The position numbers and the translations under genes were made by a program. DNA of 64,000 bases from Diphasiastrum complanatum (taxonomy: Eukaryota; Streptophyta; Lycopodiopsida; Lycopodiales; Lycopodiaceae): contig CM055107.1 of NCBI GenBank assembly GCA_029204225.1, positions 4,906,353 through 4,970,352 on the forward strand, read 5' to 3'. Under the pieces are notes generated by a model that ran no database searches, was not told the DNA's origin, and worked only from the letters and a program-made list of their open reading frames with translations. Shown here piece after piece: positions 1 through 64,000 of this stretch. Numbering within the stretch: position 1 is the stretch's first letter; every line of letters starts with the position of its first letter.

Positions 1-654
1 TCAATTCTTCAATTTTGGTATGATAGGCAGTCTTTAGTTTTAAACTGATTGGCCCTGCTTTAGCAATAATTGGTTTTAGAAGTCTTAACTAATTATTAGA
101 AACTATTGATCTTTTTTTAGATATTGATCATGTGAGTTCTTGGGTACTATGACAGAACATATTGAAAGTACACATCTGCTTTGACCGCAAAATCACCATT
201 CAAAGTTTTTTATGACGTTAGAATTGGCCCCGAAAGTAAGCTGTTGGCAATGCCGAGGTCAATTTTGATGTACTCAAAAATATTCTGACTAATAGAAAAA
301 ATCTTTGTTTTTCAGAGATGGTGAGCCTCGGTCTAGAATTGCTCTAGTTTGTCACCTGGAAAAGTTTGGCAATTCAGAGAATGAAACAATTGATCACTCT
401 GAATGGAGAAAAATAGAAATTGCAGAAGAATCAAAATGATGATGATTTACAATGGTTCAAGACCCTAGGGAAAAGAGGAACGGAAATCGGGCACTCGAAT
501 ATGGGAATTAAAATGTGGACACAACAAGTACTGAACGATAAATGAGAAATGCAAGTCAAGGCCAAGGAGCCCCCCCCCCCCCCCATCAAACCTTAGCAAG
601 CATAAAGTTTTCATAAGAAGTTAAGAATATTACCAAAACTTTACCTTTCGCGAA
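1..654. other. Leading stretch without recognisable gene
   Basis: No reading frame with recognisable homology on either strand. A run of 15 C lies at 570-584. The DNA directly precedes a copia RNase H remnant, so it may be worn-out internal sequence of that element, but I see no retroelement motif in it. Confidence 0.4.
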
Positions 655-1174
655 GTGGCAAAGAGCACCTGTTATAGAGGCAGCCAATCTACAAATATTC
701 TCGAAGGCTACATAGATGCAGATTTTGATACCAGAAGATCTACTTCTAGATTTGTATTTTTATATAATCCAGGCCCAATTTTTTGGAACAGCCGAAAGCA
801 GACCTCGGTAGCATTGTCATCAACTGAATCAAAATACATTGCTGCCACGAATGCTACCAAGGAGGCAATTTGTCAGAGGCACCTGCTAGCAGAAATTGAC
901 CTTGCATAGTCACATCCAACAACCATCTTTTGTGACAACCAAAGCACCAAAGTTCTCTCTCTCAACCCGAGAATTCATTCTCGAAGCAAGCATAATCAAA
1001 ATTAGATATCACTATTTGAGAGAGAAAGTGCAAAGCAAGGGAGTATCATTAGTCTACTGCATGACAGAATCAATGACAGCAGATTACTTCACAAAGGTTC
1101 TGTCAAAGGAGCACCACCTCAGATTCAACGAGGTGTTGAATCTGAAAATCAAACATTTTCAGAATCCACATTGA
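655..1174 (+). pseudogene. Ty1/copia RNase H domain, 3' end of pol, decayed
   Basis: Two overlapping plus-strand frames together cover a copia-type RNase H. The first carries the YIDADFD and TRRSTSR stretch, then ALSSTESKYIAA, the usual acidic and TEAEY-like RNase H signatures. The second carries the C-terminal YHYLREKVQSKG and TADYFTKVL segment found at the end of copia polyproteins. A frame change near 900 separates them, so the gene is broken. Only the end of pol is present; no reverse transcriptase is seen upstream. A purine-rich tract and an LTR follow immediately, which fixes orientation. RNase H would remove the RNA strand during reverse transcription. Confidence 0.85.
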
Positions 1175-1181
1175 GGAGGAG
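1173..1181 (+). promoter_or_regulatory. Polypurine tract of copia element
   Basis: GAGGAGGAG lies between the end of pol and the TGTTGG start of the LTR, the position and composition expected for the plus-strand primer of reverse transcription. Confidence 0.7.
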
Positions 1182-1781
1182 TGTTGGAATTCAATGCTCA
1201 GCCTCAAATCCATTCAATAATGAGCATCCTGAAAAACTTGAAACAAAAGGCTTGAATTTTTGAGAAGAGGATCTAAAAATTTATGATCGAATTTTGTAGA
1301 ATTTTTTGATACTGGATCGACTCGAAATTTTTTATGTTTTTTGAGTCATTGTACATTTTTTGATACTTACTGTTGGTTTAAAATCCCCGACCCAACGACT
1401 TTGCATTGACAGTTCATCCACTTTGTACATGCATCAACTGTAATGAGGCGGTTGTAATAATTGCAACAAAAGGTAGTTGTAGATATTTTGTAGGATATCA
1501 ATCCTAGAATCTTCATTAGAAAAACTTCTTCGGATTATTCGAGTTTTCTGTAGCCAGCGTTATCACACTCACGATTGTAAGCTGAAGTAATCACTTCAAG
1601 TATTGTGCTCACTATTTTGATATTCATCAGAGTGCAAATTCTCAGTCTCACTATTGTCTTGTTTCATTGAGCATTTGTCTGAATCATTCAATTTGAATAT
1701 TCTGATGTTGTTTGTTGTGTTTCCGATCCTACACACTAAGCTCGCTCATTAGCTTCCGCTCATTCCCACTGATTTCTGACA
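1182..1781 (+). repeat. 3' LTR of copia element
   Basis: It starts TGTTGG right after the purine tract and can end at TTTCTGACA, giving 600 bp with TG...CA ends. The 5' partner lies outside the window, so the exact right end and target duplication cannot be confirmed. The next recognisable sequence, from 1788, is another copia element in opposite orientation, so this LTR probably marks an insertion into or beside that copy. Confidence 0.65.
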
Positions 1782-1787
1782 ACTTGA

Positions 1788-3105
1788 TTATCCTCCATTG
1801 TATAAATGAATGTAGCAAATGAACTTCTTAAGTAGGTAGGTGCTTGCACCTCGGCTCAAGAATCTACCAACACAATAGCTAAGATCAGGTCTTGTGATGG
1901 TTAGATATATGAGTAAACCAAGTAGCTTCCTATAGAGAGTAATGTACTCGAAGGATCTTTCATGACCTCTTATAATTAGCTTTACATTTGACTCCATTGG
2001 TGTATTACAAGATTTAGCATCTACCATATGAAATCTATTTAGAATAGAATTAGCATACTTCTCTTGAAATATGAATGTAAATTGAGAAGTTTTAAATACC
2101 TCTATTCCCAAGATATAATGTAAAAGACCAAGATCATGCACCTCAAACTCTTTTTAGAGTGCAAACTTGATATCATCAATATCTTGCTTGTTGCCTCCAC
2201 TCAAAATGAGGTCATCTACATAGATTAGAAGAATATTAACATGATTTCCAACAAATCTATAGTAAAGTGAATGATCATACTCACTCATCATGAAATTTTG
2301 AGAAAGTAATAAAGAGTTAAGCTTAGCATACCATCCTTCGTGCTTGCTTAAGACCATACAAACTAACATGATTTGGATTGCCATGTGAAATGTAGCCCTC
2401 GGGTTGCTCCATAAATACTTCCTCTTTAAGATCCCCATTCAAGATTGCATTCGTAATATCCAATTTCCATAGACCCCATCCAAAAAGTGTTGCAAGTGAT
2501 ATGATGACTCGAATGCTTACCATCTTTGCCACGAGTGCAAAGGTCTCCTCAAAGTCAATACCATGTTCTTGTGCATATCCTTTTGCCAACAACATTGCCT
2601 TGTACTTGTTGATTGATCCATCTTGGTTTGTGTTCACTTTGAAGATCCATTTGCATCCAATAGGCTTTTTGTCCTTTGGAAGTTCAACCAATCTCCATGT
2701 TTCATTCTTCATAAGAGCTTGATACTCAAGATCCATTGCCTGGATCCACTCTTTGTTCCTTGATTCATCTACACATGTAGGGTCATCAAAAGAGGTTAGG
2801 AAATCATAGTTTGTATCACCAACAACTTTCGTACCTTTTTCAACATAAGTGAGCCTCAAAGGTTGTTGCCTTTGTCTTGATGTCCTCCTTGGCAACATCA
2901 ACATCCAAAGTATCATCAATCTCAATGTCCACACCACCACTTGAAGAAACTTTTGGAAAGTTTCCTTCATAAAAAATGACATCTCTTCCAATGACCACTT
3001 TCCTTATTGAAGGAATGTAAACTTTGTAAACCTTGCTTACCTCACTATAGCCAAAAAACACACCTTTCTTTGAAGATGGATCCTTCTTGGTTCTTGTAGG
3101 GTGTG
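1788..3105 (-). pseudogene. Ty1/copia pol remnant: integrase end and reverse transcriptase
   Basis: Read on the minus strand from 3105 down: the end of the integrase region (FFGYSEVSKVYKVYIP), a linker, then reverse transcriptase with ETWRLVELPKDKKPIGCKW, LDITNAILNGDL, the LYGLKQA motif and the YVDD active site (about 2211-2222). It ends with HDLGLLHYILGIEV and TRPDLSYCVGRF. The frames shift at about 2840-2990, 2330-2430 and 2145, so no full protein can be made. It stops abruptly at 1788 against the LTR of the neighbouring copia element. The protein family is the same as the remnants at 10663-10962, 30080-32243 and 53340-54035. Confidence 0.85.
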
Positions 3106-3239
3106 TAGAATAGTCGGTGAGCAGTCCTTCTGCCTGTCAAAGAGGGTTGGAACACTTGGATAGGAACCTAACCTAGCTTAGATGCTACTTTTAGTTGATC
3201 TCTACTTTTTACACTAACATTACCACCTTTAATACTACG

Positions 3240-4607
3240 CCCATTGTAGTGTGGCACTTGTTGGGGCTATCTGAGTTGTAGCCCGGATGGCTTGCACGCC
3301 AGTGTCGTAATCTTCAATCAATATTTTTGGCGGCACCATACCCTCTGGTGTGGTGGGATCAACACGGAGGGTGAGGACATAAAAGTTGTCTGTACAAATG
3401 TGTCATCGGGCAATGGTTGGTCACCCTCGACAACCTTTACTGGAGAAGTGGAGGGTGTGAGAGGAGCGGAAGTGGCAACGAGATTAAGAACAGATTGTTC
3501 AAACGAAAAAACGAGAGGAACAGAGGGAAATTAGATAGTTGTTTGGAGGATGGATTGAGATGTAGGAGAGGTAGGAGGTGTGAAGTTGATTTGGTTGAGC
3601 CATGCTAGGGTGCCAGGGGACAATTGGGAATCAAGAGGGTTGATGGCGGCAGGTGGAGTAGAAATAGTGGTAGTGGCAGTAGCAAGGGGAATGGAAGAAG
3701 CGATGGTAATGGAAACTGGAGTCGAAACGGGAATGACGAGAGAAGGTGTGGAAGATGTGGGAACAGAGGCAGAAGTTGTAGGATCAATAAGAGGAGAAAC
3801 AAGTTGTACTGTGATTAGGTTCAGTGGTGCACTCGTTCCAGGTCTTAATAGACAATTCTTGTACTAGTGTCCATAACCGCATTCTCGACAAAAGAATGTG
3901 TATTGTCCCTTCTAAGGACATTCTGCGATTCTATGACCTTCGCCGCATATGTAGTAGCCATAGTTTCTGCCACCTTGACGTTGAGGTGGAGCCACATAGG
4001 TCGCGTAATATTCATTAATGGCTGGATCCACAAACATCTCGTCCGGCCCATACCATTGTTGTTGCTCAAGTTGAGGTGGTGCTGGTACTTCTTGTTCCAC
4101 TGCTGCCAAATTCACATGAGCCACTTGGTTGTTAGCTGGCCCTGGTGGTGCAGGTATGGCCATGCGTTGCTGATTGTTTGGGCCATACCTCGGTGTCACA
4201 TTGGGTGCCCCTTGATGATATGGATAAGAGGTCTGATAAGGACTCCTCTTCTGTTGTATGATCCGGGGGTTAAATGGGCAAAATGCCGTCTCGTGCGCGG
4301 ATGCGTTGCACAGATGGTAGAATATTTGCGTCAGTCTTAGGTTTTGTTTTAAAACTGGACACTCATTAACTGTATGGTTCTGAGTGCAAACTGAGTACCA
4401 TACATTTTCTCGGCGAAGATACTGCAGCTGGTTCTGCTCCAGTGGGTTTGGATATAGTGTCGTGTTATGGCCATATTCAGTTAAGGACCTGGAATAGTCC
4501 TAATATGGTAGACCGGCCCTCCGGTATTTGAGATTGTTGGTCACGCCATGATTTAATTCCATGTCAAGGCTAGTTTGTGACTAATAACCTTGAGAGGACC
4601 CAGACAT
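3240..4607 (-). pseudogene. Ty3/gypsy-type Gag C-terminal part with four CCHC zinc-knuckle motifs
   Basis: One minus-strand frame can be followed from an ATG at 4607 to about 3240 with only a few in-frame stops. Four C-x2-C-x3/4-H-x4-C type motifs occur in order: YSVCTQNHTVNEC, YHLCNASAHETAFC, YYICGEGHRIAEC and CRECGYGH(stop)YKNC. In the first three the first Cys is Tyr. A Pro/Gln-rich linker lies between knuckles 2 and 3, and a long Ser/Thr/Pro-rich tail follows knuckle 4 (about 3830-3540). The related copy at 28614-28760 keeps both Cys in its two motifs, so Cys is ancestral. Zinc knuckles of Gag bind genomic RNA. The N-terminal Gag part in the same orientation is found at 10196-10655, beyond an insertion. 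Confidence 0.65.
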
Positions 4608-4733
4608 TGTAATTGAGACATATGGAGTATTGCATGTCTGTGTGACGAATATAGGCAAAAGGACTGCATGAAGAAGTGTGATCTATTTATAGTTGACCTG
4701 CATGGGGGTTGCATGGTTTCATGCATAGGACTC

Positions 4734-4851
4734 TACTCTCTATATAATGCTTCTTGGTTTCCAAGGGGAGGCTCGAACTTGGGACCAAAGAAACTTTGGA
4801 TGCCAAGCCAACCAACTGAGCCAACCCCGTTGGGTTACTCTCTATATAATG
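4734..4851 (-). mobile_element. Very short tRNA-derived retroposon with 16-bp target duplication
   Basis: An 86-bp body (4750-4835) is flanked by perfect 16-bp direct repeats TACTCTCTATATAATG at 4734-4749 and 4836-4851. Read on the minus strand the body holds a tRNA-like head: an A-box-like TGGCTCAGTTGG, a GGTTGGCTTGGC D-arm-like part and a B-box-like AGTTCGAGCC, with GGGG and CCCC ends. It closes with a small hairpin (TTGG-AAA-CCAA) and AAGAAG. The anticodon arm and acceptor stem pair poorly, so it is unlikely to be a working tRNA. This is the layout of a SINE: pol III promoter inside, target-primed insertion outside. There is no long tail, and no second copy was noticed in the window. Confidence 0.7.
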
Positions 4852-4879
4852 AGGTAGGGATTCTCCCGTCGACATATTG

Positions 4880-5031
4880 GGTTTAGGTTACCAGTTTTTC
4901 TCTTCTCCTCTTGCTTCACATGGCATGGCTTGGGGGCTTGATCTAGGATTGGTTGGGCAGTTTGGCTCCATTGTCTCTCTTATTGTGTTCTCCTATCCTC
5001 ATCTTAGGGGTTGTCCTTCAGGGTCTTTATA
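4880..5031 (+). repeat. End of an LTR (5' LTR tail)
   Basis: The stretch ends in GGGTCTTTATA directly before a primer-binding site. Its TATA box is the duplicated CTATATAATG at about 4741/4843. The last 45 bp recur at 10151-10195, and the segment with GGGGGCTTGATCTAGGATTGG resembles the LTR tail at 55740-55800. The LTR start is not resolved. Confidence 0.5.
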
Positions 5032-5032
5032 T

Positions 5033-5044
5033 TGGTATCAGAGC
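5033..5044 (+). promoter_or_regulatory. Primer-binding site for initiator-Met tRNA
   Basis: TGGTATCAGAGC, complementary to the 3' end of plant initiator methionine tRNA, lies directly after the LTR tail. It sets the element in plus orientation. Confidence 0.75.
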
Positions 5045-8000
5045 TTGGCTAAGATGCGGTCTTGGATAGGATGGAGACAAGCTCTACATTGGTTTGGAAG
5101 TTTGGAGCACTTGGATTTACATCCCAGTTGGAGTGCTATTTTCTCCAAGAAATTATGGAGTTGAATTCACAAAGCATGCTTGGCCAATATGACGGTAGAG
5201 TGCTCTTCTACATGGTCAGTTTTGGTAATAGATGCTAAGAAATTGTGTGAATTCATTCTTAATTCTCTGTTTTAGTTGAGGAAACTTTCAAAGGTGTGAA
5301 TGATTTGCTCATCAGCTGGTTTTCTGTTTGGTTAAATATTAAAATGCTGGACCATAATATTCTGAGTCATGTATGCTAGTTTTTATGGATAGATTGATAC
5401 TACATCGATCTATCCAGTTTGTGGGGACTGTTGGCAGTTTGGGACATGATTCTACTGATTGCATGTTGAGGATTAAGACTTGTTATTTTACAATCATAAC
5501 TCTCCTGAGAACATGCATGATGGAAATAGGTGGATGAGCAATTATGTTAAAATTTAGCAGAATGGAAGCTATGTTAAGCTAGTAAGTCAGAGGTTGAATA
5601 TTGATGTAGTAACTCTGTCATAAAATACTCGTTGGTCTCCTTTCAGACTCGGTTTTGAGGATATGAAACCCTGAAAGCTGTTGGAAGTCGTGAGACAGCT
5701 AGTTTTAGCCTGCTCAGAGTCGAAAGAGCTGTGGCTGATCTTTGATTTCTGAGAACAAGGAACTGCTACTCGACCTTCCTAGTAAGTCCAATCTACTCCA
5801 TAATCGGTTGTTGGGTTCTTAAAGATGCATCTGCAGGATTATCCTTAATGAATAATCATGTATCTTTTAGCTATATGCCATAAGAACGTGAGGACATTCT
5901 TAATGGAGGGAAGAGCCTGGAGTAAGAGCAGTAAGAGACATTTGAACGACCTTGAGATAGGCTGTGACCTGATTTTTTGAGAAGTTTGAAAGCCGCTGGA
6001 ATGGAAGATGACTGGAAACCTGGTAGGAACAGGGGTTCGGATTCTCCGTGGATAGCAGAAGATGTGAATATTGGCCATAAAGCCCAGATACCTTGTTGTG
6101 GGGAAGGACGAGACTGATCCTGTTTCCTCTTTTTCTCCCTGACGCGATGGTGGAAGTGCAATTCAGCCTCCTATCATGCTTCTCTCATCGATGAGGCCTG
6201 CGGCTGAGAAGCCTTCTGTGATGTAAGTTGCGGCTGGTTGAATCTCTCTCCCTCTCGGATGCCGGGCCTAAGTTTTCTTTACTTTGAAGAAGATAGGGTT
6301 TGTGTTTTTGTGAGGACCTATGGCCTTTTATGTTTAAAACCTTTTGGTTTGGGCTTTTAGCACGCTTGTGGAAAGTGTCTTGAGCTAGTTTCATGAGTGT
6401 GATGAATGGTTGGCAATTTGGAGGGGAGGAATTGGCTGACTATTTGAATCAATGTGGTTACATGCCAGTGGATCAAGGCTTGGAGAGAATTTTAGACAAT
6501 TGGTAGCTTTGAGTTGGTTTAGAATTGGTTTTCTAGAACAACTCCGGAAATACAAGTTACTAACACTCGGACAAAGAAAATTCAATTTCTTGGTGTTTGA
6601 TAGTCAAAATTTAGCCTTCAATTTTGTATTGTTTCTCGCAACAGGAGTTAAAGAAATTGGGATTTCCTTTCTCTAGGAACAATATGCATGTTTTTAGCTT
6701 TATCACTTTGACATTTTAGGCTAAGCCGGTTTTTTGAACTTGAGTACCATTATTCGTGGTCAAACAGTATTAATCGATTTTCGATGGGAATTATTCCGAA
6801 ACCGATCTTGATGGAACGAAAGAGTGGTACAGTTCTCAGGCATATTCCCAGTATAGGAATTTCGATTCCTTGGTATGATGTTATTTAAGACATTCAGGTG
6901 TAGTGATACTCCCAAATTGTGTGTGTGTTTTTTTTTTCTTTCAGTTTTTTCCTTTTCAAATCGGTAGAACACCGATCAATTGGTTATTGTGGTTCTGATG
7001 CTTTTTTATCATTAAAATTGAACAAACCAAAGCTTTTGAAATACTTGTTAAATAAGTAATGGAATAAAGATCATAGTATTTGGGGAGAATTTTTTATTCG
7101 ACAAAATTATTTATGAGAATACAGGATAGAAAGTACCTGAATCCAAATTTTATGAATTTTTCATTAATTACAGATGACTTTAACGAAGTAATTCCTTAAG
7201 CCAGTAAGTGAAAAGAGAGAACAGTCCAATTTTATTGGAAAATCGTAATAATAGGAATTAGTAAAAAAAAAAACACTAATTTCATTTCCAGTAAAATCCT
7301 ATGGCGAATTATATTCAAAAGATCAGACTAGTGGTGTTTTTCATACTAGTTGATGATTTTTAATGTGTCAGTTATTCAGCCCAGATATAGGATAGAAATG
7401 AAATTGTTTCCGACTTTTTCCTACAATAATTAATTTTTTAAACATTTACTAATGTCATTACGTCTTCTTGATGAAGGATTTTCAAGGAACTGAAAATTCT
7501 AAGGAGGGAAGAAGAATGGACATCAATGGTTGTAAGTGTGATTGAGAAATGTATTTCGTAGTTAGGATTCCCAGTAAATAATCGCTTAATATTGGTTATT
7601 GATTTTCTGAATTCATGTAGTTGAATTCATAACTTATATCTTTGTAACCATTGAGGTATCCGCAATTTGGATGTCAATTGTGATGTTAGAAGTAGAATTT
7701 GATACATGGATTACATTGGATCTGTCAATTGATAGAAGCTTGTCCCTAGAGTTAACTCTTGGATCCATGGGGATTCGAAGTTTATCATTAGCCTGTAAGG
7801 ATCAAAATGTAATATTGAACCATGTTAATTCTTCTGTCTAAATCACAGAATCAGGTGTGGATTTGTGGTATCCATCTGGTGGGCATGCCAGCCATCCAAA
7901 TAAATGAATTCTTCAGTGTTTGGGATCAAGAAATAATATCCTATAGTGATTATAGGACAACTACATGATCAATGGATCTCTAGAATATCAGACAAAGTGG

Positions 8001-10150
8001 TTAAGAGTTTTCTGGAAGGAAAAGCTGATGGTATGAGACATCAATAATTTTGGAAATGGAATTCTAGGATTGTAAAGATCTGATGGTGAATGGTGTGTTT
8101 TAGTACCTAGTCGCGATATGGAAAAAATAAAATTGTTTGATCAAATGTGGGGTATTTTAGAAAATTTTGAGGTTTAATCTAGATCCCAATGTGGTATCTC
8201 ATTATTTACAAAATCAGAGGCCCCCAAATCTATTTCTTGTTTTCTTAATTAATCCTTTACTTCTTAGTAATTTCTCGAATATAGATATTAGACTGGGTTA
8301 TATGATTCTTTCCAGCATGAAGTTATTCTTTTGAAAGACTGTTATGTCATATAAATTACTACTTGTGTGAATAGACTTGGAATTCAGATAAATTCTAAGA
8401 TTGAAGTGTTTGGATTTCTTAAACCTAGAATATCTCTTTGTATAAATGGATTTCGATGGAGTGGTAGTTTCTATCACTCGGGTTGAAAATATTTGAAAGA
8501 AAAGTTTTGTTTGTAATAGTGTGAATCTTTTAGTGGAAGCACTTATTACTGACTTTTCTAGGATTTAAATATTTTCATATATCATCTTTTCAGTTAACTT
8601 TTATTGAAATTTATAATTTCATTAAAAGGAGAGGTGAAGTGGTGGGATAAAATTCTATTTGGGAATTTGTAGGCTGCATAGTTTTTGGAAGAGAAATGAG
8701 ATTTGGTCAAAAAGTAAATTCGGATAGATTCAGAGTAAGATACCTAATTGGAACTTTTCGAAAAAGAGGAATTCTCTAGGGATTGTGTGGACACTCTAGA
8801 TCTAGAACATGTTTGAAATTTGAATCACTTACTATAAGTAGGTAGAAGTCCAAGGGTTACTAATTCCATTTTGATTGGAATAGAAGTAAGTTTGATCAGA
8901 ATTTAAGGCTGAGAGTTCTATATTGGGTCAGCCTAATCTTAGTTTAATACTAGGATCAGAGAGGAGTTGATGGAGTAGAAGAAATTACGTGATTAGAGGT
9001 AAGTTGGATTGGGAAACTGGTGAGAGTGAATGTTATTCGTCTAAGAGATTTTTCGGATATGTTATCTACTCATGAGAAATAGAAAATCTTTTGTAGCTGA
9101 GTTACAAGATCTCAGTGAGATATGTGAGTAGTTACTAGAGTTATTTGGTGCACTTAACCTAGTCGGTGAACATAAGCATATGATCAAGTATTGTTTTGAT
9201 ACATACTTGCAGAGTTAACAAACCTTTGTATAGAAGATTTATGGATTAACTTATAAATGATTTGGGTAAGAATCTGAATGTGGTGTCATACTAGTATAAT
9301 TGATTTCTTCACCTAGACATTTGAGATTTCTAAATCATTGGCAATTAACTTGAATAGTTGATAACTCCAAGATGAAATTAATTGGTAAAACGATCAGTGT
9401 GAAGAGGATTCACCAAGAACTGATGGTTTTTGAATTATATTGCTTGTAAGACGCATGATTAGTGAATCATTTGGGTTCATCAATTAAAATTATGTGCATT
9501 GGATATACAGTATTCTTGGGATAGAGTATTTCTTAGTGGAGAATTTAATTTATATAGTGGATGTTATTCCGCTACAGTTTATGGTCTGCAGATGCTTGAG
9601 TACAATTCTTCATTAGATTGGATCTATAGTTATCATAGGAGACATACACGTCTACTAAGATGAATGAATGCTATTTTCTTGTATTTGGTGCTAGAAACAA
9701 GAGCATTTAACTCAAAAGAGTATCTGGGATACTCAGAGTTGAGTTTTAATCATTCTATATCTTAATGATTATCCTAGAGATTCTAATTGAATGAATTATC
9801 ATATCTTAGAATTTGGATTCTAAGGATATTTGTATTTGAAAGCTTATGAATTATCTGTCAGAGTTGTGGATAATTTTAGACTGTAATTGTAATTATTATT
9901 ATTTTTTTTAACTTTAATCTCCTAAGTTAGGAAATATTTCACTCAGTGGTTCATGTAAGTGTTTTACATGAAGGTGATATTACTAACTTGTGTTGAGTGT
10001 AAATTAGTTGAGAAATTGATTGCTTAGTGTACTTTTAAAACTTGAGTCGTACTCCAGAACAGAGATTAACGATTGGAAATAGGTTTATCTCTAAGTACTT
10101 GTTTGATATGGAAGTCAAACTAAGAATAACGATTTTCCTTGGTTAATATT
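5045..10150. other. Internal region of an LTR element with no credible ORF
   Basis: About 5.1 kb of AT-rich DNA follows the primer-binding site. Frames are short (at most about 96 codons) and carry no gag, protease, reverse transcriptase or integrase motif that I can recognise. It is bounded left by an LTR tail and right by a 45-bp copy of that tail. It is either a large non-autonomous LTR derivative (LARD) or an internal region worn beyond recognition. Confidence 0.45.
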
Positions 10151-10195
10151 GTTCTCCTATCCTCATCTTAGAGGTTGTCCTTCAGGGTCTTTATA
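10151..10195 (+). repeat. 45-bp copy of the LTR end
   Basis: It matches 4987-5031 at 44 of 45 positions and ends at the same CTTTATA. Sequence to the left does not match the 5' LTR, so only the terminus of a 3' LTR is recognisable. Gypsy gag sequence in minus orientation starts immediately to the right. Confidence 0.65.
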
Positions 10196-10655
10196 GCAAG
10201 GCCTTCAGTTTCTGATCGAGAATTGAGTCGTTAGTTGTTCCATCTGCTGCTTGTGTAGCTTTGTCATTTGTCCCATCAACAGCTCGGTGGACAAATTGGT
10301 TGCGTTGATGATGCTACCAAAGGAGTTTGAGTGTGAGTGGTTGGATAAGATTCATCGTCTGAACCCTCATCCTCTTCCCTGATGGCATCTTCCATTGCTG
10401 CTTGCAATGTAGCATACTACTCTTGTCATTTAAGCTCTCTTCGGATACTACATGGTAACCCTGCGAGGAACCACATAATAACTGCATGATCGGGAGTTAG
10501 GGCTGCATTGCACTCGGATCTTAGATGTTTGACCCGTTTCATATAGTCTCTGACCCTTTCTCATTTTTCCATCTTTACTTTGCTCAGCAGGAGAAACGGA
10601 CTTTCCAGAAACTTTCTGGGTTTAAAGCGTGTGATGAGAGCCACTTTAACCAAAG
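10196..10655 (-). pseudogene. Ty3/gypsy Gag N-terminal/middle part, decayed
   Basis: Minus-strand translation gives a Gag-like stretch including FLESPFLLLSKVKMEK, WFLAGLPCSIRRELK and DAIREEDEGSDDE. The last motif is almost identical to the Gag at about 28420-28450 (DAIREEDEGSDDED). Several in-frame stops break it. It most likely belongs to the same gag gene as 3240-4607, the two halves having been parted by the LTR-element insertion. It abuts a copia integrase fragment at 10663. Confidence 0.65.
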
Positions 10656-10662
10656 CTTGATC

Positions 10663-10962
10663 TCAAAAAGATTTAGAAAGATTAGCACCTAACCTCATAG
10701 CTCTGGCACCTTCACACAAAGTTCTATTCTTCCTCTTGGCCACTCCATTTTGTTGTGGTGTCCTTGGGCTTGTGTACTCCCTCTTGATCCCATGCTCATC
10801 ACAAAAAGCCTTGAACTTGGTAGAAATATACTCACCACCATTGTCACTCCTCAAGCACTTGATCTTTGTAGAAAACTGAACCTCCCTTGAAATTCTGAAC
10901 TTGAAAAAGACGTCAAACACCTCATCTTTGCTCTTTAGTAGATATTCTCGACAAAAGTTCAA
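10663..10962 (-). pseudogene. Ty1/copia integrase core fragment
   Basis: A 99-codon open frame covers the second half of a copia integrase core. It has [12 protein letters not shown] with the second catalytic Asp, FCDEHGIKREYTSPRTPQQNG, and AKRKNRTLCEGARAMRLGANL. The catalytic Glu normally found in the VAERKN motif is Lys here, so even this piece would be inactive. Both ends are cut inside the domain: the left by gypsy gag, the right by gypsy sequence on the plus strand. Its closest relative in the window starts at 30080. Confidence 0.85.
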
Positions 10963-10969
10963 GATGAGC

Positions 10970-11905
10970 TACTCTGCGAGTACAAAAATGAACCTATTCC
11001 ATTACTCAAGGAAACTAAACAAAAACACTTGCCACGACCCACAGGAATAGAGATCATATCCAATCTTCTGCAGTCTCAAATCACATTACCTTTCCATACT
11101 GTTCTGAAGCTATCTGAACACAAGATCATAACCCAAGAGCTACATGACTCTGATGAGGATATCAAAATACCTCATCAACCGGAGATTCCAAGGCTGACCC
11201 AATAGGTTGATGCTACCTTGTTTTAAACAAGGAAGGCAGGAAGGAGGCTGCATCACCTTACCTGTGAGCCATAAAGATCAAGCTACTATACCAACTATCA
11301 TTTATAGTGGGTCAGGAGTGAATATCATATCGCTATCACTTGCTAAGCAATGGGGTGTCAGGCCTATTGTTCCACCCAAATATCAACTGAATTTAGGTGA
11401 CCAAAGCCATATGAACATATTAATGTCGTATCCATTAAGATCGCAGGTCTTAATTTTATAGTTGATTGGGTGGTACTAGATCTCCCACAAGAAAAGTCCG
11501 CCTATAAATTTTTATTAGGAGCCACATGGTTGACAAATGTCGAAGTGATCCAAGATTGGAAGAAACAACAAATCATTTTTGGTAATAGAGATCAAAGAAT
11601 ATCAATAGCTTACACTATTGGTAAAGCAGAACCAGTGCGGTATGAAGATGAATGTTCCTCTACCACATTACACACAATCTACCGATATCTTCGATTGGGG
11701 ACATGTGTTAGCAACCATCGTTAGAAAAGGTAAGCAACATTTTCTTGCTGACCATTTATCCACGATAGTATCAGCCGAGAAAGTCACAGAATCTATAAAT
11801 GATGATTTGGTGACTCAACTGGAGAGGGCTGTCCCTACCCGATGGATCCAATATCTCTGGTTCACGACTAGACCGTTGTATCTCCATTGGGCTATGGAGT
11901 AAACA
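10970..11905 (+). pseudogene. Ty3/gypsy protease region, decayed
   Basis: The plus strand encodes a pre-protease segment (10970-11200), then a retropepsin-like domain: IYSGSGVNIISLSLAKQWGV, with the catalytic Asp of the D-S/T-G motif changed to Tyr-Ser-Gly. After a stop at 11461 come FLLGATWLTNVEVIQDWKKQ and IIFGNRDQRIS. The same order of motifs occurs at 28960-29400 (+) and 50101-50604 (-). The active-site change plus frame breaks mean no working protease. A downstream part, 11813-11972, recurs at 14241-14397. Confidence 0.75.
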
Positions 11906-11972
11906 AGTGAATCAATCTTGATCTGACATTCATATCATTCAGGAAAAACTCTCCTCCGAAGCACCATCAAAC
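11813..11972 (+). repeat. 160-bp direct repeat, copy 1
   Basis: It shares about 160 bp, with scattered mismatches, with 14241-14397. Both contain GGATCCAA, a GACTAGACCGTTG/GGCTAGACTGTTG motif and GTAAACAAGTGAATC. It is part of the gypsy region after the protease, duplicated together with or before local rearrangement. Confidence 0.7.
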
Positions 11973-11974
11973 CA

Positions 11975-12720
11975 TATATCAACTTTGACAATGTTGGTAT
12001 GTTGAACCATTGTAGGATGTATCATCATGCATAATATGGTTTGATCTTATTGATATTAACTGGTGTATCCATGTAACGACCTTCCATGTCACACAATATC
12101 ATATTATTATTCTTGGAAAACTTTTTCAAAACATAAGGACCCAGTCAATTAGGCATCAGCTTATCGAGAATCAGGTCACTCCAAGCATCATAAAACAAAA
12201 CTAACTGTCCAACTCGGAACAGATATCTTTTAGCCTTCAAGTCATGTAGCTATTTATATATGTTTCTTCTTTCACTCCATCTATGACAGTGCCCTGGTAC
12301 CCTTTTCATCAAGCTTAGCCAGCATCAACAATCTTTGCTCAACAAATGGCTCATAAGATAAATCATGATCTTTAGAGAACCTCAATGTCTCTAGTTCAAT
12401 CTCAATAGGTAACACACTTTTAGCACCATACACTGCTACATTGTAGGCCCACTCCAATAGTTCCATAAATTCAACTTCTACCTTCAAACCACATATCAAC
12501 TTTTCTGGTATATTGAGACATCACATTTGTATAATGTATCATCATGTATAATATGGTTTGTTCTTATTGATATTGACCAGTCTTACCATGTAGTTCCATG
12601 TCACACAATATCATAGTATTGTTCTTGGAAACCTTTTTCAAAACATAAGGACAGCCACATAGGCATCATCTTATCGAGAAACAGTTCTCTTTGTGCATAA
12701 TAAAACACATGTTTCCATCA
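11975..12720 (-). pseudogene. Two tandem remnants of a gypsy integrase C-terminal region
   Basis: Minus-strand sequence at about 11975-12280 and again at 12500-12720 matches the integrase C-terminal sequence that is better preserved at 15015-15290 (LVLFYDARREPFLDKL, LGPYVLKKV, CDMEGHYLDTP). Between the two copies, 12281-12499 keeps an open frame with SVLPIEIELETL and EPFVEQRLLMLAKLDE, the segment that precedes this domain in related integrases. Both tail copies carry shifts and stops. Confidence 0.65.
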
Positions 12721-13622
<902 letters not shown>

Positions 13623-13905
13623 TATGTTGCTATTACTGTAATGCTTTTTGTGAAAATGAGCACATACACTCCATATCATCTCTCATTTAGGAGGGGAAAA
13701 TGACATTGTCTCACTAACTGTCTACAACAGTTATGCCTTTATCCAATGTTTCCAATCACAAAGGTAGATGGCTTTCTACACATACCGGGATAGGCATCAA
13801 AATGACACAAGAAAACATGAGCCTAAAGAGTCTAATGGGGCCGGTGCGACTTTAGAATTTGTGAAATTCATTTTGCAAAATATGTGAAAACTACAAAGGC
13901 TAGTT

Positions 13906-14090
13906 GGAATTTGCAGTTCAACACTCCCTCTTGAATGCAAAAAATACGAAAGCTATGATGACTATTTTGGAATTCGCACTTCCACGCTTCTGTTTGAATG
14001 CAAAAAGTGCGAAGAATGCGATAGACTTTAAAATTCGCACTTCACCACTCTCATGTCGAATTTGAAAAGTCCAAAAAATGCAAAGTAAGG
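13906..14090. repeat. Three tandem copies of a 62-bp unit
   Basis: Units start at 13906, 13969 and 14031. Each begins with an AATT(C/T)GCA(C/G)TTC-like motif and contains TTGAATGCAAAAA-like sequence followed by a GCGAA-like end. The third is the most diverged. No coding role is apparent. Confidence 0.7.
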
Positions 14091-14240
14091 GCCATGTGTT
14101 GTGGACATCGGGTTGAAGCCCGAACAAAAACCCTTAGTTTATCAATCAAACAACTGGTAAGGTAGCAACATAGATTGCATTATCATGCAAGTTTTGTTTC
14201 TAAAAAGCATAAAAAGAGAGGAGATTTGCCCTTCTATTAG

Positions 14241-14397
14241 TGGTGACTCAACTGGGGAGGGCAGTCCTACCCGATGGATCCAAGATCTGTGGTTCACGGC
14301 TAGACTGTTGTATCTTCATTGGGCTATGGCGTAAACAAGTGAATCAATCTTGATTTGGCATTCATATCATTCAGGAAAAACTCTCCTCTGAAGGGCC
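14241..14397 (+). repeat. 160-bp direct repeat, copy 2
   Basis: Second copy of the segment at 11813-11972. Here it is followed by minus-strand gypsy RNase H sequence. Confidence 0.7.
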
Positions 14398-14559
14398 AAT
14401 TGAATGAAAAAAATGGTGTTAGTTTCTGGTAGGTCCTCACAACCCGAACAACTTTCATAACAGCTCTAGAAGTTAAACAATTCAACCTAGCAATGGCTTT
14501 CTGCAACCAACGTACCCCGCAATGTGCATAGGGCTTCAATGTTTTTCACACATCTTGGT

Positions 14560-15014
14560 CATTCACATAGAATTCAACATCTTCCAATTTTGGCATGCAG
14601 TAATAGAACACATCATAGTCAAAGGCTTGATTGGCCAACTAGTTAGTTGTCATTGTACATGAGATATCTTGATAAAGACAAATTCATTAATCTGTGTATC
14701 TCATTAACATAGATTGTCAGTACATGATTTTTAGCAATCCAAACACTTGTTCCTACGTTACATATTAAAGCAGAATCATTGAACACCGATAGGTGGGTAA
14801 TTTGTTGTTGGCTAGCTCTCTTTAACCCAAGTATTTGATGTTTATGCTGAATTGAAATTATATCGTTTACCTAAACAGACTCCCAATTGTGTTATCAATA
14901 TATCAGTGCTATCTTTCAGAACCACTACAATAGTTCCATAAATTCTACTTCCACCATCAAACCACATATAAGATTTTATGGTATATTGAACCATCACATT
15001 TGTAGGATGTATCA
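14560..15014 (-). pseudogene. Gypsy RNase H-like domain downstream of integrase, decayed
   Basis: Just after the integrase end on the minus strand comes YMWFDGGSRIYGTIVVVL, which resembles the start of the extra RNase H carried by Tat-lineage gypsy elements (typically FDGAS-R-N). VCLGKRYNFNSA follows, resembling the part leading to the second acidic residue. After that the frame is interrupted by many stops down to about 14560. RNase H degrades the RNA of RNA:DNA hybrids. The assignment rests on the first 40 residues. Confidence 0.5.
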
Positions 15015-15660
15015 TCATGTATAACATGGCTTGTTCTTATTGATATTCATTGGTGTATCCAAGTAATGACCTTCCATGTCACACAATATCATAGTATTGT
15101 TCTTAATAACCTTTTTCAAAACATAAGGACCCAGCCGAATAGGAATCAGCTTATCGAGAAACGGTTCTCTTCGTGCATCATAAAACAGAACCAATTTTCC
15201 AACCCAAAATCGATATCTTTTAGCCTTCAAGTCATGTAGCTTCTTAATCCATTTCTTCTTTCGCTCCATCTACAACAATGCCCTGGTACACTTTTCATCA
15301 AGCTTAGCCAGCTTCAACATATGGCTCGTAAGGCAAATTACAATCTTTAGAGAATATCAATGTCTCTAGTTCTATCTCAATAGGTAACATACTTTCAACA
15401 CCATACACTAGATAAAAAGGTGACTTTCTAGTACCAATTTTAAGCATAGCATTGTAGGCCAAACAAGTGTAGGTACTTTTGAATCCCAATCCCTTTTGCC
15501 ATCAGAGACTATCTTTTTTACAATATCCACTAACTTCTTGTTAGTGTTTCCAACTTGCCCATTTGCCTACGAGTTGTAAGGGGTCATTTTATCTTGTTTG
15601 ATGGCAAGCCTCTTAGTAAGACCTTGTATCATTTTATTGAGTTAGTGGGTAGCCCTGTCT
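15015..15660 (-). pseudogene. Ty3/gypsy integrase, C-terminal half
   Basis: Minus-strand reading from 15660: KMTPYNS(stop)ANGQVGNTNKKLVDIV, where an intact gypsy integrase reads T-PY-PQANGQVE-TNK, so a stop and a Glu-to-Gly change hit the catalytic region. Then KRDWDSKVPTLVW, SPFYLVYGVESMLPIEIELETL and, after a frame shift near 15290, the C-terminal RFWVGKLVLFYDARREPF, LGPYVLKKV and CDMEGHYLDTPMN. Integrase would insert the cDNA into the genome. The copy is inactive. Confidence 0.8.
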
Positions 15661-16169
15661 GATACTAGCTTATTAAAAATTTTATAATAAGATGCAAAAA
15701 TTGAGAAAAAAGAATCAATCTTTTTTCAAAACCGCAAAAAAAAAAAACTTTGCATATGACATTATGTAGGAGAAGGCCCATGGCTATTGTGTCTTTCTTA
15801 TTGGTCAGGACCTACCTTTGGGTTGTGCAACCCCCCACCTCCCCCCCGTTCCCCCAAACATAATATGCCATGAAATTAGTTGAAGTTGTTTCCACTTTTC
15901 ATAAAATGTCCAACAAACTTTGATGACCATGTTATATTCACGCATTCTTACCAACATGGACTCCAAGCGTATTTTTTTGAGAAATCAAAATCTTTCCATT
16001 ATATAATGCTCTTTAACAAGAAGACTTAGTGTGCTTTTGAACAAATTGTTTATCTTAGTTACTATTAAAATATGCAACTAAATCATAACATAATCTGTCA
16101 TGTGCCGAATCCAATGAAATAGCAATAGTCAAACTAAAGCTAAGATCAAGAAAACAATACAACATTCAT
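15661..16169. other. Spacer without recognisable gene
   Basis: AT-rich with a C-rich patch at about 15830-15857. No frame with homology. Confidence 0.4.
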
Positions 16170-16364
16170 GTTGATATAGCCATAAATGCAAAGCACATAT
16201 AGAGCTCCAAGAATTCATCAAGTAGAATAAAAGGGGTAGAAGCAAATTGAATACAAAATGGGAGTGGATTCATGTGGATTGGGCACATGAGACCTAGCAA
16301 GCTCTGTTCCCAAGGCTCACATTCACAAAGAGGAGGCTAACTCTCTCATTTTCAAATGTGCCAA

Positions 16365-16449
16365 AAGATTTCTCGAATGGTGCCTCTTGTCTACTTATAG
16401 ACAAGGGATTGTCTATAAGTAGACAAGAGGCACCATTTTGAGAAATCTT
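16365..16449. repeat. Long palindrome (40-bp arms, 4-bp loop)
   Basis: Arms 16365-16404 and 16409-16449 are inverted copies around the loop GGGA. The inner 26 bp (16379-16404 against 16409-16434) pair perfectly; the outer part has a one-base bulge and a mismatch. The LTR TATA motif TATAAGTAG is inside the right arm, so it is mirrored in the left arm. Confidence 0.9.
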
Positions 16450-16592
16450 GACAAGGGCTCACTCAAAATGGTGTCTCAGACGCCTAATTATTTTGCAGTT
16501 CTTTATGGTTGTCTACAACACCTACATTGACATTCATTGTCAACGCAAATAGCTCTACTCTTCGATTCTCTAGTAAATCAAGATCCTACAAT

Positions 16593-16694
16593 CGTTTTAT
16601 TTCATCATTGTTTTTGTTTGCTGGGATAATGACCTTCTTCGCTCGTTTTATTTCATCATTGTTTTTGTTTGTTGGGATAATGACCTTCTTCGCT
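16593..16694. repeat. 51-bp tandem duplication
   Basis: Units 16593-16643 and 16644-16694 differ at one base. They lie in the leader/LTR end before the primer-binding site, so the duplication is recent. Confidence 0.9.
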
Positions 16695-16757
16695 GGGCCT
16701 AAACCCCATTGTGATTTTTATCAGAGTGGTATCAGAGTTGATAAAATCCTATCATAT

Positions 16758-16770
16758 TGGTATCAGAGCC
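16758..16770 (+). promoter_or_regulatory. Primer-binding site for initiator-Met tRNA
   Basis: TGGTATCAGAGCC; a shorter imperfect copy, TGGTATCAGAG, lies at 16727-16737. The position shortly before the gag ATG (16878) fits a copia element. Confidence 0.75.
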
Positions 16771-16877
16771 ATAGGTTTGATACACTAGTGTCTTAAAATC
16801 AAAAAAATCTAAATCGGTTCATATTTTCAGAGCTAGTTGATATTTAATTTGTCTTCAATCTCTGTTCTTCGATCTTC

Positions 16878-18126
16878 ATGGAAGGATCAATCACATAAAT
16901 CCGATTGATCAATAAGTTCAATGGAGATGATTTTCACCTTTGGAAATTCAAGATGAGGATGATACTGATAAAAAAGGAGCTATGCAGATACGTTAATGGT
17001 TCAATAGCCAAACCAACTAAACCAGAGCTGCTACTCGTATGGGAAGCAGAAGATGGCAAAGTGCTTGCCATTGTATCCTTAAATTTGAAAGATACTCAGA
17101 TAGCTCATGTATCAAATTGTTCCACTTCAAAAAAAGCATGGTATACTTTGACAAGCATTTATGAAACATTAGATGTATCAACTCATCTCTTTCTACAAAA
17201 GAAGGTCCTTACCCTCAAAATGAGCGAAGGCACCTCAGTCAATGATCATTTGAATGAGTTAAAACAATTGTTGAATCAATTAGCTACAATAGGTTTGCCT
17301 ATCTCCGAAGAAGATTCCACTATGTCTCTTCTTGCCATCTTCCTTCCTCCTACGACAATCTAGTATTGCTTTTGAGCAATACTCCTGGGCTATCACTCCA
17401 AAAGCTAACAACAAGTTTACTACAAGAAGAAGTAAGGAGAAAAAGCTTATCTACGACAAGTAACAAAAAAAATGGTCTTGTACTCCAATAAGCAACAATC
17501 CAAGAAGAAGAACTTCAAGGATAAGAAGACAAAGGCCGAACAGGCAGATTCAACACAACAGCAACAACACAGTCGACAACAAACTACCAAGACCAAACTC
17601 TTTTGCAAATATTGCAAGAGAAGCAATCATGACATCAAAGACTATCGAATTCTCAAGCATAATGAAACGAAGAAAAAGATGCAACAACACCAAGAAGGAG
17701 GCCTTGACTCCGTCAGACATTTCCAAGAAGAAGAAAAGGTGATGATGATACAAGATCAACCATGTAAAGATGCCTATGAATGGTATCTAGATCTAGGTGC
17801 TTCTCAGCAACCTATTTTTGAATCTTACAGCAACTGAATCAAAGCACATATTCTTTGGAGATCACACAAAGTCGAAAGTGAAGGCTCTATTCGACTTCAA
17901 TTCCCAGATGGTATCACTAGACAGCTTGATGGTGTACTCTATGTACCCGAACCATACAAATAATTTATTGTCTATAAGCAAGATCACTGATCAAGGCTAT
18001 AGATCTTTGTTTACTTCTAGTCGATGTATCATTCTTGATAAGAATTCGAATGTAATCCTCTTTGCACACAGAGAAGGAAATTTATATATTTTGAGTCACA
18101 ATTATGCACTTTTGGTGAGTAATTAA
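16878..18126 (+). pseudogene. Ty1/copia gag, zinc knuckle, protease and pre-integrase region
   Basis: The start ATG at 16878 is followed after five codons by a TAA. The frame then continues as a copia Gag: INKFNGDDFHLWKFKMRMIL, TAKKAWYTL-like TSKKAWYTL, and LNELKQLLNQLATIGLPIS (about 16900-17363). After a shift, 17472-17837 encodes a basic linker, a zinc knuckle CKYCKRSNHDIKDY in which the last Cys is Tyr, and the protease start WYLDLGASQ, where D-S-G has become D-L-G. From 17797 a third frame gives LLSISKITDQGY, typical of the GAG-pre-integrase segment. The element stops at 18126. A related minus-strand copy is at 47459-48340. Confidence 0.8.
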
Positions 18127-18504
18127 ATTAGATACTTTTGGTACTGATTTAGATTTTGTTTTTATGACATGCAACACATATTACGACATCATTCGACATT
18201 CTTTGCAAGAAATAGTGGAAGTCTTAGCATATGGTCATCGCAAGGAATGAAAAAATCTCATTGGCAAGCAAGAGCGACATTTCATAAAAGTACACAACAT
18301 GGCAGGACTAGCACAAAAAATAGCTATATACTGCAACTTTTCCAATGGTTTTACAGAAGAATCCAAATTCGTCATAATACAAAATCGACAGATTATAAAA
18401 AATTTCAAAAAGCATGCAAATTTATACAAGCCAGTAGGCTATAGACACACAACAAAATTCTGTATATTAAATAAAAATATTTACAAAGTACACTTCAACA
18501 ATAT

Positions 18505-20023
18505 CTAATCTGCTTCCGATATTTTTTCCATTGGAAGTTGCAACTTAGAATTATGCAACAATTTTCTTCTTTCGTATGGATTCAAGAGCTCATAGTTTTC
18601 ATGCTTACTCAGATCAACGTAAGCAGCATACACTGCAAAATGAGATGATCTGAGCATGGAATTCACTGGTCCATATCCTAAAATTTTAACCGCAATAGTT
18701 TTCTTTACAAAAATTATTCTATGCACCTTATTAAAATTATGTCCTCCAAGAAAATGAGACAGTGCCTTGATTGCCATAATCATAGTTTCACCATGTTGAT
18801 GAAACTTTGAATGGACAACACTTATCTCATTATTCTTGAAGGACTTTAGATAGTGCCCGAGTGCATGATCTCTTGAAAATTCTCCCGTAGAAGATCTCTG
18901 TTCTCCTCGACGAATTGCGAAATCATCAAGGAAAATTGTTTCCTGAAATGATAAAAAACAAAGTAAGCTCCAGTATATAATCTGACATAACAAATCTACT
19001 AGTACTTGATAAGAGACAAAAACTTACGCATTCGGCTTTGTCTTTTCTGATTACTGTCTCTCCATCAATATTATGTCCACCTTTCGATGTCAATATTGTT
19101 GGTGAATAGGCAGTTGGCTGTGGAAAACCAAGTTGACTTTGGATTCTAAGAAACTCCTCCTCAGAAGGTAGATCATCTTCTTTGTTGCGCATTTCCTCCA
19201 CAGCCATTTTCAAGCAATCTTTCCTTGAATAAAACTTATCATTATGTACATCGTCAACACCAAGGAGAAGATCATCAGCATCAAAATCAATTATATCCAA
19301 AAATTTATCAAGCTCTTTGCTCAAAATGCAAAGAGTCTCAGCTTCAGTGAAGTAAAAAAGATCCGATATATCTGATATTGTTCAAAAGGAATTATTATCT
19401 ATAATATAAGTAGGCAAAGTGATCAAAGATTTATCAAAAGGAGAAAGGGTAGTGGGTGTTCTAGGGCCTATAAAAGTAGCCTATTTCGAACAGGATCAAA
19501 ATCAGAACAATCATCTAAATGGACACTCGTGTCAATAAAAAAGTTATCTATATCTACAATCTTTGACTTTTCAGACTTTGTACCACTAGAAGAAGCTGCT
19601 TCAGAAGTGGAGGGCATAGAGTCTGAATCGTCAGAAATATTTAACAAAAGAAAAAAAAACAAAAGCAGACTGAAAATCAACAAATCTACATTTTTTATTG
19701 TGAATTGGGCACTCATCTATAGACTTGAAATCATTATATAACTTGGTAAACATTTTGTCAAACTTAGCTTTGTAGATATGCTTGTCGAGTGCCACCAGGT
19801 CGTGATAATGAATCATGTCTTTATTCTGAGACCTGAATAATGGAATACTGAGCAGGGACTTACATCTGAGATATATCCCAAAAAATGCCTCCACACCAGG
19901 GCCCTCAATTATAGAAGGTAGAATAAAAAAAAAAGGAGAAAAAAGGGATTTGAAATAGTCCAACCTATCAGTAATACCAAATTCATTAAAAAAAGAAAGC
20001 AAACTAGATTTAAAATTAGACAT
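18505..20023 (-). pseudogene. Unassigned spliced gene, minus strand
   Basis: Not recognised. The ATG at 20023 begins MSNFKSSLLSFFNEFG, and the frame runs about 115 codons, ending near CPIHNKKCRFVDFQ. At an A/T homopolymer near 19650 it shifts into a Ser/Asp-rich acidic stretch (DDSDSMPSTSEAASSSG). Another shift near 19490 and a TGA near 19385 precede SKELDKFLDIIDFDADDLLLG. A clear intron follows: donor GTAAGT after 19028, acceptor TTTCAG before 18942, 85 bp, phase 0. The last exon (18942-18505) is well kept and contains HQHGETMIMAIKALSHFLGG and a basic end. The promoter is the duplicated block at 19981-21245, shared with the H3-like gene. It could be a host gene in decay or part of an unknown element. 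Confidence 0.5.
18943..19027 (-). other. 85-bp GT-AG intron
   Basis: On the minus strand it begins GTAAGTTTTTG and ends TTTTTATCATTTCAG, and it joins codons in phase 0. This shows the surrounding sequence was a spliced eukaryotic gene. Confidence 0.75.
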
Positions 20024-20625
20024 GTTAAACAAAAATAAGAGAACTGAAGTTCCAAATATCGCTCCTAGGTGCAAACCCCAGGTCAGACAAGCACGTCAAG
20101 GCAACGTGCGCTCGAGAGAGATATTGGAAGCTGGAGTATTGGATCCAAGCGCAGAAACAACGAGCAGGAAAGAAAAGGGATACAAAACACGCTTGAATGC
20201 GATACCGGAGGATGCAGTATCGAATCCAGGCGCATATCGGATCCAGGCGTATAATAGTCAACGAGACTTTATGAGAGGAAGTGGCATGCTTGAAATCGAT
20301 ATCCGGCAAAGCAATCGTAAATTTGCGTGAAAATCCGAACTGGAAAAGACCTATTTATATAAAATTTTTTGCACGTGTGGAGGAGTGGCGAAGGAACACA
20401 CGTCGACATGTGATTGGCCAAAATAAATGCGTTGTACCTTGAATGATTGATCTGACATCTGTCACGTGCGAGAATGACATGCGTCGATAAGGGATTCACG
20501 CACGTGTCTCAGCCCATGTGTGCCCATAATTGGGTCATCATTATCAAAACAAAATTTCCACGTGGTCTAGTCAGCTGATGACACGTGTCTAGGCCATTAT
20601 TTCACACGTGCAAAAATTTACGAAA
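19981..20625. repeat. Duplicated promoter block, copy 1 (645 bp)
   Basis: The block holds the first 14 codons of the minus-strand gene (ATG at 20023), its roughly 300-nt leader, a minus-strand TATA box and several CACGTG motifs (about 20370, 20462, 20500, 20561, 20582, 20605). It repeats at 20626-21245 with moderate divergence. Confidence 0.85.
20351..20361 (-). promoter_or_regulatory. TATA box of the minus-strand gene
   Basis: Reads TATATAAATAG on the minus strand, about 330 bp before the ATG at 20023. The second block keeps a weaker TTATAAATATG near 20974. Confidence 0.55.
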
Positions 20626-21245
20626 ATTCATTAAAAAAGAAAGTAAACTGGATTCAAAATTAGACATTTATAACAAAAATAATAGAACTGAAGTTCCAAA
20701 TATCGCTCTCAAGCCCAAACCCCAGGTCCGACAAGCACGTCAAATCAACGTGCGCTCGAGAGAGATATTTGAAGTTGGAGTATCGGATCCGAGCGCAAGG
20801 AAAACGAGCAGAAAAGAAAAGATTTGCAAGACGCGCTCGAATGCAATACCGGACCACGCAGTATCGGATCCAAGTGCATATTAGCCAATGAGATGTAATG
20901 AGGCAAGCGGCGCGCTTGAAATCGATATCCGGCAAAGCAATCGTAAATTTGCGTGAAAATCCAAGCCCAAAAAGACATATTTATAAAAAAAATTTTGCAC
21001 ATGTGGAGGACTGGCGAAGGAACACGTGTCGACTTGTGATTAGCCAAATTAAATGCGCCGTACCTAGTATGATTGATCTGACATCTGTCACGTGCGAGAA
21101 TGACACACGTTGATTAGAGATTCGCACATGTGTCTCAACCCACGTGGCCTCATAATTGGCTCATCATTGTCAGTACGGACATTCCACGTGGTCTATTCAT
21201 CTGACGACATGTGTCTCGACCGTCTTTTCACACGTGCAAAAATTT
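20626..21245. repeat. Duplicated promoter block, copy 2
   Basis: Second copy of the block. Its copy of the minus-strand ATG is followed by an early stop, so only the promoter part can matter. CACGTG motifs lie at about 21023, 21088, 21141, 21185 and 21227. It ends just before the TATA box of the H3-like gene. Confidence 0.85.
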
Positions 21246-21247
21246 TG

Positions 21248-21257
21248 TATATATAAG
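21248..21257 (+). promoter_or_regulatory. TATA box of the H3-like gene
   Basis: TATATATAAG, about 320 bp before the ATG at 21567, with CACGTG at 21227 immediately upstream. Several copies of an (A/G)ATATCG...TCAAGC-like motif lie in the presumed leader (about 21303, 21390, 21450). Confidence 0.6.
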
Positions 21258-21566
21258 TCCTCGGAATTTTCATTTTTTTCTGTAAAATTTTCGCTTTTAG
21301 GTTCCGATATCGCTCTCAAGCACGCTCTTTCATCTTTCAAGCTTTCGCCCTCTCACAGTGCACTCGAGTCTGATACCACCTGCTGTGCAATATCGCTTTC
21401 GAACACGCATCTCTTTTCTGCAAATATTCTCTGTAGGTCTTGCACTCGATATCGATATTCAGTGCTGGTATTGATCTCAAGCGCCCTTTCATCGCAAATT
21501 TTTTTGTTTTGATCCACTTTTGTTTTGTTCAAATTTCTTTTTGTTAATTTTCTTCTTCTGAGAATG

Positions 21567-21887
21567 ATGGCCAAGACCAAATCCACTGCCCGTGCCATCA
21601 CCACTGTACAGCCATCCCATTCCCGTGTTCCCCTTGGTACTGGCCGTAGGCATGGCAGGAAGCAGGTGTGGCTGAGGGAGATCGGAAAACTCCAGAGATC
21701 ATCCATAGAGCTCCTTTCGGCCGTACGGAATGTCACTCTGTCTCTTGGACTGGATGTTTGTTTTGCCGTGACAGCCATGCAGGCCTTGCAGGGTGCTGTA
21801 GAAGATTTTCTGTCCCAGTTTTTTGAGGATACTTGTCTTTTGGCAGTGCATGGTAAGCATGTCACCATTATTGTACCATCACTCTAG
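21567..21887 (+). CDS. Divergent histone H3/CENH3-like protein, 106 aa
   Basis: It resembles histone H3 along most of its length. The N-terminus AKTKSTAR matches the H3 tail ARTKQTAR, keeping the Lys-4 position, but the Lys-9 position is Ala. LREIGKLQRSSIELL (about residues 37-51) matches the alpha-N helix. ALQGAVEDFLSQFFEDTCLLAVHGKHVTI (residues ~73-101; split here as ALQGAVEDFL and FFEDTCLLAVHGKHVTI) matches alpha-2 and loop 2. The N-loop before alpha-1 is about nine residues short, and alpha-1 is diverged. The protein stops after VTIIVPSL, so the last helix (KDIQLARRI in H3) is missing; usual H3 is about 136 residues. AVEDFL is closer to CENH3 than to canonical H3. An ATG directly precedes this start, at 21564. 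A GTAAGC inside the HGK codons (21853) could act as a splice donor. It has its own TATA box and leader. It may be a truncated pseudogene, a specialised variant, or a histone gene carried by an element. Confidence 0.6.
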   Translation: MAKTKSTARAITTVQPSHSRVPLGTGRRHGRKQVWLREIGKLQRSSIELLSAVRNVTLSLGLDVCFAVTAMQALQGAVEDFLSQFFEDTCLLAVHGKHVTIIVPSL

Positions 21888-21972
21888 ATTTGTTCAAGAG
21901 TGATAGGGTCAAGTTTAGAAGCATCAATTTGCTATAAAACATCCTTGGATCTGTCCTCCAAGTGAAACCTTT

Positions 21973-22772
21973 GAGAGTTTCTAGTGCATATAGAGCATCT
22001 ATGCAAATCTTTTGTAGAATTTGACATAGATTGGCTTAAATTGAGAGTTCTAGAAAAGAGATTGAGATCCAAGCCTCTGGATAGAACCAACGTGCCTACT
22101 ACCTCTAGAAGGAAGATAAAGCAGACTGTCCCCAAGAAGCCTAGATCTCGAAGGCCAACTGCTTCCCTTCCTCCTAGACGTATCCTGACCAAGAGACCCC
22201 GTGTCTTCCTGAGCTCTAAGTCAGATGCTAGAGAATCTGACTCAGATCAAGAATCTTCACCCAGTCCTCCTCCTGTTATTCGTCCAGCTCCTCTACAGGT
22301 TTTATCACCAAAAGTGTTGATTACCCAAGAGGAGCTAGACAGAATAACAGAGAAATCTGTAAATATTCTTTCCACTTCTGTTTCTGCTCCTATACATAAT
22401 GTTTTTGTGAGAATTCCATACGATCCAGCCCAGGTTTTTTTTTATTCTGACCATTATAATCAATACGAGGCCTACCTAGCTAAGAAAATTGATCTTCTCG
22501 ACAACTTTTTTGATTTTTTTCTTCCAAATACACATAGAAGCTTTAGATTAGGTCCCAAATTTTGTGCCGAGCTAAAAGATAAGACCTCAGAAATTTCAGA
22601 TGCAATAGTAGAGGCTAGAGTTTTTTTTTTGCAGAATAGTATTAGTTTCGATTTCCATGGTACAATTTTTGTAGTTAGTCCATTTTTCATGGGAGCGGTA
22701 AAGGCGAAAGAAGCCAATTTTGAGAAGGCTGTCTATTTTATCGAGTGTAGTCCTATGGCAAAATTTATTTGA
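21973..22772 (+). CDS. Unassigned basic/acidic protein, likely an exon of a spliced gene
   Basis: Not recognised. The open frame of about 265 codons lacks an ATG at its upstream end, so it is probably an exon continued from the left. Its first third is strongly basic with nuclear-localisation-like stretches (RRKIKQTVPKKPRSRRP, LPPRRILTKRPR), then a Ser/Asp/Glu patch (DARESDSDQESSPSPPP). The rest is mixed and aromatic-rich (ILSTSVSAPIHNVFVRIPYD, NFFDFFLPNTHRSFRLGPKF). It ends with a stop at 22772, and a GTAAG donor lies 20 bp later. It follows the H3-like frame by 85 bp on the same strand. Confidence 0.45.
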
Positions 22773-22912
22773 TTCCATATGAAAATAAGTAAGGATTGCT
22801 TTTTTTTTTTTTGTTGCTTTAATCTAGATTGTTGCATGTCTCATTGCTTTAATAAGAACGAAATTTTTTCATAAATATGAATTTAACAATATTTGTTTCT
22901 TGGTTGTTGCAG

Positions 22913-23734
22913 TTGGCATTGGAGCCTAAACATTCTTTTTGTAAAGATAAATAAGGAGAGAGTATCAAATTTTCTATGTGTAAAATTAAACTCAGCTGCA
23001 AATACACATAGAGAATTTGATTATTTACTTCATGATGCCGTTCGGGAAATACCAACAACGGCAACTTCAATTGGAGATATAACCATTAAATCTCTCAAGG
23101 TATATTCAATTTATCTCTGATATGCATATATTCTTTTTTTAATTAAATGTATCGTCATAGCATAAATAAAATTTCTATCATAATATTACTAATTTTCGTT
23201 CTATATATGCAGCGTGAACAACAAAATGACGTTTTTAGTTGTGCATGGTTTGTCTTGTACAATACGAAGCTATTTTTTGAATGGTATAATTTACAAACGG
23301 ATGTAGATATTGAAAAGGTAATATTCTATTCATTTGTAGTTCATTTCATTCTGATTCATATTTTATTACTATCATTGTTTGTAATTTGTTGATTCTCATA
23401 TTTTGTGATGATAGTTCACTCTTGAGCCGTATACTCCTGATGATGTATATAGATTTCGAAAAGAGTTGATCAAAACCTTTGCCCAGTACGGTGTAAGCGT
23501 TGCACTTGCAATCGGGGCCTTCAAAAGGAAGCTGCTCCTACTTTAATAGCCTTTCAGGTTGTTCAGAATGCAGATCTTATTTTATATGATAAAAAAGAAA
23601 TAAAAGTCCTTCCTAATACAGAGGAAGGCAATTTTGTAGCAGATATTCCTCTTGTCTTAAAGGGCATTGAGGCCCTTCCCGAAATAGAGAAGGACGAGAT
23701 TATAGAAGGAGCTGTTGCTTTATCAGTTCCATAG
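22913..23734 (+). CDS. Unassigned spliced gene with Cys-rich motif
   Basis: Not recognised. Three exons are indicated by good splice sites: 22913-23099 (acceptor TTGTTGCAG, donor AAG/GTATAT), 23213-23317 (acceptor ATATGCAG, donor AAG/GTAATA) and 23415-23734. Phases are compatible: the two introns (113 and 97 bp) are phase 0. Exon 1 has NSAANTHREFDYLLHDAVRE; exon 2 has NDVFSCAWFVLYNTKLFFEW. Exon 3 begins FTLEPYTPDDVYRFRKELIK, then moves by one frame into CPVRCKRCTCNRGLQKEAAP and a 70-codon tail ending ALSVP before TAG at 23734. The frame change near 23485 is a single-base indel or an unseen splice. The Cys cluster could bind metal. Confidence 0.45.
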
Positions 23735-23917
23735 AAAATATAAAAAAATTGATTGAATAGAGAACTATTTGTAAATAGAGAGACATAAAAATAAAAGATA
23801 CAATCATTTTACTTGTAAACAACCCGTTTATGGATTTTTTTTATTGATATCACAATAGATTCTTACAATCAGCTTGTGTCCATAGTCTAATAATGGAATG
23901 CAATTTTTCTATAATAA

Positions 23918-24325
23918 TTAAAAGACATTGACATGTATTTGCTGATAGTGAATCTCAATGTTCTTCCATAAGTTGGATTGTTTCGCCAATATTTCTGTAT
24001 TTGATCTCGAGCTCATGTCTTTTACGTATCTGCATAAAATCAATACAAAGTTAGTTAGAATTAGTACAGAGTTTGTATTAGAAAATTTTGATTGAAAATA
24101 TTCATAAAAGATGGAGTGTTTATAGTTACTTATGAGTTTACCATTAAAAATGAATCTGAAGTCTAAAAGTACATCATCTTGTAGGAGCAATAGTTCCCGC
24201 CAGATGTAGTTTAGACTCCAATCTTCTTCCACCTCAACACATGTCAAAACGACATCATTGTATATAATTTCAATTTTTTTCTGTTTTAAATGTCCACTGG
24301 CTTCCAAGTCTTGATCGAGTGGCAC
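23918..24325 (-). CDS. Unassigned small gene, probably spliced
   Basis: Not recognised. It begins MPLDQDLEASGHLKQKKIEI at 24325 and has an acidic/aromatic middle (EEDWSLNYIWRELLLLQDDV). A donor-like AATG/GTAAAC near 24142 and an acceptor-like TTTTATGCAG near 24028 suggest an intron of about 110 bp. The frame happens to stay open across it. It lies in the same compact cluster as its neighbours and is convergent with the gene ending at 23734. Confidence 0.35.
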   Translation of the reverse strand: MPLDQDLEASGHLKQKKIEIIYNDVVLTCVEVEEDWSLNYIWRELLLLQDDVLLDFRFIFNGKLISNYKHSIFYEYFQSKFSNTNSVLILTNFVLILCRYVKDMSSRSNTEILAKQSNLWKNIEIHYQQIHVNVF

Positions 24326-24406
24326 TCATTTACCTTTATTTTTTTCAATCTTTGATAATGGAAGCATAAGCTCAACATTTGTTTTTCAATTTGATAACGG
24401 AAGCAC

Positions 24407-24775
24407 ATGGAAGACATTTTAATTCTGCCTTCTATTTCTCCATCTGATGTTTTGTCTCAGCCTTCATCCATAAGTTCAAATAATAAACTATTTGATAAAT
24501 TTTTGCATACAAACATCGTTGGGGTTCTGCGTACATTGACACTTGCAAAGAAATTCACAAATATATTCAAGGAAATAAACCAACTCAATCTGACTGTTTT
24601 TGATCCCGTGCTCATTTTTAATGAATTTTTTACATCATTATATATCTTGCAACAAAATGATTCTGAAACTGTAGCATCTGGTGCAATCCATTCATCACTT
24701 TCAGAGCTAGGTAATGAAATTGAAACTATTTGTCCAAATTTTTTTTTTGTATCAAGAATGTACATTGATTCATAA
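24407..24775 (+). CDS. Unassigned 122-aa protein
   Basis: Not recognised. Uninterrupted frame from ATG (MEDILILPSISPSDV) to TAA, Ser-rich at the start and helical later (VLRTLTLAKKFTNIFKEINQ). It starts about 80 bp from the divergent gene at 24325, so the two may share a promoter. No domain seen. Confidence 0.35.
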   Translation: MEDILILPSISPSDVLSQPSSISSNNKLFDKFLHTNIVGVLRTLTLAKKFTNIFKEINQLNLTVFDPVLIFNEFFTSLYILQQNDSETVASGAIHSSLSELGNEIETICPNFFFVSRMYIDS

Positions 24776-25084
24776 AAAAAAAATTCCACCATCAGTTAGA
24801 TATTTTGCAGTTCTACCTCAATATTGCAGCTGTCCAATATCAGTGTGAATTACATCTAACACACCTGCTAAAGATCCACTCGGATCCCATTCATTTATGT
24901 TGGATGAATATAGATCTGCAAGAGAAAAATGATCAGATTGGCAAGTTTACTATTAGATATTTATGAATGACAAAAATCAAAGTATCAAAAATATCAATAC
25001 TCACAGTTGCTTTTTTTGTGATCTTGACGGTTGAATCCTTGCACATTTATCTTTGAATGCATATATACATGTTGGACTAGAATT

Positions 25085-25321
25085 TCAGAAATAGATTTTT
25101 CTCCTGATGATGTTCTGAATTCCAAAATTCTGGCCTTCCAATAAGATCGAAATGATAATTTTGACATTTTCCTTTTTCAAAATGCTCCTCTCGATGATGG
25201 ATGCATCAAAACCCAAGAGTTTTTTTGAATATTTTTTTGGCACCAATAATCCATTATCATCTGTTTCGTTGAATAGAAGCACAAAGTCGATTGAGGAGCA
25301 CGACTTCCTTGATGGCGCCAT
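25085..25321 (-). CDS. Unassigned small ORF, minus strand
   Basis: Not recognised. 78 codons beginning MAPSRKSCSSIDFVLLFNET, with a KKYSKKLLGFDASIIE stretch. It may continue as an exon toward lower coordinates. Weak support: open frame in the cluster only. Confidence 0.25.
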   Translation of the reverse strand: MAPSRKSCSSIDFVLLFNETDDNGLLVPKKYSKKLLGFDASIIERSILKKENVKIIISILLEGQNFGIQNIIRRKIYF

Positions 25322-25329
25322 TCGTAATT

Positions 25330-26342
25330 TGCATGTAAAAATCTGAAACAATGAACTATGAATCTGAAAATTTGCATAGACAAAAAGCCATGAATCTGAA
25401 AAAAAGTGTTGGTGAAAATTTGAAACACTGATCTATTTGGCGTCACAAATTAACTCCGGTTATCCCTGTTAACCGTGGTTTGACAATGCATATACATTAA
25501 TGATATATCAATTTTCTCATCTCAACCATCTGTCATATTCATTTTCAATATTTTTGGGTCTCTTCGGACAGTGATGAGCTGGAAGGGCAGGCCTCATCAA
25601 CCAATAGCATTTCCACATGCTGCCCGACGAAATAACAATATATTTAAAATTTTTTTATTTTATTTATATTTGAAAAATTCTACGTTACGTAGAACCCCGA
25701 AGCTAAGGTTTCAATTGGTCCACATGGCAACGAAAATAAGAAAAAAAAAAAAATCTTTTTCAAAGGCCCTCGTCGGGCTCTAAGTTTCTCTAATGTCTTT
25801 CCTACTGTTCTTCTTTATTTTTCTTATTGCTTGCCTGTCATTTTGACAAATTTTTTGCTATGCTTTCTTGTTCAAACCATCAAGATACTATCAAATCAGG
25901 TATACCAACAGTCTTCTATGAGAAAACCACAAAAGCCATTAGTTTCAGAAGAATTGTCTCACACCATCTCAGATAGAATTTCCCTGACCTCTTTTTTACA
26001 GTGCACGATCCATTTTTGGCCTCCGCAAATTCTGTATCAGAGACAAAAAAATTAAAAAATAGGAAAAGTTCATTTTTTTCATTAAATATCCACTATTAGA
26101 ATTCACAGACAATTAGCTGAAGCTCAAAATGATTTCTACGATTTCTATGCTATCTTTGGGAATTCTGATCAGAGAAAGTTTTGCACTGTCAGACATTTTT
26201 TTTCGCTTTTGGCATAAAAAAGTCACTTACAAGAATTCATGGGCCTTCAGAACGTTGCCTCAAAATTCACGACCATCATTACCAAATCGTGAACATTGAG
26301 GACGATTGCTGAGTGAAGTTGCGAATTCTTGACAAATAAAGT
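25330..26342. other. Spacer without recognisable gene
   Basis: AT-rich. Only short frames (about 70 codons) without homology. Confidence 0.35.
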
Positions 26343-26352
26343 CTATATATAG
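26343..26352 (+). promoter_or_regulatory. TATA box
   Basis: CTATATATAG, followed after about 110 bp by an ATG (26462). The spacing and the pyrimidine-rich leader resemble the H3-like gene's promoter. Confidence 0.4.
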
Positions 26353-26461
26353 ATCTCTACCCTTCTCTCCACGAATTCATTTTAGATTGCTGCTCTCGAG
26401 TTCATGCCAAAAAATTTTAAAGTTTTTAAAATTCTTAGAGCAATCTAAAGTCACTGCTATT

Positions 26462-26641
26462 ATGGCCTCCCACGATTCCTCGTTCAGTTTGCATCGCCGT
26501 AAACCCCCTCGCCTTTATTCAGGGGACATTTTTATGATTTGTATCAAGAATTATGCCGAGCAGATCACTATTTCACAATTTAAGACATGTTTAATAAAAA
26601 TGAGACTCGTTTTAGTCTCAGTTTTTTTTCTAGTCCTTTGA
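26462..26641 (+). CDS. Unassigned 59-aa ORF behind a TATA box
   Basis: Not recognised. It begins MASHDSSFSLHRRKPPRLYS, basic, then turns hydrophobic at the end (LVLVSVFFLVL). The second half may be intron read-through: a GTAAAC-like donor lies in the first part. Reported because a TATA box precedes it. Confidence 0.25.
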   Translation: MASHDSSFSLHRRKPPRLYSGDIFMICIKNYAEQITISQFKTCLIKMRLVLVSVFFLVL

Positions 26642-27166
26642 AAGACTTTAAATATAGATAGTTTTTATACTATTTTGTAGTTTAAAATACATGCAAAGAT
26701 GGTGCATTATTATATATATTTGTGTGATACTACATTATTTTTTCTAAATTAATTTTTATGAAAAATGTCATTTTCTTGTATTGTTTTTTCTGGCATTGGA
26801 TGTAATTTTTTGTCTTTTTTTTACACCACTTATTGTTAAAAAAATAAAATCATAAATCTTATAACAAATCATAGTCCATGCAAATTGGTATTTAAGAGAT
26901 AGCTTCCAACATATTCAAGTTTAACAATATTATAAAACAAAATTCTTATATCTAAAGAACAAGTGGTGTATTTATTGTATTTTTTTTCATGGAAGATCGA
27001 TCATGTTAATTAATGCTTTAATAAAACATAGATTTAATTGATCTATAAAAAGAAAATAATATTTTTGAACACTTTGCATATAAAAACTGAAATTTTTATT
27101 CAAAAACAATAAATATTGTACATTGCAAGTAATGCAAATCATTGGTTGTGACTTTGACAATAAAAA
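26642..27166. other. AT-rich spacer
   Basis: Very AT-rich; nothing recognisable. Confidence 0.35.
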
Positions 27167-27613
27167 TCAAATTCTCTTTTCTTTTTTCCACAACACAAGA
27201 GATTTGATATAATCTCTTGTATCTTTCTTAGAAAAGTGCTCTTTCTTCAAACCTAAATGCATGGCAAAAGTAAATGCTTCACCTCTTGACATTATCTTTG
27301 ACTTCCAGTAAGGATAAGTCAATCCAATACTGTATAGTAGCTCTATTTGTTCGGCATCAAGTTCCTTGTATATGGATTGGACATTGTCTTGGCCTTCTGA
27401 TACTACAATGTCTAATCTCAAATACCCATAAAGTGAGTGATTCTCAATAACATGTTCTTGACTGATATGATATTGTTTGATGTATGTTTGAACATCACAA
27501 GTGACCATTTTCATTCTCTCCAGATATGTCCACAACACTTCATTGAGACAATTATCATTATCATATCCATCAAATGTTTCTGGAAAGAATAATTGAATGG
27601 ATTGTTCATACAT
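27167..27613 (-). CDS. Unassigned 148-aa protein
   Basis: Not recognised. The open frame begins MYEQSIQLFFPETFDGYDND at 27613, is acidic and aromatic, with VQSIYKELDAEQIELLYSIG and a basic C-terminus (LWKKEKRI). It is uninterrupted and longer than expected by chance in such AT-rich DNA, which supports it as a real gene or exon. It is the last member of the unassigned cluster before gypsy sequence starts at about 28 kb. Confidence 0.4.
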   Translation of the reverse strand: MYEQSIQLFFPETFDGYDNDNCLNEVLWTYLERMKMVTCDVQTYIKQYHISQEHVIENHSLYGYLRLDIVVSEGQDNVQSIYKELDAEQIELLYSIGLTYPYWKSKIMSRGEAFTFAMHLGLKKEHFSKKDTRDYIKSLVLWKKEKRI

Positions 27614-28039
27614 GCTTTGTATGGTGGGTTAGCTATTAATATTGTATTATAATTATTTATTTTTTGATGAGAACAAGCCCTATCGCCTTAGATCTCAGGT
27701 AAATCAAGATCCTGGACCATCCAGATGTACAACTAATCTTGACTATTTTACATTTGCTAAATTGAAACTTTCTCTTATGAGATTTGGGAGCTTCTTTTCA
27801 ATGAGAGCAATGCTAGTCAGACACTGTTGATCTACGCTTATAAAATTAATACATCATTCAATATAGTTTCAACCAGAGTGCAGAATTCAAATGAATAAGA
27901 AAAATCTTAGACACACAATTAACAGCAGATGCATTTGCATTCGAGATCAGACACAACAAAAATTGACATGTGCGCAAAGGCTACAATATCGTCTATTGAT
28001 TTCTCAATAGCTTTTAAAAGGTTGGAATTAGTTTGATCA

Positions 28040-29790
28040 GGTGTGTTGGTTAAAGAACTTCAATTCATTAGTTTGGGTTCGAGATGCTGACCCTGTTATC
28101 GCTCCATGATGGGTTTCCTGGTAAAGTGCCATTGAGTTCATGTGGCAGAGTCTTCGATCACCCTGTTCAATATGCTCACCATACTGCACGATCCGACAAA
28201 CGAACACCTCAATTGGAATTACCAAAGTTCGATGGTAATGTGGACCCTCAGATTTTTAGAAGTCTTTGAGAGTGCATGCGATGTATATGGAGACTATACT
28301 GACAATGCAAAAGTCCAACTTTTTTCAATGACCATGGTAGAGAAAGGACGCATCCGGAAAGAGCTTAAATCTAGCGAAGAGTATTTTACTCTTGAGTCTG
28401 CTATGTCCGATGCCATTCGTGAAGAAGATGAAGGGTCTGATGATGAGGACTAGAAAGAGAAAAGAGCTCACCGTGCTTACCTTGATAATCATCCAAGTGA
28501 GCCTTGAGATTCAGACCAAGTCTGGAAGTCTCAATTTGAGTTGACGAATCACTGAATAGATGGAGAAACTCAACAAAGAGTTTCAACAAGCCTTAAAATC
28601 TTTTTAGAGTCAGTTGCCAAGGCAATTGCCATTTGGTAATGCTATCCATAGGCGAGAAGATACATGGTGCCCACAATGTCATGGCGCACATACCGGTAAT
28701 GAGTGTCTATTACACCGACCTTATGAAACACAACATTGTATACTCTGTGATATAACCACTCATACCACTTCAAGCTGTAGGTACAACCCACGAAATACGC
28801 AATACTCTCAACCACAACAATATGCACCACGAGGACAACCACAAGCACCATATAACCCCCGTTATATGAGTCTAGTCCAAGTCCCCGAAATTGCCTAGAC
28901 AACAACCACCTGCACTGCAACAACAATTGGCACTCACAGGTCCAAGAGGATCTGTTCATAATGTTGATATGAGTTTACTGAATATAGGTGTTGCTAAAGG
29001 TAACATCATCACTTTACCAGTGCACTACAAATCTTACCTGTCCGTGCAAGCCATTCTCGATAATGGTCTGGCATAAATATTATCGCCCTGTCCTTAGCAA
29101 AGGCACATGGAATATCCACATTGGAAAAGCCTAAGTACAAGTTATGTATGGCTGACCAACGAATGATGACACCTGTCGGTCACATAAGCAATTTGTCGAT
29201 CAAAATTGTCGGTTTGATTTTCACCATAGAGTGTGTAGTACTAGATTTTTCTGATGAACTGCACATCTATCAATTCCTTCTTGGAATGCCTTGGTTAAAA
29301 TGGGCAGGAGTGATTCAAGATTGGAAGAAAAACAAAATAGTTTTTGGCAATAGAGACAAGAGAATCTCTATCGATGCCATCGGGAAGACAAAGCCTGCAT
29401 GAATTGAAGATGATTGGTCTTCAACTACCTATGATGACCCCGACAGTATCGATTCCACCGTAAAGGTTCATTACGTGCAGAGTACCGATATCATCAATTT
29501 GGACCATGCTTTAGCGACCATCGATTGTGTCAATGCCACTCTTTGTGAATGCGAGGTTCAAGAAGAGGCACCAATCAAAATCACCATAAACTCCATCGAT
29601 ATCAACACTCCCATTCTGCCCTTGTACATGATAGATGATGCACTTCCTATTGAGTGGATACCTGAATATCCACCAGTGAGGATGACATTCTCACTGTGGG
29701 AGGACATGACTTATCTGACGACCAGCTTATTCACTTGCTGGATCCTGAGCGATTAGAAAAACGTCTTATTTTGAGAGAGATTAAATGGCT
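28040..29790 (+). pseudogene. Ty3/gypsy gag and protease, decayed
   Basis: Plus-strand Gag: LPKFDGNVDPQIF shifts into LEVFESACDVYGDYTDNAKV (28200-28330), then DAIREEDEGSDDED (28420-28450). Two complete zinc knuckles follow: CPQCHGAHTGNEC and CILCDITTHTTSSC (28660-28790). Next comes a Pro/Gln linker, then a protease region with ILDNG, a frame break, IIALSLAKAHGIS-like sequence, FLLGMPWLKWAGVIQDWKKN and IVFGNRDKRIS (28990-29400). After 29475 the frames alternate between QSTDIINLDHALATIDCV and DDILTVGGHDLSDDQLIHLL. It ends at WLKAWFSGT (29790), where a short non-coding insert begins; the gypsy frame resumes at 29950 (RPPRLDEIELEEEEIEYEG) and stops near 30040. It is the best-kept relative of 3240-4607 and 10970-11905. 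Confidence 0.75.
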
Positions 29791-29809
29791 AAAAGCATGG
29801 TTTAGTGGT

Positions 29810-29945
29810 ACAAAAAAATAACCCATTTTTCATTGTACCTTTTGGTAGTACATTTCACTTTTGGAGATTTTATTACTCATAATTGTTTTGAGTCCACATT
29901 TAAAATGACATAACTTTTCAGTGGTAATTCCGATTATTGGGGGTA
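29810..29945. repeat. Short insert in gypsy sequence, related to 35570-35640
   Basis: The gypsy reading frame is interrupted here. About 70 bp (29873-29943) is an inverted relative of 35570-35640. This fits a small non-autonomous repeat present twice in the window. Confidence 0.5.
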
Positions 29946-30079
29946 ATTTGAGGCCCCCACGTTTGGATGAGATAGAATTAGAAGAAGAGGAGATTGAATA
30001 TGAGGGTAGCTCACATCATCAAATGATCTATGATTATTAATACTTAAATTCACTTGCACTCATATTTTTTTATATTCAT

Positions 30080-32243
30080 CGCAATAGCCTTTTGTGATGA
30101 GCATGGGATCAAGAGGGAGTATACAACATCAAGGACTCCACAACAAAATGGAGTGGCTGAAAGGAAGAATAGGACTTTATGTGAAAGTGCTAAAGCCATG
30201 AGATTAAGTGCTAATCTTGATAAGCCATTTTGGGAACAAGCTTTGTTGTGTGCCAATTTCTTGTGCAATAGGTGGCCAGTTGCTATTTTGGATGGAAAGA
30301 CACCTTTTGAGATGCTATTCAAGAGGAGACTGAGCGTCAACTTTCTAAGAACTTTTGGATGCACATGCTATGTCAACACTACTCTTGATGATAGGACCAA
30401 GGAGGATCCATCTTCAAAGAGAAGTATTTTTGTTGGATATAGTGAGGTGAGTAAAGCCTACAAGGTTTACATTCCTACTACTAACAAAGTGATTGTTGGT
30501 AGAGATGTCATTTTGAGGAGAACATTCCAAAAGTGTCTTCAAGTACTATTGATGTTGATGTGGATGGATCTAAGATTCTTGATGTTGATGATGATGGACC
30601 TTCATCAAGTCAAATCCAAGGAGAACATAAAGGGAAAGACAAGTACTTTCAAGGCTCACATATGATGAAAAGGGTAAGAAAATAGTTTCTAGAAATTATA
30701 TTGCTTTCCTAACCTCTTTTGATGAACCTACAAGTGTAGATGAAGCAAGGAAAGAAGAGGAGTGGATCCAAGCAATGGATCTTGACTATTAAGCTCTTAT
30801 GAAGAATGGAACATGGAGATTGAAGGAGTTGTCTAAGGACAAGAAAGCTATTGGAGGTGAAGAGAAACCAAGATGGATCTATCAACAAGTACAAGGCAAG
30901 TTTAGTGGAAAAAGGATATGCTCAAGAACAAGGGATTGACTATGATGAGACCTTTGCACCTGTGGCAGATGGTAAGCATCCGAGTCATCATCTCACTTGC
31001 TACACTTTATGGATGGGATCTATGGTAAATGGATATTACAAATGCATTCTTGAATGATGATCTTGAGGAGGAAGCATACATGGATCAACTTGAGAGCTAC
31101 ATTTCATCAACAAAGCCAAATCATGTGTATCTACTACAAAAGAGTTTGTATGGCCTTAAGCAAGCACCAAGGAGTTGGTATGCTAAGCTTAATATTTTTT
31201 TACTCTCTCAAGTTTGTTATGAGTGAATACGAGCATTCACTTTATTATAGGTTTGCTGAAAATGATGTTACCATCTTGCTAACCTATGTGGATGATATCA
31301 TCTTGAATGGTGGAGACACTAAAGATGTGGATGATATCAAGAGTGCTCCTAAGAAGGAATTTGAGGTGCATGATCTTGGTAACTTGCATTAAATTTTGGG
31401 AATAGAAGTCATTAGATCTTCTCAATCTACTTTCATTTGTCAAGAATAGTATGCTAATTCTATTCTAGAAAGATTTCATATGGTAGATGCAAAAGCTAGT
31501 GATACACCTATGGAGTCTCATGTAAAGCTAACTATAAGAGGTAATGAAAGATCCTTCAAGGACATTACTCTCTATAGGAAGCTAGTTGGTTCACTCATCT
31601 ATCTACCCATTACTAGACCTGATTTAAGCTATTGTGTTGAAAGATTTAGTCGATTCATGCAAGATCCTAGTGAGGAGCATTGGAAGCTAGGAAAACAAGT
31701 TTTGAGGTACATCATTGGAACTCGAGACTTTGGCATATTTTGTATGAGGGATCATCATCTAATCTTTTTGGATTTTCAGATTCAAACTATGCTAGAGATG
31801 TAATGGATATAAAATCCATTAGTGCTCATTGTATCTTCATAGGTGATGGAGCTATATCATGGATGTCAAAGAAACAAGCCCCTATCTCATTGTCATCTAG
31901 TAAGGCCGAGTACAAAGCTCTTACACATTGCACAAAGGAGATGGTATGGATGAAGAGGATGATCAAGGATCTTCACTTGCTGGATTTTTCAGAGAGCCCA
32001 ATCATCTTTTGTGAAAATCAATTAGCCCAAAGGTTGGCAACCAATCCTATCTTTCATGCTAGGAGCAAGCATATTGAGGTGCAATATCACTTTGTGAGGG
32101 AGCAAGTCATTGCAAAGGAGGTGGAGATTCAACATGTGTCCTCAAGGGAATGTGTAGCTGATATTTTCACCAAAGCATTGGGAAAAGACTTGTTCATGAA
32201 GCATAGGACATTTGGAGTGTTATCAAAGTCTATGCTAAGTTGA
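30080..32243 (+). pseudogene. Ty1/copia pol: integrase half, reverse transcriptase, RNase H
   Basis: It starts inside the integrase core at FCDEHGIKREYT with PQQNGVAERKNR, keeping the catalytic Glu. Then comes the integrase C-terminal part with FLRTFGCTCYVNT and GYSEVSKAYKVYIP (to 30520). The reverse transcriptase follows after several frame changes: [55 protein letters not shown] and YVDD (31288-31299). LVGSLIYLPITRPDLSYCV precedes RNase H with KKQAPISLSSSKAEYKAL, RSKHIEVQYHFVREQVI and ADIFTKALGKDL, ending at 32243. The element keeps the motif order INT-RT-RH that defines copia. Shifts near 30520, 30850, 31030, 31200 and 31750 and stops near 30790, 31390 and 31450 show it is dead. The left end is cut at 30080. 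Confidence 0.9.
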
Positions 32244-32251
32244 AGAGGGAG

Positions 32252-32686
32252 TGTGAAAGATTCAATCAGTTTAGTCATATTTGTTACATTTCTATGTTTG
32301 GCAAATTGAGGCCAACTTTATAATAGACTTAGGGTTTGACTTTTTAACGTTCATTAGTCTAAATTTCATTTGAATAAACACTTCTTGAAAGTGTGGGAAA
32401 GTTAGAAGTCGAGTTCGAGTATATCCAAATTTAAATGTTGGGTACATTGAATCTAGACCCAAAAATAATAGGGTTTACATTTTGGAGGGAAAGCCAAGTG
32501 GCCAAATAGGGTTTGGACATGCTATAAAAGAATTTAACTCATGGAGAGGCTAATCTTCTCTCTTCTCTATCTCATTTCATGCTTATACATGGTTCTCTTG
32601 CATTCTAGTATCCATTGGTGCACTATACTTGTGAATGCTTGCAATTCTGTGTAGAATGATCTATATTTGTTATATCTGGATCCACA
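32252..32686 (+). repeat. 3' LTR of the copia element
   Basis: It begins TGTGAAAGA after the purine tract GAAGAGGGAG (32242-32251). A possible end is GGATCCACA at 32686. A TATA box, CTATAAAAG, lies at 32523. The right boundary is inferred because the 5' LTR is absent. Confidence 0.55.
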
Positions 32687-32689
32687 CGT

Positions 32690-34125
32690 GTGAAATAAAG
32701 TAGCATCATATACATGTAGTACCAAATTATCATACATAGGTAGTACTAGAATGGTAGAAAGTAGCAACAAGTAGTACCAAAGCATCATATACAGGTAATA
32801 CCAAAGTACCAAAGCATCTTATAGTACCAAAATATCTAATATGTAGAAAGTACAAGAACCTTAATTGGTAGTGTGGAGGCCAAAATTGTTACACGATAGG
32901 TTCAAATAGTACCAATCTTTGGTACTCAAAAGTTTAAGGAACACGTAAATATTACAAAAATCTAAGTATAAATCTTGTAAAATTGGTAGTAACTAAAGCT
33001 TAGATTCCACCACTTGGTAAACAACACTAAAATAGTACCAAAAAGACCACAACGAATTGTATGTGAACTACGAACACAAATAAATATAAAGAAAAAAGTA
33101 CCCAATTTTATAGTTTTATGGGTAAAATATGATCACGAGAAGTCTAAATAGTACCAATTTGGTGGATTTCAAAATAAAAATGAGACACTTACTATAAAAG
33201 AATTTAATTTGGTAGTTGGGAGGATCAGATTGGTACTCGATAAGTTATTGTAGTACCATTCTTTTGTATTCAAGAGTTTTACCAACAAAAAAAAAGTACA
33301 AAATTTGTAAAGTTAGTGCCCGACTACTGGAGTAATACTGCCAATTGGTGTAACAACACTAAAGCAGTACCAAAAAGATCGCGTCGGTCATGTGCAATAT
33401 GCAAATACGACGAAATATAAAAAAATAGAATCAAATGCTGTAGATTCTAAAATAAAAATGGTACACACTATAAATCTCAGTAGACCAATTTGGATGATTT
33501 TAGAATGAAAATGAGACACGAGGTATTAAAGAACCTATTTTGGTAGTCTGTTTATCAAAATTATTACACGATAAGTTCCAGTAGTACCAATACAAACATT
33601 CAAGACAAATATTCAAACATTCATATACAAACATTCAATACAAATATTGCTTCATTACAAACATTCAATACAAATATTGCTTCATTAGTACAAATCAGTG
33701 GCAAATGACTTTGAGACTTCAATCTTAAAACAAAAATGCAGACCAACATGTACCAGCAAGTATGAATACTATCAAACTTTGGTAGTCGAGGGTTTCAAAA
33801 AATGTCAAAATGCAGTCGAACATAATTTTCTTGTTGTTGCACGTTGAATAGCTGTTTATAAGCTTTTTAAAATACCAAAGTACCACAGATAAAATAATCA
33901 GTTGTGCAAAAACTACTACAAGTCTCAAAGTACAAAACAGTACTTTTGAAAACACCTGAAATATTACAAGTACCAAAAGTTCCAAAATATTTAAAAGCAC
34001 CAAATAGCTAAATGCTAGTAGATCAAAAAGTACCAAAATGTTGCAAACAACAGATTGAAGAAACGTTTGAGAACTACCAAAACTATCAAAAGCACCAAAG
34101 AGCAACAAACAACAATACTTTCTGC
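32690..34125. repeat. Tract dense in AGTACCAAA, with about 335-bp higher-order repeat
   Basis: AGTACCAAA or its complement occurs well over a dozen times. Longer units repeat at about 32855, 33200 and 33527 (AATTTGGTAGT...GATAAGTT...AGTACCA), and the segment AACAACACTAAA occurs at 33022 and 33351. Within it, 33627-33656 and 33657-33686 are a perfect 30-bp tandem duplication. No coding sequence seen. Confidence 0.7.
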
Positions 34126-34129
34126 ACAC

Positions 34130-35445
34130 CAGAAGTACAAAATGTTCCATGAGGTCCTTCCCGTTTCTTACCAGCCCAATAAATCTCTAGATTTTTGTGT
34201 AATAGATCTTTGAAAGCTTGTTGCATCACCCTTTGAAATGTGGACGGGGCATTACATAGACCGAATGGCATAACTTTATACGTGAAGGTGCCAAACTCTG
34301 TAACAAATGTCATTTTGAAACGATCTTCAAGAGCAATTTGGACTAAGAAATAGCCACTAAAATCATCCAGGAAGCTAAAAGCTTCTGCTCCTGCCATATC
34401 TTCGAGAAGTTGTGTGGTCAAAGGTAATGGGAAGTGATCTTTCTCTGTTTGATCATTAAGTTTCTTCAAATCCACGCAGATATAGAGTTTACCATTTTTC
34501 TTTGGTACCACCACAATTGGTGATACCCAACTTGTATGCTCGATTTCATAAATGAAACCAACATCAAGAAGCTCCTGAATATCTTTTCGTATCTTCTCGC
34601 GATAGGTAGGATTGGTGCGATAAGGTTTGGCTCTTATAGGTATGGCACCATCCTATATTGGAATTGTGTGGACTGCAACGTCAGGAGGAACCCCCTTCAT
34701 TTCTTTATAACTCCACGCAAACACATCTCCGTATTTGCGCAATAGCTTTTCCAAATCCCATAATTGAGTTGGACTCAGGTGGGCTCCTACGTGTACAATA
34801 TGATATGTCGTCATCATCATCCTTCAGATTAAGAGATATTGCCTTTGCAGGTCCCTCAAAAGAAGTTGATGGTGGTTGAGGCACCCGTTTTGGCTTTATC
34901 ATACTGATGATGACATCATCAATCATGTAATTCTTAAAGTGCTGGGAAACATCATATAGTGGATCATCAACGATTTCAGATGGGATCTTAGGAATGTCCT
35001 CTATAGGTGGGCTTGTAGATGATGAAGCTTGGCTAGGATTTTTTGATTTTGTATCAAAGGTTTGATTGGCTGTTTCAGCTTTTCACGCATTTGGAATTGC
35101 TTATCAGTCAATCGTACATCAAGCATGCAGGGTATTTGTGGATTTGTAGTAGTAGACATGCATGGATTTTTTTGTGATTTTTCTTGAACTAAGTCTTCGT
35201 CAATGGTGTTCAAGATTTCATCATTGTGTACATCCCATTGATAGACTTTTACCTTTGGCCGATATACATGAGTATTTATTGGTTGTGGATGTTGCACACA
35301 AGCCAATGGTGATGGACATTTGGCTTGTTGCACCCAAGCCAATGGTGATGGACATTTGGCTAAAAGCATGGTTTGGTAGTATAACATGGACTTTCAAGGA
35401 CACTACCTTTTTTGGGTAGAAATGCACTTTTGTATTATTATACAC
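34130..35445 (-). pseudogene. Ty3/gypsy (Tat-like) reverse transcriptase region
   Basis: Minus-strand reading from about 35390: a linker, LLRKYGDVFAWSYKEMKGVP (34690-34750), and HTIPI(stop)DGAIPIRAKPYRTN. Then the reverse transcriptase with SPIVVVPKKNGK, CVDLKKLNDQTEKDHFPLP, FSFLDDFSGYFLVQIAL (first catalytic Asp), FGTFTYKVMPFGLCNAPSTF and LHKNLEIY. There the copy breaks: the YxDD part is missing and WAGKKREGP follows, an internal deletion. A frame shift lies near 34800, and a 36-bp tandem duplication at about 35291-35362. FAWSYKEMKG before the RT is typical of the Tat/Athila branch. Confidence 0.8.
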
Positions 35446-35459
35446 TATTTTTAACTAAT

Positions 35460-35748
35460 ACTTTTGACTTGCAATAACTTTTTAGCTGTACTTCGGAAGT
35501 ATGTAATGTAATATATTATTGGAAAGCACTCGCCAAAAGCGCTTTCTAATGTACCAAACTCCACTGAAATTGGACTTACCACTAAAAAGTTATGTCATTT
35601 TTAATGTGGACTCAAAAAATTATGATTAATGAAATCCCCATACTTTTGACTTGCCATAACTTTTTAACCATAGCTTAGAAGTATGTCATCTAAAATATCA
35701 TTGGAAAGTGCTTGTCAAGTGCTTTCTAACGCACCAAACTCCACTAAT
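35460..35748. repeat. 182-bp tandem repeat, second copy partial
   Basis: Units start at 35460 and 35642, both with ACTTTTGACTTGC and ending near ACCAAACTCCACT. The first unit also contains the segment shared in inverted orientation with 29873-29943. Confidence 0.75.
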
Positions 35749-35918
35749 GTGCCGACATAGTCTAGGTCGTCCGAAATGATATTAGGGTCCCTCACACTAG
35801 AATGACTCTCTTGTTGAAAGTTGGCCATTATACTACAATCATATGTACGTCGCTTCTTGTCAACTCTCTTAACATGATAATGGTGTCCATATGCCCACAT
35901 GGAAATGTATGATGTATA
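35715..35918 (-). pseudogene. Possible CACTA-transposon DUF4216-like exon
   Basis: After an acceptor TGTTTTAG at 35919, the minus strand reads WAYGHHYHVKRVDKKRRTYD, then NFQQESHSSVRDPNI and DDLDYVGTLVEFG. This pattern (NGY-FH--R-DK-RKTQN ... DYYGVL-EI) is that of the DUF4216 domain found beside CACTA (En/Spm) transposases. Only about 60 residues are present, and the 35.7 kb side is cut by a tandem repeat. The function of DUF4216 is unknown. Confidence 0.4.
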
Positions 35919-36017
35919 CTAAAACACAAAAAAAAAACAAATGTGTGTAATTAAAAATACTATCTATATATTGAGTAGTACAAGAACAAAACTTCACAAA
36001 AACAATACGACACTAAC

Positions 36018-36749
36018 CTTCCATCCACATTGACGAACAAATTCCCATTCTAGTTCGGTTTTTTCTCCGTTTTCGAATGCTTTTAGCATCATATCAAAAA
36101 CCCATTCACAAGAGCATTTTGAAGGTAAAGGCTCCAAAGGTTTGTCGTTCTCCAATGCTTTCCTTCTTCTTCGATTGATATTTCTTCTTCGTTTCAATGT
36201 TATGTTTATTTCCTTTTTGGCTTCTTCATACCTTGAAATCCACTTTTTCATTTCTCCATAGTTATATGATATAAATGTGTCAATTGAAGATCTCAAGTCG
36301 AGAGGCACTGTCTTTGTCAAGGTCATCAGTGAAGACAAGAGGTTGCAGGGAAAGGGAAGCATCAGAAGCTGAAGGAGTAGTAACAATAAGAGAAACACCA
36401 TTTTCAATTCCAAGCACATGAAAACTTTTCTAATATGTGAATTGCATAACTTTTTCTCTTCTTCAAATTTTTCCACAAAATCATTAAGACGGCTAAGAAG
36501 ATTTTCCACAAGGCTCAGAGGCTGTTTCTTCTTAACAAACTCAAGATAAATCTTTACCCAGTCAAGAGTTTCAAGAAGGTCAATCATATAGAAAATCTTA
36601 TCCTCAAATCCAGCAGAAGAACAAATAGCCCTATCATTGTTAATGATATACTTACGCAAATCAATGGCCTTTTTCATACAGTAGATAAGAGTCTGGACAA
36701 AATAGCCAGGTGGAGGTAGGGGCTCCCCGTAACCCAAAGAAACAGCTTC
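36018..36749 (-). CDS. Unassigned helical exon
   Basis: Not recognised. Bounded by an acceptor (GGTTTCAG/GAAGC) at 36749 and a donor (GGAAG/GTTAGTG) at 36018, with a 99-bp intron to the next exon at 35918, phase 0. The 244-codon frame is helical and charged (YCMKKAIDLRKYIINNDRAI, LLSRLNDFVEKFEEEKKLC, RRRNINRRRRKAL). A Leu-run in the middle (about 36350-36400) looks like the wrong frame: the alternative frame reads VTTPSASDASLSLQPLVF, so a pair of indels is likely. It lies just outside the foldback element at 36806. Confidence 0.4.
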
Positions 36750-38254
36750 CTGAAACCAACATGTGGACTAAATCATAAAACATAAATTTCAGCACTATCC
36801 CAAACAAGGAATAGTAGGATTTACACCACCAGGGTGCATAGAGGGAGATACAAAACTGCACTTAGTTCCTCTTGACAAACCAGGTCTGAAATCTTTTAAA
36901 GCCTTTATTCATAAAGTTGAAAAGAAATATACAGTACTATAAAGCACCATTATAAAGCATAACCACTTTTAAGACGTCCAGCTGATAACTTGCCACCATC
37001 CCACAAAACAAAACTGCTCAAGTTAGTTTAGTGAGGAAGACCGGTGTCATAGCTGAACGACAGTTGTTATTCATGTTCAAAAGAAGTTATATTACTTAAC
37101 GGTTTTAAATAGCATTTTAACTCTTAGTCCAATCTTCCCAAACAAGCGGTGTATTAGCGATAGGCCAAGTGGTTATATCACCATATCAGGACGAGTGCCA
37201 TACTGATCAGCTTACGGTCAATTGGTCCCTATCAGTTCATTTTAAACATAGAGGAGTATGAAAATTTTAACCGTTTAAAGTTTTTCTTAGCCAAAAGACC
37301 TGGTGTGGACACGTGTGCAGGTATCAGAGCAATTCCATGCTATACTGACCCTAATGACCCAGTGAGGTATGTCACGCATTACTGTCCATACTCCTGAGCA
37401 TATCCATGCTTTCCAGTCATATCTCACCAGGAGTCTAGAATAACACAAAGACAAGTTAAAGTTAAGTGCTTCCATGGTTGTTACATCTGAGTAACGTAAC
37501 AATCATGGTATAGGGACACTGTGTAGGAAAGATATAATTTTAAAAAAGTAAGAGACCGCTTATGTTTCTACTAGGTATTAGGGCATATTCGTGCCATTCT
37601 ATTCCTTACGTAGAAACCATGCATCTTATGCATATCCATATTGTCTAAGATTGCAATGTTGGAGTTCTTACTGTGTATTTTTATGACACGGTTTCATCTT
37701 ATGGTGTGTTAATCTGATTCATATACAGGTTTAATGTGTTCTAGTATTGTTTCTTTTTTCGAAAAGAGGAAGTAAAAGCATAACTTGCATAGAATTGAAC
37801 ATACCGTGCTTGCTGAAGCCATAAAGTGTTTACTTACTCTAAAAAGTATACATGAATAGTTGCAGATGTGGCTTCTTGAGAGGATGCCATTGTTTCCTTT
37901 GCTTCGTGATGACTCTTTCTCTTTGGGTCATGAAAAACCAAAACAAGATTTCTTTAGAAAATATTTGCTTGTAAAAAGTTGTAGAGAGGAGCATATCTAA
38001 GTTGTATTCAGAATGAGTGAGGTAACCTGCATTATGTAAAATCAGTTGGTGCCATACCTTTTTTTTTGAAATAGCTAATGTTTTGGTATAGATATGAACC
38101 GAAACATACAAAGAAGATGCTTTAGTATAAAGATGCTACATCAAAAACAGTTATCAGTTTCGTATAGAAAGAACAAGGATATACGAAGACTCTTAGCAGA
38201 TTCATTCTACCACTGATAGCAAGGCGTAGTTAATAAATGAAAAAATAATACTCG

Positions 38255-38735
38255 TACTCCCCATCACTGGACAGTAGGATGTTTAGTGTGTAAAGTTGTA
38301 AACCGATGAGTGCCAAAGGAGGGGGATGGACAGTTGGTTGATCGCTTGATCTTAGGGACATCGACCTCTTGGAATCAAACATTTTGAACGTAATGGAGAG
38401 TCAACTATCCATCACTGGATAGTGACCTCCTTGATCAATGCATTTTATCATAGAAAAGAGTATGATGTCCATTGCTGGACAACGACTTCATTACTCAATG
38501 AATTGAAAAAAAAAGTGAAGAGCCATCTGGACAACAACCTTCTATTATGTAGAAAAGTGCTCAGTAACTCAATGAATGAGGCTATCCTTCCATCGTTGTC
38601 AAGCGAAGTATGTATGAGTTGCTTTTTGCTAAAGAAGTGGCCAAATGAAAGTAACTATCCATCGCTACCTATTGAGGTAGGATGGAAGTGTTTTCATGCA
38701 TAAGGAGTGGTGTTCATTGTTGGAAAGCCATGTAT
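38255..38735 (-). repeat. Array of palindromic GTCCA-N4-TGGAC motifs, left arm
   Basis: Variants such as GTCCATTGCTGGAC (38467-38480) and CCATCACTGGA recur at about 70-bp spacing. It is the inverted counterpart of 41053-41775. Confidence 0.65.
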
Positions 38736-39222
38736 CTCCATCCTACGAAAGCACATTTGCTTCACTTATGTGATAAATGAACATAAATAGTAGCTTGCAG
38801 TTATCAAAGCATCATTACCATGGGAATGAATCCAAGCCAAAGAGAGATTGAATACGTACCGTATGATAGTGAAGTGATGATCCATGAATCAATAGGGTGC
38901 ACTCTCAGCAGATGATAGGAGAGAACCCACTCTCTGGTGTTGTAGAGACAAACCTTCAAAAAAAGCATGATTTTATAGTGTCAATCTAGATAGCATCCTG
39001 GAAGGTGTGATTGAGAGAGGGAAAATCAGTTTCCCTCCAATAAGGGAATTTAACATTTAAAAAGTCTTATGGAGTACTTTGAATAGTTTTAAAGTGGGAG
39101 ACCCACTAAGTTAAAGGCAGAACTTCATTATGTGAAGGAGTAGGATGTTGGAGAGGCGATTTCACTAAAGTTTTCCACGTGTCTGTTTGTGAAGTAGGGT
39201 GAAACTAAACAAAGGAGCATCC

Positions 39223-39325
<103 letters not shown>

Positions 39326-39838
39326 CAACATATTTCTTGTAGCAGTTTTGGATACTTGCTCATGGAAGGAAACAACAGTCAACTATGTCAAAGGAAGTAA
39401 TAAACGATGGATAGATGGATGAATGCTTTCCATTGATGGAGAAAACAAAAGAAAAAATTGTTTCCATTGCAGTTTCTATCCATTCTTCTCATCTCTCAAT
39501 CTCAATTGAATTGCAAGAATGAGCGGATATTAGCTCTGGCCACCACAAAATTTGAAAGCTCAGATTGGATAGAGTATGGATTATGATAACCAAACTCTAC
39601 GATGGATGGGAGTTCAAATCCAGTTGCTTCTAAAATTCAAGAGTCTCCTGCTCAGAGTGCCTCCGTTAAGAATGCTCCTTGCACTCATAGCTATTTGTGA
39701 TAGCAGCATGCCTCCTATTCCAAGTTCTAACCCACCAACTATTGTTGGTCACCATACTCAGCACATTCTATGTAACAATTTGATAATTTGCTATCTTTTT
39801 GTGTTTTTTCTACGCGTGGGTGCACGCGAGATACAGCC

Positions 39839-40105
<267 letters not shown>

Positions 40106-40161
40106 TGCGCACGGGAGAGAAAAGTCACCTAAAAAAAATCGGCTGCACGATGATTATGTGA

Positions 40162-40287
40162 GGTAATGGTCCATTGGTCGGGGACCACTACAAAAAATAA
40201 TCCGGTCCCCGGACAACTCGTGGCCTCTGCCACTCACTGCCAGATCCCGGATTATTCATGGTAATGGCCTGTCCAATGGCCATTACC
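40162..40287. mobile_element. Small hairpin element (MITE-like)
   Basis: Ends GGTAATGG-CCATTGG and its inverted copy CCAATGGCCATTACC enclose a second inverted pair, AATAATCCGG/CCGGATTATT. Total 126 bp. Clear target duplications are not seen. Confidence 0.55.
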
Positions 40288-40316
40288 TACTACATTAGAA
40301 CTAGTTGCGTGCCCCG

Positions 40317-40361
<45 letters not shown>
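40317..40361. repeat. (CT)n microsatellite
   Basis: About 45 bp of CT, the mirror partner of the GA run at 39224-39323. Confidence 0.98.
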
Positions 40362-40363
<2 letters not shown>

Positions 40364-41052
40364 GGATTCTTCCTTACCTGGATTTGTCGTGTCTTAGGCA
40401 CAAAATACTACAAATAAACAATCTCTTCAATTAACAAGGTTTTTTTTACTTGCCCAAGCTTCAAAACTCTTAATAAGCTTATCTTGATGAAGTTAAGAAA
40501 ACTCCTAAAAAATTTGTTTTAGAAAAGACTACACTTTACAAAGGTTTTTTAAATTGTTATTATAAAGGAGGGAAAATAGAGTTCCCACCTCTTTTTAAAG
40601 ACATACCACCTTCCAGAAACTTCAAAATGTGGCTCTACAAACCTGCAGTTTTCGACACTTTCTCTTCACAATACTGAGAGGAGCTTCTTCGATTTCTTGC
40701 GCACGAATAGTGCGTCCTATTGGTGGCAATCTTTCACAGAAATCTATATGGTATGCTTTCTTGCTCTCAATCTCTTGCTATAGTTGCTCTCCTCCTACTT
40801 TTTCGTAAGCTTCGTAAGGGATGCCTTCTTTACATAAGTTTTTATGGCTAACGATGGTGGCTGTCCAGAAATAGATATTACTTAAAACTTCTTTATGAAA
40901 ACTGAGGCACATCCTACCCAGAAGGCAGTGATGGAGGCCTTCAATAGTTAATGAAAAATGTCTACTATCTCTTTTGATAGTACTAAAGCATAAGCCATAA
41001 GTTGACAACTTGTGTGCAGCTATTTTTATAAGCTTTTTGAGATATAAGCACA

Positions 41053-41775
41053 CATCTGTCCAGCGATGGACAACCTACTATCTTTCTCACATTTTGTGAT
41101 AGCTTATGGAGTATGTAATGCATAGAGTCCAGCGATGGACTACATGCATTCATTCTCTATTTTGAGAAGAAGCTTTTGATAAAAGCTATGTAAGAGGCCC
41201 AACAATGAACCACATACATCTACTCTCTCTTTTCAGAGTAGATTCTTTACTAAGTATATAAAGAAGGTCGAGTGATGGACTACATGCTTATGCTCTCTTG
41301 TGAGAGTAAAACTTTTTTGATAATAAGCATGCAGCGTTCCAACGATGGACAACTTGCTTGTTTTTTCACTTCTCTGGATAAATTATGGAGTATGATATGC
41401 GTGAAGACCAGCAATGGACTACATGCATCCATTCTCTCCTCTAAAATCAAGATTCTGATAAATGCTAAGTAAGATGTCCAACGATGGACTACATGCATCC
41501 ACTCTCTCATTTGGAAGTAGTTTTCTCACTAAATCTATGAAGAAGGTCAAGCGATGGTTTAACATGCTTGAACTGTCTCTTTTGAGATTATACTTTGTGC
41601 TAACAATACATAAGAAGTATAGTGATGGATAGCATACATTTATACTCTCATGTAAAGGAAGTTTTTAGGATAAAACGAGTGGGGAGTCCTACGATGGACA
41701 ACAAGCTCTCCCTCTCTTGCTTCTGTTTATATTTACTATGAGCAATATGAGGGAGATCCAGCAATGGACTCCTAC
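41053..41775 (+). repeat. Array of GTCCAGCGATGGAC motifs, right arm
   Basis: GTCCAGCGATGGAC occurs exactly at 41058 and 41127, and variants (CCAACGATGGAC, CCAGCAATGGAC) follow about every 70 bp. Four 70-bp units form a higher-order repeat of about 280 bp (starts near 41058 and 41336). Confidence 0.8.
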
Positions 41776-42995
41776 TAAGGCCTTTTTATGATAATACGGT
41801 GGGATTATGAACCTTCGGCTCATCATCCTACTATGAATTGTACTCTACAGCTCGTTTCTTCTACTGTCTTAAAGTGTAGGATGGTCTCTATTCTTACTAT
41901 GTACTCAAAATGCTAATACTTCTCGCTATGGTGTAAAGATAGCACTCCTATGGAAAACCTACTATGGTAGCATCTCAGGACATTTCATCTACAAACATTC
42001 ATGTATGAGCTTTTTGTTATCAATTTAGATACGAATCGAGTAAGTTTTATTTGCAAAAGAAATACATTAACCATGGTTACGATCCTTTAAAATGCGTCTT
42101 TCTTTCTATATAGATAAAAAAAAAAGGGTTGACTCTCATAAAAAATATATTATTGAATAATTTTTACGGTAAGGACTCCAAGTAAGATGGTCTTAGACAG
42201 CATGAAAATGCGTAAGACACGTTGTCTCTACGGAAGGGTTAATATGACACGGATCTGCCGTAATACCTAGTAAAGACATTGGAAATCACTTACTAAATAA
42301 TCCAATCTGTCTATCCAAAATAGCGTCCATATTCATGGTCGCTATGTGATTCCCATATAACAATCATGATACCATCTTAACTTGGCCTGTCAAGTGTTTA
42401 TTTGATACAATTGGTGAGATACAACTGGAAAGCATGGATGTGCTTAGGAATATGGACAGTAATGCGTGACGTACCTTACTCCGTAAGGTCCACTTGGGTT
42501 AGTATAGCATGGATTTGCTCTGATACCAGCACACGTGTCAAGTCTTTTGGCTAAGTAAAACTTTAAACGGTTAATACTTTTTCATACTCTTATAAGCATA
42601 AATTGAACTGATACGGACCAATTGACCATAAGTTGATTAGTGTGGCACTCGCCCTGATATGGTGATTTAATGGCTTGGCCTATTGCTAAAACATCATATG
42701 TTTGGGAAGACTGGACTAAGTTTTATGATGCTATTCAAAGCTGTTAAGTAGTATAATTTCTTTTGGACATGAATAACAACTGTCGTTCAACTCTGACACT
42801 AGTCTTTCTCATTGAACTAACTTGAGCGATTTTGTTTTATAGGATGGTGGCAGGTATCAGCTGGACATCTTGAAAGTGGTTATGCTTTATGGTGCTTTCT
42901 AGTACTATATTTTACTTTTCAGTTGTATTTTACCTTGCTGGATTATGAATAAAGGCTTCAAAGAGCTTCAGCCTTGCTTTGTCAAGAGGAACTAA

Positions 42996-43126
42996 GTGCA
43001 GCCTTATAACTCTCTCTCTTGCATCCTGGTGGTGTAAATCCGACTATTCCTTTGCTCAGAAGATAACGATGCATAGAAATTTGAGACATAGTCTCCCGAG
43101 CTCTCACCATTGCTAGATCCCGACAT
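42996..43126 (-). CDS. Possible first exon or gene start at the foldback edge
   Basis: The ATG at 43126 on the minus strand gives MSGSSNGESSGDYVSNFYAS and continues across the foldback edge (43053) to a stop near 42996. It points toward the minus-strand exons at 36749 and 35918 on the other side of the foldback. Weak; not recognised. Confidence 0.25.
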
Positions 43127-43432
43127 GTTTTCTACATTCATAAACATACAAAACATTACAATAAACCCTAACAAATTGAAATGAAGAAAAAATAAAAAAT
43201 CAACGACAAAATTTTAATGCATATTGAAATGAAAAAAAAAATGAAAACCAACGACAAAACTTTAATGCATATTGGAGTTAAACTTTCGTACTTGTGAATA
43301 AAAAAGAGAGTATAGGAATGCGTTTACAACCTACAACTAGATGCAAAAGAATCATGTAAGTGACAACGTATAAGAATCAAAACATGAGAATCATACAATA
43401 ATTTGTTTTGTACTTGTGTGCATATGTGCAGT

Positions 43433-43775
43433 TTATCCCAAAGATATGGATTACATTTAGATCGATCTACTGATGAAGACACTACTCAAGTCAACAAGGT
43501 AATAATATACATGCATATTTTCTTGTTCATAAAGACTTTGTTACTATAGGTTAAATATGATTTCAAATATTGTGGTACAGTGACATGTACTTGATGTTTG
43601 TTTCTCACAGAAAAACTATTTTCAAGATAAAATATGGTGCTTATGCGTCAAGTGTGATGGGCAAAAGATGTGTGAAAGACGCATTTTTGAAAATCATTCG
43701 TGAAACTTTGGGTGAAAAGATGCGAGTCAACCATCAAATTTGGAAGACATTGAGGTTTTTTAACTTTACATGATT
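43433..43775 (+). pseudogene. CACTA transposase-associated-domain-like fragment
   Basis: A short exon-like piece (acceptor GTGCAG at about 43431, LSQRYGLHLDRSTDEDTTQV, donor AAG/GTAATA) is followed near 43611 by DKIWCLCVKCDGQKMCERRI and FENHS. It then shifts to MRVNHQIWK (43721-43746). CxCxxC, a spaced His and an aromatic end are the pattern of the transposase-associated domain at the start of CACTA transposases (CPCxKC...HL...W). The Pro of CPC is Leu and the frame is broken. Confidence 0.35.
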
Positions 43776-44149
43776 GTTTTTTATTATAATATTTCTCAAT
43801 TTATATACGTCACTAATTGAATTTGTTTAGTGTGTGTAGCCAATAAATCGAATGCCATTAAGAAACTGAAATTTTATAGATCCTAATCGTTGTGCAGGAT
43901 GAAGAAGGAACTGTTAGAAGGCAAATGAATATTTTGGCAACCGGGCATTTCCAATTTTCCACCTCTAGCAATACAGATAGACTTTTTCTACATTTATGTT
44001 ACTGAAATAGAGTTTTTAAGTCTATCATGTGAAGCACTTTTACGCTCACATTTTACGCAGACTTTTTGGTACTGTGGATGAATTTTTTTATGAGATTACT
44101 TTCGGCTGGTCTTACCTACCAAGTGTTAAATATAAATGGTAATTTTCTT

Positions 44150-44440
44150 ATGATGTCCAATTTGATATAGATAACCCTCATCCATGTCAATGTTACTCTT
44201 TCAATCGTTTCAAAAATTTTAGTTTGGAAAAATTTGGCCATGTCGTTTGTACTGGTTGTAGTATTGTTAGGAGTTCTCTTTTACGAAAATCTTTAGAAAA
44301 AGGCCTAAACCACATAATGCTAAGGCAAGCTAATGTAAATGAAGTTGCTTTGGAACTCTACGACGGATGGTTTAAACTCATGAAAATCCTACCTTCTTAT
44401 TCTTCAGTAGATGATATCACTACATGCCACTTTTTGTAAA
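44150..44440 (+). pseudogene. Unassigned mobile-element-like fragment
   Basis: A 90-codon stretch reads NPHPCQCYSFNRFKNFSLEK, then FGHVVCTGCSIVRSSLLRKS and LEKGLNHIMLRQANV. The PCxC...GHV-TG--IV---LR--L-KGLNH pattern recalls proteins of eukaryotic mobile elements, but I cannot name the family. Its upstream border may be an intron or truncation. Confidence 0.35.
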
Positions 44441-44729
44441 GATATCGCATTGAGTTTTATTAGAAAAGGTAAATGGTTTCATGGGAATACTGAATCTCTT
44501 GCTAAAAGAAAAACAAAAAACACAAATTTTTTTTCAGACAATTGCATCACAAGAACAATCTGTCTAAAAATTGCACCCGCCAAAATTCAACTTTTCGAGT
44601 CTCTCAAAATTTTTTCGAGTTGTTCAGAAATTGCGTCCAATGATTCTATCCGACGAATTGCACAACAAGACTCTCTAATGATTGTATCCGACGACCTAAA
44701 AAAATCTCTTTAACATTTTCATCTGACCA

Positions 44730-44995
44730 GGTTTTTGAAATTTTCTACATTCTCGCATTTTCCAATTTTTTTCGAGTCTCTCGGAGTTTTTCGAGTTGTT
44801 CTGAAATTTTTCGGATTTCTTTAAATTTTTCGAATTTTTTTTAGTTTATTTTTCGAGTTTCCCGGATTTTCAAAATTTTTGACTTAATTTTTCAAGTTTT
44901 TCAAATTTCTAAATTTTTGAGTTTCTGGCATTTTTTTTCGAGTTTTTATGAATTTTTCTCGAATTTTTCTGAATTTTGATAAGCTCGCGGCTCAG
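44730..44995 (+). repeat. Low-complexity TTTTTCGAG tract
   Basis: Degenerate repetition of TTTTTCGAGTTT/TTTTTCGAATTT for about 260 bp; purine-poor on the plus strand. No gene. Confidence 0.7.
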
Positions 44996-45309
44996 ATCCG
45001 ATATACTCTTTTTTCTAGAATTCCTATTGAAAATCTAATTGTATTATGAGGTACTATCAGTCACATATTTCAACAAAAAAAATAAAAAAGACATAAAAAT
45101 AATAATAAATAAAAAATAAAAAAATTTCGGACGTGAACACCTCATTGGAACTTATCCTTTTTTTGGGTCTGACCGTATGACCTAAATTCAGAAAACAAAT
45201 TTAGTTCCAAATTTTTTTTAAATGAGTCTTGGTCAACAATCAACTTTGACTGACAATATCCTCTAATGCTTGCCCTACTAGAAAATGGAGGGCCTGGATT
45301 AACTTAACT

Positions 45310-45750
45310 TGTTGCAAGATCAATACTGTACAATACAATGTAAATCAACACAATACATGAAACCACACAAGGGAGAACACTCGGAGAGAAAAGATAGGCA
45401 TATATTGCAAATGAGGTTCTTCTTGAAAATGGACTCTTCCACTTCTATATATACTTGGAGTGGTGGTCACTTACAAAAAGACATTATGGGACTAAATTAA
45501 CTTTGAATCACATTGGTGCCATGGGAGAAAACCCCAATAGGCCTTTGTGACTAACTTTTTACATAACTTGAAATTACATATTTAGGTGCAGTGCCCATGG
45601 CAATTTAAATTTAGAACTAAACATAAGCCAGTACGATAACGTAAAAGCCTAAACTTGATGGGCAAGTTCTACCTTTAAATCCTATCTTGCTTGTAATTTT
45701 AAAGATGTTCCGCAAGATGGCTAGAATATTCCTTGGAATATCAGCCTACA
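45310..45750 (-). repeat. LTR in minus orientation
   Basis: On the minus strand a purine tract GGAGGGGATAA (45751-45761) precedes TGTAGGCTG, and the segment may end in TTGCAACA at 45310. A TATA box, TATATATAGAAG, lies at about 45440-45452. Only one copy is seen; the far end is uncertain. Confidence 0.4.
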
Positions 45751-46967
45751 TTATCCCCTCCGTTAAGAACTTGGCAGTCCCATGCCAAGTGCAATGTTAA
45801 GACCCCACTCCTTACGGTGCTGGAGGAGTAAAAAATCGATGTAGCTTGTAGATGTGGAAATTTTTGTAAAGTGCTGCTCTGTAGGAGATGAATCTTTGAA
45901 GAAGTATGAGTGTCTCTAGAAGATTTGAATTGAAGCAGGGTGGAGTTGGCTCGTTGATGACTGGCTTCCAATTGCTCACACAAATGATTCAACGGATGAT
46001 GTACGCGAGCTTAGTATTTCTTGAGACATGATGAACACTGCTTCTCAAACAACAAGACCTCAACCAATGGATTGACGTGACGTTGTTCATGTGCCATGTA
46101 ATAAAAGGATCTATTCAAATGGAAATGCTTATCAATCTTTATATTATCCTGCCGAAACAAATGAATATTTTTCTCATTCGACACTTCATGATGAATATCA
46201 ATACCAAGATCACAATGATTATATCTTTTTTCAGAAAAAAAAATCCTATAAAGTCTTTTCTCGTGGATTTTACCTATTCTTTAATATATTCTTTTATGGG
46301 CCTCACCACTACGTTATTTATTTCAATTCATTCTACTTTACATTTCTCATTGAAGATTTCTTGAGTGCCCTTTATGAGTGGAAAAAAGAAAGATGAGAGA
46401 TATAGAGTGACATTTCCATTCCTTACTCTATTTTATTACTTTTTCTTCTTCTTTAGTTTCTAGTGTTTTCTGGGTCACAAGCAATTTAGGATAGGTACAT
46501 TCAAGAATTCTCTATGGATCAATGATCTTGCAAAGCTCATAAAGCATGGTAACAAGTCATTATTCGTTACTTTGTCTATGTTCTACAACGAAGTGGCTAT
46601 TGGCCTGATCAACCTCAAGCTGCTAATTTTCCACCTGCAACAGAACTCTCAAGCAGATGACAAAGATGCTTCTATTTTCAATGTCCAAGATTCAAATGGG
46701 AATGTGCAATTAAGTCAAAGATTTGAGGCCAAAAGAAAGCAGTTGCTCTTCAGTGACATATTCAATTAAATGCAAGGTTTTTTGAAAACTTTTTCTCACA
46801 ACAAGAAAGGAGGGCAATTTTCCAATAAGCTATTGGTTTTACACAAGCGATAAAATATCTACGCTTTTCCAATTTCAAAGTCTTCAAAAGTCACAATAAA
46901 GTCCTCTTCAATAAATCTCCTCATCCAATACTGTAGAGGGACCTGTAGCTGTTTGAGAAGGGGGCAA
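45751..46967. other. Stretch with weak frames only
   Basis: Next to the LTR at 45750 lies probable 3' internal sequence of the same element. At 46077-46396 a Tyr/Phe-rich frame (LYYPAETNEYFSHSTLHDEY) and at 46572-46769 a short frame (LQQNSQADDKDASIFNVQDS) are open but unrecognised. They may be worn retroelement tails. Confidence 0.3.
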
Positions 46968-47455
46968 TGTTGGCAGATTCCTTGAGGCCAACATTAACAA
47001 TAAGTTGCGAGGGTCGTGGCATCCTGCATGCGTAAGCCCATGGCCCAATGAGCACCTGTAAATAATCTGTTTTGGAATAAACTAGACTTTGGGCCATGTG
47101 ATTAAAATGATATTAAAAGGCCAAAGTTTAAGTTAAACTTAGTAAGTTCCTAAGTTTTTGTAGTTAGGTGAGTGTGCTTCTTTATACACCGTAGATTAGC
47201 TTGTGTTTCTGGTGAAGGGTGTGGATTTCAATCTCACCTCCTTGCAAGTTATCCAATAGAAAGCAAGGGGCAAGGGCCACTCCAAAGATAAAAAGACACC
47301 TATTGTACACCATTTGGATATACTATTTTGAATAGGAGAAACTCTACTCAATTTTGGTGCCTCTCCTCTCTCGTGGCTCCTCTCCTCTTCTCCATCTCTC
47401 TTCCCCTCTCTACTTCTTGGTTCTTGATGTCTCTCTCCCTCTTCTTCAGCATATC
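46968..47455 (+). repeat. LTR, plus orientation
   Basis: It begins TGTTGGCAGATT after the purine tract GAGAAGGGGGCAA. It contains GAGGGTCGTGGCATCCT, GGCCCAATGAGCAC and GATAAAAAG (TATA-like, about 47298). The same segments occur inverted at 51800-52260. The right end is set only by the start of minus-strand copia at 47459. Confidence 0.65.
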
Positions 47456-47458
47456 AGT

Positions 47459-48340
47459 TCATTCAGAAGTGGCTGTGTGAAGAGCTTGATTATTAGAAGA
47501 GTAGCAGTGGCTGAATTTGTAAAGATAGCCGCTTCTTCTGAAGGCTAGAACCTTTTGAGATTTGTCAAGAATTGTGTAGCCTTCTGTATCGAATTCAACC
47601 CTCCGACCTGAATCGATGATTCTGCTAACTGAGAGTAGATTCTTGGTCAGATTTGGAACATGAAGAACATTGCACAACAACTTGACTTCACCTCTCTAGA
47701 ATTCTCAACTTTGATTGTTCTTTCACCTTCGATTGAATGTGATGAGTTGTCTCCAAGTTGCACAACTCGAGAGTGGATGAATGACTTATAGTCTTTGAAC
47801 TAGTCGCGATGGTGAGTCATGTGTTGAGTTGCTCCATAATCTAGATACCAAGAATTGATATCCTGTTGTTCTCCAACTTTGGTTATGAACGTTGTTTCAT
47901 CTTCATCTTGTAGCTGGATTGAGTGACTGGTCATTGCATTGTGTGTTTGTTTTTGGATTTGCTTCTTCTTTTTGTTGTTGTACTTCCAAGTTTGGTAGTC
48001 CTTGATTTCATGGCCAGTTCTCTTACAGTATCTGCGGAATAGTTTCTGCACTGGTTGGAACGATGAAAAGGTTGAACCAGAATTTGGTCTAGTTTGCATG
48101 TTGCTCTTCTTGTCAGTATAACCTGACTTTGTAGATCTCTTGAATCCAAACTTTTGATTTTTCGAATATAGAGCTTGAGGATCCGATCCTAAGCCTGAGG
48201 AGGATGCAGATCTTCCGATCTCCTCTTGTAGGAGTAGTGAAATTACCCTTGACAAAGTGAGGTGCTCCTGGGTCAAAATTGTAATGATCCAATTTTTGCA
48301 GGCTTTAGGTAGACTCGATAATAGAGTCATGAGGATGAGC
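47459..48340 (-). pseudogene. Ty1/copia gag end, zinc knuckle, protease, pre-integrase region
   Basis: Minus-strand reading from 48340: LLSSLPKACKNWIITILTQE, a Gag end; a basic linker; the knuckle YCKRTGHEIKDYQTW, in which the first and last Cys are replaced; and the protease start WYLDYGATQHMT, where D-S-G has become D-Y-G (about 47850). After a stop, LCNVLHVPNLTKNLLSVSRI (47680-47620) marks the GAG-pre-integrase segment; the frame ends at 47459 beside the LTR. It belongs to the same subfamily as 16878-18126 (compare CKRSNHDIKDY). Confidence 0.8.
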
Positions 48341-48620
48341 CAATTCAACGTGAACCTAGGCCTTGTACACTGGAAGATCGTGAGGCATCCTACAGTACCT
48401 TCAAAAAATGAAGGATTTCCCATGATGCTGGATTCCAATTGCACTCCTACAGCGATGCAAGTTGGGCATCACTCAAGGATGACTATAAAAGTGTGTGAAA
48501 AGGGTGCACCATCGCAACAAAGGAAGCCATTCTCTGGGTCTGCAAGAAGTAGACCATCACCGCTCAGTCATCCTAAGAAGTAGGATATGTCACAGTCACC
48601 AAGATAGCCCTCAAGAAAAG
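48341..48620 (+). pseudogene. Ty1/copia RNase H fragment
   Basis: Plus-strand frames give LGLVHWKIVRH, ILQYLQKMKDFP and then HSYSDASWASLKDDYKSV, the first RNase H Asp motif. After a TGA come TIATKEAI, KK(stop)TITAQSS and EVGYVTVTKIAL. Three frames and several stops are needed. It lies head-to-head with the minus-strand copia gag at 48340. Confidence 0.7.
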
Positions 48621-49065
48621 ATCATTGATAATGCAGTAGCTATAATGGACATGCTTTTCTTTATCTTGAATGATATTGAATGTTTTGATGTCTGATCGTT
48701 GTCAATACATGTTCAGCTGTTTATTCTTATTCCGCACACTGGCTCACTCTTGTTGAATGCTTAAACAAATTAAAAAACATAGGTCAGCAGTGTTTTTCTA
48801 CACTCTAGAAGATTGTAGATATGATCTAGCAGTAGTAGCCGCCAGTCAGAATCGAATTCTATCTGAGTACAATGAACTCATTGTTCTGCTAAGATACACA
48901 TCAGTTGTATAAGAGCAATCGAGGTTCGAAGAGAAGAGAGCACGAACGCGAATCACTTTTGGTTTCATTTCGTGCAACAATTGCCAACACTCAACTTCTC
49001 AATAGGTCATTTATTTTTCAGAAAAAATAAATAAAGAGAGATATATTGAGGAAGGTGTAAATAAT

Positions 49066-50040
49066 ATGGTCCAAGAAACATGCTTCGTGCATGTCATAAA
49101 TTTTTTGATTTCATTGGATAATGACTTGCCCAACAATGTAAAGCACAATAAAGAAAGCATCAAACTTTTGTCGAAAACCATTGATAAGAAGTTTGTGTAT
49201 GATTGGATCAGAGTAGCAACGAGCAGCAGCCGGAGCATATCGACAAAATTGCAAGTGCATCTATCTACATCGTTGACTCAGGTTGTACATAAGGTGAAGG
49301 AAAGACATATAGAAAGCACAAGGATTGGACCACGGTACAAGTAGCTCCAACGATGGATGGAGATTCTTTTCTAAAGTCAAAACTTCCAAAGCTGCAGAAG
49401 CCATCTGTTGCGGCACAGAAGAGTCAAATTTCATATCCGTTCCTCCATCTCTTTGGGATCATCCAACTTTGTACATATTCGACAACATAGAATCTTTGAG
49501 TTCGAGCTATATCACGTCAATGGTGCAGCACTACTTGACAACACTAATGACACAACACAAATTATGTGTCATTGTTCTATTCTTGGAGCAAAGCATCAAA
49601 GGAGTCAAAGGGAGCCTAATGGCAATGTGTGACGTACGGTGCTCAGTTTTTGATGGATATTACGAGACAACACCCGACAGGACAAATTTTTTAATTCAAA
49701 ATCTATAGCCTACATTGTTTGTTCTATATAATGCAGAAGAGACAAACGATATAAGTTCCTGTGCACACAACAAATTTAAGTTCTTGAAATTGTGTTTTGA
49801 CAATAGTGAAAAACGCTCAAAAAGCTATCTAATGTGCAAGCCATCTCACAAAAAAAGAACAAAGCATTGGAAAGGCGTGAATAGCATTGTTGAGTCCTTC
49901 TCTGCTCCGGACTGGTCGGTGTGTTTATATCGACTATCTTATATGGTAGCCACATTGCTAAATGTCGGTGGCCGAAACATTGTTTCGACGACACTCCAGA
50001 AAATACAAATCTTACTAAAGCCTATATGGAGAATATGAAA
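49066..50040 (+). other. Unassigned open frames
   Basis: Three overlapping frames are open (92, 127 and 107 codons), with no recognisable motif. Fragments such as NNVKHNKESIKLLSKTIDKK, HPTLYIFDNIESLSSSYITS and NEKRSKSYLMCKPSHKKRTK-like sequence (SEKRSKSYLMCKPSHKKRTK) look protein-like, so this may be a decayed gene or unknown element. Frame breaks lie at about 49340 and 49710. Confidence 0.3.
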
Positions 50041-50100
50041 TGTTTGGAATCTGGTTCAGATGGTCAATCTTCTGAAGAATTAGATGGAGCCAGTTAGATA

Positions 50101-51129
50101 TCAATTTTTCTCTAGACGGTCACAAGTATGATCTGTTGTTGATGAATTGTCCTCTTCTTTTTGAACCACTGGTTTGATAGTCCAAGTTGTAGGATCAACT
50201 TTAACTGCACGTTCACGATTTTCAAAAGTGATTTTTCCGGTACTCCAGTTATGAATTACTTGCGCAACTCGTAACCATGGATGTCCCAATAGAACTCGGT
50301 AGACATTTGGCGCTTCTGGTAAGTCCATTACTACGAAAGTAATGACGAACTGTACTCTCGCAATTCTGACATGTATATCTTCAACCATTCCTCACAGACG
50401 AACTATCGTTTGATCAGCTAGCTTAATAGCAAAAGTTGAAGGCTTGATCTTTGTAAGACCCCATTTTGCACATAGCTTTGTAGAAATCAGGTTAACTCCT
50501 GAACTGCCATCTATCACAGCTGCTTCCTTAGGAAATTGTCTATGTTGTATCAGCATAGTGATATTCTTTTGTTCACTTTCCCAAGCGGCTCCAACATGGA
50601 GCACTTCATTAGATTCTTCAAATCCAGCACAAAAAAGTGGCTCTTGATAAACTTCTGATTCTTTTTGGGCTAATTTTTGCGACTTCTTTTGCTTTTGGCA
50701 CCAACTTCAGGAACTCTCCCAATGAAATATTGATCTTACTAGACAAGATATTCATGAGCAGTTCTATTTGTGGCACTTCCAGTTCAGTCATCTTGAAGGG
50801 CTCTTTATGATATTGCAACTGGTCATTCATATCCATACGTGAATTTCTTGGTGGCTGCAAACTTCTGTTGTTGCTTTAGCAGCTTCAAGCTCCCCTTCTT
50901 CTTGCAGATGTTTAATCCACTGCCTCATATCCTGATATCTTCGTTTTTCTGCATGAATATTTGAATATACTCCCAATGCTATTGGTGTAAGTATCAACAT
51001 GTTTTGTAAATTGGTGGCTGGTATCAACCGATCTAGGTATTGCAGGGGTGATACCAGCCGAGTATAAACCGGGTATGAGTATATAATTTTTTCGCTAAAA
51101 TTAGCCATTTTATAAAGGGTAGTATGCAT
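50101..51129 (-). pseudogene. Ty3/gypsy gag end and protease
   Basis: Minus-strand: a Gag tail (51129-50827, about 100 codons, RRYQDMRQWIKHLQEEGELE), a pre-protease segment MTELEVPQIELLMNILSSKI and a frame shift near 50670. The protease follows with AVIDGSSGVNLISTKLCAKW (Asp kept) and LADQTIVRL, a stop at 50392, then VFIT-like VQFVITFVVMDLPEAPNVYR, LLGHPWLRVAQVIHNWSTGK and TFENRERAVKVDP. It ends at 50101. It is a third, more distant relative of the proteases at 11207 and 28990. Confidence 0.75.
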
Positions 51130-51594
51130 TTAATGAAAAGCATGTCCCTTTTGAATGTAATATGCATATGATTTTAAAGGCTGATATTTTGTTGGTGTCC
51201 ACCAATGTCTTTGGGACACTATGAATAATATTTATGACATATGTAAATTTTGGAAACTAACTAAAAATGGATACTATATTGATACCATGTTAAATTTGAA
51301 TTTTTTGTGCCTAATCCAGGTATCGATATGTGCATTGACTGGCTAAAACCAGACTGGGTCGGGTATAGACCGCATATCACAAAATCATATACCGGATGGG
51401 TATGAGTCTACGATACCATTGTTGATACCAACCGGGCACCTATATACCTGCACAACACTGGTTAGAACACTAAGATAGGATCCTAAATTTGCCTAGTTGC
51501 TAGATTTAGATGCTTTCTGCTTTCCTCTAACACTACCCCACTCTAACACTACCTTCCTAACACTAAACACATCCACAAACCATGATTGAGAGTG

Positions 51595-51707
<113 letters not shown>

Positions 51708-51789
51708 TAGCTCACTTGCTCATTATGCATGCTAATGGAGAAGGCTTTAACTAAATGAAAAACAAGAACAATGGAGAAAGAGAGCAAAA

Positions 51790-52260
51790 GAGAAAAGCAC
51801 ACAATAGGATTAGCAATGATTGAATAGCAAATGAGAACGCTTGCTCTCCAAAATGGTAGAGTTTTCTCCTTCTCATTAAGCATGGAAAATGGTTACAAAT
51901 GGTGCCTTTTTATCTTTGGGGTGGCCTTTGCCCCTTACTTCCTATTGGCTACTTGCAAGAAGATGGGATTGAAATCCACACCCTTCACAAGAAGCACAAA
52001 CAAATCTATGGTGTGAAAAAAAACACACCCCACCTACCACCATTTGACATTGACTAGTTTGCAAAACTTAGAAATTTAAGTTTAAGCTTAACTTTGGCCT
52101 TCTAATATTATTTTTAATTACATGGCCCAAAGTCAAGTTTATGTCTATAGTTATTTATTTACGAGTGCTCATTGGGCCATGGGCTTACGCACATAGGATG
52201 CCACGACCCTCACAACTATTTTTGACTAAATTATTTATGTACACTGTAATACCCTCAACA
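51790..52260 (-). repeat. LTR, minus orientation, relative of 46968-47455
   Basis: On the minus strand it begins TGTTGAGGGTATTACAGTG at 52260 and shares GAGGGTCGTGGCATCCT, GGCCCAATGAGCAC and GAAGGGTGTGGATTTCAATC with the plus-oriented LTR. The inner end is not fixed. Confidence 0.65.
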
Positions 52261-53339
52261 GGGCCTCTGACCTGAAGTAGTGTTAGTCCCTCGGCACCAT
52301 GGTGCTTAGTAGATCCCCCGTTTAGCACGTCTTTGTTGGATGAGATGGTCGATGATGTCTTCCATGAAGCTCAAGCGCTTTGGACTTTTTGAGTCCTTTG
52401 GAGTGAAGAAGGACTCCGGTTAACCAAAATTGATCGATCTAGGTTTGGAAATGGCTGGTCCATGGATCGCCAAGGAATGTCGCTCTATAATACACTCGTG
52501 CCACTGGTAGCTGGTCTTTGACTTTTTTCGAAACTAGGGTGGTATTTGGATCAAAAAATATGGGACGTAAGAAGTCATCCGATTTGGTCTCAACTCCCAT
52601 CAAAAATTCCAAGTCCCGGGCGAATTGTGTGGCCGCGCGAATTGTGGGGTCAGGACAATTCATATATTTTTTTGAAAACTACACGAGAGCCCTCTTGGCA
52701 TCTACATCCGTTTTCCAACCATGCTCGGAAGTGACTAGTGGCCAATTCAGAGTATTGAGCATGATTTGGTCCAGAGGAGTGCCACACTATAACTACATGT
52801 GTTGGTGCTTTGCTCGGCTATGTGGCTTAATGGCTGAGTCGTGACATTCAAACCGTCACGCTCGTCGAGCCTTGATCTCGAAATCGACTTGTTCAAGAAC
52901 TTCGATGATTTCAAATATATTGGTGCCTTTGGCAACTCGTCGATGTCGGGGACTTTGGTTGAGTTTAGTGCCTTGGCAATTTGTTGGCATCGGGGACTTC
53001 GGCTGAGTCGATGACTTTGGTTGAGTCTGGTGCCTTGGCAATGCGTTGGCATCAGAGACTTCGGCTGAGTCACAAAAAACATGAAGAATGCAAAGGTCTT
53101 CACAAAACTGATACTAAGTTAAAATAGGCTTGTTGTCAGCTCTTTCGGGAATGAGCAAAAAATGCGAAAAGTGTGAACTAAACTGTGCGACAAATAGTTC
53201 AAATATGCAAACTGGGCAAAAACTAGTTTAAAACTACAGCAATCTAAAAATGCAAGAAAATACTAAGGCTTTAAAGTAGAAACACATAAGGTTTTTTCAA
53301 ATCAAAGGTATTGGCACAATTTCTATCTCTCTCTCTACT
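52261..53339. other. Spacer with short tandem repeats
   Basis: No gene recognised. Units starting GTGCCTT(T)GGCAA at 52923, 52968 and 53030 repeat with GGGACTT(C/T)GG(C/T)TGAGT. Open frames over them are repeat-driven. Confidence 0.5.
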
Positions 53340-54035
53340 GATAGGAATGTGAATTTGAAGAATGTTTTGTTCATTCCATCAATCACTAAGAACCTTCTTA
53401 GTGTTAGTCAAACGCTTGACAAGGTACTCAATGTGGAGTTTGATGGTGATGTTTGCTTGATCAAGGGGGAAGTTATTGCAAAAGTGAAAAGGCAAGGTAA
53501 ATTATTCAAACTAGATGCTTGTGTTGTTGCTGACCAAGTTGGATGTATGGTAAAGGAGAAATTGTCAATGCAAGAGGTATGGAACAATTGATTGGTGCAT
53601 CTCAACTTCAAGTCATCAGAGGTGATGGCAAAGAGACATGTTGTTTTTGGTCTTCCCAAATCTCTAACTAGCATGCATCATGTTTGTGAACAATGCGCTT
53701 TATCAAAGTCACATAGATTATCTTACAAAAGATCTACATTTAGATCTAGTAATCCTTTCCAATTTGTGCATTTAGATATTCATAGTGTTACTACAATTAG
53801 CAATGACCTGGTGCGAAAATGTATGTGACATTCATTGATGATTTTAGTAGATTTTATTGGGTGTATCTACTAAAGAGCAAGGATAAGGTGTTTGATGTCT
53901 TTGTAAAGTTCAAGAATGCAAAGGAGGTTTAATTCAACACCAAAATCAAGTGCTTGAGGAGCGACAATGGTGGTGAGTACATTTCTACCAAGTTCAAAGC
54001 ATTTTGTGATGCACATGGGATCAAGAGAGAGCTAT
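53340..54035 (+). pseudogene. Ty1/copia pre-integrase and integrase fragment
   Basis: Plus strand: NVLFIPSITKNLLSVSQTLD (GAG-pre-integrase), a stop at 53591, then HHVCEQCALSKSHRL, a zinc-binding motif. FQFVHLDIHS (first catalytic Asp region) follows; then, in another frame, FIDDFSRFYW-like and [14 protein letters not shown] (second Asp), up to [10 protein letters not shown]. It is cut at 54035 by an LTR that starts TGTGAAAA. It is the same subfamily as 10663-10962 and 30080-32243. Confidence 0.8.
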
Positions 54036-54868
54036 TGTGAAAAATGCAAAAATTATGCTTGGTCAAGGCCAAATCTATGTGTATAGGATGATTACACGTG
54101 TGTGGAGCCTGTTCTCACGTGTGAAATAGATGTACTTTTCATGTAGTACAATCATATAGCTTGTACATATAGTTTAAATCAAGTTCTATTGGCTAAAAAG
54201 GCCAAAATCATGTTTTTTAGTCATATGCCACATGGCATCAATCTAGAGATTGCATGAAGCCACATCATGAGATTAGGTGTCAAATCTCATGTGTAGAGGT
54301 CTGCTCACACATGTGGAATAAGCTGAGGAAGTTGAATTTGCACTTCTAGAAGAGTTTTTCCTAGTTCTCTACATAGAAGAAAAATGGACCAAAAGTGCTC
54401 AAAATAGAAGGTTTTGTCCAAGTGTCAATTTTGCATGATGAATCATCACATGACAAAGCACCCTCACACATGTGAGATTAGAGGGATTATCAGTACCAAG
54501 AGCTCCCACATTTTGTATATATAGAGCCACATTTGGCCATAATCATTAAGAAACACCAATCTTGGTTTTGGAGGCAATTCTTGTCAACTTCATCATTTGT
54601 CTTGATTTTTCTTGATAGTTTTGAGTTCCTATCATATTGTACTTTGATTTCAGGCTGGAGTCCGTACTTTGACAGGTCTCACACATGTGAAACCAGCAAG
54701 TACAATTCCCTTTCATTTATAATTGTTCTTGTTAGATTTTCTCATCTAAATTTGATCTAGATTGATCTAAATTTTGTGTAGATTGATAGATCAATTGTAT
54801 CTAACATCCAATCACTCTTGTGGATCATTTTAGGATCCATTCTTGGTCCAATTTTGCAGATTTCCACA
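54036..54868 (+). repeat. 5' LTR of a further LTR element, inserted in copia integrase
   Basis: It starts TGTGAAAA and ends TTTCCACA, so the ends are short inverted repeats, and is directly followed by a primer-binding site. Length 833 bp. A TATA box, TGTATATATAGAG, lies at about 54516. CACACGTGTG-like motifs recur inside. The 5 bp before it (GCTAT) are the candidate target duplication; the 3' LTR is not in the window. Confidence 0.7.
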
Positions 54869-54881
54869 TGGTATCAGAGCC
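54869..54881 (+). promoter_or_regulatory. Primer-binding site for initiator-Met tRNA
   Basis: TGGTATCAGAGCC immediately after the LTR end. Confidence 0.8.
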
Positions 54882-55379
54882 AAGTACAAGAGGATTTATG
54901 AAGATTTGATGGGGTTGATCCAAAACTCTAAATCTCCCAAATTAGCAAGTTTGTGGAAATTGGCTAATTTTGAGGTAGAGAGTTTGAATTGATAGCTAGA
55001 TTCAATTTTTTTGTACCAAAATTTGTTGTAGGCTGTAGGTGTACCTTCCACACGTGTGGGGCCATACAGAACCTGTTTTGGTTGGGAAAATTTAAATTGA
55101 TGCATAATTTGACTCATACACCCAAATTTAGAGATTTTTAGTGCAAATTCAAGATTTTTCTATATAGATTCTATTCCTATGATTTGTTCTTGGATTAGAT
55201 CATCCAAATAATTTAATTTGAAGTTTGATTCAGGTGCATTAAATGTGTTTCTTTGATTTTTTGAGTACATGTCAAAGTTGAGAGAGATATTGCCAAAAAT
55301 CATTGATTAAGGAGTGATATGCAAGGTGAGAGGTTGAAATCCATTGTACCATCACTCTAGATTTGCTCAAGAGTGATAG

Positions 55380-55871
55380 TGTCATGCCCATGACTGGTCT
55401 CGGGTAGCATATCCACGCTAGGGACCGGTAGACCGACAACTCATAAGTTAATTGTGACTATAAGGAATTTGGGGCCCTTATGTGTACATGGTCATAATTA
55501 ATGGTTGTAGGCCTAAACACTTGATGGTGGATTTGTATGGGTCTATTAGTGAGTCATTGGGGAACTAGATGACATGGCCCAGATAGGCTACAGAGGTGTC
55601 CAGTGAGGTGTCACAGTGCACTACTAGTGGTGCATGGGCCTTGGAGCCTTATAAGTCTACCTATTGGGCTCTCACTAGTGTATGCTTGATAGCATGACCG
55701 ATGGCATGATGCTGCTGGTGTGATGCCTCATTCTTCTTTGTGATTGATCTATAGCTTGAGGGCTAGATCCGTTTGATCTAGGTTTGGTTGGGTTGGTTTG
55801 TCCACCATCAGGTTCCCTTGTGTTGCTTGTGACTGGCATGCTTCGAATAGGATCCTTGGATTAGGACTTTA
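55380..55871 (+). repeat. LTR of another element, with primer-binding site at 55875
   Basis: It starts TGTCATGCCC and runs to GGACTTTATA, followed by TGGTATCAGAGCC (55875-55887). The end resembles the CTTTATA end at 5031 and 10195. Internal sequence after it shows no gag or pol motif. Confidence 0.5.
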
Positions 55872-55889
55872 TATTGGTATCAGAGCCAA

Positions 55890-58255
55890 TTCTTAGCACG
55901 TTTTGCCATTGATTTGTGTTCATGATAAAATCTTGAATTGTGGGAATTTTTCTGTTGTGTGATATGGAATCTCGACACTATTTCGAGAATTCAGTGGAGT
56001 ATGCAACGAAGTGGTGAAAGTGCGTATTATGCTTCCCGTAAATTTCCTTGTTTGAAGTGTAATTGGTTGTGTGCTAAGTGCACTACTAGGTATACAATCG
56101 GTTCGATTTCTAGGCACTTCATATTGGTTTTTAGGAAGTAAATTTTCAGTTTTCAATTCACTTGTGTTGTCGTTTACTTCATTTGGGACACTTTTCCATT
56201 AGCAACGGGATCAATTAGAGGGAATGCTGGTTTTTTTTGGCTTTTTGTTCTTTAAACAGTGATTTAGGTAGTTAGCAATAACCAACATGTGGTTTCTTTA
56301 TGTTTACTTTCTAAGTTTGACGGTAACATGTTTTACTTAGTTCTAGAGTTACCAGGCCGATTTTTTTTACGAGCCTTGTGTTGAGTATAGTAAGTTGTTT
56401 TATTGTAGTTGATAATCAGTTAGTGTAAATACACAATTGGTGGTGAGCAATAATGTTCTTCTTATCTCAGAGTACTTGATGTTGTACTACGGTGATTGTA
56501 TAGATCAATTCCTGTTGTTTGCTAGCTAGAACGTGAGTCAGATTTAGAGTCAAGAAAAAATAGACAAACTGTAAGAGTTGCCAAAATGAAGTGATGTGGT
56601 GATTTTAATGAAATTAAATTGGGAGTCTTGTTGCACTATTGGCTTTTGAAAATAGTGAAAGACATCCATTTTGGATTGCAAAACTGCTACAAAATACTCA
56701 TGGGTCCATTGGTTGCACACCAACTCAAGAAATGAAAGTTATGAACTAGAAATTTTGCAAGTAATCCAAAGGGCAAGACAAGACGCTGGTGAAAAAATCG
56801 AACAAGGGTTGACGATCTGAATTTAGAAGATATAGATGTTTTATTTTCAAATGTTGCGTTGACAATAACTAATCATTTACGAAATTCAATTATATCCATT
56901 TTTTAAGAACTACTTGAATGAATGGGACAACCATCATCTTGAACTTGTCATCAACTAAGAAAATATGACTTACAAGGTTGCTTGACAACATTAGGTGTTG
57001 ATTTAGAAGAAGATATGTCAGTTGACTCTGATTCTGAGTCTTCAACTTTATCACTTGTAAGAAGGGAGTGTTGAAAATATGTCAAGGTCTGAATTGAAAA
57101 TTTGCTGAAAAATGTATTGTAAAATATATATGTCTCCCATATTTTTATGGGTTTTGAATCGGATTCCTCAAAAATCATGTTTTGTCTTCAAATGTTGTTT
57201 CATTTTTTCCAACTTTCGCTTGTCATGGTTGTGCCATAGACTTGATTTTTGAAACTTTTTATCATCGAAAAATGTTTCAGCACCAGATATCTCTGTAGCA
57301 TGGCAATGCCACACCACAGTTGCCACACTCATAGCCATGCAATTGCCACATGATCAATAACCATGTGAGAATGTGTGCATGCGTAATCCTTTGTTATTTG
57401 TGTGATTGTGAGCGTGGCAAATGGTGGTTATTTGTTGTTGTGCTTGTAGAAAACATATGACATCCATCTTGAAGAATATTCAAGAATCTTATCAATCAAC
57501 ATCTCATGTAACTTGCCCCAGCAAACATGGTTCATGTATATTGTACAAACCCTATGTATAAATGAACTCTCATGAGCAATCTACATGATTCTAAGTTCAT
57601 ACGAACATGAGAACAATTGCACAAAGGCTAAAGATATATTACAAAACTTACTTAATGACATTACTACTCTTCGAAAGCTGTTGGATATTGGGTGACAACA
57701 ACTACTCAAAAAGAATAGTTAGCCATCTTTTAATCTTTTAAAAATTCTAAATAAGATGCACAATTGTTGCTTACTAAACTCAAATACACCAAACACGGAC
57801 AATACTTCTTACCTCATTTATAAATCCACAACATGATCACCATCCAACATATTTTGATATTGGACTGCCAAGCAACATTCTGAAATTTAACAATGTTTAT
57901 TATAAAACAGCGAACACGAACACAAACTTCATGCCAAGACTTAATAATTCTAAACAAGACTCATTCCCATCTAACACACAATCAGCTAAATTTTACGTGA
58001 GCCAATAGCTCTTCAGCCTCTCGTGATCTTCTTTGATCACATTGTTTCAATTCTGTTTCATTTATAACGTGATCTTCTTTGATCACCTTATTTCATTTAT
58101 AATTAAGCATTGGGCGTGGCTGTGTGAGTAATTATATATCGATGATTCAAAGATATTGGTTGCAATAAAAAGAATATCATGACGGCCTTCATTGGTATCG
58201 CCAATTTGAGGTTCTTAATTTTTTAACAACACGTATTTCGCAGAAACTTGGATCA
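55890..58255. other. Stretch without recognisable gene
   Basis: Short frames only (at most 78 codons), no motif. It probably contains remains of the LTR element starting at 55380 and intergenic DNA downstream of the glyoxal oxidase gene. Confidence 0.4.
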
Positions 58256-59869
58256 TCAGCTGGAAATCTGCACCCATGCTGCAGAACTTGGAATTCCCTG
58301 GTTAACGACAAAGAGCATGTAGTAAGCAGACGGAGCTATCACATTGTTAGTCGGGGCCGTGACTGTTACTTGATATCCAGTCCCTGAGCCCACCTGTTGA
58401 GACACTGCCAGCTTAAGGAGCCGTAAACCTTGTGAAAATGAGTGAGTGGTGTAAGGAGAACTAACTAGATTCACCTCTACGTTGCCTTGTGGTGCGTTTG
58501 GAACTGAGAAGCTGATAGTGAATACGGAATTATATGTAATTGGAGACGTAGGAGAGCTTAAAATTGTAGGGCGCAGGTTAGAGTTTGCGGGGCTGAGATA
58601 GTCAGGAGAGAAGGCTTCGACTCGTAATTCTGTGGGCAAGTAACCAGTGAACGTGTAAAACTGGTGAGTGTTACTGCCAGCCACGAGCACACGGGCATCT
58701 GGCAGCAAATTGGCAGTGGAGTGGTATACTCTAGGAATTGTACTGGCTGTCAATGTGCTAAGTCTATTTCCGGCAGCTGCTGTGGGCACGTACAAGAAGG
58801 GACTCAAATTTGGATTGATCGCATTTCCCCAACCAGAACAGCCATTCTGGGCTCCGTTGATGATTAGAACATCTCCGTTGGGGAGGAGTACCATGTCTCC
58901 CATAGTGCGTGCTGTTGGCATAGTCTCCATCGCCCACGCTGCACTGGTATCGGTAGCAGTTATTCGTCCACAGGTCTGCGATGCCAGTGGAAATGTTGAA
59001 GGATTTTGGAAGGCTCCGAATTGTGCACCTCCACAGACAAGAATTTCAGCTGTTGAGAACCCATCACTAGCCATCAGCGGCAGCATCACTGAAGATCCAG
59101 CTGAAGGATAGTTTCTGGGCTCACCAGGAATAGTTGGATAAGTTCTCACGACAGTGTTGGTGAAGTAATTGTACAGAATAGAATCTCTGTTGGCGAATAT
59201 GAAGAGGTTTCCATCAGGAATGAGGTGAACAAAGGGGTAATAGTTGTCATTTTGAACATCTTCAGTTTGCTGCAAGAATGGTAGATACGTAGTTCCTTGG
59301 CCATTTGCAGGAATGAACTCCGTCGTGAAAACAGATCGTCCGCCAACGATTATCTGTCTACCGTCGGGTAAGATCTGATTAGTAGCATACCAGCGACCCT
59401 GTTGCAGACCTTGATCTGTGGCTTCAACCCAGTCACAGGTGCCATCACTGGGGCAAGGCGTAAAATACCTGACCTTGGTATTGCCATCAAAGTCGCCTCC
59501 TGTTTGCACAAGCATGCCGTTCGCAAAGAACTGGCCGGATGAGCACCAGGTGTCTGTTGCAATATAGAGAGGTCTAATGCTGTTAGATCCGGGGGTGAAG
59601 AGAACAGAGTGGGCCGTGCAGTCATGGGTACTTGTGAGGTCTGAGGAGTCGTCACGGCATCGTCCATTGGGTAAGTTGATCTGAGAAGGTCCAATGTCTG
59701 TCCTATCCAGAAAGATCACAGTTCCAAAGTGTGTGACAGCAGTGTGCATTGAAGCTATGCCAGCGTTCGGAACGAGCAGCTCCCAGCTACCCTGAGCAAG
59801 AACAAGCTCAATGAAGCTAGAAGCCCATAACACAAACGAGATCACGAAGCAGTAATCCATCTGAAACAT
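58256..59869 (-). CDS. GLOX: Glyoxal oxidase-like copper-radical oxidase, secreted, 537 aa
   Basis: A single intact exon encodes a plant aldehyde/glyoxal oxidase, which oxidises aldehydes to acids and releases hydrogen peroxide outside the cell. Residues 1-26 form a signal peptide (hydrophobic core, ending VLAQ before GSWELL). The N-terminal glyoxal-oxidase beta-propeller domain (about 30-425) carries TDTWCSSG with Cys109 and GRWYATNQ with Tyr161, expected to form the Cys-Tyr radical cofactor. RVYHSTANLLPD provides copper ligands Tyr382 and His383. The C-terminal domain (about 430-537, DUF1929) gives the last ligand, His476, in PYTTHSFSQ. All catalytic residues of the galactose-oxidase superfamily are present and the length is normal. 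Two start Met are close together; Met4 lies directly after a TTTCAG that could be a splice acceptor, so a 5'-UTR intron is possible. Such enzymes act in cell-wall and pollen or defence biology in plants; the role here is inferred. Confidence 0.96.
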   Translation of the reverse strand: MFQMDYCFVISFVLWASSFIELVLAQGSWELLVPNAGIASMHTAVTHFGTVIFLDRTDIGPSQINLPNGRCRDDSSDLTSTHDCTAHSVLFTPGSNSIRPLYIATDTWCSSGQFFANGMLVQTGGDFDGNTKVRYFTPCPSDGTCDWVEATDQGLQQGRWYATNQILPDGRQIIVGGRSVFTTEFIPANGQGTTYLPFLQQTEDVQNDNYYPFVHLIPDGNLFIFANRDSILYNYFTNTVVRTYPTIPGEPRNYPSAGSSVMLPLMASDGFSTAEILVCGGAQFGAFQNPSTFPLASQTCGRITATDTSAAWAMETMPTARTMGDMVLLPNGDVLIINGAQNGCSGWGNAINPNLSPFLYVPTAAAGNRLSTLTASTIPRVYHSTANLLPDARVLVAGSNTHQFYTFTGYLPTELRVEAFSPDYLSPANSNLRPTILSSPTSPITYNSVFTISFSVPNAPQGNVEVNLVSSPYTTHSFSQGLRLLKLAVSQQVGSGTGYQVTVTAPTNNVIAPSAYYMLFVVNQGIPSSAAWVQISS

Positions 59870-59990
59870 GAGAAAAATTCAGCAGAAGAGACTATGCTAG
59901 TCAGCGCTTGGACGACCAACAACAAAGCAGCTGCTCAGCTCTTGAGCTTTCTAAGCAGAAATACATTATTATCAAGGCTAACTATGTAGG

Positions 59991-60000
59991 ATATATAGGA
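59991..60000 (-). promoter_or_regulatory. TATA box of the glyoxal oxidase gene
   Basis: Reads TCCTATATAT on the minus strand, about 120 bp before the ATG at 59869, leaving a leader of about 90 nt. Confidence 0.55.
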
Positions 60001-61269
60001 AAGGTTCAAGCATGAAATAGGAAAAACCTTAGCAGATCAGGATGAAGCCTGCACGAGCCTTGACAACTTATGAGGTTGCTCAGCAGTCTTAATTCTAGAA
60101 AAAGTCGGTCTACATAATAATCTAATTAAATCCGCGAGTGTCACATAACCTAATCATTAGAAGCATCGTGGGGAATATTTCAAGCTAATTGGCGACTTGT
60201 CTCGATCCAACCAGCATGCAGCATCTCTCAGATTCTCTTTCTCTCAAAAATTAACAATTGGCAGGCAAAAGGATTGGTGAAAAGCAGCACGCTCAGGTAG
60301 AATTAGTCAGAATAGTTGTTGTCCAATTTGAGAAGAAATGTCAAATGAAGGCTGCTCACCTTTCATAGTATAATTTGTTGTCATGTCAAAACTTGTGTGG
60401 TGACCATAATGATCGCCTGCCACCATAGACATAGTTTTTCTTTTCAAAATGATATCAAAGTATACAATGTCAAGGGCAACTTATTATATGTGGGTGAATT
60501 TAAGATAACTTAGCTTTTTAGTTTATTGGTTGTACTAAGCACTCTATGTGAGCAAGCTTGCTATCAATAGTAAAATCAATTTTAACATTTTTTACAAAGA
60601 AAATGGAGTACCCTCACAAAACGTAATATGTGGGGCAAAATTTTTTTACGGGCACCTTCCGGATGCTGGAAGGTGAATGTAAAAAAATTTACCTTTTTTT
60701 ACACGCACCTTCCGTGCGTGTCAACAAAATTTACCTCTAAAAAAAATGTAAAAACTGAATTCACGTAGAGGAAGGGCCGGCTCCCGGGGCCCTTTCGCCC
60801 ACAGAAGGCATTGCGCCCTCGGGCCTCCGCCCTCGGGCACACCACCTTCCCGGGTGCAAGGGCCTTGGAGCTTACCCTCTCTCCCCCCCCCCCCCCCCCC
60901 CCCGCACAAGTTGTACTCTACTTAACAAGTTGCGTGAGCGACGAGGTGGGTATAGCCATCAATTATGGACATAGGAGTCCTGCTTGCTCATGCTATTGTT
61001 TAATTCATATAACATAGGTAGGATATTATTTGATTGAGTAGAATAGGCAAGGTAGGTAAACAAGTATTATGGATATTCTATGGCATAGGAGACTGTGTCA
61101 TATGAATACAGTTGCTCTATACAACACTAGCCGGAATGGAGTATTCACTGGCATCATCATCAAAGATGCAGGATGTGTTGATTGCCTGGAAAAAGGACAA
61201 TGATTGATTGTACAAATCAATCTACAACGGTTATTGATTGCTAAATCGAAATATCTATCAAGTTCTATA
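60001..61269. other. Upstream intergenic region with hairpins and a C-run
   Basis: No gene. An imperfect inverted repeat lies at 60637-60690 (24-bp arms around GGATGCT), a perfect small hairpin at 60701-60721 (ACACGCAC/GTGCGTGT), a GC-rich patch at 60770-60880, and 21 C at 60883-60903. Frames over the C-run are artefacts. Confidence 0.6.
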
Positions 61270-63865
61270 GGCTAGATCTTGATCTAGAAACAATGCACTA
61301 TAGATTAAAGAGCCTATAAGCTTTCTATAGAGTGTGATGTCCTCAAAGGATGCTTCATCACCATCATTAGAAACTTTACAAACTTGCTCCATAGGGGTGT
61401 CAATCCCTTTACAATCTTTCATGCCAAACCTTTCAAGAATGGAAGTAACGATATTTTGATTGACTTATAATAGTGAAATCACTACCTCTAGAAACTTCTA
61501 TTCCTAGTATAAACTTAAGAATTGTCCTAGATCTACCATCTTGAATTCTCTAGACAATGCAACTTTAACATTTTGTATGCCTTCATAATCATTTCATGTC
61601 AATATAATATCATCAACATAAAGAACTAAAATGATGATCTTACCATCATTACACTTGATGTACAAAGAAGGTTCATAAGAAGCTCTAGGTGCTTGCTTCA
61701 AGCCATATAGGCTCTTCTTCAAATGGCAAACCTTGTCCTCCTCACCATCCTTGATGAAGCCCTCGGGTTGCAACATGTATAATTCCTCCTCCAAGTAGCC
61801 GTTCAAAAATGCATTGGTCACATCCATTTGATAGAGATTCCACTTGAACAAAGTAGCAATACAAATGATCAATCTAATACTATTACAAGCTTTGCTATAG
61901 GTGCAAATGTTTCTTCATAATCTATGCCTTTAGTTTGAAGAAACCCCTTAGCAACAAGTCTAGCTTTGTACTTACTTATATATCCATATTGATTGTACTT
62001 TAATCTATAGATCCACTTACATGCAAGTGGCTTCTTCCCATGTGGAAGGTGTCCAAGATTTCAAGTTTGATTATCTACCAAAGCATCAAACTCTACTTGC
62101 ATTGCATCTCTCCAAGCTTGTGATTTACTAGCATCTTCATAACATGATGGCTCTTCAAGCATTGTAATTAGAAAAGAGTAAGAGGTAGAAGGAGTTTTGT
62201 CTTTCCTTTGCTTTCCTTTCTCAAAGTATGTGAGCCTTGAAGGCTCAGCCTTGTTCCTTGTGGATCTCCTCGGCCCCTTTGGTTCTTGAGCGTGATCTTC
62301 CAAAAAATCATTTTCAAGAAGCTCCTCCTCGGGTTTTGCAAGATCTTCAACACATTGAGGATTAGATGCATTTGAAAACATCTTAGAACTTTGAGATTCA
62401 TCAAATAACACATCCTTGCTAAGTTTACCTTCCTTGAAATAGGATCAAATACCCTATATCCTTTGCTATTTTTACTATAGCCTACAAATATTCCTTTGAA
62501 GGAAGTTGCATCTTCTTTCCTTCTAGTTTCCAAAGGAATCTGGACATAACATATACATCCAAATACTTTAAAGTCTTTTACATTGGACTTATTGCCAAAC
62601 AAAGCTTGATATGGTGAGATCCCACCAATAGCACTACTAGAAGCCTATTACATAAAAAGTTAGCACAAGTTATGGCCTCTCCCAAAAATGAGATGGGTAG
62701 AGATGCATCAAGCCTCAAGGACTTTGCACATTCACATAGGCTCCTATTTTTCCTCTCGGCCATCCCATTTTTTTGGGGGGTGTAGGAACAAGTAAACTCT
62801 CTCTTAATGCCATTGCTCTCACAAAAGTCTCTCATCTTATTGGAGATATATTCTCCTCCATTATCACATCTTAGAGATTTAATGCAAGAACTAAGTTGTT
62901 TTTCCACTAGAGACTTAAACTTCACAAAAGCTTCATATACAAGGCTTTTCTTAGACAATGAATCTATCCAGGTGTATCTAGTACAATCATCTATGAAATT
63001 CACATACATTAAAGCACCTCCATTACTTTCATGAGAAAAAGCATGTACATCTGAATGAATAAGATCCAAGGGTGAAGTAGATCTTGAAAAGATCTCTTGT
63101 AGGATGTCTTGTGTGACTTTGCGAGGCCACATGCCTCACACACTTTGCCACACTTTGTGAATGATTTTCATAGGCCGAGAGCTAGCTCCTTTGAGGCCAT
63201 GGACTCCATTGATTGAAGATTAGGCTTGCCTAATCTTTTGTGACAAAGCTCCACTTGAGTCATCTCCTCCCTTCCCATATTCACACTTTCAATGGCCACA
63301 TTTGCAGCCAACTTAAAATTCCTTCCTTGCTTAATGCCACTAGCTATGCACTTATCATGTTTCAAGATGGAACACACTCCATTCTTGAAATGTACATCTA
63401 GCCCATTATCCATTAGTTGACCAACACTAAGCAAATTTTTGGTAATGGATGGAACATACAAAACATTATCAAGATCTATCCTTTTAGATGGTCCTAAGAA
63501 TAATGGAATAGATCCTATGCCATCTATCTTACATTCTTGATCACTAGTAGTGTAGATTGATTTCTTAGAATCATTACAAGATAGTAAAGTAGAAAAGACA
63601 TGCTTGTTGAATGACATGTGGGAACTAGCCCCACTATCAATTCACCATGTCTCTTTGCTTGATGTTGGTGTAGATGCTACCATCAAGGATGTGTTGAAGC
63701 CATCCTCTTCATCCTCCTCTTGTGCAAGATTTCCATGATCCTCATTGCCTTGTGAGATCTTCTTCTTATAGCATTTAGAAGCAAAATGTCCTTTCTTTCC
63801 ACAAAAGAAATACTTTAGCTTAGCTTTGTTCTTGATCTTTCCTTTGGAGGTAGAGCCACCATTCT
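61270..63865 (-). pseudogene. Ty1/copia element: zinc knuckle, protease, integrase, reverse transcriptase
   Basis: The longest copia copy in the window, read from 63865 down. Knuckle YFFCGKKGHFASKC, with the first Cys lost (63820-63780). Protease: TSSKETW(stop)IDSGASSHMS keeps D-S-G, but a Trp codon has become TGA (about 63640). Pre-integrase: LDNVLYVPSITKNLLSVGQL (63480-63415). Integrase with [41 protein letters not shown] and MAERKNRSLCECAKSLRLDA (63132-62580), then GYSKNSKGYRVFDP. Linker with RRSTRNKAEPSRLTYFEK. Reverse transcriptase: [34 protein letters not shown] and VLYVDDIIL (61872-61594), ending with DTPMEQVC and YRKLIGSLIYSALF at about 61270. RNase H and LTRs are missing. Frame shifts near 62590, 62430, 62060, 61880 and 61600. 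Confidence 0.9.
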
Positions 63866-63869
63866 AACA

Positions 63870-64000
63870 ATGACAGCCTTGGAAAACAAGACACCGTATG
63901 AAATGTGGACAGGTAAAAGGCTTGATCTGTCATACGTACGTGTGTTTGGATGTGCAGCATATAAGTACATACCAAAAAAAATTAGAAACAAGCTCGACGA
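63870..64000 (+). pseudogene. Ty1/copia integrase C-terminal fragment, open at window end
   Basis: The plus strand reads ALENKTPYEMWTGKRLDLSY, then VRVFGCAAYKYIPKKIRNKL, the region after the copia integrase core. It is a different subfamily from the minus-strand copy it touches at 63866. It continues beyond the window, so its state is unknown. Confidence 0.75.

Follow-up and report, generated by a model that had tools for sequence, protein, structure and literature searches.

A histone H3-like reading frame of Diphasiastrum complanatum is probably a decayed gene of a high-copy DNA transposon

Histone H3 is among the most constrained of proteins, and the plant centromeric variant CENH3, which like the protein described below is a diverged form of the H3 fold, is marked by an insertion in loop 1 relative to H3. 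Beyond these chromosomal histones, H3-like genes are also known from transposons of fungi. In Pyrenophora tritici-repentis an H3L-bearing hAT transposon of ~5.6 kb occurs in 26 copies, and its description (PMC3538342) gives it features that recur in the element treated here, namely inverted ends, an additional ORF of unknown function beside the transposase gene and an H3-like gene distinct from both H3 and CenH3, in a multicopy family of which some copies are intact. In Pseudocercospora fijiensis and its relatives, according to PMC6710886, a hAT DNA transposon has likewise amplified host H3 sequence to hundreds of copies. Among plants, a parallel in organisation is provided by the VANDAL elements of Arabidopsis (PMC10398659), which are also several-gene DNA transposons with non-coding tandem repeats. 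No plant case of a transposon-captured H3 was found in the open-access literature, and the word 'histone' is absent from a 2026 review of plant gene capture (PMC13317346). H3 capture by hAT elements is thus already published for fungi, and the transposon H3 proposed here from sequence comparison appears to have no plant precedent that we could find.

The window, by which is meant the whole 64,000-nucleotide stretch of contig CM055107.1 that was analysed, contains an H3-like ORF that opens with an ATG at 21567 (a second in-frame ATG lies at 21564), ends with a TAG at 21885–21887 and encodes 106 amino acids with no internal stop. The original prediction saw in it a highly divergent, shortened H3/CENH3-like gene with an unbroken frame, raised GC content and a promoter of its own. 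The resemblance to H3 is borne out by a profile search, in which the ORF together with its in-frame upstream codons scores 38.4 bits (E=1.7e-9) with the Pfam Histone family, for which the cut-off is 26.4, and better copies from elsewhere in the genome give the full H3 fold (E=2.9e-23 and 2.1e-21). The open frame and the richer composition were also seen correctly, GC being 0.43 in the 2-kb bin to which the ORF belongs and 0.34 on either side, as was the TATA element TATATATAAG, about 310 bp upstream of the ATG. The idea of a promoter of its own is partly right, this element being common to 10 of the 11 copies compared. Taken together with the evidence below, the ORF is likely to be one decayed example of a histone gene that belongs to a high-copy DNA transposon, ~10 kb long and bounded by terminal inverted repeats. 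Of the several origins first suggested, that of a mobile-element histone is thus supported. The features of the window copy are collected in Table 1.

Table 1. Features of the transposon copy in the window (position 1 is the first nucleotide of the window).
Feature	Position	Strand	Basis
5'-truncated copy of the H3-bearing transposon	18121..25795	+	89-92% identity to C577 copy; 3' end common to other copies
Reverse-strand gene remnants, ORFs 18508-19023, 18929-19381 and 19634-20095	18508..20095	-	ORF list; no Pfam match reaching its cut-off for three C577 pieces
First ~640-bp non-coding tandem repeat unit, between divergent genes	19979..20619	.	83% identical to 20624-21245
Second ~640-bp tandem repeat unit, stopping just ahead of the TATA element	20624..21245	.	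83% identity to first unit
TATA element TATATATAAG	21248..21257	+	Sequence; identical motif in 10/11 copies, the 11th being TATATGTAAG
H3-like ORF, 106 aa, probably a degraded copy of the transposon histone gene	21567..21887	+	Pfam Histone E=1.7e-9; alignment to other copies
Two deletions (13 and 5 nt), limits approximate	21690..21725	+	Alignment; gap in 1/34 copies
204-bp young high-copy repeat replacing +321 to +407	21869..22072	.	Block comparison with C577; 40/40 places identical
Remainder of H3 gene first exon (linker and C-terminal extension), beyond the stop of the H3-like ORF	22073..22788	+	91-92% identity to other copies; ORF 21984-22772
Candidate splice donor GTAAGG, inferred to end the first exon	22789..22794	+	Sequence; exact motif in 16/34 copies (15 GTAAGG, 1 GTAAGA)
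Right terminal inverted repeat TTTCTCTAATG	25785..25795	.	Imperfect extension to about 32 bp, by eye

A six-frame search of the plant's own genome (1.745 Gb, 5176 contigs) with the 106-residue window protein as query returned 5391 first-look candidates, which are not to be read as a copy number, and all 150 of the 150 scored were matches with E below 1e-39. Four places are 100% identical to the window protein; three of these, on contigs C1630, C2221 and C3696, are 99.8-99.97% identical to the window locus over 3.3 kb and probably represent this locus duplicated or assembled in an alternative form. The element was delimited from ten further copies, each with 10 kb of flank on either side. Its homology edge is sharp, lying on the left at CATTAGAGAAAATATGGGCCC... 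in five copies and on the right at ...GGGCTCTAAGTTTCTCTAATG in the copies W, C3, C577, C2b and C117. These edges carry the terminal inverted repeats CATTAGAGAAA and TTTCTCTAATG, which are exact over 11 bp, and the sharing of such inverted ends between copies in independent flanks places the element among the DNA transposons with terminal inverted repeats. The copy on C577 measures 9920 bp. In none of C577, C3, C2b, C11 and C2, the five copies for which the two ends were both read, is there a target-site duplication of at least 2 bp, a single base being common to both flanks in three of them, and in the C6 copy the left end is present and the right end was not found in the 600 bp read. The parts of the element also keep company in a regular way, with the spacing and strand of the 5' end, a transposase-like exon and the H3 gene consistent between copies: among 146 listed H3 places, 12 are preceded at 3.0-5.1 kb by a listed transposase-like exon and three at 4.6-5.9 kb by a listed 5' end, and, for 12 of the 150 exons listed, one of the 40 5' ends on the list lies 1.1-1.8 kb to the outside.

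Assignment of the element to a known class was attempted from several sides. That the H3 gene belongs to an LTR retrotransposon was dropped once the inverted ends had been found. Elements of the CACTA (CMC) superfamily have the ends CACTA...TAGTG and a 3-bp target-site duplication; the present element ends in CATTA...TAATG and has no 3-bp duplication. No Pfam match of the Transposase_21 type exceeded its cut-off in the exon pieces scanned, which are fragmentary, nor was there a match to the hAT dimerisation domain among the pieces scanned, which cover part of the element. A viral origin was probed with two scans of viral contigs, which gave 28 pattern matches for the H3 fusion and two for one transposase-like piece, of which none was confirmed in either case.

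In its layout, which is most fully seen in the C577 copy, the element has three parts. The left part holds forward exons from about -5436 to -2425 relative to the H3 ATG, with the motifs LKLDESEIIKG and DLKTLKCM...CLYC; we call these exons transposase-like on the assumption that resemblance and position in the element are a sufficient guide. In the longest of them, compared over 13 distinct copies, nonsynonymous to synonymous changes stand at 3:5 among shared variants (those in at least three copies) and at 90:19 among single-copy variants (p=0.009, from small numbers). The middle part consists of reverse-strand ORFs, alike in other copies, and the right part of the H3 gene, whose first exon runs for 372 codons up to the GTAAGG donor in C577, with further ORFs downstream. 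Within this exon the H3 domain continues, in one frame, into a fused C-terminal extension of ~250 residues. A Pfam scan of transposase-like, reverse-strand and extension pieces gave no match reaching the cut-off. A non-coding tandem duplication comparable with that of the window is present in five of the 11 copies compared, the window included; the ~640-bp duplication at 19979-21245 recalls the tandem repeats that are targeted by VANC in VANDAL elements.

The window copy itself matches the C577 copy at 89-92% DNA identity in three blocks (18121-20610, 20624-21868 and 22073-25795) and, relative to it, is missing some 3.0 kb on the left, where most of the transposase-like exons would lie. Within the H3 ORF it has lost 13 and 5 nt compared with other copies, a gap found in no other of the 34 aligned copies, and the few codons between the two deletions are in a shifted frame, so that it is by the chance combination of two lesions that the frame stays open there. 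At 21869-22072 an unrelated repeat then stands in place of element positions +321 to +407, that is, of the last H3 helix, and supplies the last codons and the stop of the ORF. This 204-bp repeat had 1294 first-look candidates in the genome, and all 40 places scored were 100% identical over 203-204 bp. The deletions and the inserted repeat together account for what had first been read as an N-loop about nine residues short and a missing last helix: the loop is indeed shortened, by a net six codons and not nine, and the helix is indeed gone, from about 21869/21870 to 22072, because a high-copy repeat lies where it should be. Splicing from the GTAAGC at 21853 to an AG before 22014, which would leave a frame judged open by eye, was considered and dropped, since the frame of intact copies runs on without a break at this point and the sequence concerned is part of the repeat insertion. 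On this sequence evidence the window copy is dead and does nothing by itself. Elsewhere in the window, a 42-bp part of the 204-bp repeat recurs at 55343-55384 (95% identical) beside an apparent LTR start, remnants of LTR retrotransposons (copia-type gag, integrase and reverse transcriptase) lie at 16899-17360, 30048-30662, 34089-34652 and 62581-63135, and an open glyoxal oxidase gene at 58259-59878 on the reverse strand (Pfam Glyoxal_oxid_N, E=9.6e-111) is probably an ordinary host gene.

The protein family to which the ORF belongs, here family A, is best described from its better copies. Six of these are 39-44% identical over 131-132 residues to a plant H3, and the window copy 35%. Residue counts were taken over 34 copies picked from 150 listed, the order of the list being set by how closely each place resembles the window protein. 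The collinear alignment with H3 proposed for the window copy extends across the family, and the alanine noted there at the Lys-9 position is a family character, present in 33 of 34 copies; isoleucine stands at position 10, also in 33 of 34. Lys-4 is retained in every copy. The tail is not that of canonical H3 with its K4, K9, K27 and K36, since it is about 13 residues shorter and is without the K27/K36 stretch. H113, K115 and T118 are kept in 34/34 copies, R116 in 28/34, D123 in 31/34 and R72 in 30/34; we take H113, R116 and D123 to be H3-H3' contacts. Fourteen of the 34 copies have a stop within the first 116 codons, as expected of dead copies. CAG to TAG is the commonest change to a stop, with 22 of the 49 stops among the 12 commonest types listed, a prevalence that fits deamination of methylated CHG sites, in other words copies that were once silenced.

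Whether the histone was of use to the element can be judged from the pattern of change across 32 of these 34 copies, the window copy and one of a pair at 99.7% identity having been removed. When changes present in at least four copies are counted as shared, the nonsynonymous to synonymous ratio in the H3 domain is 29:30 for shared and 82:34 for single-copy changes (p=0.0076), and with C>T and G>A changes left out it is 4:10 and 51:18 (p=0.0036). Single-copy changes in the domain match the neutral expectation. Shared variants being mostly synonymous and single-copy variants near neutral, the source elements were probably selected to keep H3, which suggests that the transposon needed its histone while it spread. 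For the linker, shared and single-copy changes did not differ at any threshold tried (p 0.099-0.76). The C-terminal 142 codons do give a difference (p=0.001-0.036), but this signal is weak, as shared changes there are no different from neutral and five of 34 rows lose homology in the extension; single-copy changes in the extension exceed the neutral expectation, an excess that probably comes from frame-broken rows.

Family A is accompanied in the genome by other H3 domains. A search with canonical H3 gave 6060 first-look candidates and recovered 13 separate and intact host H3 genes, at 97-99% identity to the plant H3, together with diverged H3 domains. Eight diverged places were read. Seven, on contigs C19, C10, C13, C17, C8, C9 and C6 (L059-L065), are of a type B in which a stretch rich in proline and glutamine precedes a C-terminal H3, with 394 codons open in the C17 copy. 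The eighth (L066, C8:18046620-18047070), type C, begins MDRKKQTRRDFF and resembles family A in its fold and in the start of its extension. In a tree of 21 rows, of which most forks are weak, C joins A (90/88) and B stands apart (100/99). The flanks of one type B copy contain no DNA match to family A, and among 53 listed B places one has a listed transposase exon on its own strand no more than 12 kb away, two more have one on the opposite strand and one is near a listed 5' end, which amounts to no clear link with the family A transposon. A search for the host CENH3 with a rice CENH3 as query returned canonical H3s at 57-58% and repeat-borne H3s, with no clear CENH3 exon, although introns may hide one.

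Several other explanations of the ORF have to be set against that of a transposon gene. Its open frame and TATA element could be those of a working short H3 variant or of a dominant-negative histone, as the original prediction allowed; since the shortening is private to this copy and consists of two compensating frameshift deletions, a young repeat has taken the place of the last helix and the element is truncated, this has scarcely any chance of being right. A dying host CENH3 paralogue is very improbable too. The highest-scoring PDB chain for the ORF is a CENP-A (E=8.9e-9), with H3.Y and canonical H3 nearly as good (E about 1e-8), and tryptophan, as in a CENP-A sequence, stands at position 47 in 34/34 copies, which lends weak support to the lean towards CENH3 that was first drawn from the sequence. 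Against this, family A has no extra residue relative to H3 in loop 1, where the two plant CENH3s used for comparison carry extra residues, and on the absence of this insertion the paralogue was rejected; moreover, all of seven copies align with a higher score to canonical H3 than to either CENH3, the tree does not place the family with CENH3, and its candidates are dispersed in their thousands. The copy is thus dying, as had been surmised, but its parent would be the transposon's own H3 gene and not a CENH3. There is finally the passive case, which we consider distinctly unlikely, that a fragment of host H3 was captured long ago and copied without use by transduplication. Plant transposons often contain captured pieces of the host genome, according to PMC13317346, H3 capture by a fungal hAT left inactivated copies in P. 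fijiensis (PMC6710886), and many copies here have stops; this case sits poorly, however, with the synonymous bias of shared changes in the H3 domain, with a frame and fold residues still kept at ~40-44% identity to H3 (in five of seven copies; 35-39% in the rest, the window copy included), with the in-frame fusion of H3 to the extension and with the conserved TATA element.

From these findings it would follow that the H3 fusion protein was once made and did something for the element. Among the mechanisms that make use of the histone, pairing of the fusion with host H4 and its entry into nucleosomes on or near the element is a credible candidate, though short of a probable one. Methylation of K4 would still be possible in such nucleosomes, but silencing marks at Lys-9, Ser-10 and the K27/K36 stretch would not, the first two residues being alanine and isoleucine here and the stretch being absent; the role of the C-terminal extension would be to bring the fusion to the element or fix it there. 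Put in full, a plant transposon would encode its own histone, keeping K4, lacking K9, S10, K27 and K36 and bearing a targeting extension, and would coat its copies with nucleosomes that the host silencing enzymes cannot mark, the tandem repeats perhaps serving as nucleation site and one or more further H3 lineages borne by repeats of this genome having been acquired separately. This extended scheme is offered tentatively and, as a whole, is doubtful. The main rival to deposition in nucleosomes is a chromatin tether, in which the H3-fold fusion would bind DNA, H4 or chaperones and so guide the transposase to chromatin or to its targets, without being deposited as a histone. The uncommon fusion of H3 to an extension speaks for a tether, as does the greater variation of DNA-contact residues than of H3-H3 contacts (R83 is kept in 19/34 copies), but where R83 is lost its replacement is Cys, His or Tyr, which may reflect deamination after insertion, and we hold the tether, too, to be unlikely.

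A gene with the H3 fold is thus present in a single genome in very many copies, dispersed and diverged, of which the source copies were apparently under selection. Should the transposon deploy a histone of its own, this would be a direct counter-strategy to silencing by H3K9 and H3K27 methylation. There is also a caution for annotation in that gene models named 'histone H3-like' or 'CENH3-like' in the same genome can be transposon genes.

In comparison with the systems from which we set out, family A differs from plant CENH3 in the absent loop-1 insertion, the short tail, the fused extension and its carriage by a repeat. A counter-silencing role would bring the H3 fusion close to the VANC anti-silencing protein, although VANC is not described as a histone in the available portion of PMC10398659. 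The copies in P. fijiensis were inactivated by RIP (PMC6710886), whereas those here have shared changes biased to synonymous ones and are far more diverged. The hAT of P. tritici-repentis is set apart by the size of the present element (~10 kb), the lack of a hAT or other transposase match among the pieces scanned and of any target-site duplication seen, and by an H3 that is fused here to a long extension and found at thousands of candidate places as against 26 copies.
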